NCBI RefSeq assembly: GCF_026625805.1
Contig: NZ_CP113064.1
Coordinates: forward strand, 248,001-312,000
Length of the DNA: 64,000 nt
Source of the DNA: Brevundimonas sp. SL130
GTDB taxonomy: Bacteria > Pseudomonadota > Alphaproteobacteria > Caulobacterales > Caulobacteraceae
Reading direction: 5' to 3'
Part shown: positions 1 through 64,000 of the stretch, one piece after another
Layout of the letters: every line of letters starts with the position of its first letter
How positions within the stretch are numbered: position 1 is the stretch's first letter
Notes under the pieces: generated by a model
What the model was told of the DNA's origin: nothing
What the model saw: the letters and a program-made list of their open reading frames with translations, nothing else
Databases searched by the model: none
Position numbers and translations under genes: made by a program

Positions 1-334
1 AGGTCTGGACCCGCCCGTCCTCGCGCTCGATGGAGACCCAGCCGCCGAAACGCACCCGACCATCGTCGTCCCCGGGTTCCATCAACTGGGCTGAGGCGCG
101 GCGGGCGGACCAATAGCGCAGGTCCCGGGTCGCCCGCGCCATGGCGGTGCGGTCGCTCTCGATCGACCCCTTGACCTGGGCGGCGGTGTAGGCGGCGCGG
201 GCGGCGGCCAGTTCCGCCTCGATCAGGGCCAGTCCTTCGGGCGTGACCAGATTGGGGTGGGGCGAGATCGGGCGGTCCGCCAGGTCGGCGGCGGTGGCTT
301 CCAGATCTTCTTCTCGGGTGAATGCGACGCTCAT
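1..334 (-). CDS. GreA/GreB-family transcription elongation factor, C-terminus cut by window edge
   Basis: The minus-strand frame opens with ATG at 334 and runs off the left edge without a stop. It begins MSVAFTREEDLEATAADLAD and continues through an alanine-rich helical stretch (about residues 35-75) to a GGWVSIEREDGRVQT segment. That order, an N-terminal coiled coil followed by a beta-rich FKBP-like domain, is the layout of GreA/GreB and related RNA-polymerase secondary-channel factors, which stimulate cleavage of backtracked transcripts. Only about 111 residues are visible, so GreA, GreB and Rnk-type proteins cannot be separated. It is divergent from the flavoprotein gene at 398, with about 60 bp between the starts for both promoters. 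Confidence 0.6.
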   Translation of the reverse strand, partial: MSVAFTREEDLEATAADLADRPISPHPNLVTPEGLALIEAELAAARAAYTAAQVKGSIESDRTAMARATRDLRYWSARRASAQLMEPGDDDGRVRFGGWVSIEREDGRVQT

Positions 335-397
335 GGTTCGGACCATAGCGAACCGCGTCCCTATAGCCAGCGTCGCCGCAACCGGGCAAAGCGGGGG

Positions 398-1612
398 ATG
401 ATCCAATCCAAACGTCAAGTCCATGTCATCGGCGCCGGCCCCGCCGGATTGATGGCGGCTGAGCGCCTGGCCCAGGCCGGGCTGACCGTCGTGGTGCACG
501 ACCGGATGCCGTCCGTGGCCCGCAAGTTCCTGATGGCCGGACGCGGGGGGCTGAACCTGACTCATTCGGAGCCGCTCGACCGGTTTCTGACCCGCTATGG
601 CTCGGCCCAGGAGCCCCTCTCGCGCTGGATCGACGCCTTCACGCCCGCCGACCTGACCGCCTGGGTCGAGGGCTTGGGCCAGACCACCTTCGTCGGCTCC
701 AGCGGGCGGGTGTTTCCCGACGCGATGAAGACCTCGCCCCTGCTGCGGGCCTGGCTGGCGCGGCTGGATGGTCTGGACGTCGAAATCCGCACCCGGTCGC
801 GCTGGATCGGCTGGCGAGATGGGGCTCTGGCGTTCGAGACGCCGGACGGAGAGCGGTTGGAACGGCCGGACGCCGTGGTCCTGGCTCTGGGCGGCGCCAG
901 CTGGCCGCGCCTGGGCTCTGACGGCGCCTGGAAACCCTGGCTCGAGACCGCCGGGATCGCCGTCGCCCCCTTCCGCCCCGCCAATGTCGGCTTCGACCTC
1001 GCCTGGTCGCCGCTGTTCCGTGATCGGTTCGCCGGTCAGCCGCTGAAGGGCGTGGCCGTGACTCATGGGAACAAGACAGCGCGCGGCGAGGCCATGATCG
1101 CCCGCTACGGCCTGGAAGGCGGCGCCGTCTACGCTCTGTCGGCCGGACTGCGGTCGTCGGTAGAGGCGGACGGGCGGGCCGATATCCAGATCGATCTGAA
1201 GCCGGATGTCGCGGTCGGCAAATTGACCGACCGACTGTCCAAGCCGCGCGGCAAGGCCAGTCTGTCGAACCATCTGCGCAAAGTGGTCGGGCTCGAGTCG
1301 GCCGCCGTCGCCCTGCTGTATGAAGCCGGACCCCTGCCGGTTTCGCCCCGCGCCTTGGCCGAGCGGATCAAGGCCATGCCGTTGACGCTGACGGGCGTCC
1401 AGGGTCTGGAGCGCGCCATCTCCTCCGCCGGCGGGGTGGATCTGGAGGGCGTCGACGAGCGGTTGATGCTGACCGCCCGACCGGGCGTCTTCGTCGCCGG
1501 CGAGATGCTGGACTGGGAGGCGCCGACCGGCGGCTATCTGCTTCAGGCCAGTTTCGCATCCGGGGTCGTTGCGGCGCGGGGTCTTATGGCTTGGCTCGAC
1601 AGCCGGGACTGA
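398..1612 (+). CDS. HI0933/BaiN-family FAD-dependent oxidoreductase
   Basis: This 404-aa flavoprotein has the dinucleotide-binding GxGxxG motif at residues 12-17 (VIGAGPAGLMAAERL). It also carries the family signature MAGRGGLNLTHSE near residue 46 and a C-terminal FAD-contacting segment, GVFVAGEMLDWEAPTGGYLLQ. These mark the HI0933-like group, annotated as NAD(P)/FAD-dependent oxidoreductases or TIGR03862 flavoproteins; the substrate is unknown. The frame is open upstream to 257, but that extension overlaps the divergent gene and has no family homology, so I place the start at ATG 398, just before the Rossmann fold. It has no operon partner: the next gene starts 37 bp downstream with its own ribosome-binding site. 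Confidence 0.85.
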   Translation: MIQSKRQVHVIGAGPAGLMAAERLAQAGLTVVVHDRMPSVARKFLMAGRGGLNLTHSEPLDRFLTRYGSAQEPLSRWIDAFTPADLTAWVEGLGQTTFVGSSGRVFPDAMKTSPLLRAWLARLDGLDVEIRTRSRWIGWRDGALAFETPDGERLERPDAVVLALGGASWPRLGSDGAWKPWLETAGIAVAPFRPANVGFDLAWSPLFRDRFAGQPLKGVAVTHGNKTARGEAMIARYGLEGGAVYALSAGLRSSVEADGRADIQIDLKPDVAVGKLTDRLSKPRGKASLSNHLRKVVGLESAAVALLYEAGPLPVSPRALAERIKAMPLTLTGVQGLERAISSAGGVDLEGVDERLMLTARPGVFVAGEMLDWEAPTGGYLLQASFASGVVAARGLMAWLDSRD

Positions 1613-1649
1613 CGGGGGCAGGGTTGGGGTTCGCTGTTAGGAGTTCCCG

Positions 1650-3293
1650 ATGCGTCACGCCCTGCCCGCCGTTTCCGCCCTCGCTCTTATGCTCGCCTGT
1701 TCCCCGGCCACCGCGCAGGCGAGGCTGAACATCGACGCCGCAAGAATGAACGAGGCGGTTCGGGTTCTGGCTTCGGACGAATTCGAGGGGCGGGCGCCCG
1801 CCTCCCCCGGCGAGGAAAAGACCGTCGCCTGGCTGGTTGAACAGTTCCGCGCCGCCGGAGCCGAAGGGGGTGGACCGGACGGCGCCTTCGTCCAGGTCGC
1901 TCATCTGTCGCGCACCCGCCAGGATGGCCCGGCGACCGTCGCGGCCAGAGTTGGCGGGACGACGATCAATCTGGAACGCGGCCCGGAGGTTCTGGTCTCG
2001 AGCGACCGCCCGGTGAACCACATCACTGTAACGGATGCGCCCGTCGTCTTCGTCGGCTACGGCGCCACCGCGCCCGAGCGCCAGTGGGACGACTTCAAGG
2101 ACGTGGATGTACGGGGCAAGGTCATCCTTGTTCTGGTCAATGATCCAGACTTCGAAGCCCCCGCGGGCGATCCGGTCGCCGGCAATTTCGACGACAAGGC
2201 CATGACCTTCTACGGCCGCTGGACCTACAAGTTCCTGGAGGCGGGGCGTCGCGGCGCGGCGGGCGTGCTGGTGGTGCATGAAACGGCCGGCGCCGGCTAC
2301 GGCTGGTCGGTGCTTCAGAATTCGTCGGCCGCGCCCAAGTTCGACATCGTCCGGGCTGACCCGAACGCCGAGCGCGCGCCCTTCCAGGGCTGGATCCAGC
2401 GCGCCAAGGCCGAAGACCTGTTCGCCGCCGCCGGGCTCGACTTCGCGGCGCTGAAGGACAGCGCGCGCCGCGCCGAGTTCAGGCCGGTCGTCCTGCCCGG
2501 CCTGACGATGAGCGTCGATTTCGGCCAGATCGCCGATCGGGTGGAGACCCAGAACGTCATCGCCCGCATTCCCGGCTCCGAACGCCCGAACGAGACCGTC
2601 ATGTACGGCGCCCACTGGGACGGTTACGGGGTCGGCACGCCCGACCCCTCGGGCGACAAGATCTATAATGCGGCGGTCGATAACGCGACCGGGGTCGCCG
2701 CCCTGCTGGAGTTGGCCCACGCCTTCGCCGACGGCCCCCGGCCGAAGCGTTCGGTGGTCTTCGCCGCCTGGTCGGGCGAAGAGGCGGGACTGTTGGGTTC
2801 GACCTATTACGCCGCCAATCCGGTCTGGCCGCTCGAGACCACCGTGGCCAATATCAATGTCGACAGCCTGCTGCCCGGGACCGAGATCGACCCCAATGTC
2901 GTGGTGATCGGCAAGGGCAAGAACCAGCTGGACGCGGTTCTGGCGCGTCACGCGACCGCATCCGGCCGGACCCTGATCGCCGATCCGGCGCCCCAGGCCG
3001 GGGCCTTCTACCGCTCCGACCATTTCCCCCTGGCCTTGAAGGGTGTGCCCGCCCTGTTTCCCGCCGCCGGCTTCACCGGGGCCAGCGCGGACAGCCGCGA
3101 CTATGTCCAGAACCGCTACCATCAGCCGTCGGATGAATGGGATTCGACCTGGCGCATGGACGCCGCTGCGGCTGACGTGGCCCTGATCTACGCCGTCGGA
3201 CGCGAGCTGGCGGACTCGACCCAATGGCCGGAATGGAATCCCGGCGCTGAATTCGGTCCGGCCCGGGACCGGTCTCGGTCGGAAAGGCCTTAA
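1650..3293 (+). CDS. Secreted M28-family zinc aminopeptidase with PA domain
   Basis: This 547-aa protein starts at ATG 1650 after an AGGAG ribosome-binding site. Residues 1 to about 24 form a signal peptide ending near ATAQA, so it is predicted to be periplasmic or outer-membrane associated. A protease-associated (PA) domain occupies roughly residues 120-260. The M28 peptidase domain follows, and its two-zinc site is visible as H322 and D324 (AHWDG), D344 (VDNATG), the catalytic pair E377-E378 (GEEAG), D405 (NVDS) and H458 (SDHFP). All expected ligands are present, so it should be active. The family releases N-terminal amino acids from peptides. The stop overlaps the end of the convergent divL gene by 4 bp. 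Confidence 0.9.
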   Translation: MRHALPAVSALALMLACSPATAQARLNIDAARMNEAVRVLASDEFEGRAPASPGEEKTVAWLVEQFRAAGAEGGGPDGAFVQVAHLSRTRQDGPATVAARVGGTTINLERGPEVLVSSDRPVNHITVTDAPVVFVGYGATAPERQWDDFKDVDVRGKVILVLVNDPDFEAPAGDPVAGNFDDKAMTFYGRWTYKFLEAGRRGAAGVLVVHETAGAGYGWSVLQNSSAAPKFDIVRADPNAERAPFQGWIQRAKAEDLFAAAGLDFAALKDSARRAEFRPVVLPGLTMSVDFGQIADRVETQNVIARIPGSERPNETVMYGAHWDGYGVGTPDPSGDKIYNAAVDNATGVAALLELAHAFADGPRPKRSVVFAAWSGEEAGLLGSTYYAANPVWPLETTVANINVDSLLPGTEIDPNVVVIGKGKNQLDAVLARHATASGRTLIADPAPQAGAFYRSDHFPLALKGVPALFPAAGFTGASADSRDYVQNRYHQPSDEWDSTWRMDAAAADVALIYAVGRELADSTQWPEWNPGAEFGPARDRSRSERP

Positions 3294-5656
3294 GAGGCCA
3301 CCGGTTCGGCTTGGGCGGGCGCCGGGACGTCCAGCGGAAGTTCCGGCGCGGCGGCGGCCGGAGAGACGCCCAGGGGCAGGTGCAGGATGAAGGCGGCCCC
3401 CTTGCCGGGCTCGCTTTCGACCTCGGCCCATCCGCCGTGCAGTTCGACCAGGGCCTTGACCAGGGCCAGACCGACGCCCGGACCGCCGCGTTCGCGCCGG
3501 ACGAACCGGTCAAAGACGTGGGCCTGAAGATGATAGGGGATGCCGCGGCCGGAATCCGACACCGAAAGACGGACCTCCGAGCTCCCGGTTTCCGCCGACA
3601 GCGTCACCTCGCCGCCTTCGGATACCGAACGGGCGGCGTTCTCCAGCAGATGGTTCAGGGCCTGGCCGATGCGATGGGCGTCGGCGCGGATCGGCCGTAG
3701 ACCGGGTTCGCACAGGACGGTCAGCGCAGCGCCGCGACCCTCGATCTTGGGCCTAATGCGCTCGGCGGCCTGACCCAGCAGGTCGGAAATGCTGACGTCG
3801 CCCAAGGACAGCTCCATCTCGCCGGCGTCGATCTGGGCCATGTCCAGCACGTCGTCGATGGAGCGGGCCAACTGGCTGGCGGCCACGCGGATGGCGCCGG
3901 CGTGCTGACGGCTGCGCTCGGGCAGGTCGCCCATGGTCTCCAGCAGTTCCGAATAGCCGACGATGGTCGTCAGCGGCGTGCGCAATTCGTAGGAGACGCT
4001 GCCGACGAACTCGCGCTTCAGCGCCTGGCTTTCCGCCAGGGCCTGCTCACGCTGAACCAGGGCCTGTTCCAGGCCGCGCCGTGCGGTGACGTCCGAGAAG
4101 GCGACCAGGGTGGCGCCGTCGGGCAGGGGGCGAGTCTGCCAGGCGGCGACGCGGCCGTCTACCGTTCGGCCCTCGCCCGAGATGGCGATGCGGCTTTCCG
4201 GATCCGGGTCGGCGACCCGCGCCTTCAGACCCAGCCACAGGGCCGGGTCGGGCAGGGTGGTCTTGCACAGCTCGGCTATGGCGTCGAAATCGTTCGAGGC
4301 GGCGATCCGCTCGCCCGTCAGGTTCCAGAAGTCCTCGAACGCTTCGTTGTGCAGCCGTAGCCGGCCGTCGGAGCCGAACACGGCGACGGCGTCGTTCAGC
4401 TTGTCCAGGGTGGCGGTCTGGACCTGGATCTGGGCGTTGAACCGGCTGCGCAGGTTCAGTTCGTCGGTGATGTCCGAGAAGATCAGCAATATGCCGCCCA
4501 GCGGGTGGGGCTGGCGCACGACCCGCAGCGTCCGTCCGTCCGGCAGCGACCAGCTGTCGTCGGGCGAAGCCTGGGCTGCGCCGTAGAACTCCAGCTCGTG
4601 CGCTTTCCAGCCGGCATAGTCCATGACTTCGGGCAGGCGGCGGCGCTGGCGCAGCCGGTCCAGAAGCTCGGCATGGGTCGGCCGCTCGTCCAGCCAGGCG
4701 GAATCCAGGTCGAACAGGGTCTGGAAGGCCGTGTTGTGGAAGGCCAGCCGCTTGGACGGCCCGAAGATGGCGACTGCGTCGGCCAGATGGTTCAGGGTCT
4801 CGTCATGGGCGTCGACGTGGCGGCGCAGGGTGTCGCGCGTCTCTTCCGCCTCGGTCACTTCGATGGCGAAGGCGATGACGGCGCCGCCGCCGGCTGGTTC
4901 GGCAATGATCCGCCAGGCCCGGCGATGGCCGCCGCCGGTGGTCCAGCGGAACCCTTCCTGTTTCAGGCCCAGCCGCCCGGCCTCGGCCACCAGGGCGTCG
5001 GCGCCCCGGTCGAAGGACAGGCCCATCTCCCGCGCCTGGACCACGGTCTCGGCCCCGATCTCGTGCAGCCAGATCCGGTTGGCCCAGGCCAGTTTCCCCG
5101 CGCCGTCCACGACCCAGGTCGGGATCGGCGAGGCGTCGCCCAGCATGGCCAGGCCGCTCTCGGTGGCGTCGGCGCCGGTCAGCATGACCCGGGACGCCGG
5201 CGACAGCCGCAGCCAGGCCGCGCCGCCCGCCACCCGGCCTTCGATCCGCCAGGGTTCGACGTCGTTCAGGTCGATCAGGCCCTCGAAGCCTTTTCCGGTC
5301 TCGACCAAGGCCTCGATCTGGCCGGCGTGGGTCTGTTTCAGCCGGCCGAGGACAATGGCGCCCATGTCCCCCGCAGCCCCGGCGTCCGGGCCGGACAGGC
5401 GGTCAATCAGCTCGCCCGGACCTATGGGCGGTCCGCTCGCCTCGCCGGTCGCCGTCAGGGCCAGGCTGACGTCGTCGAAGGCGCGAAGCATGCTGTCATG
5501 ACGACCCAGGTCGGTCAGGGCGGCGTCACGCTGATGCGTCGCGGCGGCCGTCGTGGCGTTCAGGCGCGCGCGCAGGCGAAGGGCCCAGGCGCTGACCGCC
5601 AGAGCCAGTCCGGCTGCGCCTGCTGTGGCGACATAGGCGATGTCGGCCTCGGCCAT
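3290..5656 (-). CDS. divL: DivL-like PAS sensor kinase homologue with Tyr in place of the H-box His
   Basis: This protein has about 788 aa. It has one N-terminal membrane segment (IAYVATAGAAGLALAVSAW), several PAS-like domains between about residues 150 and 520, a DHp helix pair and a GHKL ATPase domain with N-box NHLLENAARS and G-boxes DSGRGI and GPGVGLAL. The DHp motif reads FVGSVSYELRTPL, so the usual phospho-accepting His is Tyr556 (codon at 3989-3991). In Caulobacter crescentus this substitution is the hallmark of DivL (Tyr550). DivL binds DivK~P at the cell pole and controls CckA, and so CtrA. Length, domain order and the Tyr agree with DivL. ATG 5656 follows AGGGA at good spacing; an in-frame ATG at 5698 is possible but poorly placed. 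Confidence 0.9.
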   Translation of the reverse strand: MAEADIAYVATAGAAGLALAVSAWALRLRARLNATTAAATHQRDAALTDLGRHDSMLRAFDDVSLALTATGEASGPPIGPGELIDRLSGPDAGAAGDMGAIVLGRLKQTHAGQIEALVETGKGFEGLIDLNDVEPWRIEGRVAGGAAWLRLSPASRVMLTGADATESGLAMLGDASPIPTWVVDGAGKLAWANRIWLHEIGAETVVQAREMGLSFDRGADALVAEAGRLGLKQEGFRWTTGGGHRRAWRIIAEPAGGGAVIAFAIEVTEAEETRDTLRRHVDAHDETLNHLADAVAIFGPSKRLAFHNTAFQTLFDLDSAWLDERPTHAELLDRLRQRRRLPEVMDYAGWKAHELEFYGAAQASPDDSWSLPDGRTLRVVRQPHPLGGILLIFSDITDELNLRSRFNAQIQVQTATLDKLNDAVAVFGSDGRLRLHNEAFEDFWNLTGERIAASNDFDAIAELCKTTLPDPALWLGLKARVADPDPESRIAISGEGRTVDGRVAAWQTRPLPDGATLVAFSDVTARRGLEQALVQREQALAESQALKREFVGSVSYELRTPLTTIVGYSELLETMGDLPERSRQHAGAIRVAASQLARSIDDVLDMAQIDAGEMELSLGDVSISDLLGQAAERIRPKIEGRGAALTVLCEPGLRPIRADAHRIGQALNHLLENAARSVSEGGEVTLSAETGSSEVRLSVSDSGRGIPYHLQAHVFDRFVRRERGGPGVGLALVKALVELHGGWAEVESEPGKGAAFILHLPLGVSPAAAAPELPLDVPAPAQAEPVAS

Positions 5657-5785
5657 ACTTGTCCCTACGGTCACGACGACCTGATTCGCCCTTACCATAC
5701 CCCAACCGCGCGAGAAAAAATCAGGGCCGTCTTCGCGTCAACCCGCCCCATTGCGCTCAGGGGCGCGGGCGGCGATATCCGGGGC

Positions 5786-6196
5786 ATGACCGATGCGACC
5801 GCCGACCTCTTCGCCCCCTCTCTCGACGACTTCGCCCGCCTGGCGCGCGAGGCGTTCGAGGCCCTGCCGGCGGAGTTTCGCGCCGCAGCCGGAGAGGTGG
5901 TGTTTCGCATCGACGATTTCGCCGACGAACAGACTCTTGCGGACCTGGAGATCGAGGATCCGTTCGAACTGACCGGCCTGTATCACGGCGTGGACATCGG
6001 CCGACGCGACAGCCTGGGACCGGCGGCCGAGCCGTCGCGGGTCTTCCTTTACCGCCGGCCGATCCTGGACGAATGGTGCGAGCGGGGCGACGTGGGCCTG
6101 GCCGAGCTGATCGCCCATGTCCTGGTCCACGAGATCGGCCACCATTTCGGCCTGTCCGACGACGATATCCACGCCATCGAGGACGCGGCCGACTGA
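5786..6196 (+). CDS. Small zincin-type metallopeptidase (DUF1025-like)
   Basis: This is a 136-aa single-domain protein. Residues 110-122 read HVLVHEIGHHFG and give the HExxH zinc motif at H115, E116 and H119, followed by an acidic SDDDIHAIE tail. That arrangement matches the minimal metallopeptidase family once called DUF1025, whose substrates are unknown. There is no signal peptide, so it should be cytosolic. The frame is open far upstream, but homology-like sequence begins at ATG 5786 (MTDATADLFAP). The gene is divergent from divL and its 3' end meets the convergent marC gene with a 3-bp gap. Confidence 0.8.
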   Translation: MTDATADLFAPSLDDFARLAREAFEALPAEFRAAAGEVVFRIDDFADEQTLADLEIEDPFELTGLYHGVDIGRRDSLGPAAEPSRVFLYRRPILDEWCERGDVGLAELIAHVLVHEIGHHFGLSDDDIHAIEDAAD

Positions 6197-6199
6197 AAC

Positions 6200-6895
6200 C
6201 TAGTTCGCGGCTGGATAGGGGGTCGTCACCGCGCCGGAGATCATGCCGGGGATGGCCTCGCCCAGGCCCAGCAGGATGAACTGGATCGCCAGGGCGCACA
6301 GGATCAGGCCCAGGACGCGGACGATGATGGCCATGCCCACCTCGCCCAGCATGCGGCTGAGCGAACCGGTCAGGGCGAAACAGACGAAGGAGACGGCGCA
6401 GGCCGCCGTGATCGCGACCAGCGATCCCATGGTTCCGGCATAGCCCAGCTTGGCCGCCTCGCCGGCCTGGATGATGACGGCCGAAATGGCGCCGGGGCCG
6501 ATCATCAGCGGTATGGCGAAGGGCACCACCAGCCGCTGGAACCGCCGGCGGGCGTAGCCGCGCACGTCTTTGGAATCGGCGATGGCGTCCTTGTCGGCGA
6601 ACATGGCCAGGAAGTCGCCGCGCGCCATGTCCAGGCCGAGCAGCAGCAGCAATATGCCCCCCGCAATGCGGAAGGCCGCCAGGGAGATGCCGAAGAACTG
6701 CAGCAGGCCCAGGCCCGTGAACAGGAAGAAGGCGAGGAAGACGGCGGCGAAGGTGCAGATCAGGGCGGAGACCGAAATCCGCTGACGCAGGGTGGCCCCG
6801 GCGGTGGCGGCGGCGAAGATGGGCAGATTGCCGATCGGATCCAGCAGGGCGAACAGGGTCACGAACAGGTTGACACCCAGATCGACCGCGTTCAT
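6200..6895 (-). CDS. marC: MarC-family integral membrane protein
   Basis: This 231-aa protein consists of about six hydrophobic segments. Family features are the N-terminal LFALLDPIGNLPIFAAAT stretch and the mid-protein PFAIPLMIGPGAISAVI motif. MarC proteins are conserved inner-membrane proteins whose transport role is not established; the old link to multiple antibiotic resistance in E. coli was later withdrawn. The start at 6895 (MNAVDLGVNLF) is preceded by GAGCGAGG and lies at the true beginning of the first membrane helix; the open frame upstream to 7036 encodes basic, non-family sequence. It is divergent from pyrF. Confidence 0.9.
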   Translation of the reverse strand: MNAVDLGVNLFVTLFALLDPIGNLPIFAAATAGATLRQRISVSALICTFAAVFLAFFLFTGLGLLQFFGISLAAFRIAGGILLLLLGLDMARGDFLAMFADKDAIADSKDVRGYARRRFQRLVVPFAIPLMIGPGAISAVIIQAGEAAKLGYAGTMGSLVAITAACAVSFVCFALTGSLSRMLGEVGMAIIVRVLGLILCALAIQFILLGLGEAIPGMISGAVTTPYPAAN

Positions 6896-6983
6896 CGCCT
6901 CGCCTCGCTCTTGAAATTCAACACGCCGGCCGCGCCGACGCACCCCTTGCGTCCTCGCATAGCCGCTCAGCGCGAGTCCGTCG

Positions 6984-7715
6984 ATGACCCAGACCCAAAC
7001 CGTCGCCCCCAATCGCGGTCCCGACGAACGGATCATCTGCGCCCTGGACGTGCCGACGGTCGCAGAGGCGGCGGCCCTGGTCGCGCGGGTGCAGGACGCG
7101 GTGGGCTTCTACAAGATCGGGCTGCAGCTGTTTGCGGCGGGCGGCATGGACCTGGCGCGCGACCTGAAGGCCGAGGGGCGCAAGGTGTTTCTGGACTGGA
7201 AGCTGCACGACATCGGCGCGACGGTCGAAAAGGCGGCGGCCAATCTGGCGGATGCGGGCTGCGACCTGCTGACGGTCCACGCCCGGCCCCAGGTGATGGC
7301 GGCGGCGGCGCGAGGCGTGGCGGGATCGGGGTTGAAAGTCCTGGGCGTGACGGTCCTGACCAGTCTGACCGCCGAGGATCTGGCCGCCGACGACCACAGC
7401 CTGTCGCCGGCCGACCTGGTCGAGCGCCGCGTCCGACAGGCGCTGGACGCCGGGGTCGACGGCGTCGTCTCCAGCCCGCACGAAGCGGGCCGGGTGCGCG
7501 AGATTGCGGTCGCGGCCGGCCGTCCTGATTTTCTGATCGTGACGCCCGGCGTCCGGCCGACCGGCGCGGCCCTGGACGACCAGGCGCGGGCCGCGACGCC
7601 CGAAGCTGCGCTTCAGGCCGGCGCCACCCATCTGGTGATCGGCCGCCCGATCACCGCGGCGCCTGATCCCAGGGCCGCAGCCCTGGCCGTCGCCGAAAGC
7701 ATCGCCCTGATCTAG
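6984..7715 (+). CDS. pyrF: Orotidine-5'-phosphate decarboxylase
   Basis: This 243-aa TIM-barrel enzyme performs the last step of de novo UMP synthesis, OMP to UMP plus CO2. The catalytic Asp-Lys-Asp array is visible as D71, K73 and D76 in FLDWKLHDIG. The first strand is IICALDVP, and the phosphate-binding end of the barrel is FLIVTPGVRP followed by THLVIGRPI. Length is typical of the bacterial enzyme. It stands alone; the 88-bp gap to marC carries both divergent promoters, and the downstream gene is convergent with only 3 bp between stops. Confidence 0.96.
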   Translation: MTQTQTVAPNRGPDERIICALDVPTVAEAAALVARVQDAVGFYKIGLQLFAAGGMDLARDLKAEGRKVFLDWKLHDIGATVEKAAANLADAGCDLLTVHARPQVMAAAARGVAGSGLKVLGVTVLTSLTAEDLAADDHSLSPADLVERRVRQALDAGVDGVVSSPHEAGRVREIAVAAGRPDFLIVTPGVRPTGAALDDQARAATPEAALQAGATHLVIGRPITAAPDPRAAALAVAESIALI

Positions 7716-7718
7716 CGA

Positions 7719-8522
7719 TCAGCCGCGCTCGCCCGGCTCCTGGGCGTAATACTGGCGCGGCGGGGCCTGGGGCGCGACATTGTCCGGAGGCGGCAGGTCG
7801 CCGTAATAGTCCTGAACCGGCGGCGGGGCGTGGACCTCGGGCGGCGCGACATAGATCTGCGCCGGGGCGACCTCGACGGGCGGACCCTGAACCTGAACCG
7901 GCGGCGCCTCCACATAGACCCGCTGCTGTTCGTAGGAACCGTGCTGCTCATAGGTCTGTTCATGCCGCTCGTGATAGCGGCCTTCGTACCGGTCTTCGCG
8001 ATAGGCGGGGCGTGGTTCGGGGCGGCAGCCGCAGTCGGCCGGGCGTTGCGGCTGATAGGGGCGCCAGCCGATATAGTCGCGTCCGAAACCATAGACCGGA
8101 TAGCCGACCGGGGCGCTGATCGGGGCCGGGCCGACGAAGTTCGCGGGCGGGCCGGGAATATAGCCGCCCGAGTATCCGCCGTCCGCGTAACCGCCGCCGC
8201 CGACATAGGTCACGCCGCCCCCACTGGAGCCACGGCTGAAGCTGGACGAATGGGAATAGGCGCGGGCGTTGACGGCCGAATAGGCGGCGGCTCCGGCATA
8301 GGCCGAGGCGTTGGCGCCGGCATTCACGTTCACATTGACGTTGCTGTTGGAGTTCCCACCGCCGTGCCCGCCTCCTGGGTGCCCGCCGCCGCCGTGACCC
8401 CCGCCCTGATGACCGCCGCCGCAGCTTCCGCAACCGCCGCTCGAGGGCCCGCCGGCCAGGGCGGGCGCAGCTGAAAGCAGAAGGGCCGCCGATGCGGCCG
8501 CGATCATGGACTGTATCGTCAC
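7719..8522 (-). CDS. Secreted Gly/His-rich low-complexity protein
   Basis: This 267-aa protein is not a recognised family. I use the GTG at 8522 because AAAGGAGT lies 8 nt upstream, and the product then begins with a clean Sec signal (TIQSMIAAASAALLLSAAPALA). The mature part opens with a GGC/GGH-rich stretch (residues 24-60) containing a short CGSCGGG cluster. It continues with Asn/Val and Gly/Tyr-rich sequence and ends in Pro/Glu/Arg-rich repeats such as RPAYREDRYEGRY and APPVQVQGPPVEV. Such proteins are common in Caulobacterales envelopes, but no function can be assigned; the His/Cys/Gly stretch could bind metal, which is speculation. Confidence 0.7.
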   Translation of the reverse strand: MTIQSMIAAASAALLLSAAPALAGGPSSGGCGSCGGGHQGGGHGGGGHPGGGHGGGNSNSNVNVNVNAGANASAYAGAAAYSAVNARAYSHSSSFSRGSSGGGVTYVGGGGYADGGYSGGYIPGPPANFVGPAPISAPVGYPVYGFGRDYIGWRPYQPQRPADCGCRPEPRPAYREDRYEGRYHERHEQTYEQHGSYEQQRVYVEAPPVQVQGPPVEVAPAQIYVAPPEVHAPPPVQDYYGDLPPPDNVAPQAPPRQYYAQEPGERG

Positions 8523-8587
8523 GGGACAGACTCCTTTGAGTTGTCCCTGTTCAGGCAAGTGCGGCGCCCGGCCGGGGGCGCCGTCGG

Positions 8588-8845
8588 TCAGAAATCGACC
8601 GCCAGGCCCTTTTTCTCCCAGTCGCCATAGCGCGTGGGTTCCGGGCCGGTCGGACCGCCGTATTCGCTGGCGCTTTGTGGGGTCTGCTCCGCCGCGCGAC
8701 GATCAGCCGCTTCCAGCAGGGCGCGGCGGGCGACCTCGCTCAGAGGTTTTTCAGGCGTGGCGTGCGGGACGTCGGCGTTGAAAACAGACGCGTTTTCCTT
8801 GTCGGCGGTCGCGTCGGTCATATCGGGGGTGGGATGTTCGGTCAC
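8588..8845 (-). CDS. DUF1674 / SDHAF4-like succinate dehydrogenase assembly factor
   Basis: This small protein of about 85 aa ends in EYGGPTGPEPTRYGDWEKKG followed by LAVDF. That is the conserved C-terminal motif of DUF1674, the bacterial counterpart of eukaryotic SDHAF4, which protects the flavinylated SdhA subunit during complex II assembly. The N-terminal half is variable and charged. A GTG start at 8845 (VTEHPTPDM) with GGGAGC about 7 nt upstream is preferred; an ATG at 8875 is also open. It sits alone between the Gly-rich protein and htpX, with no succinate dehydrogenase gene in view. Confidence 0.8.
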   Translation of the reverse strand: MTEHPTPDMTDATADKENASVFNADVPHATPEKPLSEVARRALLEAADRRAAEQTPQSASEYGGPTGPEPTRYGDWEKKGLAVDF

Positions 8846-8940
8846 AGGTCTGCTCCCTTGAGGGCGGCTCCTCATGGCTTCAAATAGTCGATTGAAGCCG
8901 TGACGCCAGAAAAAGCCGGATGATCGCGGATGGAACGACG

Positions 8941-9915
8941 ATGAACCACCTGAAGACCTTCATCCTTCTGGCCGCCCTGACCGCCCTGTTCGGGGGCCTC
9001 GGCTATCTGATCGGCGGCGCGACCGGCATGGTGATCGCCCTGGTGTTCGCCGGGGGCATGAACCTGTTCAGCTACTGGAACGCCGACAAGATCGTGCTGA
9101 AGATGTACCGGGCCCAGCCGGTCGATGAGCAACACCCCAACGCCGTGGTGCGCAACTATGTCGCCGACGTGCGCCAGATGGCCCGCGACGCGGGCCTGCC
9201 CCAGCCCCAGGTCGCCATCATCCCCAACGACCAGCCCAACGCCTTCGCCACCGGCCGCAATCCTGAACGGGCCGCCGTCTGCGCCACCACCGGCCTGCTG
9301 GACATGCTGACGCGGGAAGAGGTGCGCGGGGTGATGGCGCACGAACTGGCCCATGTGAAGAATCGCGACACCCTGATCATGACGGTGACGGCCACCATCG
9401 CCGGCGCCATCGCCGCCCTGGCCAATTTCGCCCTGTTTTTCGGCGGCGGCGACGACCGCGAACGGCCGGGGGGGATCATCGGGACCCTGGCCTTGATGAT
9501 CCTGGCGCCCATGGCGGCCGGCCTGGTGCAGATGGCCATCAGCCGGGGCCGCGAATACGAGGCCGACCGCGTCGGCGCCGAAATCGCCGGCGACCCCCAG
9601 GCCCTGGCCTCGGCCCTGCAGAAGATCGACGCCTACGCCAAGCGGATCCACAATCCCACGGCTGAGCGCAATCCCGCCTCGGGCCAGATGTTCATCATCA
9701 ACCCCCTGGCCGGGCGCGGCGCCGACAACCTGTTCTCGACCCACCCGGCCACCGGCAACCGCGTGAAGGCGCTGATCGATTTGGGACTGAAGATGGGCGT
9801 GCGGCCCCGCGCCTTTGTGGAATCGGCCGCCGCATCAGCTGTGCCGGTCACCCCCGTCCGCACGACCACCGGCGTGCCCGCCACGCCGACAGAACCTCGC
9901 GGCCCCTGGGGCTGA
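8941..9915 (+). CDS. htpX: Membrane-bound M48 zinc protease HtpX
   Basis: This 324-aa protein has two N-terminal membrane helices (residues 4-40), the HExxH motif H134-E135-H138 in [13 protein letters not shown], another pair of hydrophobic segments around residues 145-200, and the third zinc ligand in the downstream [11 protein letters not shown] motif. HtpX degrades misfolded inner-membrane proteins alongside FtsH and is often heat-shock induced. ATG 8941 starts the conserved [18 protein letters not shown] terminus; an in-frame start at 8920 would add a non-conserved extension. The C-terminal 30 residues are Pro/Thr-rich and variable, as in relatives. Confidence 0.93.
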
Positions 9916-10092
9916 CTGCGGCATCTTTTTCTGAGGATCCGGCGCGTTCGGCGACGAACACTGGCCCAACTGTCGAATTTTCCTGAATTCGTCTTAGAAA
10001 TCAGGACGCGGAGAAGCCAATTTGCGCGCGCTGGGGCGTGTTTGGGTTCATGCCGATGAGGGCTGAGGTGGGCGCGGGAGGGCGCAGATTGC

Positions 10093-11268
<1,176 letters not shown>

Positions 11269-11426
11269 AGGGATTTCACTCGCTGCTGAATATCAAGTTG
11301 CCGTTTTGCCGCATCGTGGCGGCTTCGTCACCTGTGGTCCAAAAAACTTGGCCCGGGATTCAGTCATTCGTCACCCTGATGGTGCATTCTTCAGGAACAT
11401 TACGGACGATCCTGGATTGATTGGCC

Positions 11427-12140
11427 ATGCTCCGCACGCTGAAACGCCTCGCCGCCCACGTCTGCACCCCGGACGAGTTGGACATGATCGAGCATTACCA
11501 GACGCGCGCCGAAAAGCTGGCGGACCTTTGGGTGCATGTCGTCGGCCTGATGCTGGCGGCGGTCGGGGGCGTTATTCTGGCGGGTCTGGCCGGGGTCTAC
11601 ACCGGGATCGGCGGCGTGCTCGCCACGGCCGTTTACGCCCTTTGCCTAGTCGGCATGCTGACGGCTTCGACCCTCTACAACTGGACCAATCCCTGCGCAG
11701 CGCGTCCCGTGCTGCGCCGGCTGGATGAAGCGGCCATCTTTCTGATGATCGCCGGCAGCTACACCCCCTTCACGACCCAGAGGTTCGAGGGCGCCTGGTC
11801 TATTGGTTTCACGGCCCTGATCTGGAGCCTTGCCTTCGCCGGCGCTGCGGTAAAGCTGTTCGCGCCCCGTATCTCCGACCGTTTCTGGAGCGCCGTCTAT
11901 GTCGTCTTCGGCTGGCTGGCGGTCGCGGCCTTGAAGCCGATGGTGGAGACCGTCCATCCGATCGCCCTGGGCCTGCTGGTGCTCGGCGGCCTGATCTATA
12001 CGGCCGGGGTCTTCGTCTTCATCAGCCCCAAGGTGCGTTTCCGTCGCGCCATATGGCACGGGTTCGTCGTCACCGGCGCCACGGTCCACTGGACGGCGGT
12101 GCTGGTCGGCGTGGTTCTGGCTCCTGTTCTGAGCCACTAG
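11427..12140 (+). CDS. Hemolysin III / PAQR-family membrane protein
   Basis: This 237-aa protein has about seven membrane segments. It carries the family's conserved polar positions: His in LWVHVVGL near the first helix, STLYNW in the third, the DEAAIFLMIAGSYTPF motif and a C-terminal H-x-x-H-type region (WHGFVVTGATVHW). Bacterial members (YqfA/HlyIII) are integral inner-membrane proteins related to PAQR receptors and may be metal-dependent hydrolases; true haemolysis is not established for most. An in-frame TTG at 11421 is an alternative start. It is flanked by divergent phaA and co-directional phaR. Confidence 0.85.
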   Translation: MLRTLKRLAAHVCTPDELDMIEHYQTRAEKLADLWVHVVGLMLAAVGGVILAGLAGVYTGIGGVLATAVYALCLVGMLTASTLYNWTNPCAARPVLRRLDEAAIFLMIAGSYTPFTTQRFEGAWSIGFTALIWSLAFAGAAVKLFAPRISDRFWSAVYVVFGWLAVAALKPMVETVHPIALGLLVLGGLIYTAGVFVFISPKVRFRRAIWHGFVVTGATVHWTAVLVGVVLAPVLSH

Positions 12141-12228
12141 GACCGTCCGCGGGCTGCGCTGTCACGGCCTCTGGCGCTTCGCGCCGCAACGGAGGATAGT
12201 GACGCGTTGCAACATCGCGAGAACAAGC

Positions 12229-12858
12229 GTGGCTGACGAAAAAACCAAGGGCGGAAAGAACGGCGACGGTACGCAGGTCGTCATCAAGAAGTACGCGAAC
12301 CGAAGGCTCTACAACACCCGAACCAGCGCCTATGTGACGCTGGAGGATCTCGCCGTCATGGTGCGCGAGGGGACCGAGTTCGTCGTCTTCGACGCCAAGA
12401 CCAACGACGACCTGACCCGCCAGATCCTGACCCAGATCATCTTCGAGGAAGAAAGCCGGGGCGAGGCCCTGTTGCCGGTGCAGTTCCTGCGGCAATTGAT
12501 CGGCTTTTACGGCGGTCAGATGCAGGGGGTGCTGCCCTCCTATCTCGAGATGTCGCTGGCCAATTTCGGCCGTCAGCAGGAGCAGTTCGCCAGCCAGGTG
12601 AGCCGCGCCTTCGGCTCAGGCTCGGGCGCCAGCCTTATGGAAGAGGCGGCCAAGACCAATATGGCCATGTTCGAACGGGCCATGCAGATGTTCCCCGCCT
12701 TCGGCTATTCGCGTGTCGAGCCCACGCCTCAGGCCGGAGAGACCAAGGCCGCGCCCGACGCGCCCGACACGTCCGACGCCCTGGACGAGATGCGTCGCCA
12801 GATGGACGAGATGCGCGCCCAGATCGATCGTCTGGCGGGCGGCTCGAAGACAAAATGA
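12229..12858 (+). CDS. phaR: Polyhydroxyalkanoate synthesis repressor PhaR
   Basis: This 209-aa protein opens with the PHB/PHA-accumulation regulator DNA-binding domain: VVIKKYANRRLYNTRTSAYV, then TLEDLAVMVREGTEFVVFD and LTRQILTQIIFEEE. The second half is helical and ends in a heptad-like coiled coil (MRRQMDEMRAQIDRLAGG). PhaR binds DNA upstream of phasin genes and is released by binding nascent PHB granules. The GTG at 12229 gives an N-terminus (ADEKTKGGK) like that of relatives. Another GTG at 12199 has GGAGG only 3 nt away, which is too close for a good start. The stop overlaps the next gene as ATGA. Confidence 0.9.
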   Translation: MADEKTKGGKNGDGTQVVIKKYANRRLYNTRTSAYVTLEDLAVMVREGTEFVVFDAKTNDDLTRQILTQIIFEEESRGEALLPVQFLRQLIGFYGGQMQGVLPSYLEMSLANFGRQQEQFASQVSRAFGSGSGASLMEEAAKTNMAMFERAMQMFPAFGYSRVEPTPQAGETKAAPDAPDTSDALDEMRRQMDEMRAQIDRLAGGSKTK

Positions 12859-13214
12859 CCGATCGAATCCGCGCGGTCGGCGGTCCCGAACGCGTGGACC
12901 GTCGCGAAGGGGAACGGCGTGAACGGGAACGCCGGGCGCAACCGGCGCCGTCGCGCGCCCTGGTCGAGATCGAGACCTCGGAACCCGAGTTCAAGCCCGA
13001 GCCCGGCCCGGCAAGACCTGCCGTCCATGGGGCGGTCGACGTCGGCGCGGCCGCCTTTGCAGCCCAGCAGATGGGGCAGAAGGGCCAGAAGCGGGGTCTG
13101 CGCGGCGGCCCGCCGGTTCTGGATGCGGCCCGCGCCGCCTATCTGGGAACCGAATATTCAGGCGAAGCCGAGCGTCGGCCGCCGATCGGCAAGGCCGCCA
13201 AGACCGACATCTGA
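12855..13214 (+). CDS. Hypothetical charged protein coupled to phaR
   Basis: This is a 119-aa soluble protein of unknown function. The first 35 residues are extremely rich in Arg and Glu (RREGERRERERR), the middle is Pro/Ala-rich, and the last 40 residues include LDAARAAYLGTEYSGEAERR. There is no signal peptide or membrane segment. Its ATG overlaps the phaR stop (ATGA), so it is probably translated by coupling and made together with the PHA regulator. Disordered composition suggests an adaptor or regulatory protein rather than an enzyme. Confidence 0.7.
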   Translation: MTDRIRAVGGPERVDRREGERRERERRAQPAPSRALVEIETSEPEFKPEPGPARPAVHGAVDVGAAAFAAQQMGQKGQKRGLRGGPPVLDAARAAYLGTEYSGEAERRPPIGKAAKTDI

Positions 13215-13282
13215 CGACGGGGAGGCGAGGCGGCACGGGGCTTGCTGGGACGGGGGCAGACCGCCTCTTTTCGGACCAGCCC

Positions 13283-13360
13283 ATGCCCGCCGCATTCAGC
13301 CTCGCCGCCAAGGTTTTCGACGTCGCCGTCGTGGCCCTGATTTTCACGGCTTTTTCTTAG
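13283..13360 (+). CDS. Possible 25-aa single-helix membrane peptide
   Basis: A short frame encodes MPAAFSLAAKVFDVAVVALI followed by FTAFS. It contains one hydrophobic stretch long enough to span a membrane and ends at TAG 13358-13360. No strong ribosome-binding site is visible, and the frame lies in a 224-bp gap between two real genes, so it may be chance. I list it only because this gap has no other feature. Confidence 0.2.
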   Translation: MPAAFSLAAKVFDVAVVALIFTAFS

Positions 13361-13438
13361 GGCCTATCGGCTTCTTAGGGGCCTACCGCCCTTCGGGCTG
13401 CTTGAGGCCGTATGGGGCCTGCTGTCCGCCCTCGACCA

Positions 13439-13861
13439 TCAATTCCCGAGGTCGAAATCCTTGCGGGACGAGATGATGGTGACGATGAAGCCCGCCAGCA
13501 CATCCAGCAGGATCATCACCACGATCAGGAAGAAGGTCGAGGTCGCGAAGCCGCGGATCAGCAGGAACTCGACCAGGACCACGATGAACAGGACCATCGA
13601 CAGGGCGTGATTGACGATGGCGACCTTCTGGCTGGAGGTCGATTTGATCAGCTCGAAGAACAGCAGGATCAGGCCCAGGAACAGGATCAGATCGCCTGAG
13701 CCGATGTTCCACTGGGCGCCCGAGGCCATGGGGATGGAGAACAGCGGGTCGCGCAATATGGCGTCGGCCTGGGCCATGCCGACATTGCTCGAGGCCCCGA
13801 ACAGCACGACGATATTGTACAGGATCACCGGGATCAGCAGCAGGGGTATGGCGATCAGCAT
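13439..13861 (-). CDS. Hypothetical four-helix inner-membrane protein
   Basis: This 140-aa protein has a GGGGAGGAC ribosome-binding site directly before ATG 13861. It contains four hydrophobic segments, near residues 2-22, 58-73, 87-107 and 109-130, with short loops and a charged C-terminus (SSRKDFDLGN). The pattern is a compact integral membrane protein. I do not recognise the family. It is transcribed alone toward the phaR side. Confidence 0.75.
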   Translation of the reverse strand: MLIAIPLLLIPVILYNIVVLFGASSNVGMAQADAILRDPLFSIPMASGAQWNIGSGDLILFLGLILLFFELIKSTSSQKVAIVNHALSMVLFIVVLVEFLLIRGFATSTFFLIVVMILLDVLAGFIVTIISSRKDFDLGN

Positions 13862-13952
13862 GGCGGTCCTCCCCGGCGCAATGGCTGCGCTTATTAACCC
13901 TGACTACCGCCTTTTGCCTCCGTTCGCCACGACGGAGGTGTGACGACGGGCC

Positions 13953-14867
13953 TCAGGCGCGAGGGAAACCGCCTGCGCGGCTGAGGGCGGACGGGGCCGG
14001 GCGGCCGATGGCCTCGCCGATCCAGCGCGCCGTGGCGATCAGGGCGTCCATATCATAGCCGGTCTCGAACCCTGCGCGCGTCAGCATATAGACCAGGTCC
14101 TCGGTGGCGATGTTTCCCGTGGCGCCGGGTGCGAACGGGCAGCCGCCGATGCCGCCGACCGAGGCGTCCAGCACGTCGATCCCCGCCTCGACCCCCGCAT
14201 AGGCGTTGGCCAGGCCGGTGTTTCGGGTGTCGTGGAAATGGAGACGCAGGGTGGCCTCAGGGGCCGCCTTGCGCGCGGCCTCGACCTTGCGCGTCACCGC
14301 CCAGGGGTCGCCCGCGCCTATGGTGTCGGCCAGGCCGATCTCGCCGACGCCCAGTTCGGCGATGGCGCCGACCATGTCCGCAACCTGGTCCACGGAAACC
14401 TCGCCGTCGAACGGACAGCCCCAGACGCAGGAGATCATGGCCGACAGCGACGGCGCGCCGTCCGACGCCTCCGCATTGTGTCGGCGGCCGACGATCTCGC
14501 CCAGCATGACAAGCTGGTCCTTCACCGACAGGCCCTGGTTCTTCAGGCCGAAGCCGTCGGTGGCGGCGACCGAGACATTGACCTCGTCCACACCGGTCGC
14601 CAGGGCCCGGTCATAACCCTTGCCGTTCAGGACCAGGCCGATGCGGCTGCGGCCGGGGGTCGAGGGCAGGGCCGCCATCACCGCTTCGGCGCCGGCCATC
14701 TGCGGCACATATTTGGGATGGACGAACGAAACGGCCTCGATCCGCCGCGCGCCCGCGGTCTCCAGTCGCCGAACCAAGTCCGCGCGGACGGCGGGCTCCA
14801 GCACCGTCTTTTCGTTCTGAAGACCGTCGCGAGGACCGACCTCGACGATCTGGATGAACCGGCTCAC
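13953..14867 (-). CDS. mvaB: Hydroxymethylglutaryl-CoA lyase
   Basis: This 304-aa TIM-barrel lyase cleaves HMG-CoA to acetoacetate and acetyl-CoA, the last step of leucine degradation. Visible motifs are the N-terminal EVGPRDGLQNE, the metal-binding LHFHDTRNTG and the catalytic cysteine in GGCPFAPGATGNIATED, the HMG-CoA lyase signature. Its ATG overlaps the stop of the upstream glycosyltransferase gene (ATGA), so the two are co-transcribed although functionally unrelated. The bkd operon elsewhere in the window feeds the same leucine route. Confidence 0.95.
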   Translation of the reverse strand: MSRFIQIVEVGPRDGLQNEKTVLEPAVRADLVRRLETAGARRIEAVSFVHPKYVPQMAGAEAVMAALPSTPGRSRIGLVLNGKGYDRALATGVDEVNVSVAATDGFGLKNQGLSVKDQLVMLGEIVGRRHNAEASDGAPSLSAMISCVWGCPFDGEVSVDQVADMVGAIAELGVGEIGLADTIGAGDPWAVTRKVEAARKAAPEATLRLHFHDTRNTGLANAYAGVEAGIDVLDASVGGIGGCPFAPGATGNIATEDLVYMLTRAGFETGYDMDALIATARWIGEAIGRPAPSALSRAGGFPRA

Positions 14868-16546
14868 TGCGTCTCGCCAGCGCTGGTCGTCGGACGGGGC
14901 GGGGGCGCATAGACGGTCAGGTTCATCTCGTCCCCGCCCGAATAATTGTAGCCGCGCACCACCCCGACGGCGCGACCCGAGACGCCCAGTCGTCCGGCGG
15001 CGGCGCGGAAGGCGTCGGCGTCGCGCCCTTCGACGATGGCGGGCCGGCCCTCGGCCAGGGCGCGGGCGGCGCCCTCGGCGTCGGTCAGTTCGGTGTCCCG
15101 CCCGGTCAGGAAGACGAAACTGGGTTCATGGAAGGTGGTGATGGCCACCGGGCCGGGCGTGCGGCCCTGGCGCGGATGCAGGTCGGCGGCCTCCAGCGTC
15201 TTCTCCAGCTGGGGCGCGATGGCCAGGGGGCGCAGCTGACGGATGGTTCCGGCCAGGGCGCCATGGGCCACGATCCCAAAGGCGAGCGAGGCGACCAGGG
15301 CCGCGACCGGCGCCCGGTTCAGCAGCAGGAAGGCGCCCATGGCGGCGGCCGCCAAGGTGGTTCCCACGGTCAGGGCCGCCCAGGTCTGGGCCGTCGATGT
15401 GCCATAGACCGTCAATCCATAGACGGTGATCCCCATGATCAGCACCGCCGCGAACATCGCCAGTACGGCCCCGGTGATGCGCGAGACCTTGCCGATCGGT
15501 CGCGCCAGGGCGGCGGCGGCCAGCAGGGCCAGACCGCCGAAGGTGGGCAGGGTGTAGTGCCACAGCTTGGTGGGGGCCAGTTCGAACATCAGCCAGCCGG
15601 GAACCAGCCAGCAGACCAGGAAGCGGATCGCGGGCTCGGCCCGGCGGCTCCAGCCGGTCGAAACGGCGGCGGGCAGCAGCAGGGTCGAGGGGAAGAACAG
15701 CAGGGGCGCGAGCAACAGATACATGCCGGGGAAGCCGGAATGGCTCTCATGCGCGCCGGCGATCTTGGGCGCCAGGTCGCCGCCGATGGCCTCGCGCCAG
15801 AAGCCGCCGTCGGTGGCGATGGTGATGGCGATGGCCCAGGGCCCGACCATCAGGGCGACCAGCGGCAGGCCCCAGCCCCAGCCGAGCCGCGCCAGCCATT
15901 TCACGTCGCGATCCCAGATCGACAGGGCGATGACGGCCAAAACGATCACCAGAAGCCCGATCGGCCCCTTGATCAGGATCGACAGGCCGATCCCGATCCA
16001 GAACAGCAGCTTGTGCGGCCGGATCGGTCGTTCGCCGGCCTTTGCCGCCATATAGATCCGCGCCAGGGCCGCCATGGCCAGGGTGGTGGCGCCGCACAGC
16101 ATGGCGTCGGTCTTGGCGATGCCTGCCTCGGTCGACAACAGGAAGGTGGCGCCCATGATGGCTCCGCCGAAGAAGCCGACCCTCGCCCCCAGCATGGCCG
16201 ATCCGGCCCAGGCCACGGCCCAGGCGGCCAGCATGGCCCCCAGCAGCGACGGAATCCGATAGGGGGCGATGTCGCGATTCTCGACGTCCGAGGTCAGCGA
16301 GACGGCGACGGCCTGAAGCCAGTAGATGCCGACCGGCTTCTTCCAGCGCGGCTCGTCCTGGAAGCGGATGTCGACATAGTCGCCGCTCTCCAGCATCTGG
16401 GCCGTGGCCTGGGCGAACCGGCTTTCATCCCGGTCCAACGGCGGCAACAGCAACAGGCCGGGCAGGCCGGCCACCAGCGTCAGCAGGGCGGCGAACAGCG
16501 GCCCCCTCCAGCCGGCGATGCGGCGATCCAGATCGAAAGTCTTCAT
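14864..16546 (-). CDS. GT39-family (ArnT-like) membrane glycosyltransferase
   Basis: This 560-aa protein has about a dozen hydrophobic segments and a soluble C-terminal part. The N-terminal catalytic loop LPPLDRDESRFAQAT supplies the acidic DxD-like residues of GT-C enzymes, followed by SGDYVDIRFQDEPRWKKPVG, typical of the PMT/ArnT group. Such enzymes move a sugar from a polyprenyl-phosphate carrier to lipid A, LPS or protein on the periplasmic face. A GT2 enzyme that could make the polyprenyl-phosphate sugar diverges 76 bp away, supporting a donor-transferase pair. The acceptor cannot be read from sequence. Confidence 0.85.
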   Translation of the reverse strand: MKTFDLDRRIAGWRGPLFAALLTLVAGLPGLLLLPPLDRDESRFAQATAQMLESGDYVDIRFQDEPRWKKPVGIYWLQAVAVSLTSDVENRDIAPYRIPSLLGAMLAAWAVAWAGSAMLGARVGFFGGAIMGATFLLSTEAGIAKTDAMLCGATTLAMAALARIYMAAKAGERPIRPHKLLFWIGIGLSILIKGPIGLLVIVLAVIALSIWDRDVKWLARLGWGWGLPLVALMVGPWAIAITIATDGGFWREAIGGDLAPKIAGAHESHSGFPGMYLLLAPLLFFPSTLLLPAAVSTGWSRRAEPAIRFLVCWLVPGWLMFELAPTKLWHYTLPTFGGLALLAAAALARPIGKVSRITGAVLAMFAAVLIMGITVYGLTVYGTSTAQTWAALTVGTTLAAAAMGAFLLLNRAPVAALVASLAFGIVAHGALAGTIRQLRPLAIAPQLEKTLEAADLHPRQGRTPGPVAITTFHEPSFVFLTGRDTELTDAEGAARALAEGRPAIVEGRDADAFRAAAGRLGVSGRAVGVVRGYNYSGGDEMNLTVYAPPPRPTTSAGETQ

Positions 16547-16622
16547 TCGACGATCCTTACACGCCGACCGGCCTGTCGTCAGCCGTCTCCCCTAAGCCGT
16601 CGATCTCGTCTATGGAGCGGCG

Positions 16623-17363
16623 ATGACCGTCGAGACAAGCCAAGCCGCGCCCCAGATTTCCGTCGTCGTCCCCGTCCATGACGAGGCCGGGGCCGCCGTG
16701 CCCCTGGCGCGCGAGATCGCGGCCGCCTTCGCCGGCCGATCCTATGAGATGATCTTCGTCGACGACGCGTCCAAGGACGCCACCCTGGCCGAACTGAAGG
16801 CCGCCCAGGCCGAACTACCGGCCCTGCGCATCCTGTCGCACGGCGCCAACGCCGGCCAGAGCCGCGCCGTCCGCACGGGCGTTCTGGCCGCGCGGGGCTC
16901 TGTGATCGTGACCATGGACGGCGACGGCCAGAACCCGCCCGCCGATGCGCCGCGTCTGGTGGAGGCCCTGCTGGCCGCGCCCGCCGATGTCGGCCTGGTC
17001 GGCGGTCGCCGCGCCAAGCGTCAGGATTCTCAAGCCAAACGTCAGGCCTCGCTCTGGGCCAATCGTATCCGTCGCCGCCTGCTGGGCGACGACGCCGACG
17101 ACACCGGATGCGGGCTGAAGGTCTTCCGTCGCGACGTCTTCCTGCGGCTTCCCTATTTCGACCACCTGCACCGCTACCTCCCGGCGCTGGTGATCCGCGA
17201 GGGGTTCCGCAACCTGTATCTGGATGTCGATCACCGCCACCGTGAGACGGGTCGGTCGAAATACACCAACTGGGGTCGGCTGAAGGTCGCCTTCGCCGAC
17301 CTGCTGGGCGTCATGTGGTTGAAGACCCGCTCGCGTCGTCCCGGCGCGATCTCGGAGTTCTGA
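16623..17363 (+). CDS. GT2-family glycosyltransferase (polyprenyl-phosphate glycosyltransferase type)
   Basis: This 246-aa cytoplasmic GT-A enzyme has the nucleotide-binding start ISVVVPVHDEAG, FVDDASKD, the metal-binding MDGDGQNPP motif and the acceptor-side GRSKYTNWGRLKVAF. Length and motifs fit the dolichol-phosphate-mannose/ArnC-like group, but the C-terminal membrane helices of ArnC are missing, so it would load a sugar onto undecaprenyl phosphate as a peripheral enzyme. The divergent GT39 gene could be the transferase that uses the product. Confidence 0.85.
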   Translation: MTVETSQAAPQISVVVPVHDEAGAAVPLAREIAAAFAGRSYEMIFVDDASKDATLAELKAAQAELPALRILSHGANAGQSRAVRTGVLAARGSVIVTMDGDGQNPPADAPRLVEALLAAPADVGLVGGRRAKRQDSQAKRQASLWANRIRRRLLGDDADDTGCGLKVFRRDVFLRLPYFDHLHRYLPALVIREGFRNLYLDVDHRHRETGRSKYTNWGRLKVAFADLLGVMWLKTRSRRPGAISEF

Positions 17364-17367
17364 TCTT

Positions 17368-17844
17368 CTAGACTTCCGGCTGCGGCGGCGCCGTGATCAC
17401 CTCGACATTGTCGTTCAGCAAATAGGACAGTTCCGACAGGGCGGTGGCGCGCTCGGCCGGCGTGGCCGCCGCCTGCACAGCCTCCAGCTTTTTCGGCATG
17501 TCTTCGGAGATGCCCCGCAGGATGCATTTCAGATCGCCGTCCGTGCCGCGTTCCTTCAGGATCAGATGACCTTGCAGGTCCAGGGCGGCCAGGGCCTCGG
17601 CCTGGGCCTTGAAGCCGACGAAGGCCTGGCTGGTGAAGAAGGCCGCGTCTTCGGCCGCCTTGGACGCCGCCCAGCCGTCCACGATGGCCTTCAGCGCGCC
17701 GGATCGAGCCACGATATCCGCGAACAAGGGCTCGGCGGCGACCGAAACAGGTGCGCCGACCGCTGCGTGGGGCTGTTCGGCCGCCAGGGCCACCGCAGGA
17801 TTGGACATCGACAGGGCGATTGTGAGAGCAAGGCCGCAGGACAT
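17368..17844 (-). CDS. Hypothetical exported helical protein
   Basis: This 158-aa protein has an N-terminal signal peptide (MSCGLALTIALSMSNPAVAL, cleavage near ALAA). The mature chain is Ala-rich and largely helical, with one cysteine in LKCILRGISEDMP and a motif FTSQAFVGFKAQAEALAALD. I do not recognise it. The stop lies 4 bp from the convergent GT2 gene stop. Upstream it faces pgi across a 111-bp gap. Confidence 0.7.
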   Translation of the reverse strand: MSCGLALTIALSMSNPAVALAAEQPHAAVGAPVSVAAEPLFADIVARSGALKAIVDGWAASKAAEDAAFFTSQAFVGFKAQAEALAALDLQGHLILKERGTDGDLKCILRGISEDMPKKLEAVQAAATPAERATALSELSYLLNDNVEVITAPPQPEV

Positions 17845-17955
17845 GAGGTGACTTCCTGTTTCAGCGTCAGCTAGGACGTTGAACCGGCATACGCCCGACC
17901 CGTAAACGAGTGTTTATCTTCTTCTCTCCCGCCTTCTCTCCCCAGAGGATGACCG

Positions 17956-19563
17956 ATGACCCGTGACGACGCCTGGACCGCTTTCGACGCCGCCGCTGAA
18001 ACTGCCGGCAAGACCCGTATCGTGGATCAATTCGCCGCCGATCCCGGCCGTGTGGCGCGAATGTCGGTCGAGGCGGCGGGCCTCTATCTGGATCTGTCGA
18101 AACAGAGCTGGACCCAGGCCGCCTTCGAGGCCTGTCTGAACCTGGCCCGGGCCAGCGACGTCGAGGGCCGTCGCGCCGCCCTGTTCGCCGGCGAGGCCGT
18201 CAACCTGACCGAGGGGCGGGCCGTGCTGCACCCGGCCCTGCGCGCCCCTGCCGGCGCCGACTTTAAGGCCCTGGGCGAGCCGGTCTCGGCCGAGGTGGAC
18301 GCCGTGCGGGCCGATATGAAAACCTATGCCGACGCCGTCCGCTCGGGCGCCGAAGCGGGGGCCACGGGCCGCAAGTTCGAGGCCATCGTCCACGTCGGCA
18401 TCGGTGGGTCGGACCTGGGCCCGCGCGTGGTCTGGGACGCCCTGCGCCCGCTGGACCCCGCCATCGACCTGCGCTTCGTCGCCAATATCGATCCGCGCGA
18501 CATGGCCGAGGCCCTGACCGGTCTCGATCCCGAAACCACCCTGGTCGTGGTCGTGTCCAAGACCTTCACCACCCAGGAAACCCTGGCCAACGCCGAGGCG
18601 GCCAAGGCCTGGCTGGCCGCCGCCCTGCCGGCCGAGGGCATGACCAAACACTTCATCGGGGTCACGGCGGCGCCGGAAAAGGCCGGGCAGTTCGGCTGCG
18701 GCCGCACCTTCGCCTTCCGCGACTGGGTCGGGGGCCGCTATTCGCTGTGGTCGGCGGTCAGCCTGTCGTGCGGCATCGCCCTGGGCTGGGACGTGTTCGA
18801 AGCCATGCTGGCGGGCGCCGCCGCTATGGATGACCATTTCGTCTCGGCCCCGCTGGAGCAGAACGCCCCGATCCTGCTGGCCCTGGCCCAGGTGTTCAAC
18901 GTCGATGGTTTGAACCGGCCCGCCCGCACCGTGGCGCCCTACGCCCACGCCCTGCGTCGCCTGCCGTCCTTCCTGCAACAGCTGGAGATGGAGTCGAACG
19001 GCAAGCGGGTGCATCGCGACGGAACCCCCGTCACGCGCCAGACCTGCCCGGTGGTGTTCGGCGAGCCGGGCACCAACGGCCAGCACGCCTTCTTCCAGCA
19101 GATCCACCAGGGCCCACAGATCGTCCCGGCCGAGTTCGTGATCGTCGCCAAGACCCATGCCGACGCGCCGGAATCGCCGCTCTGGTCCAACGCCCTGGCC
19201 CAGGGTCAGGCCCTGATGCTGGGCAAGACCACCGAAGCCGCCAAGGCGGAAGGCCTGGCCCAGGGTCTGTCGGAGGATGAGGCCACCCGTCTGGCGTCCC
19301 ACCGCACCTTCACCGGCAACCGCCCCTCGACCGCCATTCTGATGGACCGTCTGACGCCCGAGACCCTGGGCGCCCTCTTGGCCCTCTATGAGCACAAGAC
19401 CTTCGTCGAGGGCGTGATCTGGGACATCAACAGCTTCGACCAATGGGGCGTCGAACTGGGCAAGGTCCTGGCCAAGGCGATCCTGAAGGACGTCCACGCC
19501 GGCGGCCCCTCCGCCGATCTGGACCCGTCCACCGCCGGCCTGATGAAGCGTCTGTCTCGATGA
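17956..19563 (+). CDS. pgi: Glucose-6-phosphate isomerase
   Basis: This 535-aa enzyme interconverts glucose-6-phosphate and fructose-6-phosphate. Visible motifs are the phosphate loop HVGIGGSDLGPRVV, SKTFTTQET, the signature region RDWVGGRYSLWSAVSLS, GTNGQHAFFQQIHQ with the ring-opening His, and the C-terminal EHKTFVEGVIWDINSFDQWGVELGK. It follows a CCCAGAGG ribosome-binding site. The stop overlaps the start of the next small gene (ATGA), so the two form an operon. Its product pool is shared with the transaldolase-like enzyme at 56.9 kb. Confidence 0.97.
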   Translation: MTRDDAWTAFDAAAETAGKTRIVDQFAADPGRVARMSVEAAGLYLDLSKQSWTQAAFEACLNLARASDVEGRRAALFAGEAVNLTEGRAVLHPALRAPAGADFKALGEPVSAEVDAVRADMKTYADAVRSGAEAGATGRKFEAIVHVGIGGSDLGPRVVWDALRPLDPAIDLRFVANIDPRDMAEALTGLDPETTLVVVVSKTFTTQETLANAEAAKAWLAAALPAEGMTKHFIGVTAAPEKAGQFGCGRTFAFRDWVGGRYSLWSAVSLSCGIALGWDVFEAMLAGAAAMDDHFVSAPLEQNAPILLALAQVFNVDGLNRPARTVAPYAHALRRLPSFLQQLEMESNGKRVHRDGTPVTRQTCPVVFGEPGTNGQHAFFQQIHQGPQIVPAEFVIVAKTHADAPESPLWSNALAQGQALMLGKTTEAAKAEGLAQGLSEDEATRLASHRTFTGNRPSTAILMDRLTPETLGALLALYEHKTFVEGVIWDINSFDQWGVELGKVLAKAILKDVHAGGPSADLDPSTAGLMKRLSR

Positions 19564-19937
19564 ACGTCGTCGCTGCGGCCTGGCAAAGGCTTGAGGGCGT
19601 GGCGCTGTTCGGCGCAGGCCTCATCGCCTACGCCCATATGGACGCAGGTTGGATACTGTTCGCCGTCCTGTTTCTGGTTCCCGACGTCAGCTTCGCGGCC
19701 TATCTGGCGGGGCCGCGTTTCGGCGCCCTGGTCTATAACTTGGCGCACAGCCTGATCGGCCCCCTCCTGCTGGGCGGCGTGGGGCTCGCAGCGTCTATCC
19801 CGTCAGCGACGTCCGTGGCGCTGATCTGGCTGGTCCATATCGGCCTGGACCGCGCCTTGGGATATGGCTTGAAATCGCCTGAAGCCTTTGGCGTGACTCA
19901 CCTCGGCCTGATCGGACGCGCCCAGTCGCGATCCTGA
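19560..19937 (+). CDS. DUF4260 membrane protein
   Basis: This 125-aa protein has four hydrophobic segments and the DUF4260 motifs LFLVPDVSFAAYLAGPRFGA and HIGLDRALGYGLK near the C-terminus. Function is unknown. ATG 19560 overlaps the pgi stop, indicating translational coupling. The stop abuts the convergent DUF1826 gene with no gap. Confidence 0.8.
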   Translation: MNVVAAAWQRLEGVALFGAGLIAYAHMDAGWILFAVLFLVPDVSFAAYLAGPRFGALVYNLAHSLIGPLLLGGVGLAASIPSATSVALIWLVHIGLDRALGYGLKSPEAFGVTHLGLIGRAQSRS

Positions 19938-20522
19938 TCAAACCCGGTCCTCGCGGCCCGGCGCGGCGTCGATCGTCAAGACGCGCCGGGGGGATCGTCT
20001 CCCGGCCGGCGGCGAGCGGTGCAGAACCTCCGGAAACTCCGGCCAGGCCTCCCAGCCCGGCGCCGTGCCCTTCATGACGGCGACATCGCCGGGGTGAAGG
20101 GTGCGCACCCGGCGGCGCGTGCTGATGTTGCGCCCGTCCAGATCCTCGCCGATCTCGCCGGCGAAGGCCCATTCCGGCCCCGGCCCCTCATAGGCGACGA
20201 TCAGGCGCACCGGGACCGCGTCCTGGTGAAAGCGCGGGCAGGCGCGCCGGGTCACGGTCTCGCACCGCGCGCGCCAAGTCTCGCATCCGCTGATCGCCGC
20301 CACGATCTCCGCCAATCTCTCGATATCCTGGAGAAACCACTCGGGCGCCGGACCGGATGGGGCGATCCAGCGCCCGTCGCATTCGGCGGTGAAGTCGGCC
20401 GGGGGCGGGGCGTCGGGCGGCATGGGGCTGGGCCGCGACCAGATCGCCATCCGCACCTGCGGCTCGAACAGGGTGGTGAAGACCGTGGGCGCCTGCCCCT
20501 GGACGACTGCGCCGACCGCCAT
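19938..20522 (-). CDS. DUF1826 protein, putative zinc-starvation gene
   Basis: This 194-aa soluble protein matches the DUF1826 layout: an N-terminal part ending WSRPSPMPPDA, a central cysteine-bearing helical region (ISGCETWRARCETVTRRACPRFHQD) and a C-terminal segment with RTLHPGDVAVMKG, resembling a cupin-like fold. DUF1826 genes commonly sit beside ZigA-type GTPases under Zur control, and that is the case here: the divergent gene is a ZigA-like GTPase and a Zur-type palindrome lies between them. The biochemical role is unknown; Cys/His content fits a metal link. Confidence 0.8.
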   Translation of the reverse strand: MAVGAVVQGQAPTVFTTLFEPQVRMAIWSRPSPMPPDAPPPADFTAECDGRWIAPSGPAPEWFLQDIERLAEIVAAISGCETWRARCETVTRRACPRFHQDAVPVRLIVAYEGPGPEWAFAGEIGEDLDGRNISTRRRVRTLHPGDVAVMKGTAPGWEAWPEFPEVLHRSPPAGRRSPRRVLTIDAAPGREDRV

Positions 20523-20545
20523 GGAAAACCTTGCTGACTGTGCGT

Positions 20546-20558
20546 GTTATACTATAAC
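20546..20558. promoter_or_regulatory. Zur-type operator palindrome
   Basis: GTTATACTATAAC is a perfect 13-bp inverted repeat around a central C. It sits in the 96-bp space between the divergent DUF1826 and ZigA-like genes and resembles the AT-rich palindrome bound by Zur/Fur-family repressors in alphaproteobacteria. It would repress both promoters when zinc is sufficient. Confidence 0.75.
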
Positions 20559-20618
20559 GTAACTCTCATAGTCGCCCGGCTGTGGTCAAGCTCGGCGCAG
20601 CATCCGTGGAGCGCCTTC

Positions 20619-21839
20619 GTGTCCGAGTTCAAGAAACTGCCCGTCACCGTCCTGTCCGGCTTCCTCGGGGCCGGCAAGACGACCCTGCTCAATCACATTC
20701 TGTCGAACCGCGACGGTCTGCGGGTGGCGGTGATCGTCAACGACATGAGCGAGGTGAACATCGACGCCGCCCTGGTGCGGGACGGCGGCGGGGCGGACCT
20801 GTCGCGGACCGAGGAACGGCTGGTGGAGATGTCCAACGGCTGTATCTGCTGCACCCTGCGCGAGGATCTGTTGATCGAGGTCGGCAAGCTGGCGCGCGAG
20901 GGTCGGTTCGACTGCCTGCTGATCGAATCCACCGGGATCTCCGAACCCATGCCGGTCGCCGCCACCTTCGACTTCCGCGACGAGGAGGGTTTCAGCCTGT
21001 CGGACCTGGCCCGGATCGACACCATGGTCACGGTGGTGGACGCCTTCAACTTCCACCGCGACTACCCCTCCACCGACAGCCTGAAGGCGCGCGGTGAACA
21101 CCTGGGCGAGGATGACGAACGCACGGTCGCCAATCTGCTGATCGACCAGATCGAGTTCGCCGACGTCATCGTGCTGAACAAGTGCGACCTGCTGGAGGCG
21201 GCCCAGTTGGGAACGCTGAAGGCGATGATGACCCAGTTCAACCCGCGCGCCCGGATCCTTGAGGCGGTGCGGGGCGTCGTCGCCCTGGATCAGGTGATCG
21301 GCACGGGCCTGTTCGAGATGGAACGGGCCGAACAGGCGGCGGGCTGGTCCCAGGCCCTGCGTGGCGAGGTCACGCCCGAGACCGAGGAATATGGGGTCTC
21401 AACCTTCGTCTATCGGGCGCGCAAGCCGTTCCACCCCCGGCGTCTCTACGATCTTTTGAACCGCGAATGGCCCGGCGTCTGGCGCTCCAAGGGCTTCTTC
21501 TGGCTGGCCAGCCGGATGGACTATGTCGGGTCCTGGAGCCAGGCGGGGGCGGTGACGGAACATGAGTGGGGCGGTCTGTGGTGGGCCTCGGCCCCGCGCG
21601 AGCGCTGGCCTGACGACAATCTCGAATGGCTGAAGGCGATCGAGGCGGTCTGGCGTCAGCCCTACGGCGACCGCCGCCAGGAGATCGTCCTGATCGGCAA
21701 GGATATGAACCGCGACCTGCTGACCTCGATGTTCGACGCCGCCCTGCTGACCCGGTTCGAGATGGAGCGCGGGCCCAAGGGTTGGGCCAGGCTCGAGGAT
21801 CCCTTCCCGCACTGGGGCCCCCGCCAGGACGCGGCGTAA
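20619..21839 (+). CDS. zigA: ZigA/COG0523-family zinc-binding GTPase (putative metallochaperone)
   Basis: This 406-aa GTPase has a Walker A/G1 loop GFLGAGKTT (residues 14-22), the metal-binding CxCC motif at C75-I76-C77-C78 ([12 protein letters not shown]), ESTGISEP (Walker B region), NKCD for guanine recognition, and a C-terminal CobW domain (from about residue 260). The length and CxCC loop match the zinc-starvation subgroup that delivers zinc to client proteins. I place the start at GTG 20619 after TGGAGCG. The frame is open to 20544, but that start would overlap the operator palindrome. Regulation by Zur is inferred from the site upstream. Confidence 0.88.
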
Positions 21840-21843
21840 AAAA

Positions 21844-21865
21844 GGGGCGTCCCGCAGGACGCCCC
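21844..21865. terminator. Bidirectional rho-independent terminator
   Basis: A 9-bp stem (GGGGCGTCC / GGACGCCCC) with a CGCA loop lies between the convergent ZigA-like and glycine-zipper genes. On the minus strand it is followed by six T, on the plus strand by a weaker TTCTT, so it serves both genes. Confidence 0.85.
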
Positions 21866-21882
21866 TTCTTCATCCCATCCGC

Positions 21883-22311
21883 CTACCAGCGGCGGTCGTA
21901 GCGGTAGTCGCGCCGATCATCCCGGCGGTCATAACGCTGGTCCCGACGATAGTCGCGATAGTCGCGGCGCTGCTCGTAACGGGAATCCCGGCTGTTGATG
22001 CCGTGATCGCGTTCCCAGTGGCCCTGGTTCCGGTAGCACTGGCCGCCGCGATAATATTCGCAGCCCGAGCCGCGGTTGGACGCCACGGCGCCGAGCGCCG
22101 CGCCGGCCAGGGCGCCGCCGGCGATATAGCTGCCGTCGCCATTGCCATAGAGGGCGCCGGCCAGGCCGCCCACTGCGGCGCCGATCAAGGCGTTGCGGGC
22201 GGTGTCGTCGCGGTCGGGATCTCGCGACTGGGCCGAGGCCGGGGCGGCCATCAGGGTCATGGCTACGACCGGGGCGGCGACGGCGGCGGCGATCTTCAGC
22301 ATCTTGGACAT
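21883..22311 (-). CDS. Exported glycine-zipper 2TM domain protein
   Basis: This 142-aa protein has a signal peptide (residues 1 to about 28, ending ASAQS). A glycine-zipper segment follows (NALIGAAVGGLAGALYGNGD, then GGALAGAALGAVAS). Next is a cysteine pair in GCEYYRGGQCYRNQGH and a highly charged Arg/Asp/Tyr tail built from RRDYRDYRRD-like repeats. The glycine-zipper 2TM family is found in envelope stress proteins such as PcoS/SlyB-like lipoproteins, but no lipobox is present here. It probably inserts in or binds the outer membrane; the function is not known. Confidence 0.8.
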   Translation of the reverse strand: MSKMLKIAAAVAAPVVAMTLMAAPASAQSRDPDRDDTARNALIGAAVGGLAGALYGNGDGSYIAGGALAGAALGAVASNRGSGCEYYRGGQCYRNQGHWERDHGINSRDSRYEQRRDYRDYRRDQRYDRRDDRRDYRYDRRW

Positions 22312-22474
22312 GGTCGTCTCCTTTTATTTTCGGGCCGGGTTTCGCCTGTCCGGGTGTGGACGGGCTCCAGCGTTGAGACGGTTCTGCCAGCCCCAGCTTG
22401 AACAGGCCCGGAGCCGGCTGTTCATTTGGGGTTCACCTGTCGCGGAAGTTTCGCACGCCCGATGGGCGGGTCGC

Positions 22475-22503
22475 CTTGACGCTGGCCTTGGCTCTGACTA
22501 ACT
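22475..22503 (+). promoter_or_regulatory. Candidate sigma-32-type promoter of groESL
   Basis: CTTGAC (22475-22480) is followed after 17 bp by CTAACT (22498-22503), just upstream of the CIRCE-like element. The -35 matches the RpoH consensus in alphaproteobacteria well; the -10 is weaker. This assignment is by pattern and position only. Confidence 0.45.
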
Positions 22504-22513
22504 CCCGCTCGCG

Positions 22514-22540
22514 TTAGCACTCTCTCTGGTCGGCTGCTAA
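22514..22540. promoter_or_regulatory. CIRCE-like HrcA operator of groESL
   Basis: A perfect left half TTAGCACTC, 9-bp spacer and right half GGCTGCTAA (7 of 9 matches to GAGTGCTAA) lie 74 bp upstream of groES. This is the classic CIRCE spacing and position. HrcA repression of groESL through CIRCE is known in Caulobacter. Confidence 0.85.
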
Positions 22541-22613
22541 AACGGCGATCTGGAGAAGGCTGGCCCACCGTTTTCAAGTCACCCCTGTTCAGGGGAACAC
22601 AAGGAGAGAACCG

Positions 22614-22901
22614 ATGGCGTTTCGTCCGCTCGGCGACCGCGTGCTGGTTAAGCGCGTTGAAGAAGAATCCAAGACCAAGGGCGGGATCATCATCCCCGAC
22701 ACCGCCAAGGAAAAGCCGCAGGAAGGCGAAGTCGTCTCCGTCGGCCCCGGCGTCCGTGACGAATCCGGCAAGGTCAACGCCCTGGAACTGAAGGCCGGCG
22801 ACCGCATCCTGTTCGGCAAGTGGTCGGGCACGGAAGTGAAGATCGACGGCGACGACCTGATCATCATGAAAGAGTCGGACGTCCTGGGCGTCCTGAGCTG
22901 A
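22614..22901 (+). CDS. groES: Co-chaperonin GroES
   Basis: This 95-aa protein has the full GroES fold: [18 protein letters not shown], the mobile loop around [20 protein letters not shown], and the C-terminal [15 protein letters not shown] strand. It forms the heptameric lid of GroEL in the cytoplasm. A strong AAGGAGAG site precedes ATG 22614. It leads the groES-groL operon behind CIRCE-like and sigma-32-like elements; a 118-bp spacer with a long inverted repeat separates it from groL. Confidence 0.98.
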
Positions 22902-22927
22902 GCTGGATCGGGTGACAAGTGAGCCAA

Positions 22928-24665
<1,738 letters not shown>

Positions 24666-24668
24666 TTG

Positions 24669-24689
24669 TCCTCGGGCTCGACCCGAGGA
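24669..24689. repeat. REP-like palindrome after groL
   Basis: TCCTCGGG / CCCGAGGA with a CTCGA centre lies 5 bp after the groL stop. It resembles dispersed palindromes common between genes of Caulobacterales and sphingomonads. It is missing from the otherwise similar sequence after the broken groL copy, so it was inserted in or lost from one copy only. Confidence 0.65.
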
Positions 24690-24719
24690 TCCAAGTCACT
24701 CCAGGCTGAAAATGCAGAA

Positions 24720-24748
24720 GGGCGGGACCGTAAGGTCCCGCCCTTTTT
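24720..24748 (+). terminator. groL rho-independent terminator
   Basis: A 10-bp stem (GGGCGGGACC / GGTCCCGCCC) with a GTAA loop is followed by five T. Nearly the same hairpin, with loop GCAA, follows the broken groL copy at 29735, so it was part of the duplicated segment. Confidence 0.92.
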
Positions 24749-24768
24749 GTTGTATAGGAACTAAGGCG

Positions 24769-26916
24769 TCAGGCCTGCGCCATTTCCGGCGCCGTCGCCC
24801 GAGTGCCGGGCCTCTGTTCCACCAGCCCGCCGTCTTGGACGACCAGCAACCGATCCGCGCGCCTCAACAATGCCGGCCGATGGGCGACGACGATGCGGGT
24901 GATCGGCAGCTGCGCAATCAGATCGGCGATGATTTCCTCGGTCGAGACGTCAAGATTGGCAGTGCCTTCGTCTAGGATCAGGATGCGCGGTTGGCGATAC
25001 AGCGCTCGCGCCAGCAGGACACGCTGCTTCTGCCCGCCTGACAGGGTCGAGCCCATGTCGCCGACGAGGGACAGATATTGCATCGGCATCCGCACAATGT
25101 CCTCGTGCACCTGAGCGGCATAGGCGGCTTGCTGGACACGGACCATATCGAGGTCGGGATCGAAGAAGGCGATATTGTCGGCGATGGTGCCCGACAGCAG
25201 CCGGTCGTCCTGAGCCACCACCCCGACCTGCTCGCGCCAGGCCCGCCAGAGATCGGGCGTCGCCGTCTGTCCGTCCAAAGTGATGGCGCCGCCGGTGGGA
25301 TGGCGCAGGCCCAGCATCAGCTTCAACAGGGTCGTCTTGCCCCCACCGGACGCGCCGGTAATGGCCAGGAACTCCCCCGGTCGGACCTCCAGATTGAGGC
25401 CTTGCAGAATTGCGCGGTCGGCGGCGCCGTAGCGGAAGTCGATGTCCCGCAGACTCATGGCGCCGCGGACATCCAGGCGCGGCGGGGCGGCGGCCGAAGA
25501 GGTCTCCACTTCGGCGATCACGATGTCTGACAGCCGCTCCAGATGCAGGTTCAGGAAACGGAACTGTATCGCTTGATTGATCAAGGCGTTGGCCCGATCC
25601 GTGAAGGTCTGGCGGAATGACAGGAAGGCGAACAGCATCCCGACCGAGAACCCATCGCCTGCCAAAATCGTTCGTGCGCCCAGATAGATGACGATCACCG
25701 TCTGTAGCCCTGTCACCAGCCCTTGGGTGAAGGTCAGGGAGATCTGGAACTTGCCGACAGAGACGGCGGCGTTGATTGCATTGGCGTAGAGATTGCGCCA
25801 CGAACTCTCGCGTTCGGCCTCGCGGCCCATGATCTTGATCGTGGTCGCGGCGCGCACGGTCTCCATGATGTGGGACTGCTCGCGGGCGCTTTCGACGATC
25901 TGTTCTTCGGTGCGGGCCCTCATGGCCGGGAACAGAGCGAAGGCGAGACCCAGGTTGATCGCCACTGCTCCGACCACGACCGCCGTCAAGGTCGGCGAAT
26001 ACAGCAACAGGATGACGATTGCGACGACCGCCATTAGTCCGTCGATAAGGGCCGCGATTACCCCGCGCGTCAGCACGTCCTGGATTGCCGAGGCCGAGCC
26101 GATGCGCGAGAGGATGTCTCCTACATGGCGCTTCTCGAACCAGTCGCTGGGCAGGCGGATCATGTGCCGTACCAGATTGCCGACCATCTGGAAGCTGAGC
26201 ATCTGACCGAACACCTGAAGCGCCCAGGCGCGCAAGGCCTCGATCGTGACCTGGACGACGACCAGGGCGCCGAAGCCGATGGCCAGCACGGTCAACAGGT
26301 CGCGGTCCGACCGCATAATGCCTTCGTCCACCACCAATTGCATCTGGAACGGCATGGCGAAGGCCGCGACCTGCAACGCCAATGACAGGCCGAGAATCTG
26401 GAAAAACGCGGGCCAGAATCCGACCATCCTGGACCACAGGCTGGTCAGCTTGATCGGCGCGCGCGCCGTAACCTTTTCGAAGGTGGCCGACGGCGTCAGC
26501 TCAAGCACTACGCCGGTGAAATGGTTCGACAGATCGGCGATAGCATAGGTCCGCGCGCCGAGGGCTGGGTCGTGGACCACAGCCTTGGTTCCGGACACCG
26601 ACTTCAGCACCACGAAATGATTCAGATCCCAGTGCAGGATGGCCGGCAGCCGCACCTTGTTGAGCGCCGACAGCTCGACTTTCAGGGCCCGCGGCGCGAA
26701 CCCCAGACTGTCGGCGAACCCCATGATGCTGCGCAAGGTCGCGCCCGACATCGACAGGGTGAACCGCTGGCGCAGACCGTTCAGATCGACGTCATGGCCG
26801 TGATAGCGGGCCACCATGGCCATACAGGCCAGGCCGCATTCGGCCGCCTCGGCTCCCTGAATGATGGGCAGGCGTCGGCGACGGGCGAAGTTTAGTTCCG
26901 CTGGAATCTTCATCAT
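24769..26916 (-). CDS. C39-peptidase ABC exporter for double-glycine-leader peptides
   Basis: This is a 715-aa three-part transporter. Residues 1 to about 135 form a C39 cysteine peptidase with Q20, catalytic C27 (AAECGLACMAM), H100 (DLNHFVVLK) and D116 (VHDPALG), all present. About six membrane helices span residues 150-430. The ATPase follows with Walker A GASGGGKTTLL, signature LSGGQKQRV and Walker B ILILDEGTANLD. Such enzymes cut the leader after a GG motif while exporting the peptide. ATG 26916 overlaps the stop of the adaptor gene (ATGATGA), so they are one operon. The peptides encoded divergently from 28279 are the evident cargo. Composition resembles CdzA of Caulobacter; orthology is untested. 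Confidence 0.92.
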   Translation of the reverse strand: MMKIPAELNFARRRRLPIIQGAEAAECGLACMAMVARYHGHDVDLNGLRQRFTLSMSGATLRSIMGFADSLGFAPRALKVELSALNKVRLPAILHWDLNHFVVLKSVSGTKAVVHDPALGARTYAIADLSNHFTGVVLELTPSATFEKVTARAPIKLTSLWSRMVGFWPAFFQILGLSLALQVAAFAMPFQMQLVVDEGIMRSDRDLLTVLAIGFGALVVVQVTIEALRAWALQVFGQMLSFQMVGNLVRHMIRLPSDWFEKRHVGDILSRIGSASAIQDVLTRGVIAALIDGLMAVVAIVILLLYSPTLTAVVVGAVAINLGLAFALFPAMRARTEEQIVESAREQSHIMETVRAATTIKIMGREAERESSWRNLYANAINAAVSVGKFQISLTFTQGLVTGLQTVIVIYLGARTILAGDGFSVGMLFAFLSFRQTFTDRANALINQAIQFRFLNLHLERLSDIVIAEVETSSAAAPPRLDVRGAMSLRDIDFRYGAADRAILQGLNLEVRPGEFLAITGASGGGKTTLLKLMLGLRHPTGGAITLDGQTATPDLWRAWREQVGVVAQDDRLLSGTIADNIAFFDPDLDMVRVQQAAYAAQVHEDIVRMPMQYLSLVGDMGSTLSGGQKQRVLLARALYRQPRILILDEGTANLDVSTEEIIADLIAQLPITRIVVAHRPALLRRADRLLVVQDGGLVEQRPGTRATAPEMAQA

Positions 26917-28154
26917 CGGCGTCCGGCGGCGTAGAGGGGGTCCAGCAACCATTCCAACAGCGTACGGCGGTCGATGACGACGTCCGCGCTCAACAGCATT
27001 CCGGGTTGCAGCGGCAGGGCCTGGCCATAGGCCTCGACGCTGTCTCGGGCTAGCTTGACCCGCACGCGGAACACCGGCTCCTGGACCTGCAGTCCAGGAA
27101 TGGCGATCTCGGTCGGGGCCAGGACGGTGCGCGAGACCGAGGTTACTACGCCCTGTCCGGTACCGAATTTCTGATGGGGAAAGGCCTGGTAAAGCAGCCG
27201 GACCTCCTGACCCGCTTTGACGAACCCGGCCGCCCGTGACGGGGCGTAGAGTTCGGCCTCCAAGGCTGAGTCCCCGGCGGTCAGCACCGCCACGGCGGCG
27301 CCCGGCGCCACGGTCTGGCCCGCATCCACCGGCAGGGCCGCGACCCGCCCCGCCACAGTGGCGACGACGACATAGCGGCCTTGCGCCTCAGCCTGGGTCG
27401 CCTGCTGGTCCAGACCCGCGTGGGTCGAGGCGGCCTCGGCGCGAGCGGCCTGAATATCGATTGGAATGGCGGCCAGACGCGCGTCCACCTCGCCGATCTG
27501 CCGCTCATAGCTCAAGGCCTGTGACGACAGGGTCGAGGCCTCCTGCTGTACGGACAACTCGGCGGATCGACGGGCTTCCAGTTCGCGGCGGGGCAGGAAC
27601 CCTTGCGCGGCGATGGTCTCTGCGCGGTTCACCTCGGCGCGGGCCAGCGTCAGGCGCTCCGCCTGAAGCGCGATGTTGCGCCGGGTCTCTGCCAGTTCGC
27701 GGCCCAAGGCGGCGCGGCGCTCGGTCAACTGGCGATGCTCGGCCGCGAGCGCGGCTTGGGCGGCGGCGGCGCGCGATCCGGCTGCCGCGCCCTGCGCGTC
27801 CAAGCTGCGCGCCAAAGCTTCGAAACTGTCGCCGCCCTCCAGGGCCGAGGACAACGTCAAGGTTGCAATGGGTTGCCCGACGACGACACGGTCGCCCTCG
27901 CGCACGTAGACGTTGGAGACGATCCCGCCCTGCCGCGCGGCCAGTCGGATCATCCCGGCCTGGGGTGTCAACCAGCCGACGACCGTCTCCTTGCGAGCAT
28001 AGGAGGCGGTGGCTGCAAACGTCGCGCTGCCTAACATCACGGCAAACATCAGCCCTGCGAGGACGCGGGATGACACGGAGGAGGCCAATATCACCTCGCC
28101 TGCGAGGCGTCGGGTGGCATGAGTAATAGCTTCCTTACGAAACAAATCTGACAT
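26913..28154 (-). CDS. HlyD-family periplasmic adaptor of the peptide exporter
   Basis: This 413-aa protein has a short cytoplasmic N-terminus (MSDLFRKEAITHATRRLAGE), one membrane helix (residues 27-50), a biotinyl-lipoyl-like half domain, a long alpha-helical hairpin (residues 125-260) and the second barrel half near VVATVAGRVAALPVDAGQ. It joins the inner-membrane ABC exporter to an outer-membrane TolC-type channel, which is not encoded here. It is the first gene of the minus-strand operon, divergent from the small peptide genes 124 bp away. Confidence 0.9.
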   Translation of the reverse strand: MSDLFRKEAITHATRRLAGEVILASSVSSRVLAGLMFAVMLGSATFAATASYARKETVVGWLTPQAGMIRLAARQGGIVSNVYVREGDRVVVGQPIATLTLSSALEGGDSFEALARSLDAQGAAAGSRAAAAQAALAAEHRQLTERRAALGRELAETRRNIALQAERLTLARAEVNRAETIAAQGFLPRRELEARRSAELSVQQEASTLSSQALSYERQIGEVDARLAAIPIDIQAARAEAASTHAGLDQQATQAEAQGRYVVVATVAGRVAALPVDAGQTVAPGAAVAVLTAGDSALEAELYAPSRAAGFVKAGQEVRLLYQAFPHQKFGTGQGVVTSVSRTVLAPTEIAIPGLQVQEPVFRVRVKLARDSVEAYGQALPLQPGMLLSADVVIDRRTLLEWLLDPLYAAGRR

Positions 28155-28278
28155 TCTTTAGGAATACCTGCGCGGAGAGAATTTTTGCCCTTTGATCTTG
28201 ACAGGGTGCGGTTTCAGACACAACCTTAGATTTGTGATCCGGACAGCTGGATCGTGCATTCTAGATTAGGAGGGGACC
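28155..28278. promoter_or_regulatory. Divergent intergenic region of the exporter/peptide cassette
   Basis: This 124-bp AT-rich spacer must hold the promoters of the exporter operon (minus) and the peptide genes (plus). A consensus-like TTGACA lies at 28198-28203 on the plus strand, but the best -10-like TTAGAT (28226-28231) is too far away, so I do not claim a complete promoter. AGGAGG just before 28279 is the ribosome-binding site of the first peptide gene. Confidence 0.35.
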
Positions 28279-28464
28279 ATGTCGGCTGTAGATATGGACG
28301 TACGTGAGCTTACGGACAGCGACATTGACGAAGTAAATGGGGGGGCTGCATTAGCCATTGTCGCCGCCGTTGCTATAATAGTTGTTGTCGTAGTTGCTGT
28401 TGCCTATGTCGGATATCAAGATGGCCATCGAGATGGCTACGAAAGTAATAGAGACAAGAAATAG
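28279..28464 (+). CDS. Double-glycine-leader secreted peptide 1 (bacteriocin-like)
   Basis: This is a 61-aa precursor. Residues 1-22 end in ELTDSDIDEVNGG, a textbook C39 leader with cleavage after GG. The mature 39 residues are a hydrophobic helix (AALAIVAAVAIIVVVVVAVAY) followed by a polar tail GYQDGHRDGYESNRDKK that has GxxxGxxxG spacing. That combination, a membrane-inserting helix with glycine-zipper periodicity, resembles the Cdz peptides of Caulobacter and class II bacteriocins. AGGAGG stands 5 nt before ATG 28279. Codon use is AT-rich compared with the rest of the window, which suggests horizontal origin. Toxicity is inferred, not shown. Confidence 0.82.
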   Translation: MSAVDMDVRELTDSDIDEVNGGAALAIVAAVAIIVVVVVAVAYVGYQDGHRDGYESNRDKK

Positions 28465-28496
28465 ATCAATTCGTTCGTTTTTTTGGATTTAGACGA

Positions 28497-28676
28497 ATGA
28501 ACACGTTACAGCAAGTCTCTTTTAATTACGTATTCAAGTTTGCATCTATATTGTCTATTGCTGTGGCGTTAGTATATGCTGGCTTTTACAAAGCAGGATA
28601 TCAGTCCGGAAAAGACAAAGCTCTGCAAGACAATGCGCAAATCTCAAAGGATTATATTGATGAACGAGTCAATTAA
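28497..28676 (+). CDS. Leaderless 59-aa membrane peptide, candidate immunity protein
   Basis: This small gene starts at ATG 28497 and stops at TAA 28674-28676. The product has a polar start (MNTLQQVSFNYVFK), a membrane helix (FASILSIAVALVYAGFY) and a tail KAGYQSGKDKALQDNAQISK. The tail is strikingly like the tails of its neighbours (GYQDGHRDG and GYEAGKDQALRDN), so it is a real paralogous gene, yet it has no GG leader and should stay in the inner membrane. A small membrane protein between two exported peptides is where an immunity protein is expected. It overlaps the next gene's start by 17 bp in another frame, implying coupled translation. There is no strong ribosome-binding site. Confidence 0.65.
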   Translation: MNTLQQVSFNYVFKFASILSIAVALVYAGFYKAGYQSGKDKALQDNAQISKDYIDERVN

Positions 28677-28860
28677 ACTCAACATCGAAGGTCTCCGCCT
28701 CCTTAATGAGGGCGAGATCGAAGAGGTAAATGGCTGTACTGTAGCCGCATCTGCTGGTCTGGTTCTAAGTTTGGCAGCCGTTTATGCGGTATTCCGACAA
28801 ATCGGATATGAGGCGGGTAAAGACCAAGCCTTGCGAGACAATAGAGCGGATGACAAATAG
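28660..28860 (+). CDS. Secreted peptide 3 with atypical leader (NGC instead of NGG)
   Basis: This is a 66-aa precursor starting at ATG 28660, 8 nt after AAAGGA. The leader region LRLLNEGEIEEVNG matches the C39 leader consensus (compare DSDIDEVNG in peptide 1), but the next residue is Cys rather than Gly. A membrane helix follows (TVAASAGLVLSLAAVYAVF), then the tail IGYEAGKDQALRDNRADDK with GxxxG. The frame is open further upstream (to 28576), but that part overlaps the 59-aa gene and has no leader character. It may be processed less efficiently or differently from peptide 1. It belongs to the same AT-rich operon. Confidence 0.72.
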   Translation: MNESIKLNIEGLRLLNEGEIEEVNGCTVAASAGLVLSLAAVYAVFRQIGYEAGKDQALRDNRADDK

Positions 28861-28962
28861 TGTATATTGTTCATGAGAAATTAATTTTAATATTGTCAGC
28901 CCGCGTTGGTCTATATTCGATATTGGCTGAGCTGGGAATTTAACCACGACTTCGAGGTAGAT

Positions 28963-29001
28963 ATGAACTATAAAGCCTTGATTATCACAATGGAGGACTG
29001 A
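28963..29001 (+). CDS. Possible 12-aa coupling ORF before peptide 4
   Basis: ATG 28963 follows GAGGT and encodes MNYKALIITMED with the stop at 28999-29001, one base before the ATG of the 38-aa peptide. It contains that gene's GGAGGA ribosome-binding site. It could be a translational coupler or simply the tail of a lost gene. Evidence is limited to position and ribosome-binding sites. Confidence 0.25.
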   Translation: MNYKALIITMED

Positions 29002-29002
29002 G

Positions 29003-29119
29003 ATGCGTGAAATGACTGCCGCCGAAGTAGGTGCCGTAGCCGGAGGGACGAGCTTCATCGTTCTTCCGTTGGTGGTGATCCTTATCCCCACTTCCCATCA
29101 GCCCGAACGAAGCTCCTGA
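29003..29119 (+). CDS. Double-glycine-leader peptide 4 (38 aa)
   Basis: The product begins MREMTAAEVGAVAGG, a compact and canonical C39 leader ending in GG. A 23-residue mature peptide follows: a short hydrophobic core (TSFIVLPLVVILIP) and a polar end (TSHQPERSS). GGAGGA lies 6 nt before ATG 29003. Unlike the other peptides it lacks the GYxxG tail, so it is not a close paralogue. A strong terminator follows 32 bp later. It is a likely second kind of cargo for the exporter: toxin partner or signal peptide. Confidence 0.65.
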   Translation: MREMTAAEVGAVAGGTSFIVLPLVVILIPTSHQPERSS

Positions 29120-29151
29120 CGCGCCATAGACGGCTTCGGACGCTGTCCGGA

Positions 29152-29189
29152 AAGCATCGTACAGAGATAGTCTCTGACCGATGCTTTTT
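29152..29189 (+). terminator. Terminator of the peptide operon
   Basis: The outer stem AAGCATCG / CGATGCTT and inner stem CAGAGA / TCTCTG around a TAG loop are followed by TTT. The two stems stack into a long hairpin, closing the plus-strand peptide operon before the groL remnant. Confidence 0.85.
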
Positions 29190-29232
29190 GATTGATGGCG
29201 CTGCCCTCTTCGTCGACCATCGAGGTCAATGA

Positions 29233-29705
<473 letters not shown>

Positions 29706-29734
29706 CCACTCCAGCTCAGGCTGAAAATGCAGAA

Positions 29735-29763
29735 GGGCGGGACCGCAAGGTCCCGCCCTTTTT
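29735..29763 (+). terminator. Terminator of the duplicated groL end
   Basis: The stem GGGCGGGACC / GGTCCCGCCC with loop GCAA is followed by five T. It is the near-identical counterpart of the 24720 terminator and shows that the duplication extends past the stop codon. Confidence 0.92.
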
Positions 29764-29765
29764 CT

Positions 29766-30099
29766 TTGGTCGCTCAGGCCGCGCCGGCCATCCTAATTCC
29801 GCAACCCGAATCCAGTCTTTTCAGGCCTTTACCGCGTGAGGTCGCGCCTCAACCCACCACGCTCCAAAACCGTGCGACACTCTCCCCCACACGGTCTTTG
29901 AAAATCGAATCCCCACTCCCGTCGCCCTCTCAGCAAATGGCGCTTTTGGCGCTTTTGGCGCTTTGTCACCCTGTTTTCGTGCCAGCGCCATTTCGCTGCC
30001 GCCCAGCCGCCCAGCCGCCCAGCCGCCCAGCCGCCTGGCCGCCTGACGTCGAAGGTCGCGCGGGTCCGTCGCCGGACAGTCGGGGTTTGGACCCGGCCT
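29766..30099. other. 334-bp gene-free stretch with tandem repeats
   Basis: I see no credible gene between the groL remnant terminator and the 3' end of lpd. The region contains two short tandem repeats: about 2.5 copies of a 9-bp unit CGCTTTTGG (29941-29965) and six copies of an 8-bp unit, mostly CAGCCGCC (29996-30043). The rest is unremarkable. It may mark the outer scar of the cassette insertion. Confidence 0.6.
29996..30043. repeat. 8-bp tandem repeat, six units
   Basis: CTGCCGCC, four copies of CAGCCGCC, then TGGCCGCC run without interruption. Units are too short and lack spacers, so this is a simple repeat and not a CRISPR array. Copy number is likely variable between strains. Confidence 0.85.
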
Positions 30100-31527
30100 T
30101 CAGATATGGATCGCGTGCCCCAGAGCCCGCAGCGACGCTTCGTGGAAGGCCTCGCCCAGGGTCGGGTGGACGTGGATGGTCCCCGCCACATCCTCCAGCA
30201 CCGCCCCCATCTCCAGCATCTGGGCGAAGCTGTTGGACAGCTCCGACACATGCTGACCCACCGCCTGGACGCCCAGGATGCGGTGATCGGCCTTGGACGC
30301 GATCACCCGCACGAAGCCGCCGTCCTCGCCCGCCTCGATGGCCAGGGCCCGGCCGATGGCGGCGAAGGGGAAGACGCTGGTGATCACGTCGTCGCGGCCC
30401 GCGACATCATTCGGGCCCAGGCCGGCCGAGACGATCTCCGGCTCGGTGAAACAGACGGCGGCGATGGCGACCGGATCGAACACCCGGTCATGACCACCCT
30501 TTCCTGAAGAATGGGCAATGATCTCCGCGACCACTTCGCCCTGGGCCGAGCCCTTGTGGGCCAACATGGGTTCGCCGGTCAGGTCGCCGACGGCCCAGAC
30601 GTTTCTCATGCTGGTGGCGCAGCGCTGGTCGATCTTCACGAACGGCCCGGCCATGGCTACGCCCATAGTCTCCAGACCCCAGCCCTGGGTGCGCGGCCGA
30701 CGCCCCACCGTGACCAGCACCTTGTCGGCCTTCAGCTGCAACGGCTCGCCGTCCTTGGTCGTGACGTTCAGCCTGCCTTCCCCGAACCCGCCGGCGCGCG
30801 CGCCCAGGTGCAGCTCCACCCCGTGCGTCTCCAGCCATTTGGCGACCGGATCGGTCAGGGCCTTGTCATAGAGGGGCAGGATCCGCTCGGCCATTTCGAC
30901 GATGGCCACCTCGGCCCCCAGCTTCCTGAAGGCGATGCCCAGCTCCAGACCGATATAGCCGCCGCCGACGACGACCAGCTTCTTCGGAACCTCCGACAGG
31001 CTCAGCGCCTCGGTCGAGGAGATGACGTCGCCGCCGAAGGGCAGGAAGGGCAGTTCGACCGGCTCCGACCCGGTGGCCAGGATGACGTGTTCGGCGGTGA
31101 TGCGGATGTCGCCGTCGTCCGTCTGGACGATGCAGGTCTTGGCGTCCTCGAACTTCGCCCAGCCCTTGATCACCCTGACCTTGGCCTTCTTCAGCAGGGC
31201 CGCGACCCCGGCGTTCAGCTTACGGACGATCCCGTCCTTCCACGCGACCGTCTGTTTCAGGTCGATGGCCGGCTTGGCCGCCGTGATGCCCAGCGTCCCG
31301 CACCCGGCCGCCTTGGCCACCGTCTCGAACTTGCCCGCCGCATGGATGATGGCCTTGGACGGAATACAGCCGACGTTCAGGCAGGTCCCGCCCAGGCCGT
31401 CGCCGCCGTCCACCAGCACGGTGTCGAGCCCTAGCTGGCCGCAGCGAATGCCGGCGACATAGCCGCCGGTGCCCGCGCCGATGATCAGGACTTTGGTCTT
31501 GAGGACTTGCATCATTCGTTCCGTCAT
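30100..31527 (-). CDS. lpdA: Dihydrolipoyl dehydrogenase (E3) of the bkd operon
   Basis: This 475-aa flavoprotein reoxidises the lipoyl arms of the E2 component with NAD+. It has the FAD motif [14 protein letters not shown], the redox-active disulfide [14 protein letters not shown], the NAD site [13 protein letters not shown], and the C-terminal active-site His in [14 protein letters not shown]. It is the last gene of bkdA1-bkdA2-bkdB-lpd, separated from bkdB by 162 bp holding palindromic repeats. ATG 31527 ([11 protein letters not shown]) follows AGAGGGTGGG; ATGs at 31515 and 31512 are also possible. Its place makes it the dedicated E3 of the branched-chain complex; other E3 genes probably serve pyruvate and 2-oxoglutarate dehydrogenases. 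Confidence 0.95.
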
Positions 31528-31539
31528 ATCCCACCCTCT

Positions 31540-31684
31540 CCCGGCGGGAGAGGGCTTGAGCGCACGACGGCCTGCCGTCGTCCTTGCGCGAAAGGGTGAG
31601 GGGTGCGGTGGTGCGAACTAGCCCACCGGCGGTCCCTCATCCGTCTCGCTACGCGAGCCACCTTCTCCCCGTGGGAGAAGGAAG
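31540..31684. repeat. Palindromic intergenic repeat between bkdB and lpd
   Basis: This consists of several short hairpins in a row: CTCTCCCGGCGGGAGAG, GACGGCCTGCCGTC and CTTCTCCCCGTGGGAGAAG, with a direct TCGCTACGCGA palindrome between. The composition and the CTCCCC...GGGGAG core are shared with copies at 37345 and 56656 and with the two linker insertions in bkdB. It lies inside the operon and could affect mRNA stability of lpd relative to the upstream genes. Confidence 0.7.
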
Positions 31685-31689
31685 AAAAC

Positions 31690-33369
31690 TCACCCCATCC
31701 ACAGGGTCGCGGGCTGCTCCAGCAACCCCTTGATCCGCTGGACGAACACCGCCGCATCATGCCCGTCCACGATCCGGTGATCGAAGCTGGACGACAGGTT
31801 CATCATCTTACGCACCACCATCTGGCCGTCGCGGACCACGACCCGTTCGGCGATCTTGTTGGGGCCGACGATGGCGACCTCGGGGTGGTTGATGATCGGG
31901 GTGTGGACCACCCCGCCCAGGGCGCCCAGCGAGGTGATGGTGATGGTCGAGCCCGACAGCTCCTCGCGTTTTGCCGAGCCGTCCTTGGCCGCGCCCGAGA
32001 CGCGGGCGATCTCCAGCGCCGTATCCCAGGCGTCGCGCGCCTCGGCGTGGCGGACCACTGGCACCATCAGGCCGTTCGGCGTCTGGGCGGCGATGCCCAG
32101 ATGGACCGGGGCGTGCTGGGTCAGGACCCCCGCCTCGTCGTCATAGTGGGCGTTGATCTGCGGCTGGTCGCGCAGGGCGACCACGATGGCGCGGGCGAGG
32201 AAGGGCAGCAGGTTCAGCTTGGGCTGATCCTTGCTCTTGGTGGCGTTCAAGTGGGCGCGAAGCTCCTCCAGCGCCGTGACGTCGATCTCCTCCACATAGG
32301 TGATGTGGGGAATGCGGCGCACGCTCTCGGCCATCTTCTCCGCGATCTTGCGGCGCAGTCCGATGATGCGGACCTCGGTGGCTCCTTCGGCGCGAGCGAA
32401 GGTCGAGCTGGCCGCCGGAGCCGTCGCCGGCTGGGCGCCGCCGCGCGCGATGAAGCCGTCCAGGTCCTCGTGGGTGATCCGTCCGGCCGGGCCGGAGCCG
32501 GGCACGAAGGTCAGGTCCACACCCAGATCCCGCGCGCGGTTGCGCACGGCGGGCGATGCGGACGGGCGTTCGCCGGGGGCGCGGCCGGTCAGGGCAGGGG
32601 CGACGGACTTGCCCCCCTCCCCCGCTGCGCGGGTGCTCCCCCCAGGAGGGGGAGATTTAACCGTCTCCTCCCCGCGCGAAGCGGGGGGAGGTGGCTCGGA
32701 GCGAAGCGGAGAGACGGAGGGGCTCTTGGCGACATTTCCGACGCCCGCCACATCGAACGCCACCAGCGGCCCGCCGACCGGGACCTGCCGCCCCGCCTCG
32801 CCATACAGGGCGACCACGGTCCCGGCGACCGGCGAGGTGATCTCGACCGTCGCCTTGTCGGTCATGATGTCGGCGATGATCTGGTCTTCCTCGACCGCAT
32901 CCCCGACCTTGACGTGCCAGCCGACCAGCTCGGCCTCGGCCGTGCCTTCGCCGACGTCGGGGAGCTTGAAGACATAGTTGCCGGTGGGTGCGGCGTCAGC
33001 CCCCTCCGTCGCCTTCGGCGCCACCTCCCCCAAGGGGGGAGGATTGGATGCCGCGCGATCTCCCCCCCTTGGGGGGAGTACCGGCGAAGCCGGGGAGGGG
33101 GCCGTCGCGTCTTCCGCATTCCCCGCCCCCTCGACCTCGAACTCCACCAGCGGTCCGCGCACGGGAACCATGGTGCCGGGCTCGCCGTGCAGGGCGATGA
33201 CCTTGCCCGACACAGGGGCGGTGATCTCGACGGTGGCCTTGTCGGTCATGACATCGGCGACGATCTGGTCCTCGGCGACCACATCACCGACCTTGACGTG
33301 CCAGCCGACCAGTTCGGCCTCGGCGGTGCCTTCGCCCACGTCGGGCAGTTTGAAGACGAAACGACCCAT
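31690..33369 (-). CDS. bkdB: Branched-chain 2-oxoacid dehydrogenase E2 (dihydrolipoamide acyltransferase), two lipoyl domains
   Basis: This 559-aa protein has lipoyl domain 1 at residues 2-80, lipoyl domain 2 near residues 120-198 (both with VMTDKATVEI / IMTDKATVEI lysines), an E3-binding domain near residue 260 (PAVRNRARDLGVDL) and a catalytic acyltransferase domain ending in SFDHRIVDGHDAAVF. Two lipoyl domains are more than usual for this family, which commonly has one. The linkers after each lipoyl domain (PPPLGEVAPKATEG; PPPASRGEETVKSPPPGGST) are translations of the palindromic repeats of this genome. It sits between E1beta and E3 in the operon. Confidence 0.95.
   Translation of the reverse strand: MGRFVFKLPDVGEGTAEAELVGWHVKVGDVVAEDQIVADVMTDKATVEITAPVSGKVIALHGEPGTMVPVRGPLVEFEVEGAGNAEDATAPSPASPVLPPRGGDRAASNPPPLGEVAPKATEGADAAPTGNYVFKLPDVGEGTAEAELVGWHVKVGDAVEEDQIIADIMTDKATVEITSPVAGTVVALYGEAGRQVPVGGPLVAFDVAGVGNVAKSPSVSPLRSEPPPPASRGEETVKSPPPGGSTRAAGEGGKSVAPALTGRAPGERPSASPAVRNRARDLGVDLTFVPGSGPAGRITHEDLDGFIARGGAQPATAPAASSTFARAEGATEVRIIGLRRKIAEKMAESVRRIPHITYVEEIDVTALEELRAHLNATKSKDQPKLNLLPFLARAIVVALRDQPQINAHYDDEAGVLTQHAPVHLGIAAQTPNGLMVPVVRHAEARDAWDTALEIARVSGAAKDGSAKREELSGSTITITSLGALGGVVHTPIINHPEVAIVGPNKIAERVVVRDGQMVVRKMMNLSSSFDHRIVDGHDAAVFVQRIKGLLEQPATLWMG
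32609..32726. repeat. Palindromic repeat inside bkdB, second linker
   Basis: This C/G-rich segment has nested inverted repeats (CCCCGCGCGAAGCGGGG; TCGGAGCGAAGCGGAGAGACGGAGGGG) of the same type as intergenic copies. It reads in frame and encodes the Pro/Gly/Ser-rich linker between lipoyl domain 2 and the E3-binding domain. Confidence 0.65.
33000..33102. repeat. Palindromic repeat inside bkdB, first linker
   Basis: The facing arms CCTCCCCCAAGGGGGGAGG and CTCCCCCCCTTGGGGGGAG plus CCGGCGAAGCCGG form nested palindromes. They read in frame as the linker between lipoyl domains 1 and 2. Confidence 0.7.
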
Positions 33370-33370
33370 A

Positions 33371-34495
33371 TCAACGACCTCCCGTCATGACGCTCTTCAA
33401 GGCGTCTGCGACCCGTTGCGGCCCGGGGAAATATTCCCATTCGAAAGCATGGGGGTAGGGCGTGTCCCAGCCGGTGACGCGGGCGATGGGCGCCTCCAGG
33501 TGATAGAAACAACGCTCCTGAACCAGGGCCGACAGTTCGCCGCCGAAGCCCGAGGTCTTGGGCGCCTCGTGTACGATGACGCAGCGGCCGGTCTTCTTCA
33601 CGCTGGCCTCGATGGTCTCGATGTCCAGCGGCACGAGCGAGCGCAGGTCGATCACCTCGGCGTCCACGCCGGCGTGCTCGGCCCCGGCCAGGGCGACCCA
33701 GACCATGGTGCCATAGGCCAGGATGGTGACGTCGTTCCCCTCGCGCATGACCCGCGCCTTGCCGATGGGCTCGACATATTTGCCGGTCGGCACCTGGGCC
33801 AATCCTTGCGCCTTCCACGGCGAGACCGGCTTCTCGTGCCAGCCGTCGAACGGACCGTTGTAGAGGCGCTTCGGCTCGAAGAAGACGACCGGGTCGTCAT
33901 CCTCGATGGCGGCGATCAACAGACCCTTGGCGTCATAGGGGTTGGACGGAATGACGACCTTCAGCCCGGCGATATGGGTGAACAGGCTTTCCGGCGACTG
34001 GCTGTGCGTCTGGCCGCCGAAGATGCCGCCGCCGTAGGGCGAACGCACCACAATGGGGCTGGTGAACTGGCCGCCCGAGCGATAGCGCATCTTGGCCGCT
34101 TCCGAGACGATCTGGTCATAGGCCGGATAGATGTAGTCGGCGAACTGGATCTCGACGACGGGGCGCAGACCATAGGCGCCCATGCCGATGGCGGCGGCGA
34201 CGATGCCGCATTCGCTGATCGGGGCGTCGAAACTGCGGGTCAGGCCGTGCTTCTGCTGCAGCTTGTCGGTGACGCGGAAGACCCCGCCGAAATAGCCGGC
34301 GTCCTCGCCGAACGACAGGACATTGGCGTCCTCGCCCATCTTGACGTCGATGGCCGAGTTCAGGGCCTGGATCATGTTCATCGGCTGCACGCCGGATCCC
34401 GTCGCTTCCGAGGCGGGGGCGGCGTTCTGGTCGACCATGTCCGGCTCGACGCCGTCGTTGCGATCGGCGTCGGTGAAGGTGGTTTGCTCAGCCAT
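33371..34495 (-). CDS. bkdA2: Branched-chain 2-oxoacid dehydrogenase E1 beta subunit
   Basis: This 374-aa protein has transketolase-like pyrimidine-binding sequence (FGEDAGYFGGVFRVTDKL), FADYIYPAYDQIVSEAAKMRYR, GGQTHSQSPESLF and the C-terminal domain with AYGTMVWVALAGAE and HEAPKTSGFGGEL. With E1 alpha it forms the thiamine-diphosphate decarboxylase acting on the 2-oxoacids of Val, Leu and Ile. The first 35 residues are a poorly conserved extension; ATG 34495 overlaps the end region of E1 alpha (2 bp gap). Membership of the bkd operon is certain from its neighbours. Confidence 0.95.
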   Translation of the reverse strand: MAEQTTFTDADRNDGVEPDMVDQNAAPASEATGSGVQPMNMIQALNSAIDVKMGEDANVLSFGEDAGYFGGVFRVTDKLQQKHGLTRSFDAPISECGIVAAAIGMGAYGLRPVVEIQFADYIYPAYDQIVSEAAKMRYRSGGQFTSPIVVRSPYGGGIFGGQTHSQSPESLFTHIAGLKVVIPSNPYDAKGLLIAAIEDDDPVVFFEPKRLYNGPFDGWHEKPVSPWKAQGLAQVPTGKYVEPIGKARVMREGNDVTILAYGTMVWVALAGAEHAGVDAEVIDLRSLVPLDIETIEASVKKTGRCVIVHEAPKTSGFGGELSALVQERCFYHLEAPIARVTGWDTPYPHAFEWEYFPGPQRVADALKSVMTGGR

Positions 34496-34497
34496 GG

Positions 34498-35757
34498 TCA
34501 GACCCCCACCTCGCGGCGCTGTTCGATCAGCCGCCAGTCTTCGGTCGCATAGACCTCTTCGAACATGGTCTTCACGCTGGGGCGCGACTGGCCCAGGGTG
34601 CCGATGGCCTCGGACTCCTTGCCGGCGGCGCGGACCTGTTCGACCGCCTCGCGCAGGGCGACGGCATGACGCTCGTCATCCCATTCGCCAATCACGGTCA
34701 GGTGCTGGCGCAGACGGTCCAGCGGGTCGCCCAGCGGCCATTTCTCGTGCTCGTCGCCGGGGCGATAGCGGCCGGGATCGTCGGAGGTCGAGTGCGGGGC
34801 GCCGCGATAGGTGAACAGTTCGATCACCGTCGCCCCCTGGTTCGACCGGGCGCGCTCCTCGGCCCACTGGGTCGCCGCCCAGACCGCCAGGAAGTCGTTG
34901 CCGTCCACCCGCAGGGCCGGCAGGCCATAGCCGATGGCCTTGGAGGCGAAGGTGGTCTCCAGCCCGCCGGCGATGCCCTGGAAGGAGCTGATGGCCCACT
35001 GGTTGTTGACGATGTTCAGAATGACGGGTGCGCGATAGACGGATGCGAAGGTCAGGGCGTTGTGGAAGTCGCCTTCCGCCGTGGCGCCGTCGCCGATCCA
35101 GCTGATGGCGATCTTGTCGTCGCCCTTATAGGCGCTGGCCATGGCCCAGCCGACGGCCTGGGGAACCTGGGTGCCCAGATTGCCGCTGATGGTGAAGAAG
35201 CCATAGTCCTTGGCCGAATACATGATCGGCAGCTGACGGCCTTTGATCGGGTCCGCCGCGTTCGAGTAGATCTGGTTCATCATCTCGACCAGCGGATAGC
35301 CGCGCGCAATCAGCAGCCCCTGCTGGCGATAGGTCGGGAAGCCCATATCCTCACGCGACAGCAGCATGCCCTGCGCCACCGCAATGGCCTCTTCGCCGGT
35401 GCACTTCATATAGAAGCTGGTCTTGCCCTGGCGGTGGGCGCGGTGCATCCGGTCGTCGAAGGCGCGGGTCAGGATCATGGCCTTCAGGCCGCGACGCAGG
35501 GTCTCGGGGTCCAGACGCGGATTCCACGGACCGACGGCCTGTCCTTCATCGTCCAGCACCCGGATCAGCCGGAAGGCGTGATCGCGCATCTCATACGGCG
35601 TCGTCCCGACCTCAGGCCGTTCGACCACGCCGGCGGGGTCCATCAACAGATGGCTGAAGTCCGCCGCATCACCCGGTCGGCCCGAAGGCTCAGGTACGCG
35701 CAGCGACAACGGGCGGCTGTTCTTTTGGTTCAATTTGTCGTTCATGCGGGCGTCCAT
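34498..35757 (-). CDS. bkdA1: Branched-chain 2-oxoacid dehydrogenase E1 alpha subunit
   Basis: This is a 419-aa protein from ATG 35757. It contains the ThDP motif GDGATAEGDFHNAL-VNNQWAI (GDG...NN), the phosphorylation-loop region YRGAPHSTSDDPGRYRP and LTRAFDDRMHRAHRQGK. These match the BCKDH E1 alpha group rather than pyruvate dehydrogenase. The start is uncertain: ATG 35745 and an upstream TTG 35829 with AAGG are alternatives, none with a strong ribosome-binding site. It is the first gene of the operon and diverges from a regulator of the Lrp family. Confidence 0.93.
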   Translation of the reverse strand: MDARMNDKLNQKNSRPLSLRVPEPSGRPGDAADFSHLLMDPAGVVERPEVGTTPYEMRDHAFRLIRVLDDEGQAVGPWNPRLDPETLRRGLKAMILTRAFDDRMHRAHRQGKTSFYMKCTGEEAIAVAQGMLLSREDMGFPTYRQQGLLIARGYPLVEMMNQIYSNAADPIKGRQLPIMYSAKDYGFFTISGNLGTQVPQAVGWAMASAYKGDDKIAISWIGDGATAEGDFHNALTFASVYRAPVILNIVNNQWAISSFQGIAGGLETTFASKAIGYGLPALRVDGNDFLAVWAATQWAEERARSNQGATVIELFTYRGAPHSTSDDPGRYRPGDEHEKWPLGDPLDRLRQHLTVIGEWDDERHAVALREAVEQVRAAGKESEAIGTLGQSRPSVKTMFEEVYATEDWRLIEQRREVGV

Positions 35758-35894
35758 GTCCGTTCGGGGGTCCGTCCGTGTTTCCTCTGGACGTTTGATA
35801 ACACGGCGCCTAAGCAGGTGCTCGCTCAATTTGACCTTGCGAAATCCCGATTTAGGGTATTTTATTTCGCCATACTGTTAATCGGAGAAACGCA

Positions 35895-36383
35895 TTGGCG
35901 GACGAACTCGATCCCATCGACGCTCGGATCCTGGATATCCTGCAACAAGACGCCGGCCTGTCGGTCGCGGAGGTCGCAGACCGGGTCGGTCTGTCGGCTT
36001 CGCCCTGCTGGCGCCGGATCAAACGGCTGGAGGATTCCGGCCTGATCACCAAGCGCGTCACCCTGTTGAACGCGCAACTTCTGGGCCTGGACTTCGAGGT
36101 CTACGCCATCGTCAAACTGATGCTGCCGTCGGCCGAGAACCTGGACGTGTTTGAAGCCGCCGTCGCCAAATGGCCGGAAGTGGTCCAGTGCGCCACCATT
36201 ACGGGGCGCGAGGACTATGTGCTGCGGATCATCACGTCCGACATGCACGCCTTTGACAAATTCCTGCGCGAGAAGCTGCTGGCCCTGGGCATCGTCTCGG
36301 ACTGCGAGAGCCATATCGTCACGCGCGGCGTGAAGAATGTGACCGCCCTGCCTCTTGGCATAGTCACCCCTCACGTCGGATAA
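35895..36383 (+). CDS. bkdR: Lrp/AsnC-family regulator, probable activator of the bkd operon
   Basis: This 162-aa protein has an N-terminal winged helix-turn-helix (LDPIDARILDILQQDAGLSV, then ADRVGLSASPCWRRIKRLE) and a C-terminal RAM ligand-binding domain (ITGREDYVLRIITSDMHAFD). Translation most likely starts at TTG 35895, which has GGAGA 6 nt upstream. It diverges from bkdA1; in Pseudomonas the Lrp-like BkdR next to bkd activates it in response to branched-chain amino acids. That function is inferred from the arrangement. The 137-bp spacer includes a very AT-rich TTTAGGGTATTTTATTT segment that is a plausible binding region. Confidence 0.88.
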   Translation: MADELDPIDARILDILQQDAGLSVAEVADRVGLSASPCWRRIKRLEDSGLITKRVTLLNAQLLGLDFEVYAIVKLMLPSAENLDVFEAAVAKWPEVVQCATITGREDYVLRIITSDMHAFDKFLREKLLALGIVSDCESHIVTRGVKNVTALPLGIVTPHVG

Positions 36384-36425
36384 GACCGTTCGGCGGCCTC
36401 TTCCGCCGAAGGGGATGCCGAAATC

Positions 36426-37343
36426 ATGATCGAACTGGTGATCGACGCGCGCCGCAAGGACCTGGGCGGGTTCGAGGTCGGCCGCGTCCTGCCCTTCCAT
36501 TCGCGCCGGATGGTGGGACCGTTCATCTTCCTGGACCAGATGGGGCCGGCCGAGTTCGCGCCGGGCGCCACGGCCATCGACGTGCGGCCGCATCCGCACA
36601 TCGGCCTGTCGACCCTCACCTATCTGTTCGAGGGCGAGATCATGCACCATGACAACCTCGGCTATAACCAGGCCATCCGCCCCGGCGAGGTGAACTGGAT
36701 GACCGCCGGCAAGGGCATCGTCCATTCCGAGCGCACCGATCCGCTGAAGCGCAGCCAGGGCGGGCCGATGCACGGGATGCAGGCCTGGGTCGCCCTGCCC
36801 GACGAGGCCGAGGAGATCGATCCCGCCTTCCATCACCTGGATGAGGACGCCCAGCCTGCCTACGAGAACGGCGGCCTGTTCGCGCGTCTGGTGGCGGGCG
36901 AGGCTTACGGCGCCAAGGCCGGCGCGCCGGTGTCTTCGCCGCTCTTCTATGTCCACTGGGAGCTTCAGCCCGGCGTCCGCACCGCGCCCCCGCCCGGCAA
37001 GGGCGCTGGCGGCATGAGCGAGCGCGCCCTGTTCGTGGCCAAGGGCTCCATCGAGGTCGGCGACCGCACCTTCCACGAAGGCCAGATGATCGTGCTGGAG
37101 CCGACGGCCGAGCCGACCGTCAAGGCCCTGGTCCAGTCCACTGTCATGGTCCTGGGCGGCGAACCGATCGGCGAACGGCTGATCTGGTGGAATTTCGTCG
37201 CCTCCAGCCAGGCCCGCATCGATCAGGCCAAGGCCGACTGGAAGGCCGGTCGGATGGCGCTGCCCAGCGAGGACGATCTGGAGTTCATCCCCCTGCCGGA
37301 AGAGCCCGCCAAGGCTCCGCCTCCGCCCACCGATCCGGTATGA
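36426..37343 (+). CDS. Pirin-family protein
   Basis: This 305-aa bicupin has the pirin N-terminal signature: FHSRRMVGPFIFLDQMGPAE, DVRPHPHIGLSTLTYLFEGE, EVNWMTAGKGIVHSER and MHGMQAWVAL. The His/Glu metal ligands of the first cupin are in these motifs. Bacterial pirins include quercetin dioxygenases (YhhW) and regulators of metabolism; which applies here cannot be told. The C-terminal tail is Pro-rich (APPPPTDPV). It is a single gene after bkdR, and a palindromic hairpin follows immediately. Confidence 0.9.
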   Translation: MIELVIDARRKDLGGFEVGRVLPFHSRRMVGPFIFLDQMGPAEFAPGATAIDVRPHPHIGLSTLTYLFEGEIMHHDNLGYNQAIRPGEVNWMTAGKGIVHSERTDPLKRSQGGPMHGMQAWVALPDEAEEIDPAFHHLDEDAQPAYENGGLFARLVAGEAYGAKAGAPVSSPLFYVHWELQPGVRTAPPPGKGAGGMSERALFVAKGSIEVGDRTFHEGQMIVLEPTAEPTVKALVQSTVMVLGGEPIGERLIWWNFVASSQARIDQAKADWKAGRMALPSEDDLEFIPLPEEPAKAPPPPTDPV

Positions 37344-37344
37344 T

Positions 37345-37373
37345 TTCTCCCTCCCCTTCATGGGGAGGGAGAA
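37345..37373. repeat. Palindromic hairpin after pirin gene
   Basis: TTCTCCCTCCCC and GGGGAGGGAGAA form a perfect 12-bp stem with a TTCAT loop. It is a minimal copy of the dispersed CTCCCC/GGGGAG palindrome family. It follows the pirin stop by 1 bp and may act in mRNA 3'-end protection. Confidence 0.75.
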
Positions 37374-37420
37374 CACGCCCTCATTTGCCCCCGCCCCCGC
37401 AACCCGCTAACGCCTCCCGC

Positions 37421-38386
37421 ATGAACTTCGATTTCGACGCCCAGGCCACCGCCGCCCTGTTCGACAGCACCGGCGCCGTCTTCGCCCTTGGCGACGGCTC
37501 GGTCCGGTTCGCCGACGGCGCGACGGTCCAGGCCCATGACGGCGCCGTGCTCTGCGCCGCCGTCCATCCGACCGGCGACGGGATCGTCACCGGCGGCGAC
37601 GACGGCCAGGTGGTCTGGAGCCGCCGCGGCGCCGAACCAGCGGTCCTGGCCACGGCGAAGAACCAGTGGATCGACTCCCTCGACGCCTCGCCCGCCTCGG
37701 GCCTGATCGCCTTCTCCTGGGGCCGCACCCTGTCGGTGATCGACCCCAAGGACGCAGCCTTCCGCCGCGACTTCCAGCACGAGCGCACCGTTTCCGGCGC
37801 CGCCTTCGACCCCAAGGGCCGGCGCATCGCCGCCTCGACCTACGGCGGCGCGGCGCTGTGGTACGCCCGGATCGAGAAGCAGCAACCGGTCAAACTGGCC
37901 TGGGCAGGGTCCCACACCGCCGTCGCCTTCTCCCCTGACGGGGCCTTCGTGGTCACCACCATGCAGGACAGTCAGCTGCACGGCTGGCGGCTGAAGGACG
38001 CCAAGAACCTGCGCATGGGCGGTTATCCGTCCAAGGTCCGGTCGCTGGCCTTCCTCGCCAATGGACAGCTGTTGGCCACCTCGGGCGCTCAGGGCGCGGT
38101 CCTTTGGCCCTTCATCGGCGCGAACGGCCCGATGGGGCGCGAGGCGACCGAGATCGGCTATGACGATACGACCCTGGTCAATCTGGTCTCGGCCCGCACC
38201 GGACACGGCCTGCTGGCCGCCGGCCTGACCGACGGCCGCGTCTGGGTCGCCCACCCGGCCGCCCAGGGCCTGAACTTCGTCAAGGCCGAGAAGGGGCCGT
38301 CCATCGTCGCCCTGTCCCTCAGCCCCGCCGCCGACCAGGTGGCCTGGGCCGACGAGGACGGCGCCGCCGGCGTGGCGATCCTGTAA
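37421..38386 (+). CDS. WD40 repeat protein
   Basis: This is a 321-aa beta-propeller protein with no signal peptide. Repeats of about 40 residues carry motifs such as HDGAVLCAAVHPTGDGIVTGG, ERTVSGAAFDPKGRRIAAST, AWAGSHTAVAFSPDGAFVVT and KVRSLAFLANGQLLATSG, about seven blades in all. It is likely a scaffold for protein binding; partner unknown. The stop TAA shares its last A with the ATG of mtgA (TAATG), so the two are one transcript, which hints at an envelope-related role. Confidence 0.82.
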   Translation: MNFDFDAQATAALFDSTGAVFALGDGSVRFADGATVQAHDGAVLCAAVHPTGDGIVTGGDDGQVVWSRRGAEPAVLATAKNQWIDSLDASPASGLIAFSWGRTLSVIDPKDAAFRRDFQHERTVSGAAFDPKGRRIAASTYGGAALWYARIEKQQPVKLAWAGSHTAVAFSPDGAFVVTTMQDSQLHGWRLKDAKNLRMGGYPSKVRSLAFLANGQLLATSGAQGAVLWPFIGANGPMGREATEIGYDDTTLVNLVSARTGHGLLAAGLTDGRVWVAHPAAQGLNFVKAEKGPSIVALSLSPAADQVAWADEDGAAGVAIL

Positions 38387-39078
38387 TGGCGCGCGGGCGG
38401 AAAAAGCCAGGGTTCCGGGCGGCGCTGATCGCCCTGGCGGTCCTGACCCTGCTGCCGATCGGCGGCGTGCTGATCGTCGCCGTCCTGCCGCCCGCCCCGA
38501 CCATATTGATGCTGCGCCAGGCCGTGCGTGGCGAGGGGTTGGATTATCAATGGCGCGGTCTGAACGACATTTCGCCCAATCTGGTCAACGCCGCCATCGC
38601 CGCCGAGGACGCCCGCTTCTGCAGCCACCACGGCTTCGACATCGAGGCGATCCAGAAGGCGCTGGATCATAACGCCGAGGGCGGCCGCATCCGCGGCGGC
38701 TCGACCATCAGCCAGCAGACGGCCAAGAACGTCTTCCTGTGGCCGGGGCGCGACTGGGTCCGCAAGGGATTCGAGGCGGGCTACACCGTCCTGATCGAGA
38801 CCGTCTGGTCCAAGCGCCGGATCATGGAGGTCTATCTGAACGTGGTCGAATGGGCGCCCGGCGTCTATGGCGCCCAGGCGGCCGCCCAGCACTGGTTCGG
38901 CAAGGACGCCGCCGACCTGACCCCGCGCGAGGCGTCGCGTCTCGCCGCCATCCTGCCCGCCCCGCGTCGCTACAAGGCCGCTGCGCCCGGTCCCTATGTC
39001 CGCCGCCGCGCCTCACGCATCCAGGCGGCCATGGGCACGGTCCGCGGACAGGGGCTCAACACCTGTGTGTTGCAATAG
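38386..39078 (+). CDS. mtgA: Monofunctional peptidoglycan transglycosylase
   Basis: This 230-aa protein has an N-terminal membrane anchor (residues 8-35) and the GT51 domain. The catalytic glutamate is in IAAEDARFCSHHGFD, followed by RGGSTISQQTAKNVFLW, the second catalytic region KRRIMEVYLNVVEWAPGVYG and LTPREASRLAAILPAPRRY. It polymerises glycan strands from lipid II at the periplasmic face and has no transpeptidase domain, as expected for MtgA. Start overlaps the WD40 gene stop. Confidence 0.95.
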   Translation: MARGRKKPGFRAALIALAVLTLLPIGGVLIVAVLPPAPTILMLRQAVRGEGLDYQWRGLNDISPNLVNAAIAAEDARFCSHHGFDIEAIQKALDHNAEGGRIRGGSTISQQTAKNVFLWPGRDWVRKGFEAGYTVLIETVWSKRRIMEVYLNVVEWAPGVYGAQAAAQHWFGKDAADLTPREASRLAAILPAPRRYKAAAPGPYVRRRASRIQAAMGTVRGQGLNTCVLQ

Positions 39079-39205
39079 GCGCTGGCCTCACCCCGCCGCT
39101 CGGCGTCGTCCGCGCCGTTAACCTGAGGCTTGAGGCTTCTCTTAACCGTATGACGGCATTGTACCGTTCCACGGGCCGGGTGCGCCCGGCAGGGAAGCGA
39201 CGAAC

Positions 39206-40876
39206 TTGGCCTCTCCATTGATCCGTCGGGCGGTCCGCCGCCTCTTCAGCCTCGTCTCGCGCCTGGGCCACGACCGGCGCGGCAATGTGGCGATGATCTT
39301 CGCTTTCAGCCTGCCGATCATCGCCATGCTGGCGCTGGGCGGCATTGATCTGCACCGCGTGACGACGGCCCGGTCCCAGTTCCAGGACGCCCTGGACGCC
39401 GCCACCCTGTCTGCGGCCCGGTCGTCCTATACGGACCCCGACGACCTGAAGACCGTCACCCTGATCACGCTGCGGGCCAATCTGGAGAATACCGAGATCG
39501 AGCCGATCCAGGACTCTGATGTCACTGTCGTGATGGACGGCACGACCGTCGTGGTCTCCAACGCGGTCGGCCGGGTGAAGACCCTGGTCGCCAACATCGT
39601 CCTGCCGCCCTATGGGCAGCTGCTCGACGACACTATTCCCGTCAATGTCCATTCCGAGGTCAACCGGTCGGCCAAGAATCTTGAAGTGGCCATGGTGCTG
39701 GACATCACCGGCTCGATGGACGGGACCGATATCGCCAATCTGAAGACCGCCGCCCTCAAGATGGTCGATATCGTCGTCAAGGACGTCCAGACCCCCTACA
39801 CCTCGCGGATGTCCGTCGTCCCCTATTCGATGGGCGTCTACTTGGAATCGCGCGCCGCCGCCGCGCGGGGGCCTGTGGCGGCCGGCAAGACCATCACAGC
39901 CGTAACCAAGACCTGCACGCCGACCAGCAAGCCGACCAGTTGCACCATTACGGTGACGGCGGCGAACCATGGTTTCGTCGTCAATGACCGCGTTGTCGTT
40001 ACCGGCGTGTCCGGCATGGCGGTCAACAGCGCCACCAAGACGACCCGCAGCTCGACCAACACGGCCTTCACCGTGACGGCGCGCACGACCGACACCTTCA
40101 GCTATGTGATCAGCAGCAATATCTCGGGAAGCTATTCCGGCAACGGGACGGCCTATTGCACCGTCGCGGGCTGCCAGTATCTCGCCTACACCAATGCGGC
40201 AGGCAGTACGTCCGTTCATGAGATCAGCAACTGCGTGACAGAGCGGATCGGATCCGCCGCCTATACCGACGCCTCTCCTGCGTCGGCCTATGTGGGCCGC
40301 AACTATTCCAGCACCAATGAAAACACCTGCCTCACCGTCGGCGTTCAGCCCCTGACCAGCGATCGCGACAGCCTAAAGTCCATCATCAACAGTCTGGCGG
40401 CGGGCGGCTCGACCGCCGGCCATATCGGCACGGCCTGGGGCTGGTACACGGTGGCGCCCAACTTCAACAGCCTGTGGCCCTCGGCCTCGGCCGCAAACGA
40501 CTATGATGAGTTCAAGACGATCAAGGCCGTGGTCCTGATGACCGACGGCGACTTCAACACCCCCTATTACAGCGGGGTGATCGCCAAGGACTCCCTGTCG
40601 GGCTCCTATAGTCAGAATGATGTTCGCATCAACCAGAACGCCAGCAACGGATCCTCGGCCTCCCAGGCGCCGAAGCTCTGCACCGCCATGAAGGCCAAGG
40701 GAGTCGTCGTCTACACCGTGGGCTTCTCGATCACCGCCAACAGCGCGGCTGCGACCCTGTTGTCAGGCTGCGCCTCCTCGTCCGACAAGGCCTATCTGGC
40801 CAATAGCGGAACGGCCCTGGTCGCCGCCTTCGAAGCCATCGGTCGCGACATCACCCAGCTGCGGATCGCGCGCTGA
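39206..40876 (+). CDS. TadG-like pilus assembly protein with von Willebrand A domain and an inserted beta domain
   Basis: This 556-aa protein starts at TTG 39206. The N-terminus has the TadE/TadG anchor (RRGNVAMIFAFSLPIIAMLA, then LGGIDL) typical of tad/flp pilus loci. A VWA domain begins near residue 160 with the MIDAS motif DITGSMDG and resumes near residue 400 with VVLMTDGDFN. Between them, residues about 225-310 hold a Thr-rich beta domain (AANHGFVVNDRVVVTGVSG, TFSYVISS) that looks like an FCCH-type insertion. Many Thr/Ser/Asn codons give it a distinct composition. No other tad gene is nearby, so a role in pilus assembly is inferred from family only. Confidence 0.82.
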   Translation: MASPLIRRAVRRLFSLVSRLGHDRRGNVAMIFAFSLPIIAMLALGGIDLHRVTTARSQFQDALDAATLSAARSSYTDPDDLKTVTLITLRANLENTEIEPIQDSDVTVVMDGTTVVVSNAVGRVKTLVANIVLPPYGQLLDDTIPVNVHSEVNRSAKNLEVAMVLDITGSMDGTDIANLKTAALKMVDIVVKDVQTPYTSRMSVVPYSMGVYLESRAAAARGPVAAGKTITAVTKTCTPTSKPTSCTITVTAANHGFVVNDRVVVTGVSGMAVNSATKTTRSSTNTAFTVTARTTDTFSYVISSNISGSYSGNGTAYCTVAGCQYLAYTNAAGSTSVHEISNCVTERIGSAAYTDASPASAYVGRNYSSTNENTCLTVGVQPLTSDRDSLKSIINSLAAGGSTAGHIGTAWGWYTVAPNFNSLWPSASAANDYDEFKTIKAVVLMTDGDFNTPYYSGVIAKDSLSGSYSQNDVRINQNASNGSSASQAPKLCTAMKAKGVVVYTVGFSITANSAAATLLSGCASSSDKAYLANSGTALVAAFEAIGRDITQLRIAR

Positions 40877-40894
40877 TCGGCGGGTCCGCCGCCG

Positions 40895-41860
40895 TCAGAG
40901 CAGGCGGATCTCCCGCAGACGTTCGGTCAGATAGGCCTCGGCCGTAATGGTCTTGCCGGCGTAACGATCGGGGTTTTCCGACGTCACGGCGCTGGGCAGG
41001 GTTTCGATCGGGAAGTCCGGGTTGAAGTGCAGGAAGAAGGGCGTCGAATAGCGGGCGAAGCCGCGCCGTTCCGGCGCCGGATTGACGACCCGGTGGGTCG
41101 TCGACGGCAGGACGTGATTGGTCAGCCGTTGCAGCATGTCGCCGATATTGATCACCAGGGCGCCCGGCGGCGGCGCGATGTCCAGCCAGGTTCCGTCCTT
41201 CTCCTTCAACTGCAGCCCGGCCTCCTCCGCCCCCAGCAGCAGGGTGATGACATTGATGTCCTCATGCGCTCCGGCGCGAACGCCCGGCGCATCCGCCGGC
41301 ACCGGCGGATAGTGCAGCAGCCGCAGCACGCTATTGCCCATCTCGACCTTGTCGTCGAAATAGCCGTCGTCGAGGTTCAGATAGCGGGCGATGGCCCGCA
41401 GGATCTTGCGGCCCAGGGCGTCCAGATCCTCATACATGCCATAGACATGGGCCTTGAAGTCCGGGGTTTCCGTCGGCCACAGGTTGTCGCGCATGAACTG
41501 GCGGTACGGATGGTCCTGCGGCAGTTCGCGGCCGACGTGCCAGAATTCCTTCAGATCGACCGTGGCGGCGCCCTTGGCCGCCTCGACGCCGAACGGGGTC
41601 AGGCCGCGCGCACCGCCGGTGCCGGGCTGGTGGTATTGACGTTTTACGTCTTCGGGCAGGGCGAAGAAGGTCTTTGCATCATGGATCGCGGCGGCGATCC
41701 GGGCCTCGTCCAGCCCATGGTCCGCCACGACGGCGAAGCCGAACCGGGCGAAGGACGCGCCCAGAGCGTCGCTGAAACCCTGGAAGTCCGTATCATAGCC
41801 TGTCATCGAAACCGGCGTGATGGCGCGCGGGGCGTCGGTCTGGGTTTCGGTCGAGCTCAC
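40895..41860 (-). CDS. 2-oxoglutarate/Fe(II)-dependent dioxygenase, isopenicillin N synthase family
   Basis: This 321-aa protein has an N-terminal DIOX_N domain (ASFARFGFAVVADHGLDEARI) and the double-stranded beta-helix core. Its iron ligands are H and D in AHEDINVITLL and a distal H in STTHRVVNP; the oxoglutarate-binding Arg and Ser are in RRGFARYSTPFF. These complete the facial triad. Members hydroxylate small molecules or make ethylene-type products; the substrate here is unknown. It is a single gene, convergent with the TadG-like gene. Confidence 0.9.
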   Translation of the reverse strand: MSSTETQTDAPRAITPVSMTGYDTDFQGFSDALGASFARFGFAVVADHGLDEARIAAAIHDAKTFFALPEDVKRQYHQPGTGGARGLTPFGVEAAKGAATVDLKEFWHVGRELPQDHPYRQFMRDNLWPTETPDFKAHVYGMYEDLDALGRKILRAIARYLNLDDGYFDDKVEMGNSVLRLLHYPPVPADAPGVRAGAHEDINVITLLLGAEEAGLQLKEKDGTWLDIAPPPGALVINIGDMLQRLTNHVLPSTTHRVVNPAPERRGFARYSTPFFLHFNPDFPIETLPSAVTSENPDRYAGKTITAEAYLTERLREIRLL

Positions 41861-42047
41861 GGACGGTTCTCCTTCGGGCGGTATGCGGCGGCTTCATACG
41901 CCTATTCCCCGTTTATGTCAGTCGGGGCGGATTGTCCCGGAGAGGCGCTCCATCCTTAGCGGCGACGCGTTCATCTATGGTACAGCTGGGAACCTAGACA
42001 GTAAGCGAGCGTTTTTGCGCCAGACTTCAATTCGGAAGGACCACTCC

Positions 42048-42722
42048 ATGCGCGCCAAGATTTTTGTCGCCAGCGTTTCCATCGCGGCCCTGCTCGGGAC
42101 CGCCGCCTGCACCACCACCGACCCCTATAGCTCGACGCCCACCCGTAACAACACGGGAACGGGCGCGATCGCCGGCGCCCTGGGCGGCGCCCTGCTGGGC
42201 TATCTGACCAACACCTCGAACGGCGAGCAGGGCCGCAAGAACGCCCTCATCGGCGCCGGCATTGGCGCCCTGGGCGGCGCCGCTGTGGGCCAATATATGG
42301 ACCGTCAGCAGCGCGCCATGGAGGCTGAACTGTCGGGCAGCGGCGTCGGCGTGGCGCGTCAGGGCGACAACCTCGTTCTGCGCATGCCGTCCGATGTGAC
42401 CTTCGCCACCAACCAGTCGTCGATCGATCCGCGCTTCCTGCCGGTGTTGGACGACGTCTCACGGGTGCTGCAGGAATATGATCGCTCCACCATCGACATC
42501 GTCGGCCATACCGATTCTTCGGGCGGGGATGTCATCAACCAGCCCTTGTCGGAACGCCGCGCCGCCAGCGTCGCCTCCGAGCTGGTGCGTCGGGGCGTGA
42601 TCGCCGAGCGCCTGTATGTGGCGGGCGTCAGCTCCAGCCAACCGGTGGCGTCCAATGCGACGCCTGAAGGCAAGGCCCAGAACCGTCGGGTCGAAATCCT
42701 GATCCGGCCGTTCACGGGCTGA
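42048..42722 (+). CDS. OmpA-family peptidoglycan-binding lipoprotein with glycine zipper
   Basis: This 224-aa protein has a lipoprotein signal ending in the lipobox LGTAAC (acyl-Cys about residue 20). A glycine-zipper segment follows (GAIAGALGGALLGYLTN, GAGIGALGGAAVGQYMD), then an OmpA-like domain (residues 110-224) with DIVGHTDSSGG, NQPLSERRAASVASEL and QNRRVEILI. It should be anchored in the outer membrane and bind the peptide stem of peptidoglycan. GGAAGGA precedes ATG 42048. A terminator follows directly. Confidence 0.92.
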   Translation: MRAKIFVASVSIAALLGTAACTTTDPYSSTPTRNNTGTGAIAGALGGALLGYLTNTSNGEQGRKNALIGAGIGALGGAAVGQYMDRQQRAMEAELSGSGVGVARQGDNLVLRMPSDVTFATNQSSIDPRFLPVLDDVSRVLQEYDRSTIDIVGHTDSSGGDVINQPLSERRAASVASELVRRGVIAERLYVAGVSSSQPVASNATPEGKAQNRRVEILIRPFTG

Positions 42723-42747
42723 TCAGACCGAGCGCGAAGTTGAAGGG

Positions 42748-42775
42748 GGGCGGCGTCACGGACGCCGCCCTTTTT
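42748..42775 (+). terminator. Rho-independent terminator after OmpA-family lipoprotein gene
   Basis: The stem GGGCGGCGTC / GACGCCGCCC with a short ACG loop is followed by five T. Confidence 0.92.
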
Positions 42776-42853
42776 GCTGGGCGCACCGAACCGTGATTTG
42801 CGCCGGCTCGCGCCGTATGATTCCCCGGAGGGCGTGGCGGTGGGAGACGTTCG

Positions 42854-43024
42854 TTGGCGCCTGACGGTCCAGGGCTTGGGCAGGGTCTGAAGCTTGCGGG
42901 GATTGCGCTGGTCAGCGCCATCCTTGCGGCCACGCTCGTCGTCCTTGTCGGGGAGGCGCTTTTTCAACCCTCCCAGCCGACAGCACGCGATCCGCAGATC
43001 CAGCTGGTCTCCTCCACCGACTGA
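42854..43024 (+). CDS. Small single-pass membrane protein (56 aa)
   Basis: TTG 42854 has GGGAG 6 nt upstream. The product has a soluble N-terminus (APDGPGLGQG), one membrane helix (LAGIALVSAILAATLVVLVG) and a polar C-terminus (QPSQPTARDPQIQLVSSTD). The domain order and ribosome-binding site support a real small gene, though the function is unknown. It is bounded by terminators on both sides. Confidence 0.5.
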   Translation: MAPDGPGLGQGLKLAGIALVSAILAATLVVLVGEALFQPSQPTARDPQIQLVSSTD

Positions 43025-43076
43025 TTTTGTTCCCGCGCCCGAGGCGCTGGCGCCGATTACACGGAACAGCCAAGAA

Positions 43077-43106
43077 AAACGCCGCTTCCAGATGGAAGCG
43101 GCGTTT
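43077..43106 (-). terminator. Terminator of the OmpA-barrel gene
   Basis: A perfect 13-bp stem (AAACGCCGCTTCC / GGAAGCGGCGTTT) with an AGAT loop is followed on the minus strand by TTCTT, after the gene ending at 43171. Confidence 0.9.
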
Positions 43107-43170
43107 CAATCTTACGACAATCTTCTGACCTCAGGTCGGCCCGGGATCCGGGCCGACCCTTTGAACGGTC

Positions 43171-44337
43171 TTAGAAGTTGATGTCGATGGTGGCGCGACG
43201 GTTCAGCGGCTCACGCACGCCGTCAGCCGTGGCCTTGGCCAGGGCGGTTTCGCCCTTGCCGTCGAGGGCGATGACGCCGCCGTTGACGCCTTGCGAGACC
43301 AGGGCGTCCGCGACGGTGCGCGAACGACGGTTCGACAGGCCGAGGTTATAGGCGGCCGAACCCGAGGTGTCGGTGTAGCCGACGATCACGACGCGGGTCG
43401 CGGCGCCGGTCTTGGCGTAGCTGGCGGCCTGGGCGACGACCGAGCGGGCTTCAGCCGTCAGGTCGGAGCGATCCCAGTCGAAGTAGACCACGAACTGACG
43501 CGCGGCCGGCTTCTGAGCCACCGGCGGCGGGGGCGGCGGGGGCGGAGGAGGCGGCGGGGGCGGGGGCGGCGGGGGCGGCGGGGGCGGGGGAGCCGCTTCT
43601 TCGGCGCCGAAGCTGTAGCGCAGACCCAGGGTCACGGTGTGCGACTGATCGTAGTCGCCGTCCCATTCGCCGAACGAGGTGGCGCCGGCGCCCGTGCCGG
43701 CCGTGGTCGAAGCCCAAGTGGCGTCGCCGGTCAGATAGCGGTAGGTCAGGTCGATATTGGCGCGGTCGCTGATGGCCCAGGCCAGACCGGCGATCGCCTG
43801 AGCGGCGAACTCGGTCGAGCTGTCGTCGATGGCGAAGCTGGCGCCGCGGTTGGCGCGTAGAGCACCGACGGTTTCGGTGTTGACGTGGTTCACGCCTGCG
43901 CCGAGGCCGACGAAGGGACGGATGCCCCAGGCTTCATAGCCGAAGTCGTAGATGACATTGGCCATCAGGGTCGTCGACTCGATGTCGCCTTCCGGCGAGT
44001 TGCAGCCGCCGGTCGCCGGGGTGAGGTTGCACAAACCCTGGGTGCCCGACACGGCGCGCACGGTGCCGATGTCGCCCGAGCGGTAACCGCCTTCGAGTTC
44101 AACGCGCCAGCTGGGGTTGAAGCGATAGCCGAGACGGGCGAAGGCCGCCCAGCCGTCGTTCACTTCATAGTTCCAATTTGCGCCATTGGTCGACGACTCG
44201 GCATTGATGTCGTCGATGATGTGGTAGCCGGCGTCAACCGCGCCGTACCAGCCGTTCGGCTCGGCCGACGCAGCGCCAGCGGACAGGGCCAGAGCGGCCG
44301 CTGCGCTGGAGGCCAGCACGAAAGTCTTCATACGCAT
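43171..44337 (-). CDS. OmpA-type outer membrane protein: beta barrel, polyproline linker, peptidoglycan-binding domain
   Basis: This 388-aa protein has a signal peptide (cleavage after GAASA) and an eight-strand barrel (residues 27-235; strands such as GWYGAVDAGYHI and VTLGLRYSFG). A linker of about two dozen consecutive prolines follows, then the OmpA-like domain (QFVVYFDWDRSDLT, VIVGYTDTSGSAAYN, NRRSRTVADALV, NRRATIDINF). It links the outer membrane to the cell wall and is probably abundant. GGAGGG lies about 10 nt before ATG 44337; ATG 44331 is an alternative start. Upstream is a 244-bp gene-free space. Confidence 0.94.
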   Translation of the reverse strand: MRMKTFVLASSAAAALALSAGAASAEPNGWYGAVDAGYHIIDDINAESSTNGANWNYEVNDGWAAFARLGYRFNPSWRVELEGGYRSGDIGTVRAVSGTQGLCNLTPATGGCNSPEGDIESTTLMANVIYDFGYEAWGIRPFVGLGAGVNHVNTETVGALRANRGASFAIDDSSTEFAAQAIAGLAWAISDRANIDLTYRYLTGDATWASTTAGTGAGATSFGEWDGDYDQSHTVTLGLRYSFGAEEAAPPPPPPPPPPPPPPPPPPPPPPPVAQKPAARQFVVYFDWDRSDLTAEARSVVAQAASYAKTGAATRVVIVGYTDTSGSAAYNLGLSNRRSRTVADALVSQGVNGGVIALDGKGETALAKATADGVREPLNRRATIDINF

Positions 44338-44581
44338 AGGGGGTAGCCCTCCGCCTGTTTTAATCTAGGGCGGGTCTACCGCCTCACCCGATCTTATCAG
44401 CGTTGCCGTGGAAGGTCGAGGTGAAAACAGGGCGATTTAAGGCGCCGCAATCTCCACCGTGCTATTGATGCTACAGGTTAAATTGGCGACCTCGCCGCGA
44501 TTGGAACGATTTTAGGTCGTTTCCGGAGGACTTGCATTCGCCATGATGATCCACATCGGTGGATCGCAGCCTTCAGCCGGC

Positions 44582-45037
44582 CTAATGCGCGACGACCTGC
44601 ATCCCTAACCATTCCGCGACCAGCGCCGGCTTATCTGCGCCCTCGATTTCCACCGTCAGCTCTTGCTTCAGCAGCCAGCGCCCGCCCCCCTTGTCCTCGG
44701 CCGACAATAGCCGAAACCGGCCCCGCACGCGCGATCCAGCCCGCACGGGGGCCAGGAATCTCAGCTTGTCGAACCCGTAGTTGATCCCCATCGTCAGGCC
44801 GTCCAGCGGCGCGACGGCGTCATAGCTCATGGCCGAGGCCAGGCTGAGGGTGAGGAAGCCATGGGCGATGGTTCCGCCGAAGGGCGTGGCCTTGGCCGCC
44901 TCCGGATCGACATGGATGAATTGCCGATCCTCAGTGCAGTCGGCGAAGGCGTCGATCCGCGCCTGGCTGACCTCGAACCATCGCGAGACGCCGATCTCCT
45001 GCCCGATCAGGCCCTGGAGTTCCTGTGGCTTCGTCAT
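44582..45037 (-). CDS. MaoC-family (R)-specific enoyl-CoA hydratase-like protein
   Basis: This 151-aa hot-dog fold protein carries the hydratase 2 motif FIHVDPEAAKATPFGGTIAH, in which the catalytic Asp and His are present. GFLTLSLASAM follows. Members hydrate trans-2-enoyl-CoA and can supply (R)-3-hydroxyacyl-CoA for PHA. The gene is 55 bp downstream of the threonine/serine dehydratase gene on the same strand and may be co-transcribed. Substrate unknown. Confidence 0.9.
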   Translation of the reverse strand: MTKPQELQGLIGQEIGVSRWFEVSQARIDAFADCTEDRQFIHVDPEAAKATPFGGTIAHGFLTLSLASAMSYDAVAPLDGLTMGINYGFDKLRFLAPVRAGSRVRGRFRLLSAEDKGGGRWLLKQELTVEIEGADKPALVAEWLGMQVVAH

Positions 45038-45092
45038 TCCATTGCTCCCTTTTCCGCGAAGCCTGACCCAGGCTTAGGGGGAAGGAAAGGGG

Positions 45093-46073
45093 TCACGCGT
45101 CGAAACGACCCTCGATGATCTCGGCGTACAGGCCCGGATCGACATTGCCGCCGGACAGGATCAGGCCCGTGGTCACGCCTGCGCTCTCGGCCTTTCCGGC
45201 CAGCAGAGCCGCCAGCGACACCGCTCCGCCCGGCTCCACCACAAGCTTCAGATGGCGGAAGGCGAACCGCACCGCCTCGGCCACCTCGGCGTCGGACACT
45301 GTGACGGCGCCGGCCAGCCGCTTGTTGATCGGCCAGGTCAGGACGCCGGGCATGGGGCTCATCAGGGCGTCGCAGATCGAGGGCGCGCCCTGGGGGTGGC
45401 CGACCCTTTCCCCGGCCGCCAGCGACCGGGCCGTATCGTCATAGGCCTCGGGCTCGACCACCAGGACGCGGGTCTGCGGGCTGCGCTCGGCCATGACCAG
45501 ATTGATTCCGGCCATCAGCCCCCCGCCCGAGGCGCCGCACAGCAGCTGGTCCATCGGCGCATCGGCCTGGTCCAGCATCTCCAGCGCCGTCGTCCCCTGG
45601 CCCTCGATGATGAAGGGGTCGTCGAACGGCGGCACGAGGACGCACCCCCGCTCGGCGGCGATGGCGGCGCCGATCGCTTCGCGGCTTTCGGTCCAGCGAT
45701 CATAGAGCCGCACCTCGCCGCCGAAGCCGATCACCCCCTCGACCTTCACCTTCGGCGAGTCCGACGGCATGACGATGATCGCCGGCGTTCCCACCAGGGC
45801 CGCCGCCGCCGCCACGCCCTGGGCATGATTGCCGGACGAGAAGGCTACGACCCCGCGCGCCTTCTCCTCGGCGCTCAGCCGGCTGATCCGGTTATAGGCG
45901 CCGCGAAACTTGAAGGCCCCGGCCCGCTGGAGGTTTTCCGCCTTCATCAGAACCCGGCCGCCGACCACGGCGTTCAGGGCCGGGCTCTCGATCAGGGGCG
46001 TGCGGACGGCGACGCCGTCGATCTGGCGGGCGGCGTCGAGGACGCCTTCATAGCTGGGCAGGTGCGTCGTCAT
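45093..46073 (-). CDS. PLP-dependent threonine/serine dehydratase
   Basis: This 326-aa fold-type II enzyme has the PLP lysine in GAFKFRGAYNRIS and the Asn loop in FSSGNHAQGVAAAA. The phosphate-binding glycine loop is CGASGGGLMAGI, and the C-terminal serine-type motif is GLILSGGNVD. There is no ACT regulatory domain, so it is a catabolic dehydratase or serine racemase/hydroxyaspartate ammonia-lyase rather than the biosynthetic IlvA. Divergent from glpK. Confidence 0.9.
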   Translation of the reverse strand: MTTHLPSYEGVLDAARQIDGVAVRTPLIESPALNAVVGGRVLMKAENLQRAGAFKFRGAYNRISRLSAEEKARGVVAFSSGNHAQGVAAAAALVGTPAIIVMPSDSPKVKVEGVIGFGGEVRLYDRWTESREAIGAAIAAERGCVLVPPFDDPFIIEGQGTTALEMLDQADAPMDQLLCGASGGGLMAGINLVMAERSPQTRVLVVEPEAYDDTARSLAAGERVGHPQGAPSICDALMSPMPGVLTWPINKRLAGAVTVSDAEVAEAVRFAFRHLKLVVEPGGAVSLAALLAGKAESAGVTTGLILSGGNVDPGLYAEIIEGRFDA

Positions 46074-46130
46074 ATGCTCCCTTTAGCCCGAGCCGCAGCC
46101 GTCGCCCAAGACGGCGCAGGAGAGAAATAG

Positions 46131-54492: not shown

Positions 54493-56655
54493 TCAGAGGA
54501 AGGAGTAGGGATCGACATCCACCGTCAGGCGGACCGAGGCGGGGATCTTCACCCGCGTCAACCAGGCGCGCAGGAAGGCCTGAAGGTTCACATCGCGGTC
54601 CGCCCGCACCAGCAGCCGCTTTCGCCGCCGTCCGCGCACCAGGGCCAGGGGCGCGTCGGCGGGGCCATAGACCTCCAGCCGTTCGGCGTTGGGAATGGCC
54701 TGGGCCAGGTCGGCGGCGACCTTCTCCACCGCCTGCGCATTCTCGCTGGACAGGATGATCGCCGCCAACCGGCCGAACGGGGGCAGGGCGGCCGCCTCAC
54801 GCTCGGCCATCTCCGCCTCGACGAAGGCGTCCCGGTCGCCGGCCGCCAGGGCCTGAAGCACCGGATGTTCGGGGGTCCAGGTCTGCAAAATGGCCCGCCC
54901 CGGCCGGTCGGCGCGCCCCGCCCGCCCCGTCGCCTGGGCCAAGAGTTGATAGGTCCGCTCGGCCGCCCGCAGGTCGCCGCCTCGCAAGCCCAGGTCCGCA
55001 TCCACCACCCCGACCAGGGTCAGGCGGGGGAAGTTGTGGCCCTTGGCGGCGGCCTGGGTGGCGACCAGGATGTCGATCTCGCCGTCCGTCATCCGCTGGA
55101 TCAAGGCCCGCGCCGACTTGGCGTCGGGCACGGTGTCAGAGCTGAACACCGCCGTCCGCGCCTCGGGGAACAGCTGGCGCACCTCTTCCTCGACCCGTTC
55201 GACGCCGGGACCGACCGAGACCAGGGAGTCCTCGGCCCCGCACGACGGGCACAGTTTGGGCCGCGCCATGGAGAAGCCGGTCAGGTGACAGACCAGACGG
55301 CCGGTATAGCGGTGCTCGACCAGCCAGCTGTCGGTGTCCGGCGCCGTCAGCCTATGCCCGCAGACGCGGCACAGGACGACCGGCGCATAGCCGCGTCGGT
55401 TCAGGAACAGCAGGGTCTGTTCGCCTCGCGCCAGGGTCTCGCCCACCGCCAGACGCAGCGGTTGCGACAGCCAGGTCTGGGGATCGGGCGTGTGCTGGCG
55501 CAGGTCCAGCAGTTCGATATCGGGCATCACCGCCACCCCGTGACGCGCGCCCAGCTTCAGCCAGTCATACCGTCCGGCCTGGGCGTTCCACAGGGTCTCC
55601 AGCGACGGCGTCGCCGAGGCCAGAACCACGGCCGCCTTTTCGATCCGCGCCCGCGCCACCGCCAGGTCGCGCCCGTGATAGACCAGACCCTCTTCCTGTT
55701 TGAACGAACTGTCGTGCTCCTCGTCCACCACGATCAGCCGCAGATTGACGAAGGGCAGGAACAGGGCCGAACGGGCGCCGACCACGATATTGCACCGGCC
55801 GGCGACCACCGCCTCCCACACCTGACGGCGGCGGGGCGGGGCGACGCCGGAATGCCATTCGGCCGGGGCGGCGCCGAACCGGGCCGTGATCCGTTCAATC
55901 AAGGCCTGGGTCAGGGCGATCTCGGGCAGAAGGATCAGGATCTGCGCCGCCGGATCGGCGCGCAGGACCCGGGCTATCGCCTCCAGATAGGCCTCGGTCT
56001 TGCCCGACCCCGTGACCCCGTCCAGCAGGAAGGGGCGAAAGCCGCCGCCGGTGACGCCGGCCGCCAGAGCCGTCGCCGCCGCCGCCTGGTCGCCGTTCAG
56101 GGTCGCCGGCGCATGGTCGGGATCAGGTCGGTCGAACGCCGCCTCGGCGGCGATCTCGACGATTTCCAGAACGCCCTCGTCGATCAGGCCCTTGATCACG
56201 CCCGACGACACGCCGGCCGCGCGCGCCAGATCGGCGCCCGCCATGGCGCGGTCGCCCAGGGCTTCCAGCACGCCCGTCCGGGCCGGGGTGGCGCGCGCCG
56301 GCTGCCGGTCGCCGACCCGTCGCACCCGACGTTCCGGCCGGGGGCGCGGCGCGCGCAGCCCCTTCAGCGCGGTCGCCGCCATCTCGCCGGGCGGAGACAG
56401 GGTCCAGCGCCCGGCCCATTCGACGAAGTCCATCACGCCGGCCGGTAGCGCAGGGTCGTCCAGCCTCGAGTCGACCGACTTCAGCCGCCGGTTGGAGCCG
56501 GTGGTCTCGAACACCTCGGCCACCACGCCCCGGATCAGACGCGGCCCCAGCGGCACGGCGACCTGATCGCCGCGCGCCAGCGTCATGCCTTCGGGCGCCT
56601 CATAATCGAAGGCTTCCGGCACCGGCAGGGGAATGAGGACCGAGGCGACTTTCAC
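54493..56655 (-). CDS. priA: Primosomal replication restart helicase PriA
   Basis: This 720-aa superfamily-2 helicase has an N-terminal 3'-OH-binding domain ([20 protein letters not shown]), Walker [16 protein letters not shown] box [15 protein letters not shown], zinc cysteines in [15 protein letters not shown] and LCPSCGAED, and the helicase motifs [15 protein letters not shown] and [13 protein letters not shown]. It reloads DnaB at stalled forks. I choose GTG 56655 because GGAGG and AGAGGG precede it; an ATG 18 bp upstream lies in a palindromic repeat. It is one of the longest genes in the window. Confidence 0.95.
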
Positions 56656-56815
56656 TCGCCCTCTCCTCCCCATGAAATGGGGAGGGGGACCACGAAGTGG
56701 TGGAGGGGCTCTTGCCGCATCACAGGCGCCTGTCGTGCGGCCAGAGCCCCTCCGTCACGGCGCGAAGACGCGCCGCGCCACCTCCCCATCGCAAGCGATG
56801 GGGAGGAGAAAGGGA
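56656..56815. repeat. Palindromic repeat block between priA and fsa
   Basis: Two facing copies of a CTCCCC/GGGGAG element: CCTCCCCATGAAATGGGGAGG at the left and CCTCCCCATCGCAAGCGATGGGGAGG at the right. Inner arms CCACGAAGTGG, GGAGGGGCTCTTGCC versus GGCCAGAGCCCCTCC and GGCGCGAAGACGCGCC lie between. The whole block could fold into one long cruciform. It is the largest member of the family in the window and also supplies the ribosome-binding site of priA. Confidence 0.8.
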
Positions 56816-56853
56816 GTCGCATCCGCTGCTCGGTGACGCTAAAAGCCCTGTCC

Positions 56854-57507
56854 ATGAAACTCTTTCTCGATACCGCCGACGTCGCCGTCATCAAGGACAT
56901 GATCCCCACCCGAATGGTGGACGGCGTCACCACCAATCCGTCGCTGATCGCCAAGTCGGGTCGGAACATCGCCGAGGTCATCGCCGAAATCTGCGCCCTG
57001 GTCGAGGGGCCGATTTCCGCCGAGGCCGTCTCGCTCGATTTCGAGACCATGGTCAAGGAGGGCGACAAGCTCGCCGCCATCGCCCCCAATGTGGTGGTGA
57101 AACTGCCCCTGACCTGGGACGGCCTGCGCGCCTGCCGCGTCTTCACGGACAAGGGGATCAAGACCAACGTCACCCTGTGCTTCTCGGCCGCCCAGGCGCT
57201 GCTGGCCGCCAAGGCCGGCGCCACCTTCGTCTCGCCCTTCGTCGGGCGGCTGGAAGACAATGGCGCCGACGGCATCGCCCTGTTGGAGGAGATCCGCGTC
57301 CTCTATGACGTGCACGGTTTCGAGACCCAGATCCTGGCCGCCTCGCTGCGTAACGTCGCCCATGTGGCCGCCGCTGCCGTGGCCGGATCGGACGCCGCCA
57401 CCTTCGGCGCCGACACATTCAAGGCTCTGGTAAAGCACCCGTTAACCGACAGAGGTCTTGATGCCTTCGTGGCGGACTGGGCCAAGACCGGTCAGTCCAT
57501 TCTGTAA
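56854..57507 (+). CDS. fsa: Transaldolase-like fructose-6-phosphate aldolase
   Basis: This 217-aa protein belongs to the short transaldolase (FSA/TalC) group. It starts [18 protein letters not shown] and has [13 protein letters not shown], the Schiff-base lysine in [31 protein letters not shown] and [11 protein letters not shown]. Either fructose-6-phosphate cleavage or true transaldolase activity is possible; in bacteria lacking a long transaldolase this type usually serves the pentose phosphate pathway. The frame is open upstream, but the conserved start is ATG 56854. Confidence 0.92.
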
Positions 57508-57531
57508 ATCGCGCGTCACGGAGAGGTCTGT

Positions 57532-58257
57532 TTGAGCGGCTCATTGGACCTTTTCGAAACCTCCGAGGCGGACGCCGTCCCCCATCTGGGCGACGGCCTG
57601 CATTGGCCCGAGGTGCGCGGCTGGCTTCAGACCCATCCCCAGACCCTGCTGGACGACCGGTCCCTGCTGGAGGAGATCGGCCTGCGTCCGCACGGCCGCA
57701 ATGTGGTCGAGTTCGGCGCCGCCGCCCTGACCCGGCTCGAAGCCGTGGTCGAGCGTGAGGCCGGCGCCCGACGCGAGGTCGAGACCATCGCCCGCGCCAA
57801 TTTCGCCGCCCAGACCCAGACCCATGTCGCCGCCCTCGACCTGATGGAGGCCCGCAACCATTCCGACCTGGCGCGACGTCTGGACGCGGCGGCCCAGGGG
57901 CGGTTCGGCCTGGCCGCCGCCGCCATCGCCCTGGAGCGGCCCGGCGGCGTGCCCTTCGGCTGGCGCGGGCTCGATGCCGGCGCCGTGGACGGTCTGCTCG
58001 GCGAACACGGCCTGACCTGGCTGGGCCCGATGTTCGAAGGCCTGGACCTGTTCGGCGCGGCCGCCGACCAGGTGAAGTCGGTCGCCCTGATCCGCATGGC
58101 GCCCCATCTGACGCCGGGCGAACCGCCCCGTCCCTGCCTGTGCGCCTTCGGCTCGCCTGAACTCGAAGGCTTCACCCCCACCATGGGCTGCGAACTGGCC
58201 GCCTTCCTGGCCCGGGTGGTGGAGCGGATGGCTGAGCGATGGCCGGTGTTGAACTGA
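57532..58257 (+). CDS. DUF484 family protein upstream of xerC
   Basis: This 241-aa GAF-like protein starts at TTG 57532, with GGAGAGG 5 nt before. It has the DUF484 features: LQTHPQTLLDDRSLLEEIGL at the N-terminus, VVEFGAAALTRLEAVVERE forming a coiled coil, and a C-terminal FGSPELEGFTPTMGCELAAFLARV. DUF484 genes are found next to xerC across proteobacteria, and here the stop overlaps xerC by 19 bp, so translation is coupled. The molecular role is unknown. Confidence 0.92.
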   Translation: MSGSLDLFETSEADAVPHLGDGLHWPEVRGWLQTHPQTLLDDRSLLEEIGLRPHGRNVVEFGAAALTRLEAVVEREAGARREVETIARANFAAQTQTHVAALDLMEARNHSDLARRLDAAAQGRFGLAAAAIALERPGGVPFGWRGLDAGAVDGLLGEHGLTWLGPMFEGLDLFGAAADQVKSVALIRMAPHLTPGEPPRPCLCAFGSPELEGFTPTMGCELAAFLARVVERMAERWPVLN

Positions 58258-59168
58258 CCGCCGCCGAGGCCCTGCTCGCCTGGCTCGAGCATCTGGCGCA
58301 CGAACGGCGGCTGTCGCCCCGTACGCTTGAGGCCTACGGCCATATCGGCCGGCTCTATGTCGCCTTCCTCGAACGCCATCGCGGCGAGGCCCTGACGTTG
58401 AAGACTCTGGGAACCGTCACCGCCGCCGAGGTCCGGGCCCATCTGGCGGACCGCCGATCCGGCGATCATCCCCTGGCGGCCCGGTCCCTCAGCCAGACCC
58501 TGTCGGCCATTCGCGGCTTTCACGCCTTTCTGGACCGACGACTGGATACGCCCGCGCCCCAGCTGGCCTTGGTGCGCGGACCCCGCATCAAGCCGTCCTT
58601 GCCCCGACCGGTGACGGAGGACCAGGCGCGCGGCCTGCTGGCCGAACCCGACGCCGATCCGGACGCCGAACCCTGGGAGGCCGCGCGCGACCGCGCCGTC
58701 CTGACCCTGCTTTACGGCTGCGGTCTGCGGATTTCCGAGGGCCTGTCCCTGACCCGGGCCGACGCCCCGTTGGGCGAAACCCTGCGTGTGCTCGGCAAGG
58801 GATCAAAGACCCGGATCGTCCCGGTTCTGCCCGCCGTGCGCGCGGCGGTGGACGCCTATCTGGCGCTCCAGCCCTTTCCGGTTCAGCCGTCCGACGCCCT
58901 GTTCCGCGCCCGGCGCGGCGGGCCGCTGAGCCCGCGTCACGTCCAGGCCTCGGTCCAGCGGCTGCGCGGGCGGTTGGGCCTGCCCGAACGCACCACCCCC
59001 CACGCCCTGCGCCACAGTTTCGCGACCCATCTGCTGGGCGCCGGCGCTGATCTGCGCTCGATCCAGGAACTGCTGGGCCACGCCAGCCTGTCGACGACCC
59101 AGAAATACACCGGCGTCGACGCCGAGCGCCTGCTGAACGCCTATGCGGCGGCCCATCCGCGCGCCTAG
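58239..59168 (+). CDS. xerC: Chromosome dimer-resolution tyrosine recombinase XerC
   Basis: This 309-aa recombinase has an N-terminal SAM-like core-binding domain (LAWLEHLAHERRLSPRTLEA) and a C-terminal catalytic domain. The catalytic set is R164 (GCGLRISE), Lys in GKGSKTRIVP, His-Arg in PHALRHSFATHLL, His in LLGHASLSTTQ and the nucleophile Y290 (QKYTGV). With XerD it acts at dif to unlink chromosome dimers. It is not associated with a mobile element: gene order DUF484-xerC is the normal chromosomal one. Confidence 0.94.
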   Translation: MAGVELTAAEALLAWLEHLAHERRLSPRTLEAYGHIGRLYVAFLERHRGEALTLKTLGTVTAAEVRAHLADRRSGDHPLAARSLSQTLSAIRGFHAFLDRRLDTPAPQLALVRGPRIKPSLPRPVTEDQARGLLAEPDADPDAEPWEAARDRAVLTLLYGCGLRISEGLSLTRADAPLGETLRVLGKGSKTRIVPVLPAVRAAVDAYLALQPFPVQPSDALFRARRGGPLSPRHVQASVQRLRGRLGLPERTTPHALRHSFATHLLGAGADLRSIQELLGHASLSTTQKYTGVDAERLLNAYAAAHPRA

Positions 59169-59205
59169 GGTTCCACCCGGCCACTGCCCGTCCTATCTTC
59201 GCCCC

Positions 59206-59661
59206 ATGATCGACGATCTCTACAGCGCGCGCATTCTGACGCTGGCGGCCAACCTGCCGCATGCGGGGCGGTTGTCGTCGCCTGAGGGAACCGGCGAGCG
59301 AGTCGCCAAACTGTGCGGATCGCGCGCGACGGTCGATGTGACGCTGGACGACCAAGGCCGCGTCGCCGGCTTCGGCCAGGACGTCAAGGCCTGCGCCCTG
59401 GGTCAGGCGGCGGCCGGTGTTCTGGGCCAGTCCGTCATCGGCGCCTCGGGCGAGGAGATCGCCGACGCCCGCGACGCCATGGTCGCCATGCTGAAATCCG
59501 GCGGCGAAGGCCCCCTCGGCCGGTTCGAGGATCTGCGCCTTCTGCGCCAGGTCGCCGACTATCCCGCCCGCCACGCCTCGACCCTGGTGGCCGTTGAGGC
59601 GACGCTGGAAGCGGTCAATCAGGCCCTGGCGGAACGAACTCGTCTCGCCGGCGCGGCCTGA
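59206..59661 (+). CDS. NifU/IscU-like iron-sulfur cluster scaffold protein
   Basis: This 151-aa protein from ATG 59206 belongs to the IscU/NifU N-terminal family (MIDDLYSARILTLAANLPHA). The usual three cluster-ligand cysteines are reduced to two here: LCGSR near residue 38 and KACALGQAAAGVL near residue 65; the third position has no Cys in the C-terminal helix (DYPARHASTLV). It has the RVAGFGQDVKACALGQ motif of the family. It may be a modified scaffold or sulfur-transfer partner; it is not in an isc/suf cluster. Confidence 0.8.
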   Translation: MIDDLYSARILTLAANLPHAGRLSSPEGTGERVAKLCGSRATVDVTLDDQGRVAGFGQDVKACALGQAAAGVLGQSVIGASGEEIADARDAMVAMLKSGGEGPLGRFEDLRLLRQVADYPARHASTLVAVEATLEAVNQALAERTRLAGAA

Positions 59662-59689
59662 CGGGCTCTGACCGGTTGATCCCCCTGCG

Positions 59690-59989
59690 ATGACAGGGGA
59701 TAAGCGCGGCGACCCCATCCAGCCCCCGGCGAAGGGACATATGTCTCTCTATGAACGCGGCGTCCGCGCGGCCCATCGGGGCTACAAGCTGACGCTGTCC
59801 CCCCTGATCGGCCAGCAGTGCCGGTTCCTGCCGACCTGTTCGGACTATGGGCGCGACGCCCTGATCCAGCACGGACCGGTCAAGGGGGGATGGCTCACCG
59901 TGCGCCGTCTCTGTAAATGCCATCCCTTCGGCGGTTCGGGCTATGACCCGGTGCCGCCCCAGAAGACCGACGAAAAAGAACAGTCATGA
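59690..59989 (+). CDS. yidD: Membrane protein insertion efficiency factor YidD
   Basis: This 99-aa protein has the YidD core: [40 protein letters not shown] and [17 protein letters not shown], with its conserved cysteines. YidD sits at the inner membrane and helps YidC insert proteins. The first 17 residues are a variable extension, and ATG 59741 (MSLYERG) is also a possible start. Its stop overlaps the thrS start (ATGA), so the two genes are coupled. Confidence 0.92.
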
Positions 59990-61914
59990 TCGATCTGAAA
60001 TTCCCCGACGGCGCCGTGCGTCAATATCCGGCCGGTTCGACGGCGCGCGACGTCGCGACCTCGATCTCGCCGTCCCTGGCCAAGAAGGCGGTCCTGGCCG
60101 AGCTGAACGGCGAGCAGCGCGACATGGGCCGGGTGCTGGAAACGGGCGGCGACTTCCGCCTGATCATGCGCGACGACCCCGCCGCGCTTTACACCATCCG
60201 TCACGACACGGCCCACGTCCTGGCCGAGGCGGTCCAGACCCTGTTCCCCGGCACCCAGGTCACGATCGGCCCGGCCATTGAGGACGGCTTCTACTATGAC
60301 TTCTTCCGCGACGAGCCCTTCTCGACCGACGACTTCGCCGCCATCGAAAAGGAGATGGGCCGGATCGTCGATCGCGACGCCAAGTTCGAGCGCGAGGTCT
60401 GGGACCGCGACGAGGCCATCGTCTTCTTCGAGGCGCGCGGAGAGAAGTTCAAGGCCGAGCTGATCCGCGACCTGCCCGAGAACGAGACCATCACCCTGTA
60501 CAAGCAGGGCGACTGGATCGACCTGTGCCGGGGTCCGCACTTCCCCTCGACCCGCCATGTCGGCAAGGCGTTCAAACTGACCAAACTGGCCGGGGCCTAT
60601 TGGCGCGGCGATTCCAAGCGCGAACAGCTTCAGCGCATCTACGGCACCGCCTGGGCGACCAAGGAGGATCTGGACGCCTATCTGCAGCGGCTGGAAGAGG
60701 CCGAGAAACGCGACCACCGCAAGGTCGGCAAGGCGATGGAGCTCTTCCACATGCAGGAAGAGGGCCGGGGCATGGTCTTCTGGCACCCCAAGGGCTGGAT
60801 CCTGTGGCGGGTGCTCGAGGCCTATATGCGCCGCCGCCTGGACGCCGCCGGCTATGTCGAGGTCAAGACGCCCCAGGTTCTGGACCGCAAATTCTGGGAA
60901 CAGAGCGGCCACTGGGACAAGTACCGCCCCAATATGTTCGTCTGCGAGACGGTCGAGGGCGAGACCCTGTCCCTGAAGCCGATGAACTGCCCCGGCCACG
61001 TCCAGATCTTCGACCAGGGCCAGCGCTCATACCGCGAACTGCCGCTGCGCATGGCCGAGTTCGGCGCCTGCCACCGTTATGAACCGTCGGGCTCGCTGCA
61101 CGGCCTGATGCGGGTGCGCGGCTTCACCCAGGACGACGCCCACATCTTCTGCCGCGAGGACCAGATCGTCGAGGAGACGTCCGAGTTCATCAAACTGGCC
61201 CGCAGCGTCCACGCCGACCTGGGGATGGAGACCGCCTATATCAGCCTGGGCACCCGCCCCGAGAACCGCGCCGGTTCGGACGAGTTCTGGGACAAGGCCG
61301 AGGCCCTGATGGCCGAGGCCGCCCGCGCCGCCGGGACCGAGCCGGTGGTCACCGAGGGCGACGGCGCCTTCTACGCGCCCAAGCTGGACTTCATCGTCAA
61401 GGACGCCATCGGCCGCGAATGGACCTGCGGCACGATCCAGCTGGACTATGTCCTGCCGGAACGGCTGGACGCGACCTATATCGCCGAGGATGGCCAGAAG
61501 CACCGTCCGGTCATGCTGCACCGGGCGATTCTGGGCAGCTTCGAGCGGTTCATCGGCATCATGATCGAGAACTACGCCGGCGCCTTCCCCCTGTGGCTGG
61601 CGCCGACCCAGGCGGTCGTGGCCACCATCACCTCGGACGCCGACGACTACGCCCGCGATGTGATGGCCCGGTTCAAGGCCGCCGGCCTGCGCACCGAAAT
61701 CGACCTGCGCAACGAGAAGGTCGGCTACAAGGTGCGCGAACACTCGGTCGGCAAGGTGCCGGTCATCGCCGTGGTCGGCCGCCAGGAAGCCGAACAGGGT
61801 ATGGTCGCCATCCGCCGCCTGGGCTCCCAGGCCCAGACGGTGGTGACGGTGGAGGAAGCCATCCGCATCCTGACCGACGAGGCGACGCCGCCGGACTTGA
61901 AGCGAAGTGTCTAG
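59986..61914 (+). CDS. thrS: Threonyl-tRNA synthetase
   Basis: This 642-aa class II synthetase has a TGS domain (residues 1-60, [14 protein letters not shown]), the editing domain ([20 protein letters not shown], then [11 protein letters not shown]), catalytic motifs [13 protein letters not shown] and [15 protein letters not shown], and the anticodon-binding domain ([14 protein letters not shown] to the end). Zinc ligands Cys and two His are within CPGH, the FRDE-like region and HRAI. It charges tRNA-Thr in the cytoplasm. No T-box or leader hairpin is visible. Confidence 0.97.
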
Positions 61915-61979
61915 GCGCCTGGGGTTGCGCATTTTGCGTAACATTGATATTTGACATTTCGCAATCTGGGGGTGGCGAA

Positions 61980-63242
61980 ATGGGCAGGACGAACGTTTTG
62001 ATGATCGTGGCTGCAGCGTGCGCCACGATCATTTCTCTTCCGACGACAGCTGGGGCAGGCGAGAGAGAGCGGGCCTGCGATGCGGGTTCGAGGGGTATTT
62101 CACGCTTTCAGAACGGCGGCTCGGAGGCCCGCGCTTGCGTCGTGCGCAGTCTCGAGGAGTTCCGCTTCGTTCAGTCCCCAAACGCCGATGGCGACGCCAC
62201 ATTGGATGTTGTGCAGAGGCATGCCCAGACCTTGGCTGACTTCTACGCCGCGAGATCCGACCAGCAACAGGCCATTCTGGATACAGGCGCCTTCTTCACT
62301 GGAACTGGAACGCTCGGGTATGCGATCAGCGGACCTGCGGGCGTGACGACCCAGAGTTACTGGGGCTACGGTGCTTTGCTGCCGGTAATTCTGGTGCAGT
62401 TCAACGCCAACGAGCCGACCAAGGATCTCTTCTTCGCCGGCGGTATCGGCATCGACCTGCTGAACGACCGCTATGTTCTGCTCAGGACGCATCTCAACGT
62501 ACTGAAAACACTGGCGCCCAAACGTACCGGCTACACCACTCTGTGTAACGAGGCGGAAGAGCACCTGAAGGACGTTGGAAGCTGGGCGGCGGGTGACGAC
62601 AAGACGGCCATCTTGCCGGTCGTGGAGACCGTAGCGCGGCGCTGCCGGACACAACAGGCCAATCAAGCCGCGCTCGACCTTACGACCGTCCTGGCGGATG
62701 CCTGGAAGCAGGACGCGGCTCGACGTTATGCGATCGACGTGCTGCGGTTGGATCAACTGATCACGGAGCGCGACGGACAGTTGCGCACCACCCCGACCGA
62801 AGCCCTGACCATGCTGGCTTCGACCCCGTTGAGAGCCCTGGACACTCTGATTTCAGGTGAGAACGCTCAGGCGGCGTTGAATACGATCAAGCTGCAAGAC
62901 GTCCTGGCAGGGATTAGTCTGCACTTGTCCGACGCAAGGATACCTGCGCCCCCGACGCGCCTTAATGAACCTTTGACGGTGAGCGCCGCCGCAGAAGCGC
63001 GCGGAACCATCACACGTTCTGCGAGGCAGACCTCGACCGTCCTGGGAACTCTGCAATGGCTGCGGCAGGCCACAGCCGCTCTCGAGACCGGCCGAGCCGT
63101 CCAGAATGAGGAAATCCGGATTGCGGGGGATCTTCATTCCGCCAGCCAGGCGTCACAGTTGATCTTTGCCTACGATACGGCGTCACGGCGGATCCAAGTC
63201 AGGCTTCAGGCGCCTGGCGCGCAGCAGTCCCCTACCGTCTGA
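61980..63242 (+). CDS. Unknown exported protein (420 aa)
   Basis: ATG 61980 has GGGGGTGG about 5 nt upstream and begins with a signal peptide (MGRTNVLMIVAAACATIISL, cleavage after TAGA). The mature chain is helical and Ala/Thr/Asp-rich, with a hydrophobic Gly-rich stretch near residue 95-125 (TGAFFTGTGTLGYAISGPAG, then VTTQSYWGYGALLPVILVQF) and cysteines near residues 33, 53 and 182, then 221. I recognise no family. Base composition is somewhat less GC-rich and less codon-biased than neighbouring genes, which hints at later acquisition. A 65-bp AT-richer spacer separates it from thrS. Confidence 0.7.
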   Translation: MGRTNVLMIVAAACATIISLPTTAGAGERERACDAGSRGISRFQNGGSEARACVVRSLEEFRFVQSPNADGDATLDVVQRHAQTLADFYAARSDQQQAILDTGAFFTGTGTLGYAISGPAGVTTQSYWGYGALLPVILVQFNANEPTKDLFFAGGIGIDLLNDRYVLLRTHLNVLKTLAPKRTGYTTLCNEAEEHLKDVGSWAAGDDKTAILPVVETVARRCRTQQANQAALDLTTVLADAWKQDAARRYAIDVLRLDQLITERDGQLRTTPTEALTMLASTPLRALDTLISGENAQAALNTIKLQDVLAGISLHLSDARIPAPPTRLNEPLTVSAAAEARGTITRSARQTSTVLGTLQWLRQATAALETGRAVQNEEIRIAGDLHSASQASQLIFAYDTASRRIQVRLQAPGAQQSPTV

Positions 63243-63255
63243 CAGCGTGACCTCG

Positions 63256-63284
63256 TAAAACGGAGGCGGCTTGACCGCCTCCGT
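63256..63284 (-). terminator. dapD terminator
   Basis: The stem ACGGAGGCGG / CCGCCTCCGT with a CTTGA loop is followed on the minus strand by TTTT, just past the dapD stop. The facing gene ends 18 bp away on the other side, so the hairpin may also act for it. Confidence 0.85.
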
Positions 63285-63290
63285 CCTGCG

Positions 63291-64000
<710 letters not shown>

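Follow-up and report, generated by a model that had tools for sequence, protein, structure and literature searches.

A leaderless single-helix protein encoded between two leadered peptides as a candidate immunity protein of a Cdz-like bacteriocin cassette in Brevundimonas sp. SL130

Results of our analysis of a 64,000-nucleotide stretch of the Brevundimonas sp. SL130 genome (contig NZ_CP113064.1, positions 248,001 to 312,000; hereafter the window) suggest that the small protein P2, encoded between the genes of two leadered peptides, P1 and P3, provides the immunity of a Cdz-like or class II microcin-like bacteriocin cassette and does so as an unexported mimic of the toxin, located in the inner membrane, a reading to which we assign a probability of roughly 0.6. 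As far as sequence comparisons allow us to judge, P2 likely confers immunity and P1 and P3 are its putative toxins, while mimicry is the mechanism that we infer. P2 is the sole leaderless ORF within the peptide operon. The components of the cassette, together with the corresponding modules of three other genomes, are listed in Table 1.

Table 1. Features of the window cassette (window positions) and related modules (positions within their own loci)
Feature	Coordinates	Strand	Remarks
Full-length groEL	23020-24663		
C39-peptidase ABC exporter, CdzA-like	24769..26952	-	GG-type leader removal
HlyD-type adaptor, CdzB-like	26913..28154	-	divergent from peptide genes
P1, 61-aa peptide	28279..28464	+	VNGG leader (...IDEVNGG); NCBIfam TIGR03949 match
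P2, 59-aa leaderless single-helix protein	28497..28676	+	candidate immunity gene; ATG 28497, stop 28676
P2 tail motif	28596..28634	+	GYQSGKDKALQDN, residues 34-46
AAAGGA, Shine-Dalgarno-like site for P3	28646..28651	+	within the end of P2; from sequence
P3, 66-aa peptide	28660..28860	+	VNGC leader (...IEEVNGC); mature part is the nearest toxin-like relative of P2
P3 tail motif	28804..28842	+	GYEAGKDQALRDN
P4, 38-aa fourth leadered peptide	29003..29119	+	MREMTAAEVGAVAGG/TSFIV...; profile of P3 relatives, E 0.0015
groEL 3'-end duplicate bounding the cassette	29220..29705 (29220-29763 as a cassette boundary)	+	94.5% over 487 bp
Brevundimonas module (L071)	7598/7806/about 8005		51-aa one-helix leaderless protein between two peptides
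Paracoccus module (L147)	39/287/444		leaderless frame overlaps next start by 11 bp
Rhodobacter xinxiangensis module (L151)	4114/4343/4497		frames without overlap

An earlier note on this DNA had pointed to P2 as an overlooked gene, and the frame can be regarded as a real gene securely because of homology and not because of its length. In shuffles of the AT-rich stretch of P2 that preserved dinucleotides approximately, a plus-strand ATG ORF of at least 59 aa arose in 26% of cases, so that length alone is weak evidence for a gene; one with an equally hydrophobic helix arose in 1.75%. A profile built solely from leaderless relatives encoded in other genomes (six sequences, none of them from the window) found P2 (E 5.8e-8) and P3 (E 5.5e-8) among the 589 ORFs of the window, the next best E-value being 0.86. 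Relatives of P2 emerged only from whole-genome searches and profiles, and none were detected by a scan of genome contigs with the single P2 sequence or by tblastn in plasmids. P2 and its cassette relatives gave no meaningful match to any Pfam or NCBIfam model.

The translation of P2, MNTLQQVSFNYVFKFASILSIAVALVYAGFYKAGYQSGKDKALQDNAQISKDYIDERVN, contains a hydrophobic segment that begins at about residue 12 (Kyte-Doolittle 17-mer mean 2.07), and its AlphaFold2 model comprises one helix only (residues 3-58, pLDDT 88.7), in agreement with the membrane helix that had been ascribed to it. A GG-type leader motif is absent from P2, as had also been claimed, as well as from the in-frame codons 5' of its ATG. 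In the tail motif, G34, Y35, G38, D40, and A42 are invariant in the family alignment. The earlier description of this tail as common to both flanking peptides proved to be correct, although to different degrees: the similarity is strong in the case of mature P3 (Smith-Waterman z ~15) and weaker in the case of P1 (z ~8), with none of the 5000 shuffles as good in either comparison. That P2 and P3 are clear paralogues across 28 residues would also be expected if P2 were a decaying duplicate of P3 that had lost its leader, but we consider this highly improbable, as intact leaderless frames, each with its own N-terminus, occupy the same slot in five cassettes and the family appears to be under purifying selection. 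Moreover, the leaderless proteins continue for 11-20 residues beyond the motif, compared with only 1-5 in the matching toxins, and with this C-terminal extension they are not plain leader deletions of toxins.

The relative divergence of synonymous and non-synonymous sites had been named beforehand as a pattern that might speak against the gene; it did not, since synonymous sites diverge faster than non-synonymous ones. For the tails of P2 and P3 we obtained pS of 0.66 and pN of 0.29 (Fisher p 0.005), ratios that are rough since the synonymous sites of this pair are near saturation, and for the leaderless solitary genes L005 and L007, pS of 0.80 and pN of 0.23 (p 2e-9). A synonymous excess was also found in the L147 pair (p 0.018) and for two leaderless genes compared across cassettes (p 0.0005); it is borderline in the L232 pair (p 0.045) and not significant in the L151 pair. 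Apparent purifying selection on the P2 family is counted by us in favour of the immunity reading.

The genes of P1 and P2 are separated by 32 bases, and P2 overlaps the start of P3 by 17 bp (28660-28676), exactly as reported before; P3 starts with the ATG at 28660, not at 28576 as in the mechanical ORF list. The overlap, together with the location of the Shine-Dalgarno-like site of P3 inside P2, is what one would see if P2 served mainly as a translational coupling frame with an irrelevant product. Such a role is hardly credible to us, given the conservation at the protein level, which includes the non-overlapping gene of L151 and the stand-alone copies.

Five cassettes have the gene order leadered - leaderless - leadered, namely those of the window, Brevundimonas (L071), Paracoccus (L147), Rhodobacter xinxiangensis (L151), and Paracoccus (L232), the last of which was found by profile search on another contig of a second Paracoccus genome. 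In a scan of exporter loci, in which leaderless hydrophobic ORFs beside leadered peptides were ranked by similarity to their neighbour, the Rhodobacterales loci L147 (z 15.9) and L151 (z 10.7) were both near the top, z of at least 6 being seen in 1.1% of non-cognate pairs. Both have the tail motif GYxxGxDxA, as in the window. In the Janthinobacterium cassette L212 the order is different, as the leaderless gene follows the two peptides. In all six cassettes (these five and L212), the leaderless protein scored best against its own partner toxin, and the sum for cognate pairing was reached by only one of the 720 permutations, the observed one, a figure that is optimistic since L147 and L151 had been found via cognate similarity and the L212 partner had been taken to be whichever of the two peptides scored higher. 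Toxin similarity played no part in how the gene order, L232, or L071 was identified; L071 represents the weakest cognate match, with 4 of 5000 shuffles as good.

The expectation that relatives with the flanking peptides always carry the leaderless gene was largely confirmed. Of five cassettes with a GYxxGxDxA-tailed leadered peptide, four have a leaderless partner, always between two leadered peptides, but the Phenylobacterium cassette (L105/L141) has a P3-like peptide and an intact exporter with no leaderless gene next to the leadered peptides of L105, locally, or elsewhere in the 93% complete genome. Its immunity may come from another source, or else its toxin pair may be inactive. The existence of this pair without a P2-like gene would also fit the possibility that P2 remains in the envelope of the producer in a structural or accessory role, for instance, as a surface anchor for exported P1 and P3 or an export helper. 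The interaction face that P2 has in common with P3 and the retention of CdzC and CdzD on the cell (PMC5380434) are consistent with such a function, which we nevertheless consider unlikely, because leaderless relatives of P2 occur in genomes without a C39 exporter match or toxin genes, where there is nothing for them to serve.

These relatives, leaderless proteins with the P2-type tail, are encoded in nine other Brevundimonas genomes and include proteins of 50 aa (L005 and L007) and 46 aa (L016), a further one at L009, a weaker match in genome G111, and longer two-helix relatives near purK-like genes (L003, L004, L006, and L008). No match to the C39 exporter was found at E 1e-10 in eight of the nine genomes, and no leadered peptides were recognised in the eight regions inspected around the solitary genes. 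At E <1e-5, the tail family is present in 10 of 131 genomes, the window genome included. This patchy presence combined with conserved sequence and no exporter fits orphan immunity genes. Small membrane-active peptides also frequently consist of a single hydrophobic helix and a charged tail, and the orphan copies do stand alone, so that P2 could be imagined as an independent leaderless toxin or stress peptide, with immunity given by the leadered peptides or another gene. We hold this to be quite improbable: purifying selection appears to maintain the solitary genes, next to which we noticed neither an antitoxin nor an immunity gene, and the gene order and toxin matching of the cassettes are better explained by immunity.

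Tandem two-helix proteins with the GxxxGxDxAxRDN tail adjoin purK-like genes of a few Brevundimonas genomes, at L087 (5698-5961 and 5964-6215) and likewise at L003, L006, and L008, and no bacteriocin genes were recognised near them. A housekeeping role of the GYxxGxDxALRDN tail, which such neighbours might imply, is countered by its patchy presence.

The whole cassette of the window is enclosed by groEL and a copy of the groEL 3'-end, and the G+C content of its peptide region is 46%, compared with 67% for the window. No integrase was seen in the cassette. Other cassettes lie between duplicated 3'-ends of other housekeeping genes: copies of lepA in L071 (2246-4090 and 8856-9656) and L070 (1-262 and 5097-5446), and of tRNA-Arg in L105 (2565-2641 and 7184-7260). 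In both L071 and L070, a scrap of groEL adjoins that of lepA, as if it were a relic of a former landing site. A second exporter with adaptor is present in the window genome (L072, G000:C1:1546000-1558000), its C39 part being 79% identical, and no leadered peptide was recognised beside it.

At 89-93% identity, the N-terminus of the exporter recurs in two further Brevundimonas genomes, in a strain of Caulobacter vibrioides, and in genomes resembling Phenylobacterium. The near identity of the exporter next to peptide genes that are different each time points to a cassette that spreads horizontally while its toxin module is exchanged. In relatives of this cassette, whose transporter is 86-91% identical, other leaderless membrane genes occupy the place of P2, such as that of a 79-aa protein after the leadered peptides of L106 and that of a 304-aa protein beside those of L104, which we take to resemble a CPBP protease. 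A frame of 385 aa beside the single leadered peptide of L070 (3862-5019) has the appearance of a retropepsin-like aspartic protease that ends in a PDZ-like part. At two other Brevundimonas exporter loci, radical SAM-like frames adjoin the leadered peptides (L075, 2398-3642, and L077, 8532-9764), which suggests that these peptides may be modified.

The layout of the window cassette resembles that of the Caulobacter crescentus Cdz system (CdzA, CdzB, CdzC, CdzD, and CdzI; PMC5380434): a C39 ABC exporter and HlyD protein are encoded divergently from leadered peptides with a hydrophobic segment and a charged C-terminus, and a small leaderless membrane protein adjoins them. Cdz-like systems are defined by two divergent operons, exporter and peptides, like those of the window, and by peptides of 60-151 residues with a leader ending in G[G/A/S]; P1 has 61 residues and GG, P3 has 66 and ends its leader with NGC instead of GG, and P4, which has a hydrophobic core of 23 residues and may be the third peptide that the cassette exports, has 38. 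The extended hydrophobic glycine zipper of Cdz is absent from P1 and P3, as GxxxGxxxG of P1 is located in the charged tail (GYQDGHRDG) and P3 has only GYEAG, and hence we call the cassette Cdz-like in layout and do not regard it as a proven Cdz system. The immunity protein CdzI resides in the inner membrane, is required for producers to survive, and is described as having three predicted helices and no homologues (PMC5380434), while P2 has one helix, is encoded between the two peptides, and is similar to one of these.

A leadered peptide, a C39 exporter, an HlyD protein, and an adjacent small membrane ORF, such as Cvi of the microcin V type, are also characteristic of class II microcins (PMC10233263). 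Their immunity proteins are encoded adjacently, are small (51-216 aa) and membrane-spanning, and often overlap the toxin ORF (PMC10233263), a description that P2 fits with its length, overlap, and helix. In contrast to the statement that these proteins are not locatable by conserved sequence features (PMC10233263), P2 is homologous to its own toxin. An unexported form of yeast killer toxin K1 reportedly protects its producer (PMC7021474); the parallel is conceptual only, since the proteins are unrelated and the K1 protector is a precursor, unlike P2, which is encoded by a separate gene. Within an incomplete collection of literature, our searches turned up no immunity protein with described homology to the peptide toxin that it counteracts.

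With respect to class IIb bacteriocins of the lactobin A / cerein 7B family (TIGR03949), P1 (29.7 bits) and the Phenylobacterium P3-like peptide exceed the curated cutoff of 21.5 bits, in contrast to P3 and P2, which do not match. Gram-positive class IIb immunity proteins usually have several helices.

If P2 is the immunity protein, the divergently encoded C39 ABC exporter would, together with its HlyD adaptor, cut off the leaders of P1, P3, and perhaps P4 and export the peptides, while P2, whose helix and GYxxGxDxA tail are those of mature P3 and which has no leader, should remain in the inner membrane of the producer. There, it could form pairs with toxin molecules, whether incoming or mislocalised, via the common GxxxG face of the tail, which is plausible from the sequences, and block pore assembly; alternatively, it could fill the docking site of the toxin in the membrane. 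Translation of P3 would be coupled to that of P2 by the overlap, so that the toxin should not be produced without P2.

With the tail profile, the window genome alone was matched among 385 Alphaproteobacteria, and in a set of 394 genomes around Rhodobacter xinxiangensis the sole convincing match was in the genome of this species itself, with no leadered peptide or motif ORF adjoining the weaker matches. A search of viral contigs with P3 gave no match. No leaderless mimic is present in the Rhizobiaceae plasmid cassettes annotated as 'Blp family class II bacteriocin' or in further cassettes on plasmids, which indicates that the pattern is not universal, nor was a mimic found in many other exporter cassettes. 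The larger leaderless neighbours at L142, L143, L171, and L184 do not resemble their toxins, and mimicry is therefore not general.

Somewhat tentatively, we propose that immunity genes of this kind arose as leaderless copies of toxins, or the toxins by gain of a leader on a membrane protein, that they keep matching their own diverging toxins, and that solitary copies spread as a defence against toxins of neighbours, which would set them apart as a class of bacteriocin immunity of their own. In class II microcins and Cdz-like systems, the search for immunity genes is difficult owing to their lack of common sequence features (PMC10233263, PMC5380434), and the flank scan of the Cdz study covered ORFs of 60-200 residues (PMC5380434), so that genes like P2 fell outside it. 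If immunity is indeed conferred by a leaderless relative of the toxin, such genes would become searchable by comparison of toxins with their neighbours, including the frames of under 60 residues that are dropped by pipelines. The same relationship would offer a simple, testable model of how immunity to membrane toxins originates and co-evolves, and a candidate explanation for the solitary small membrane proteins of Brevundimonas.
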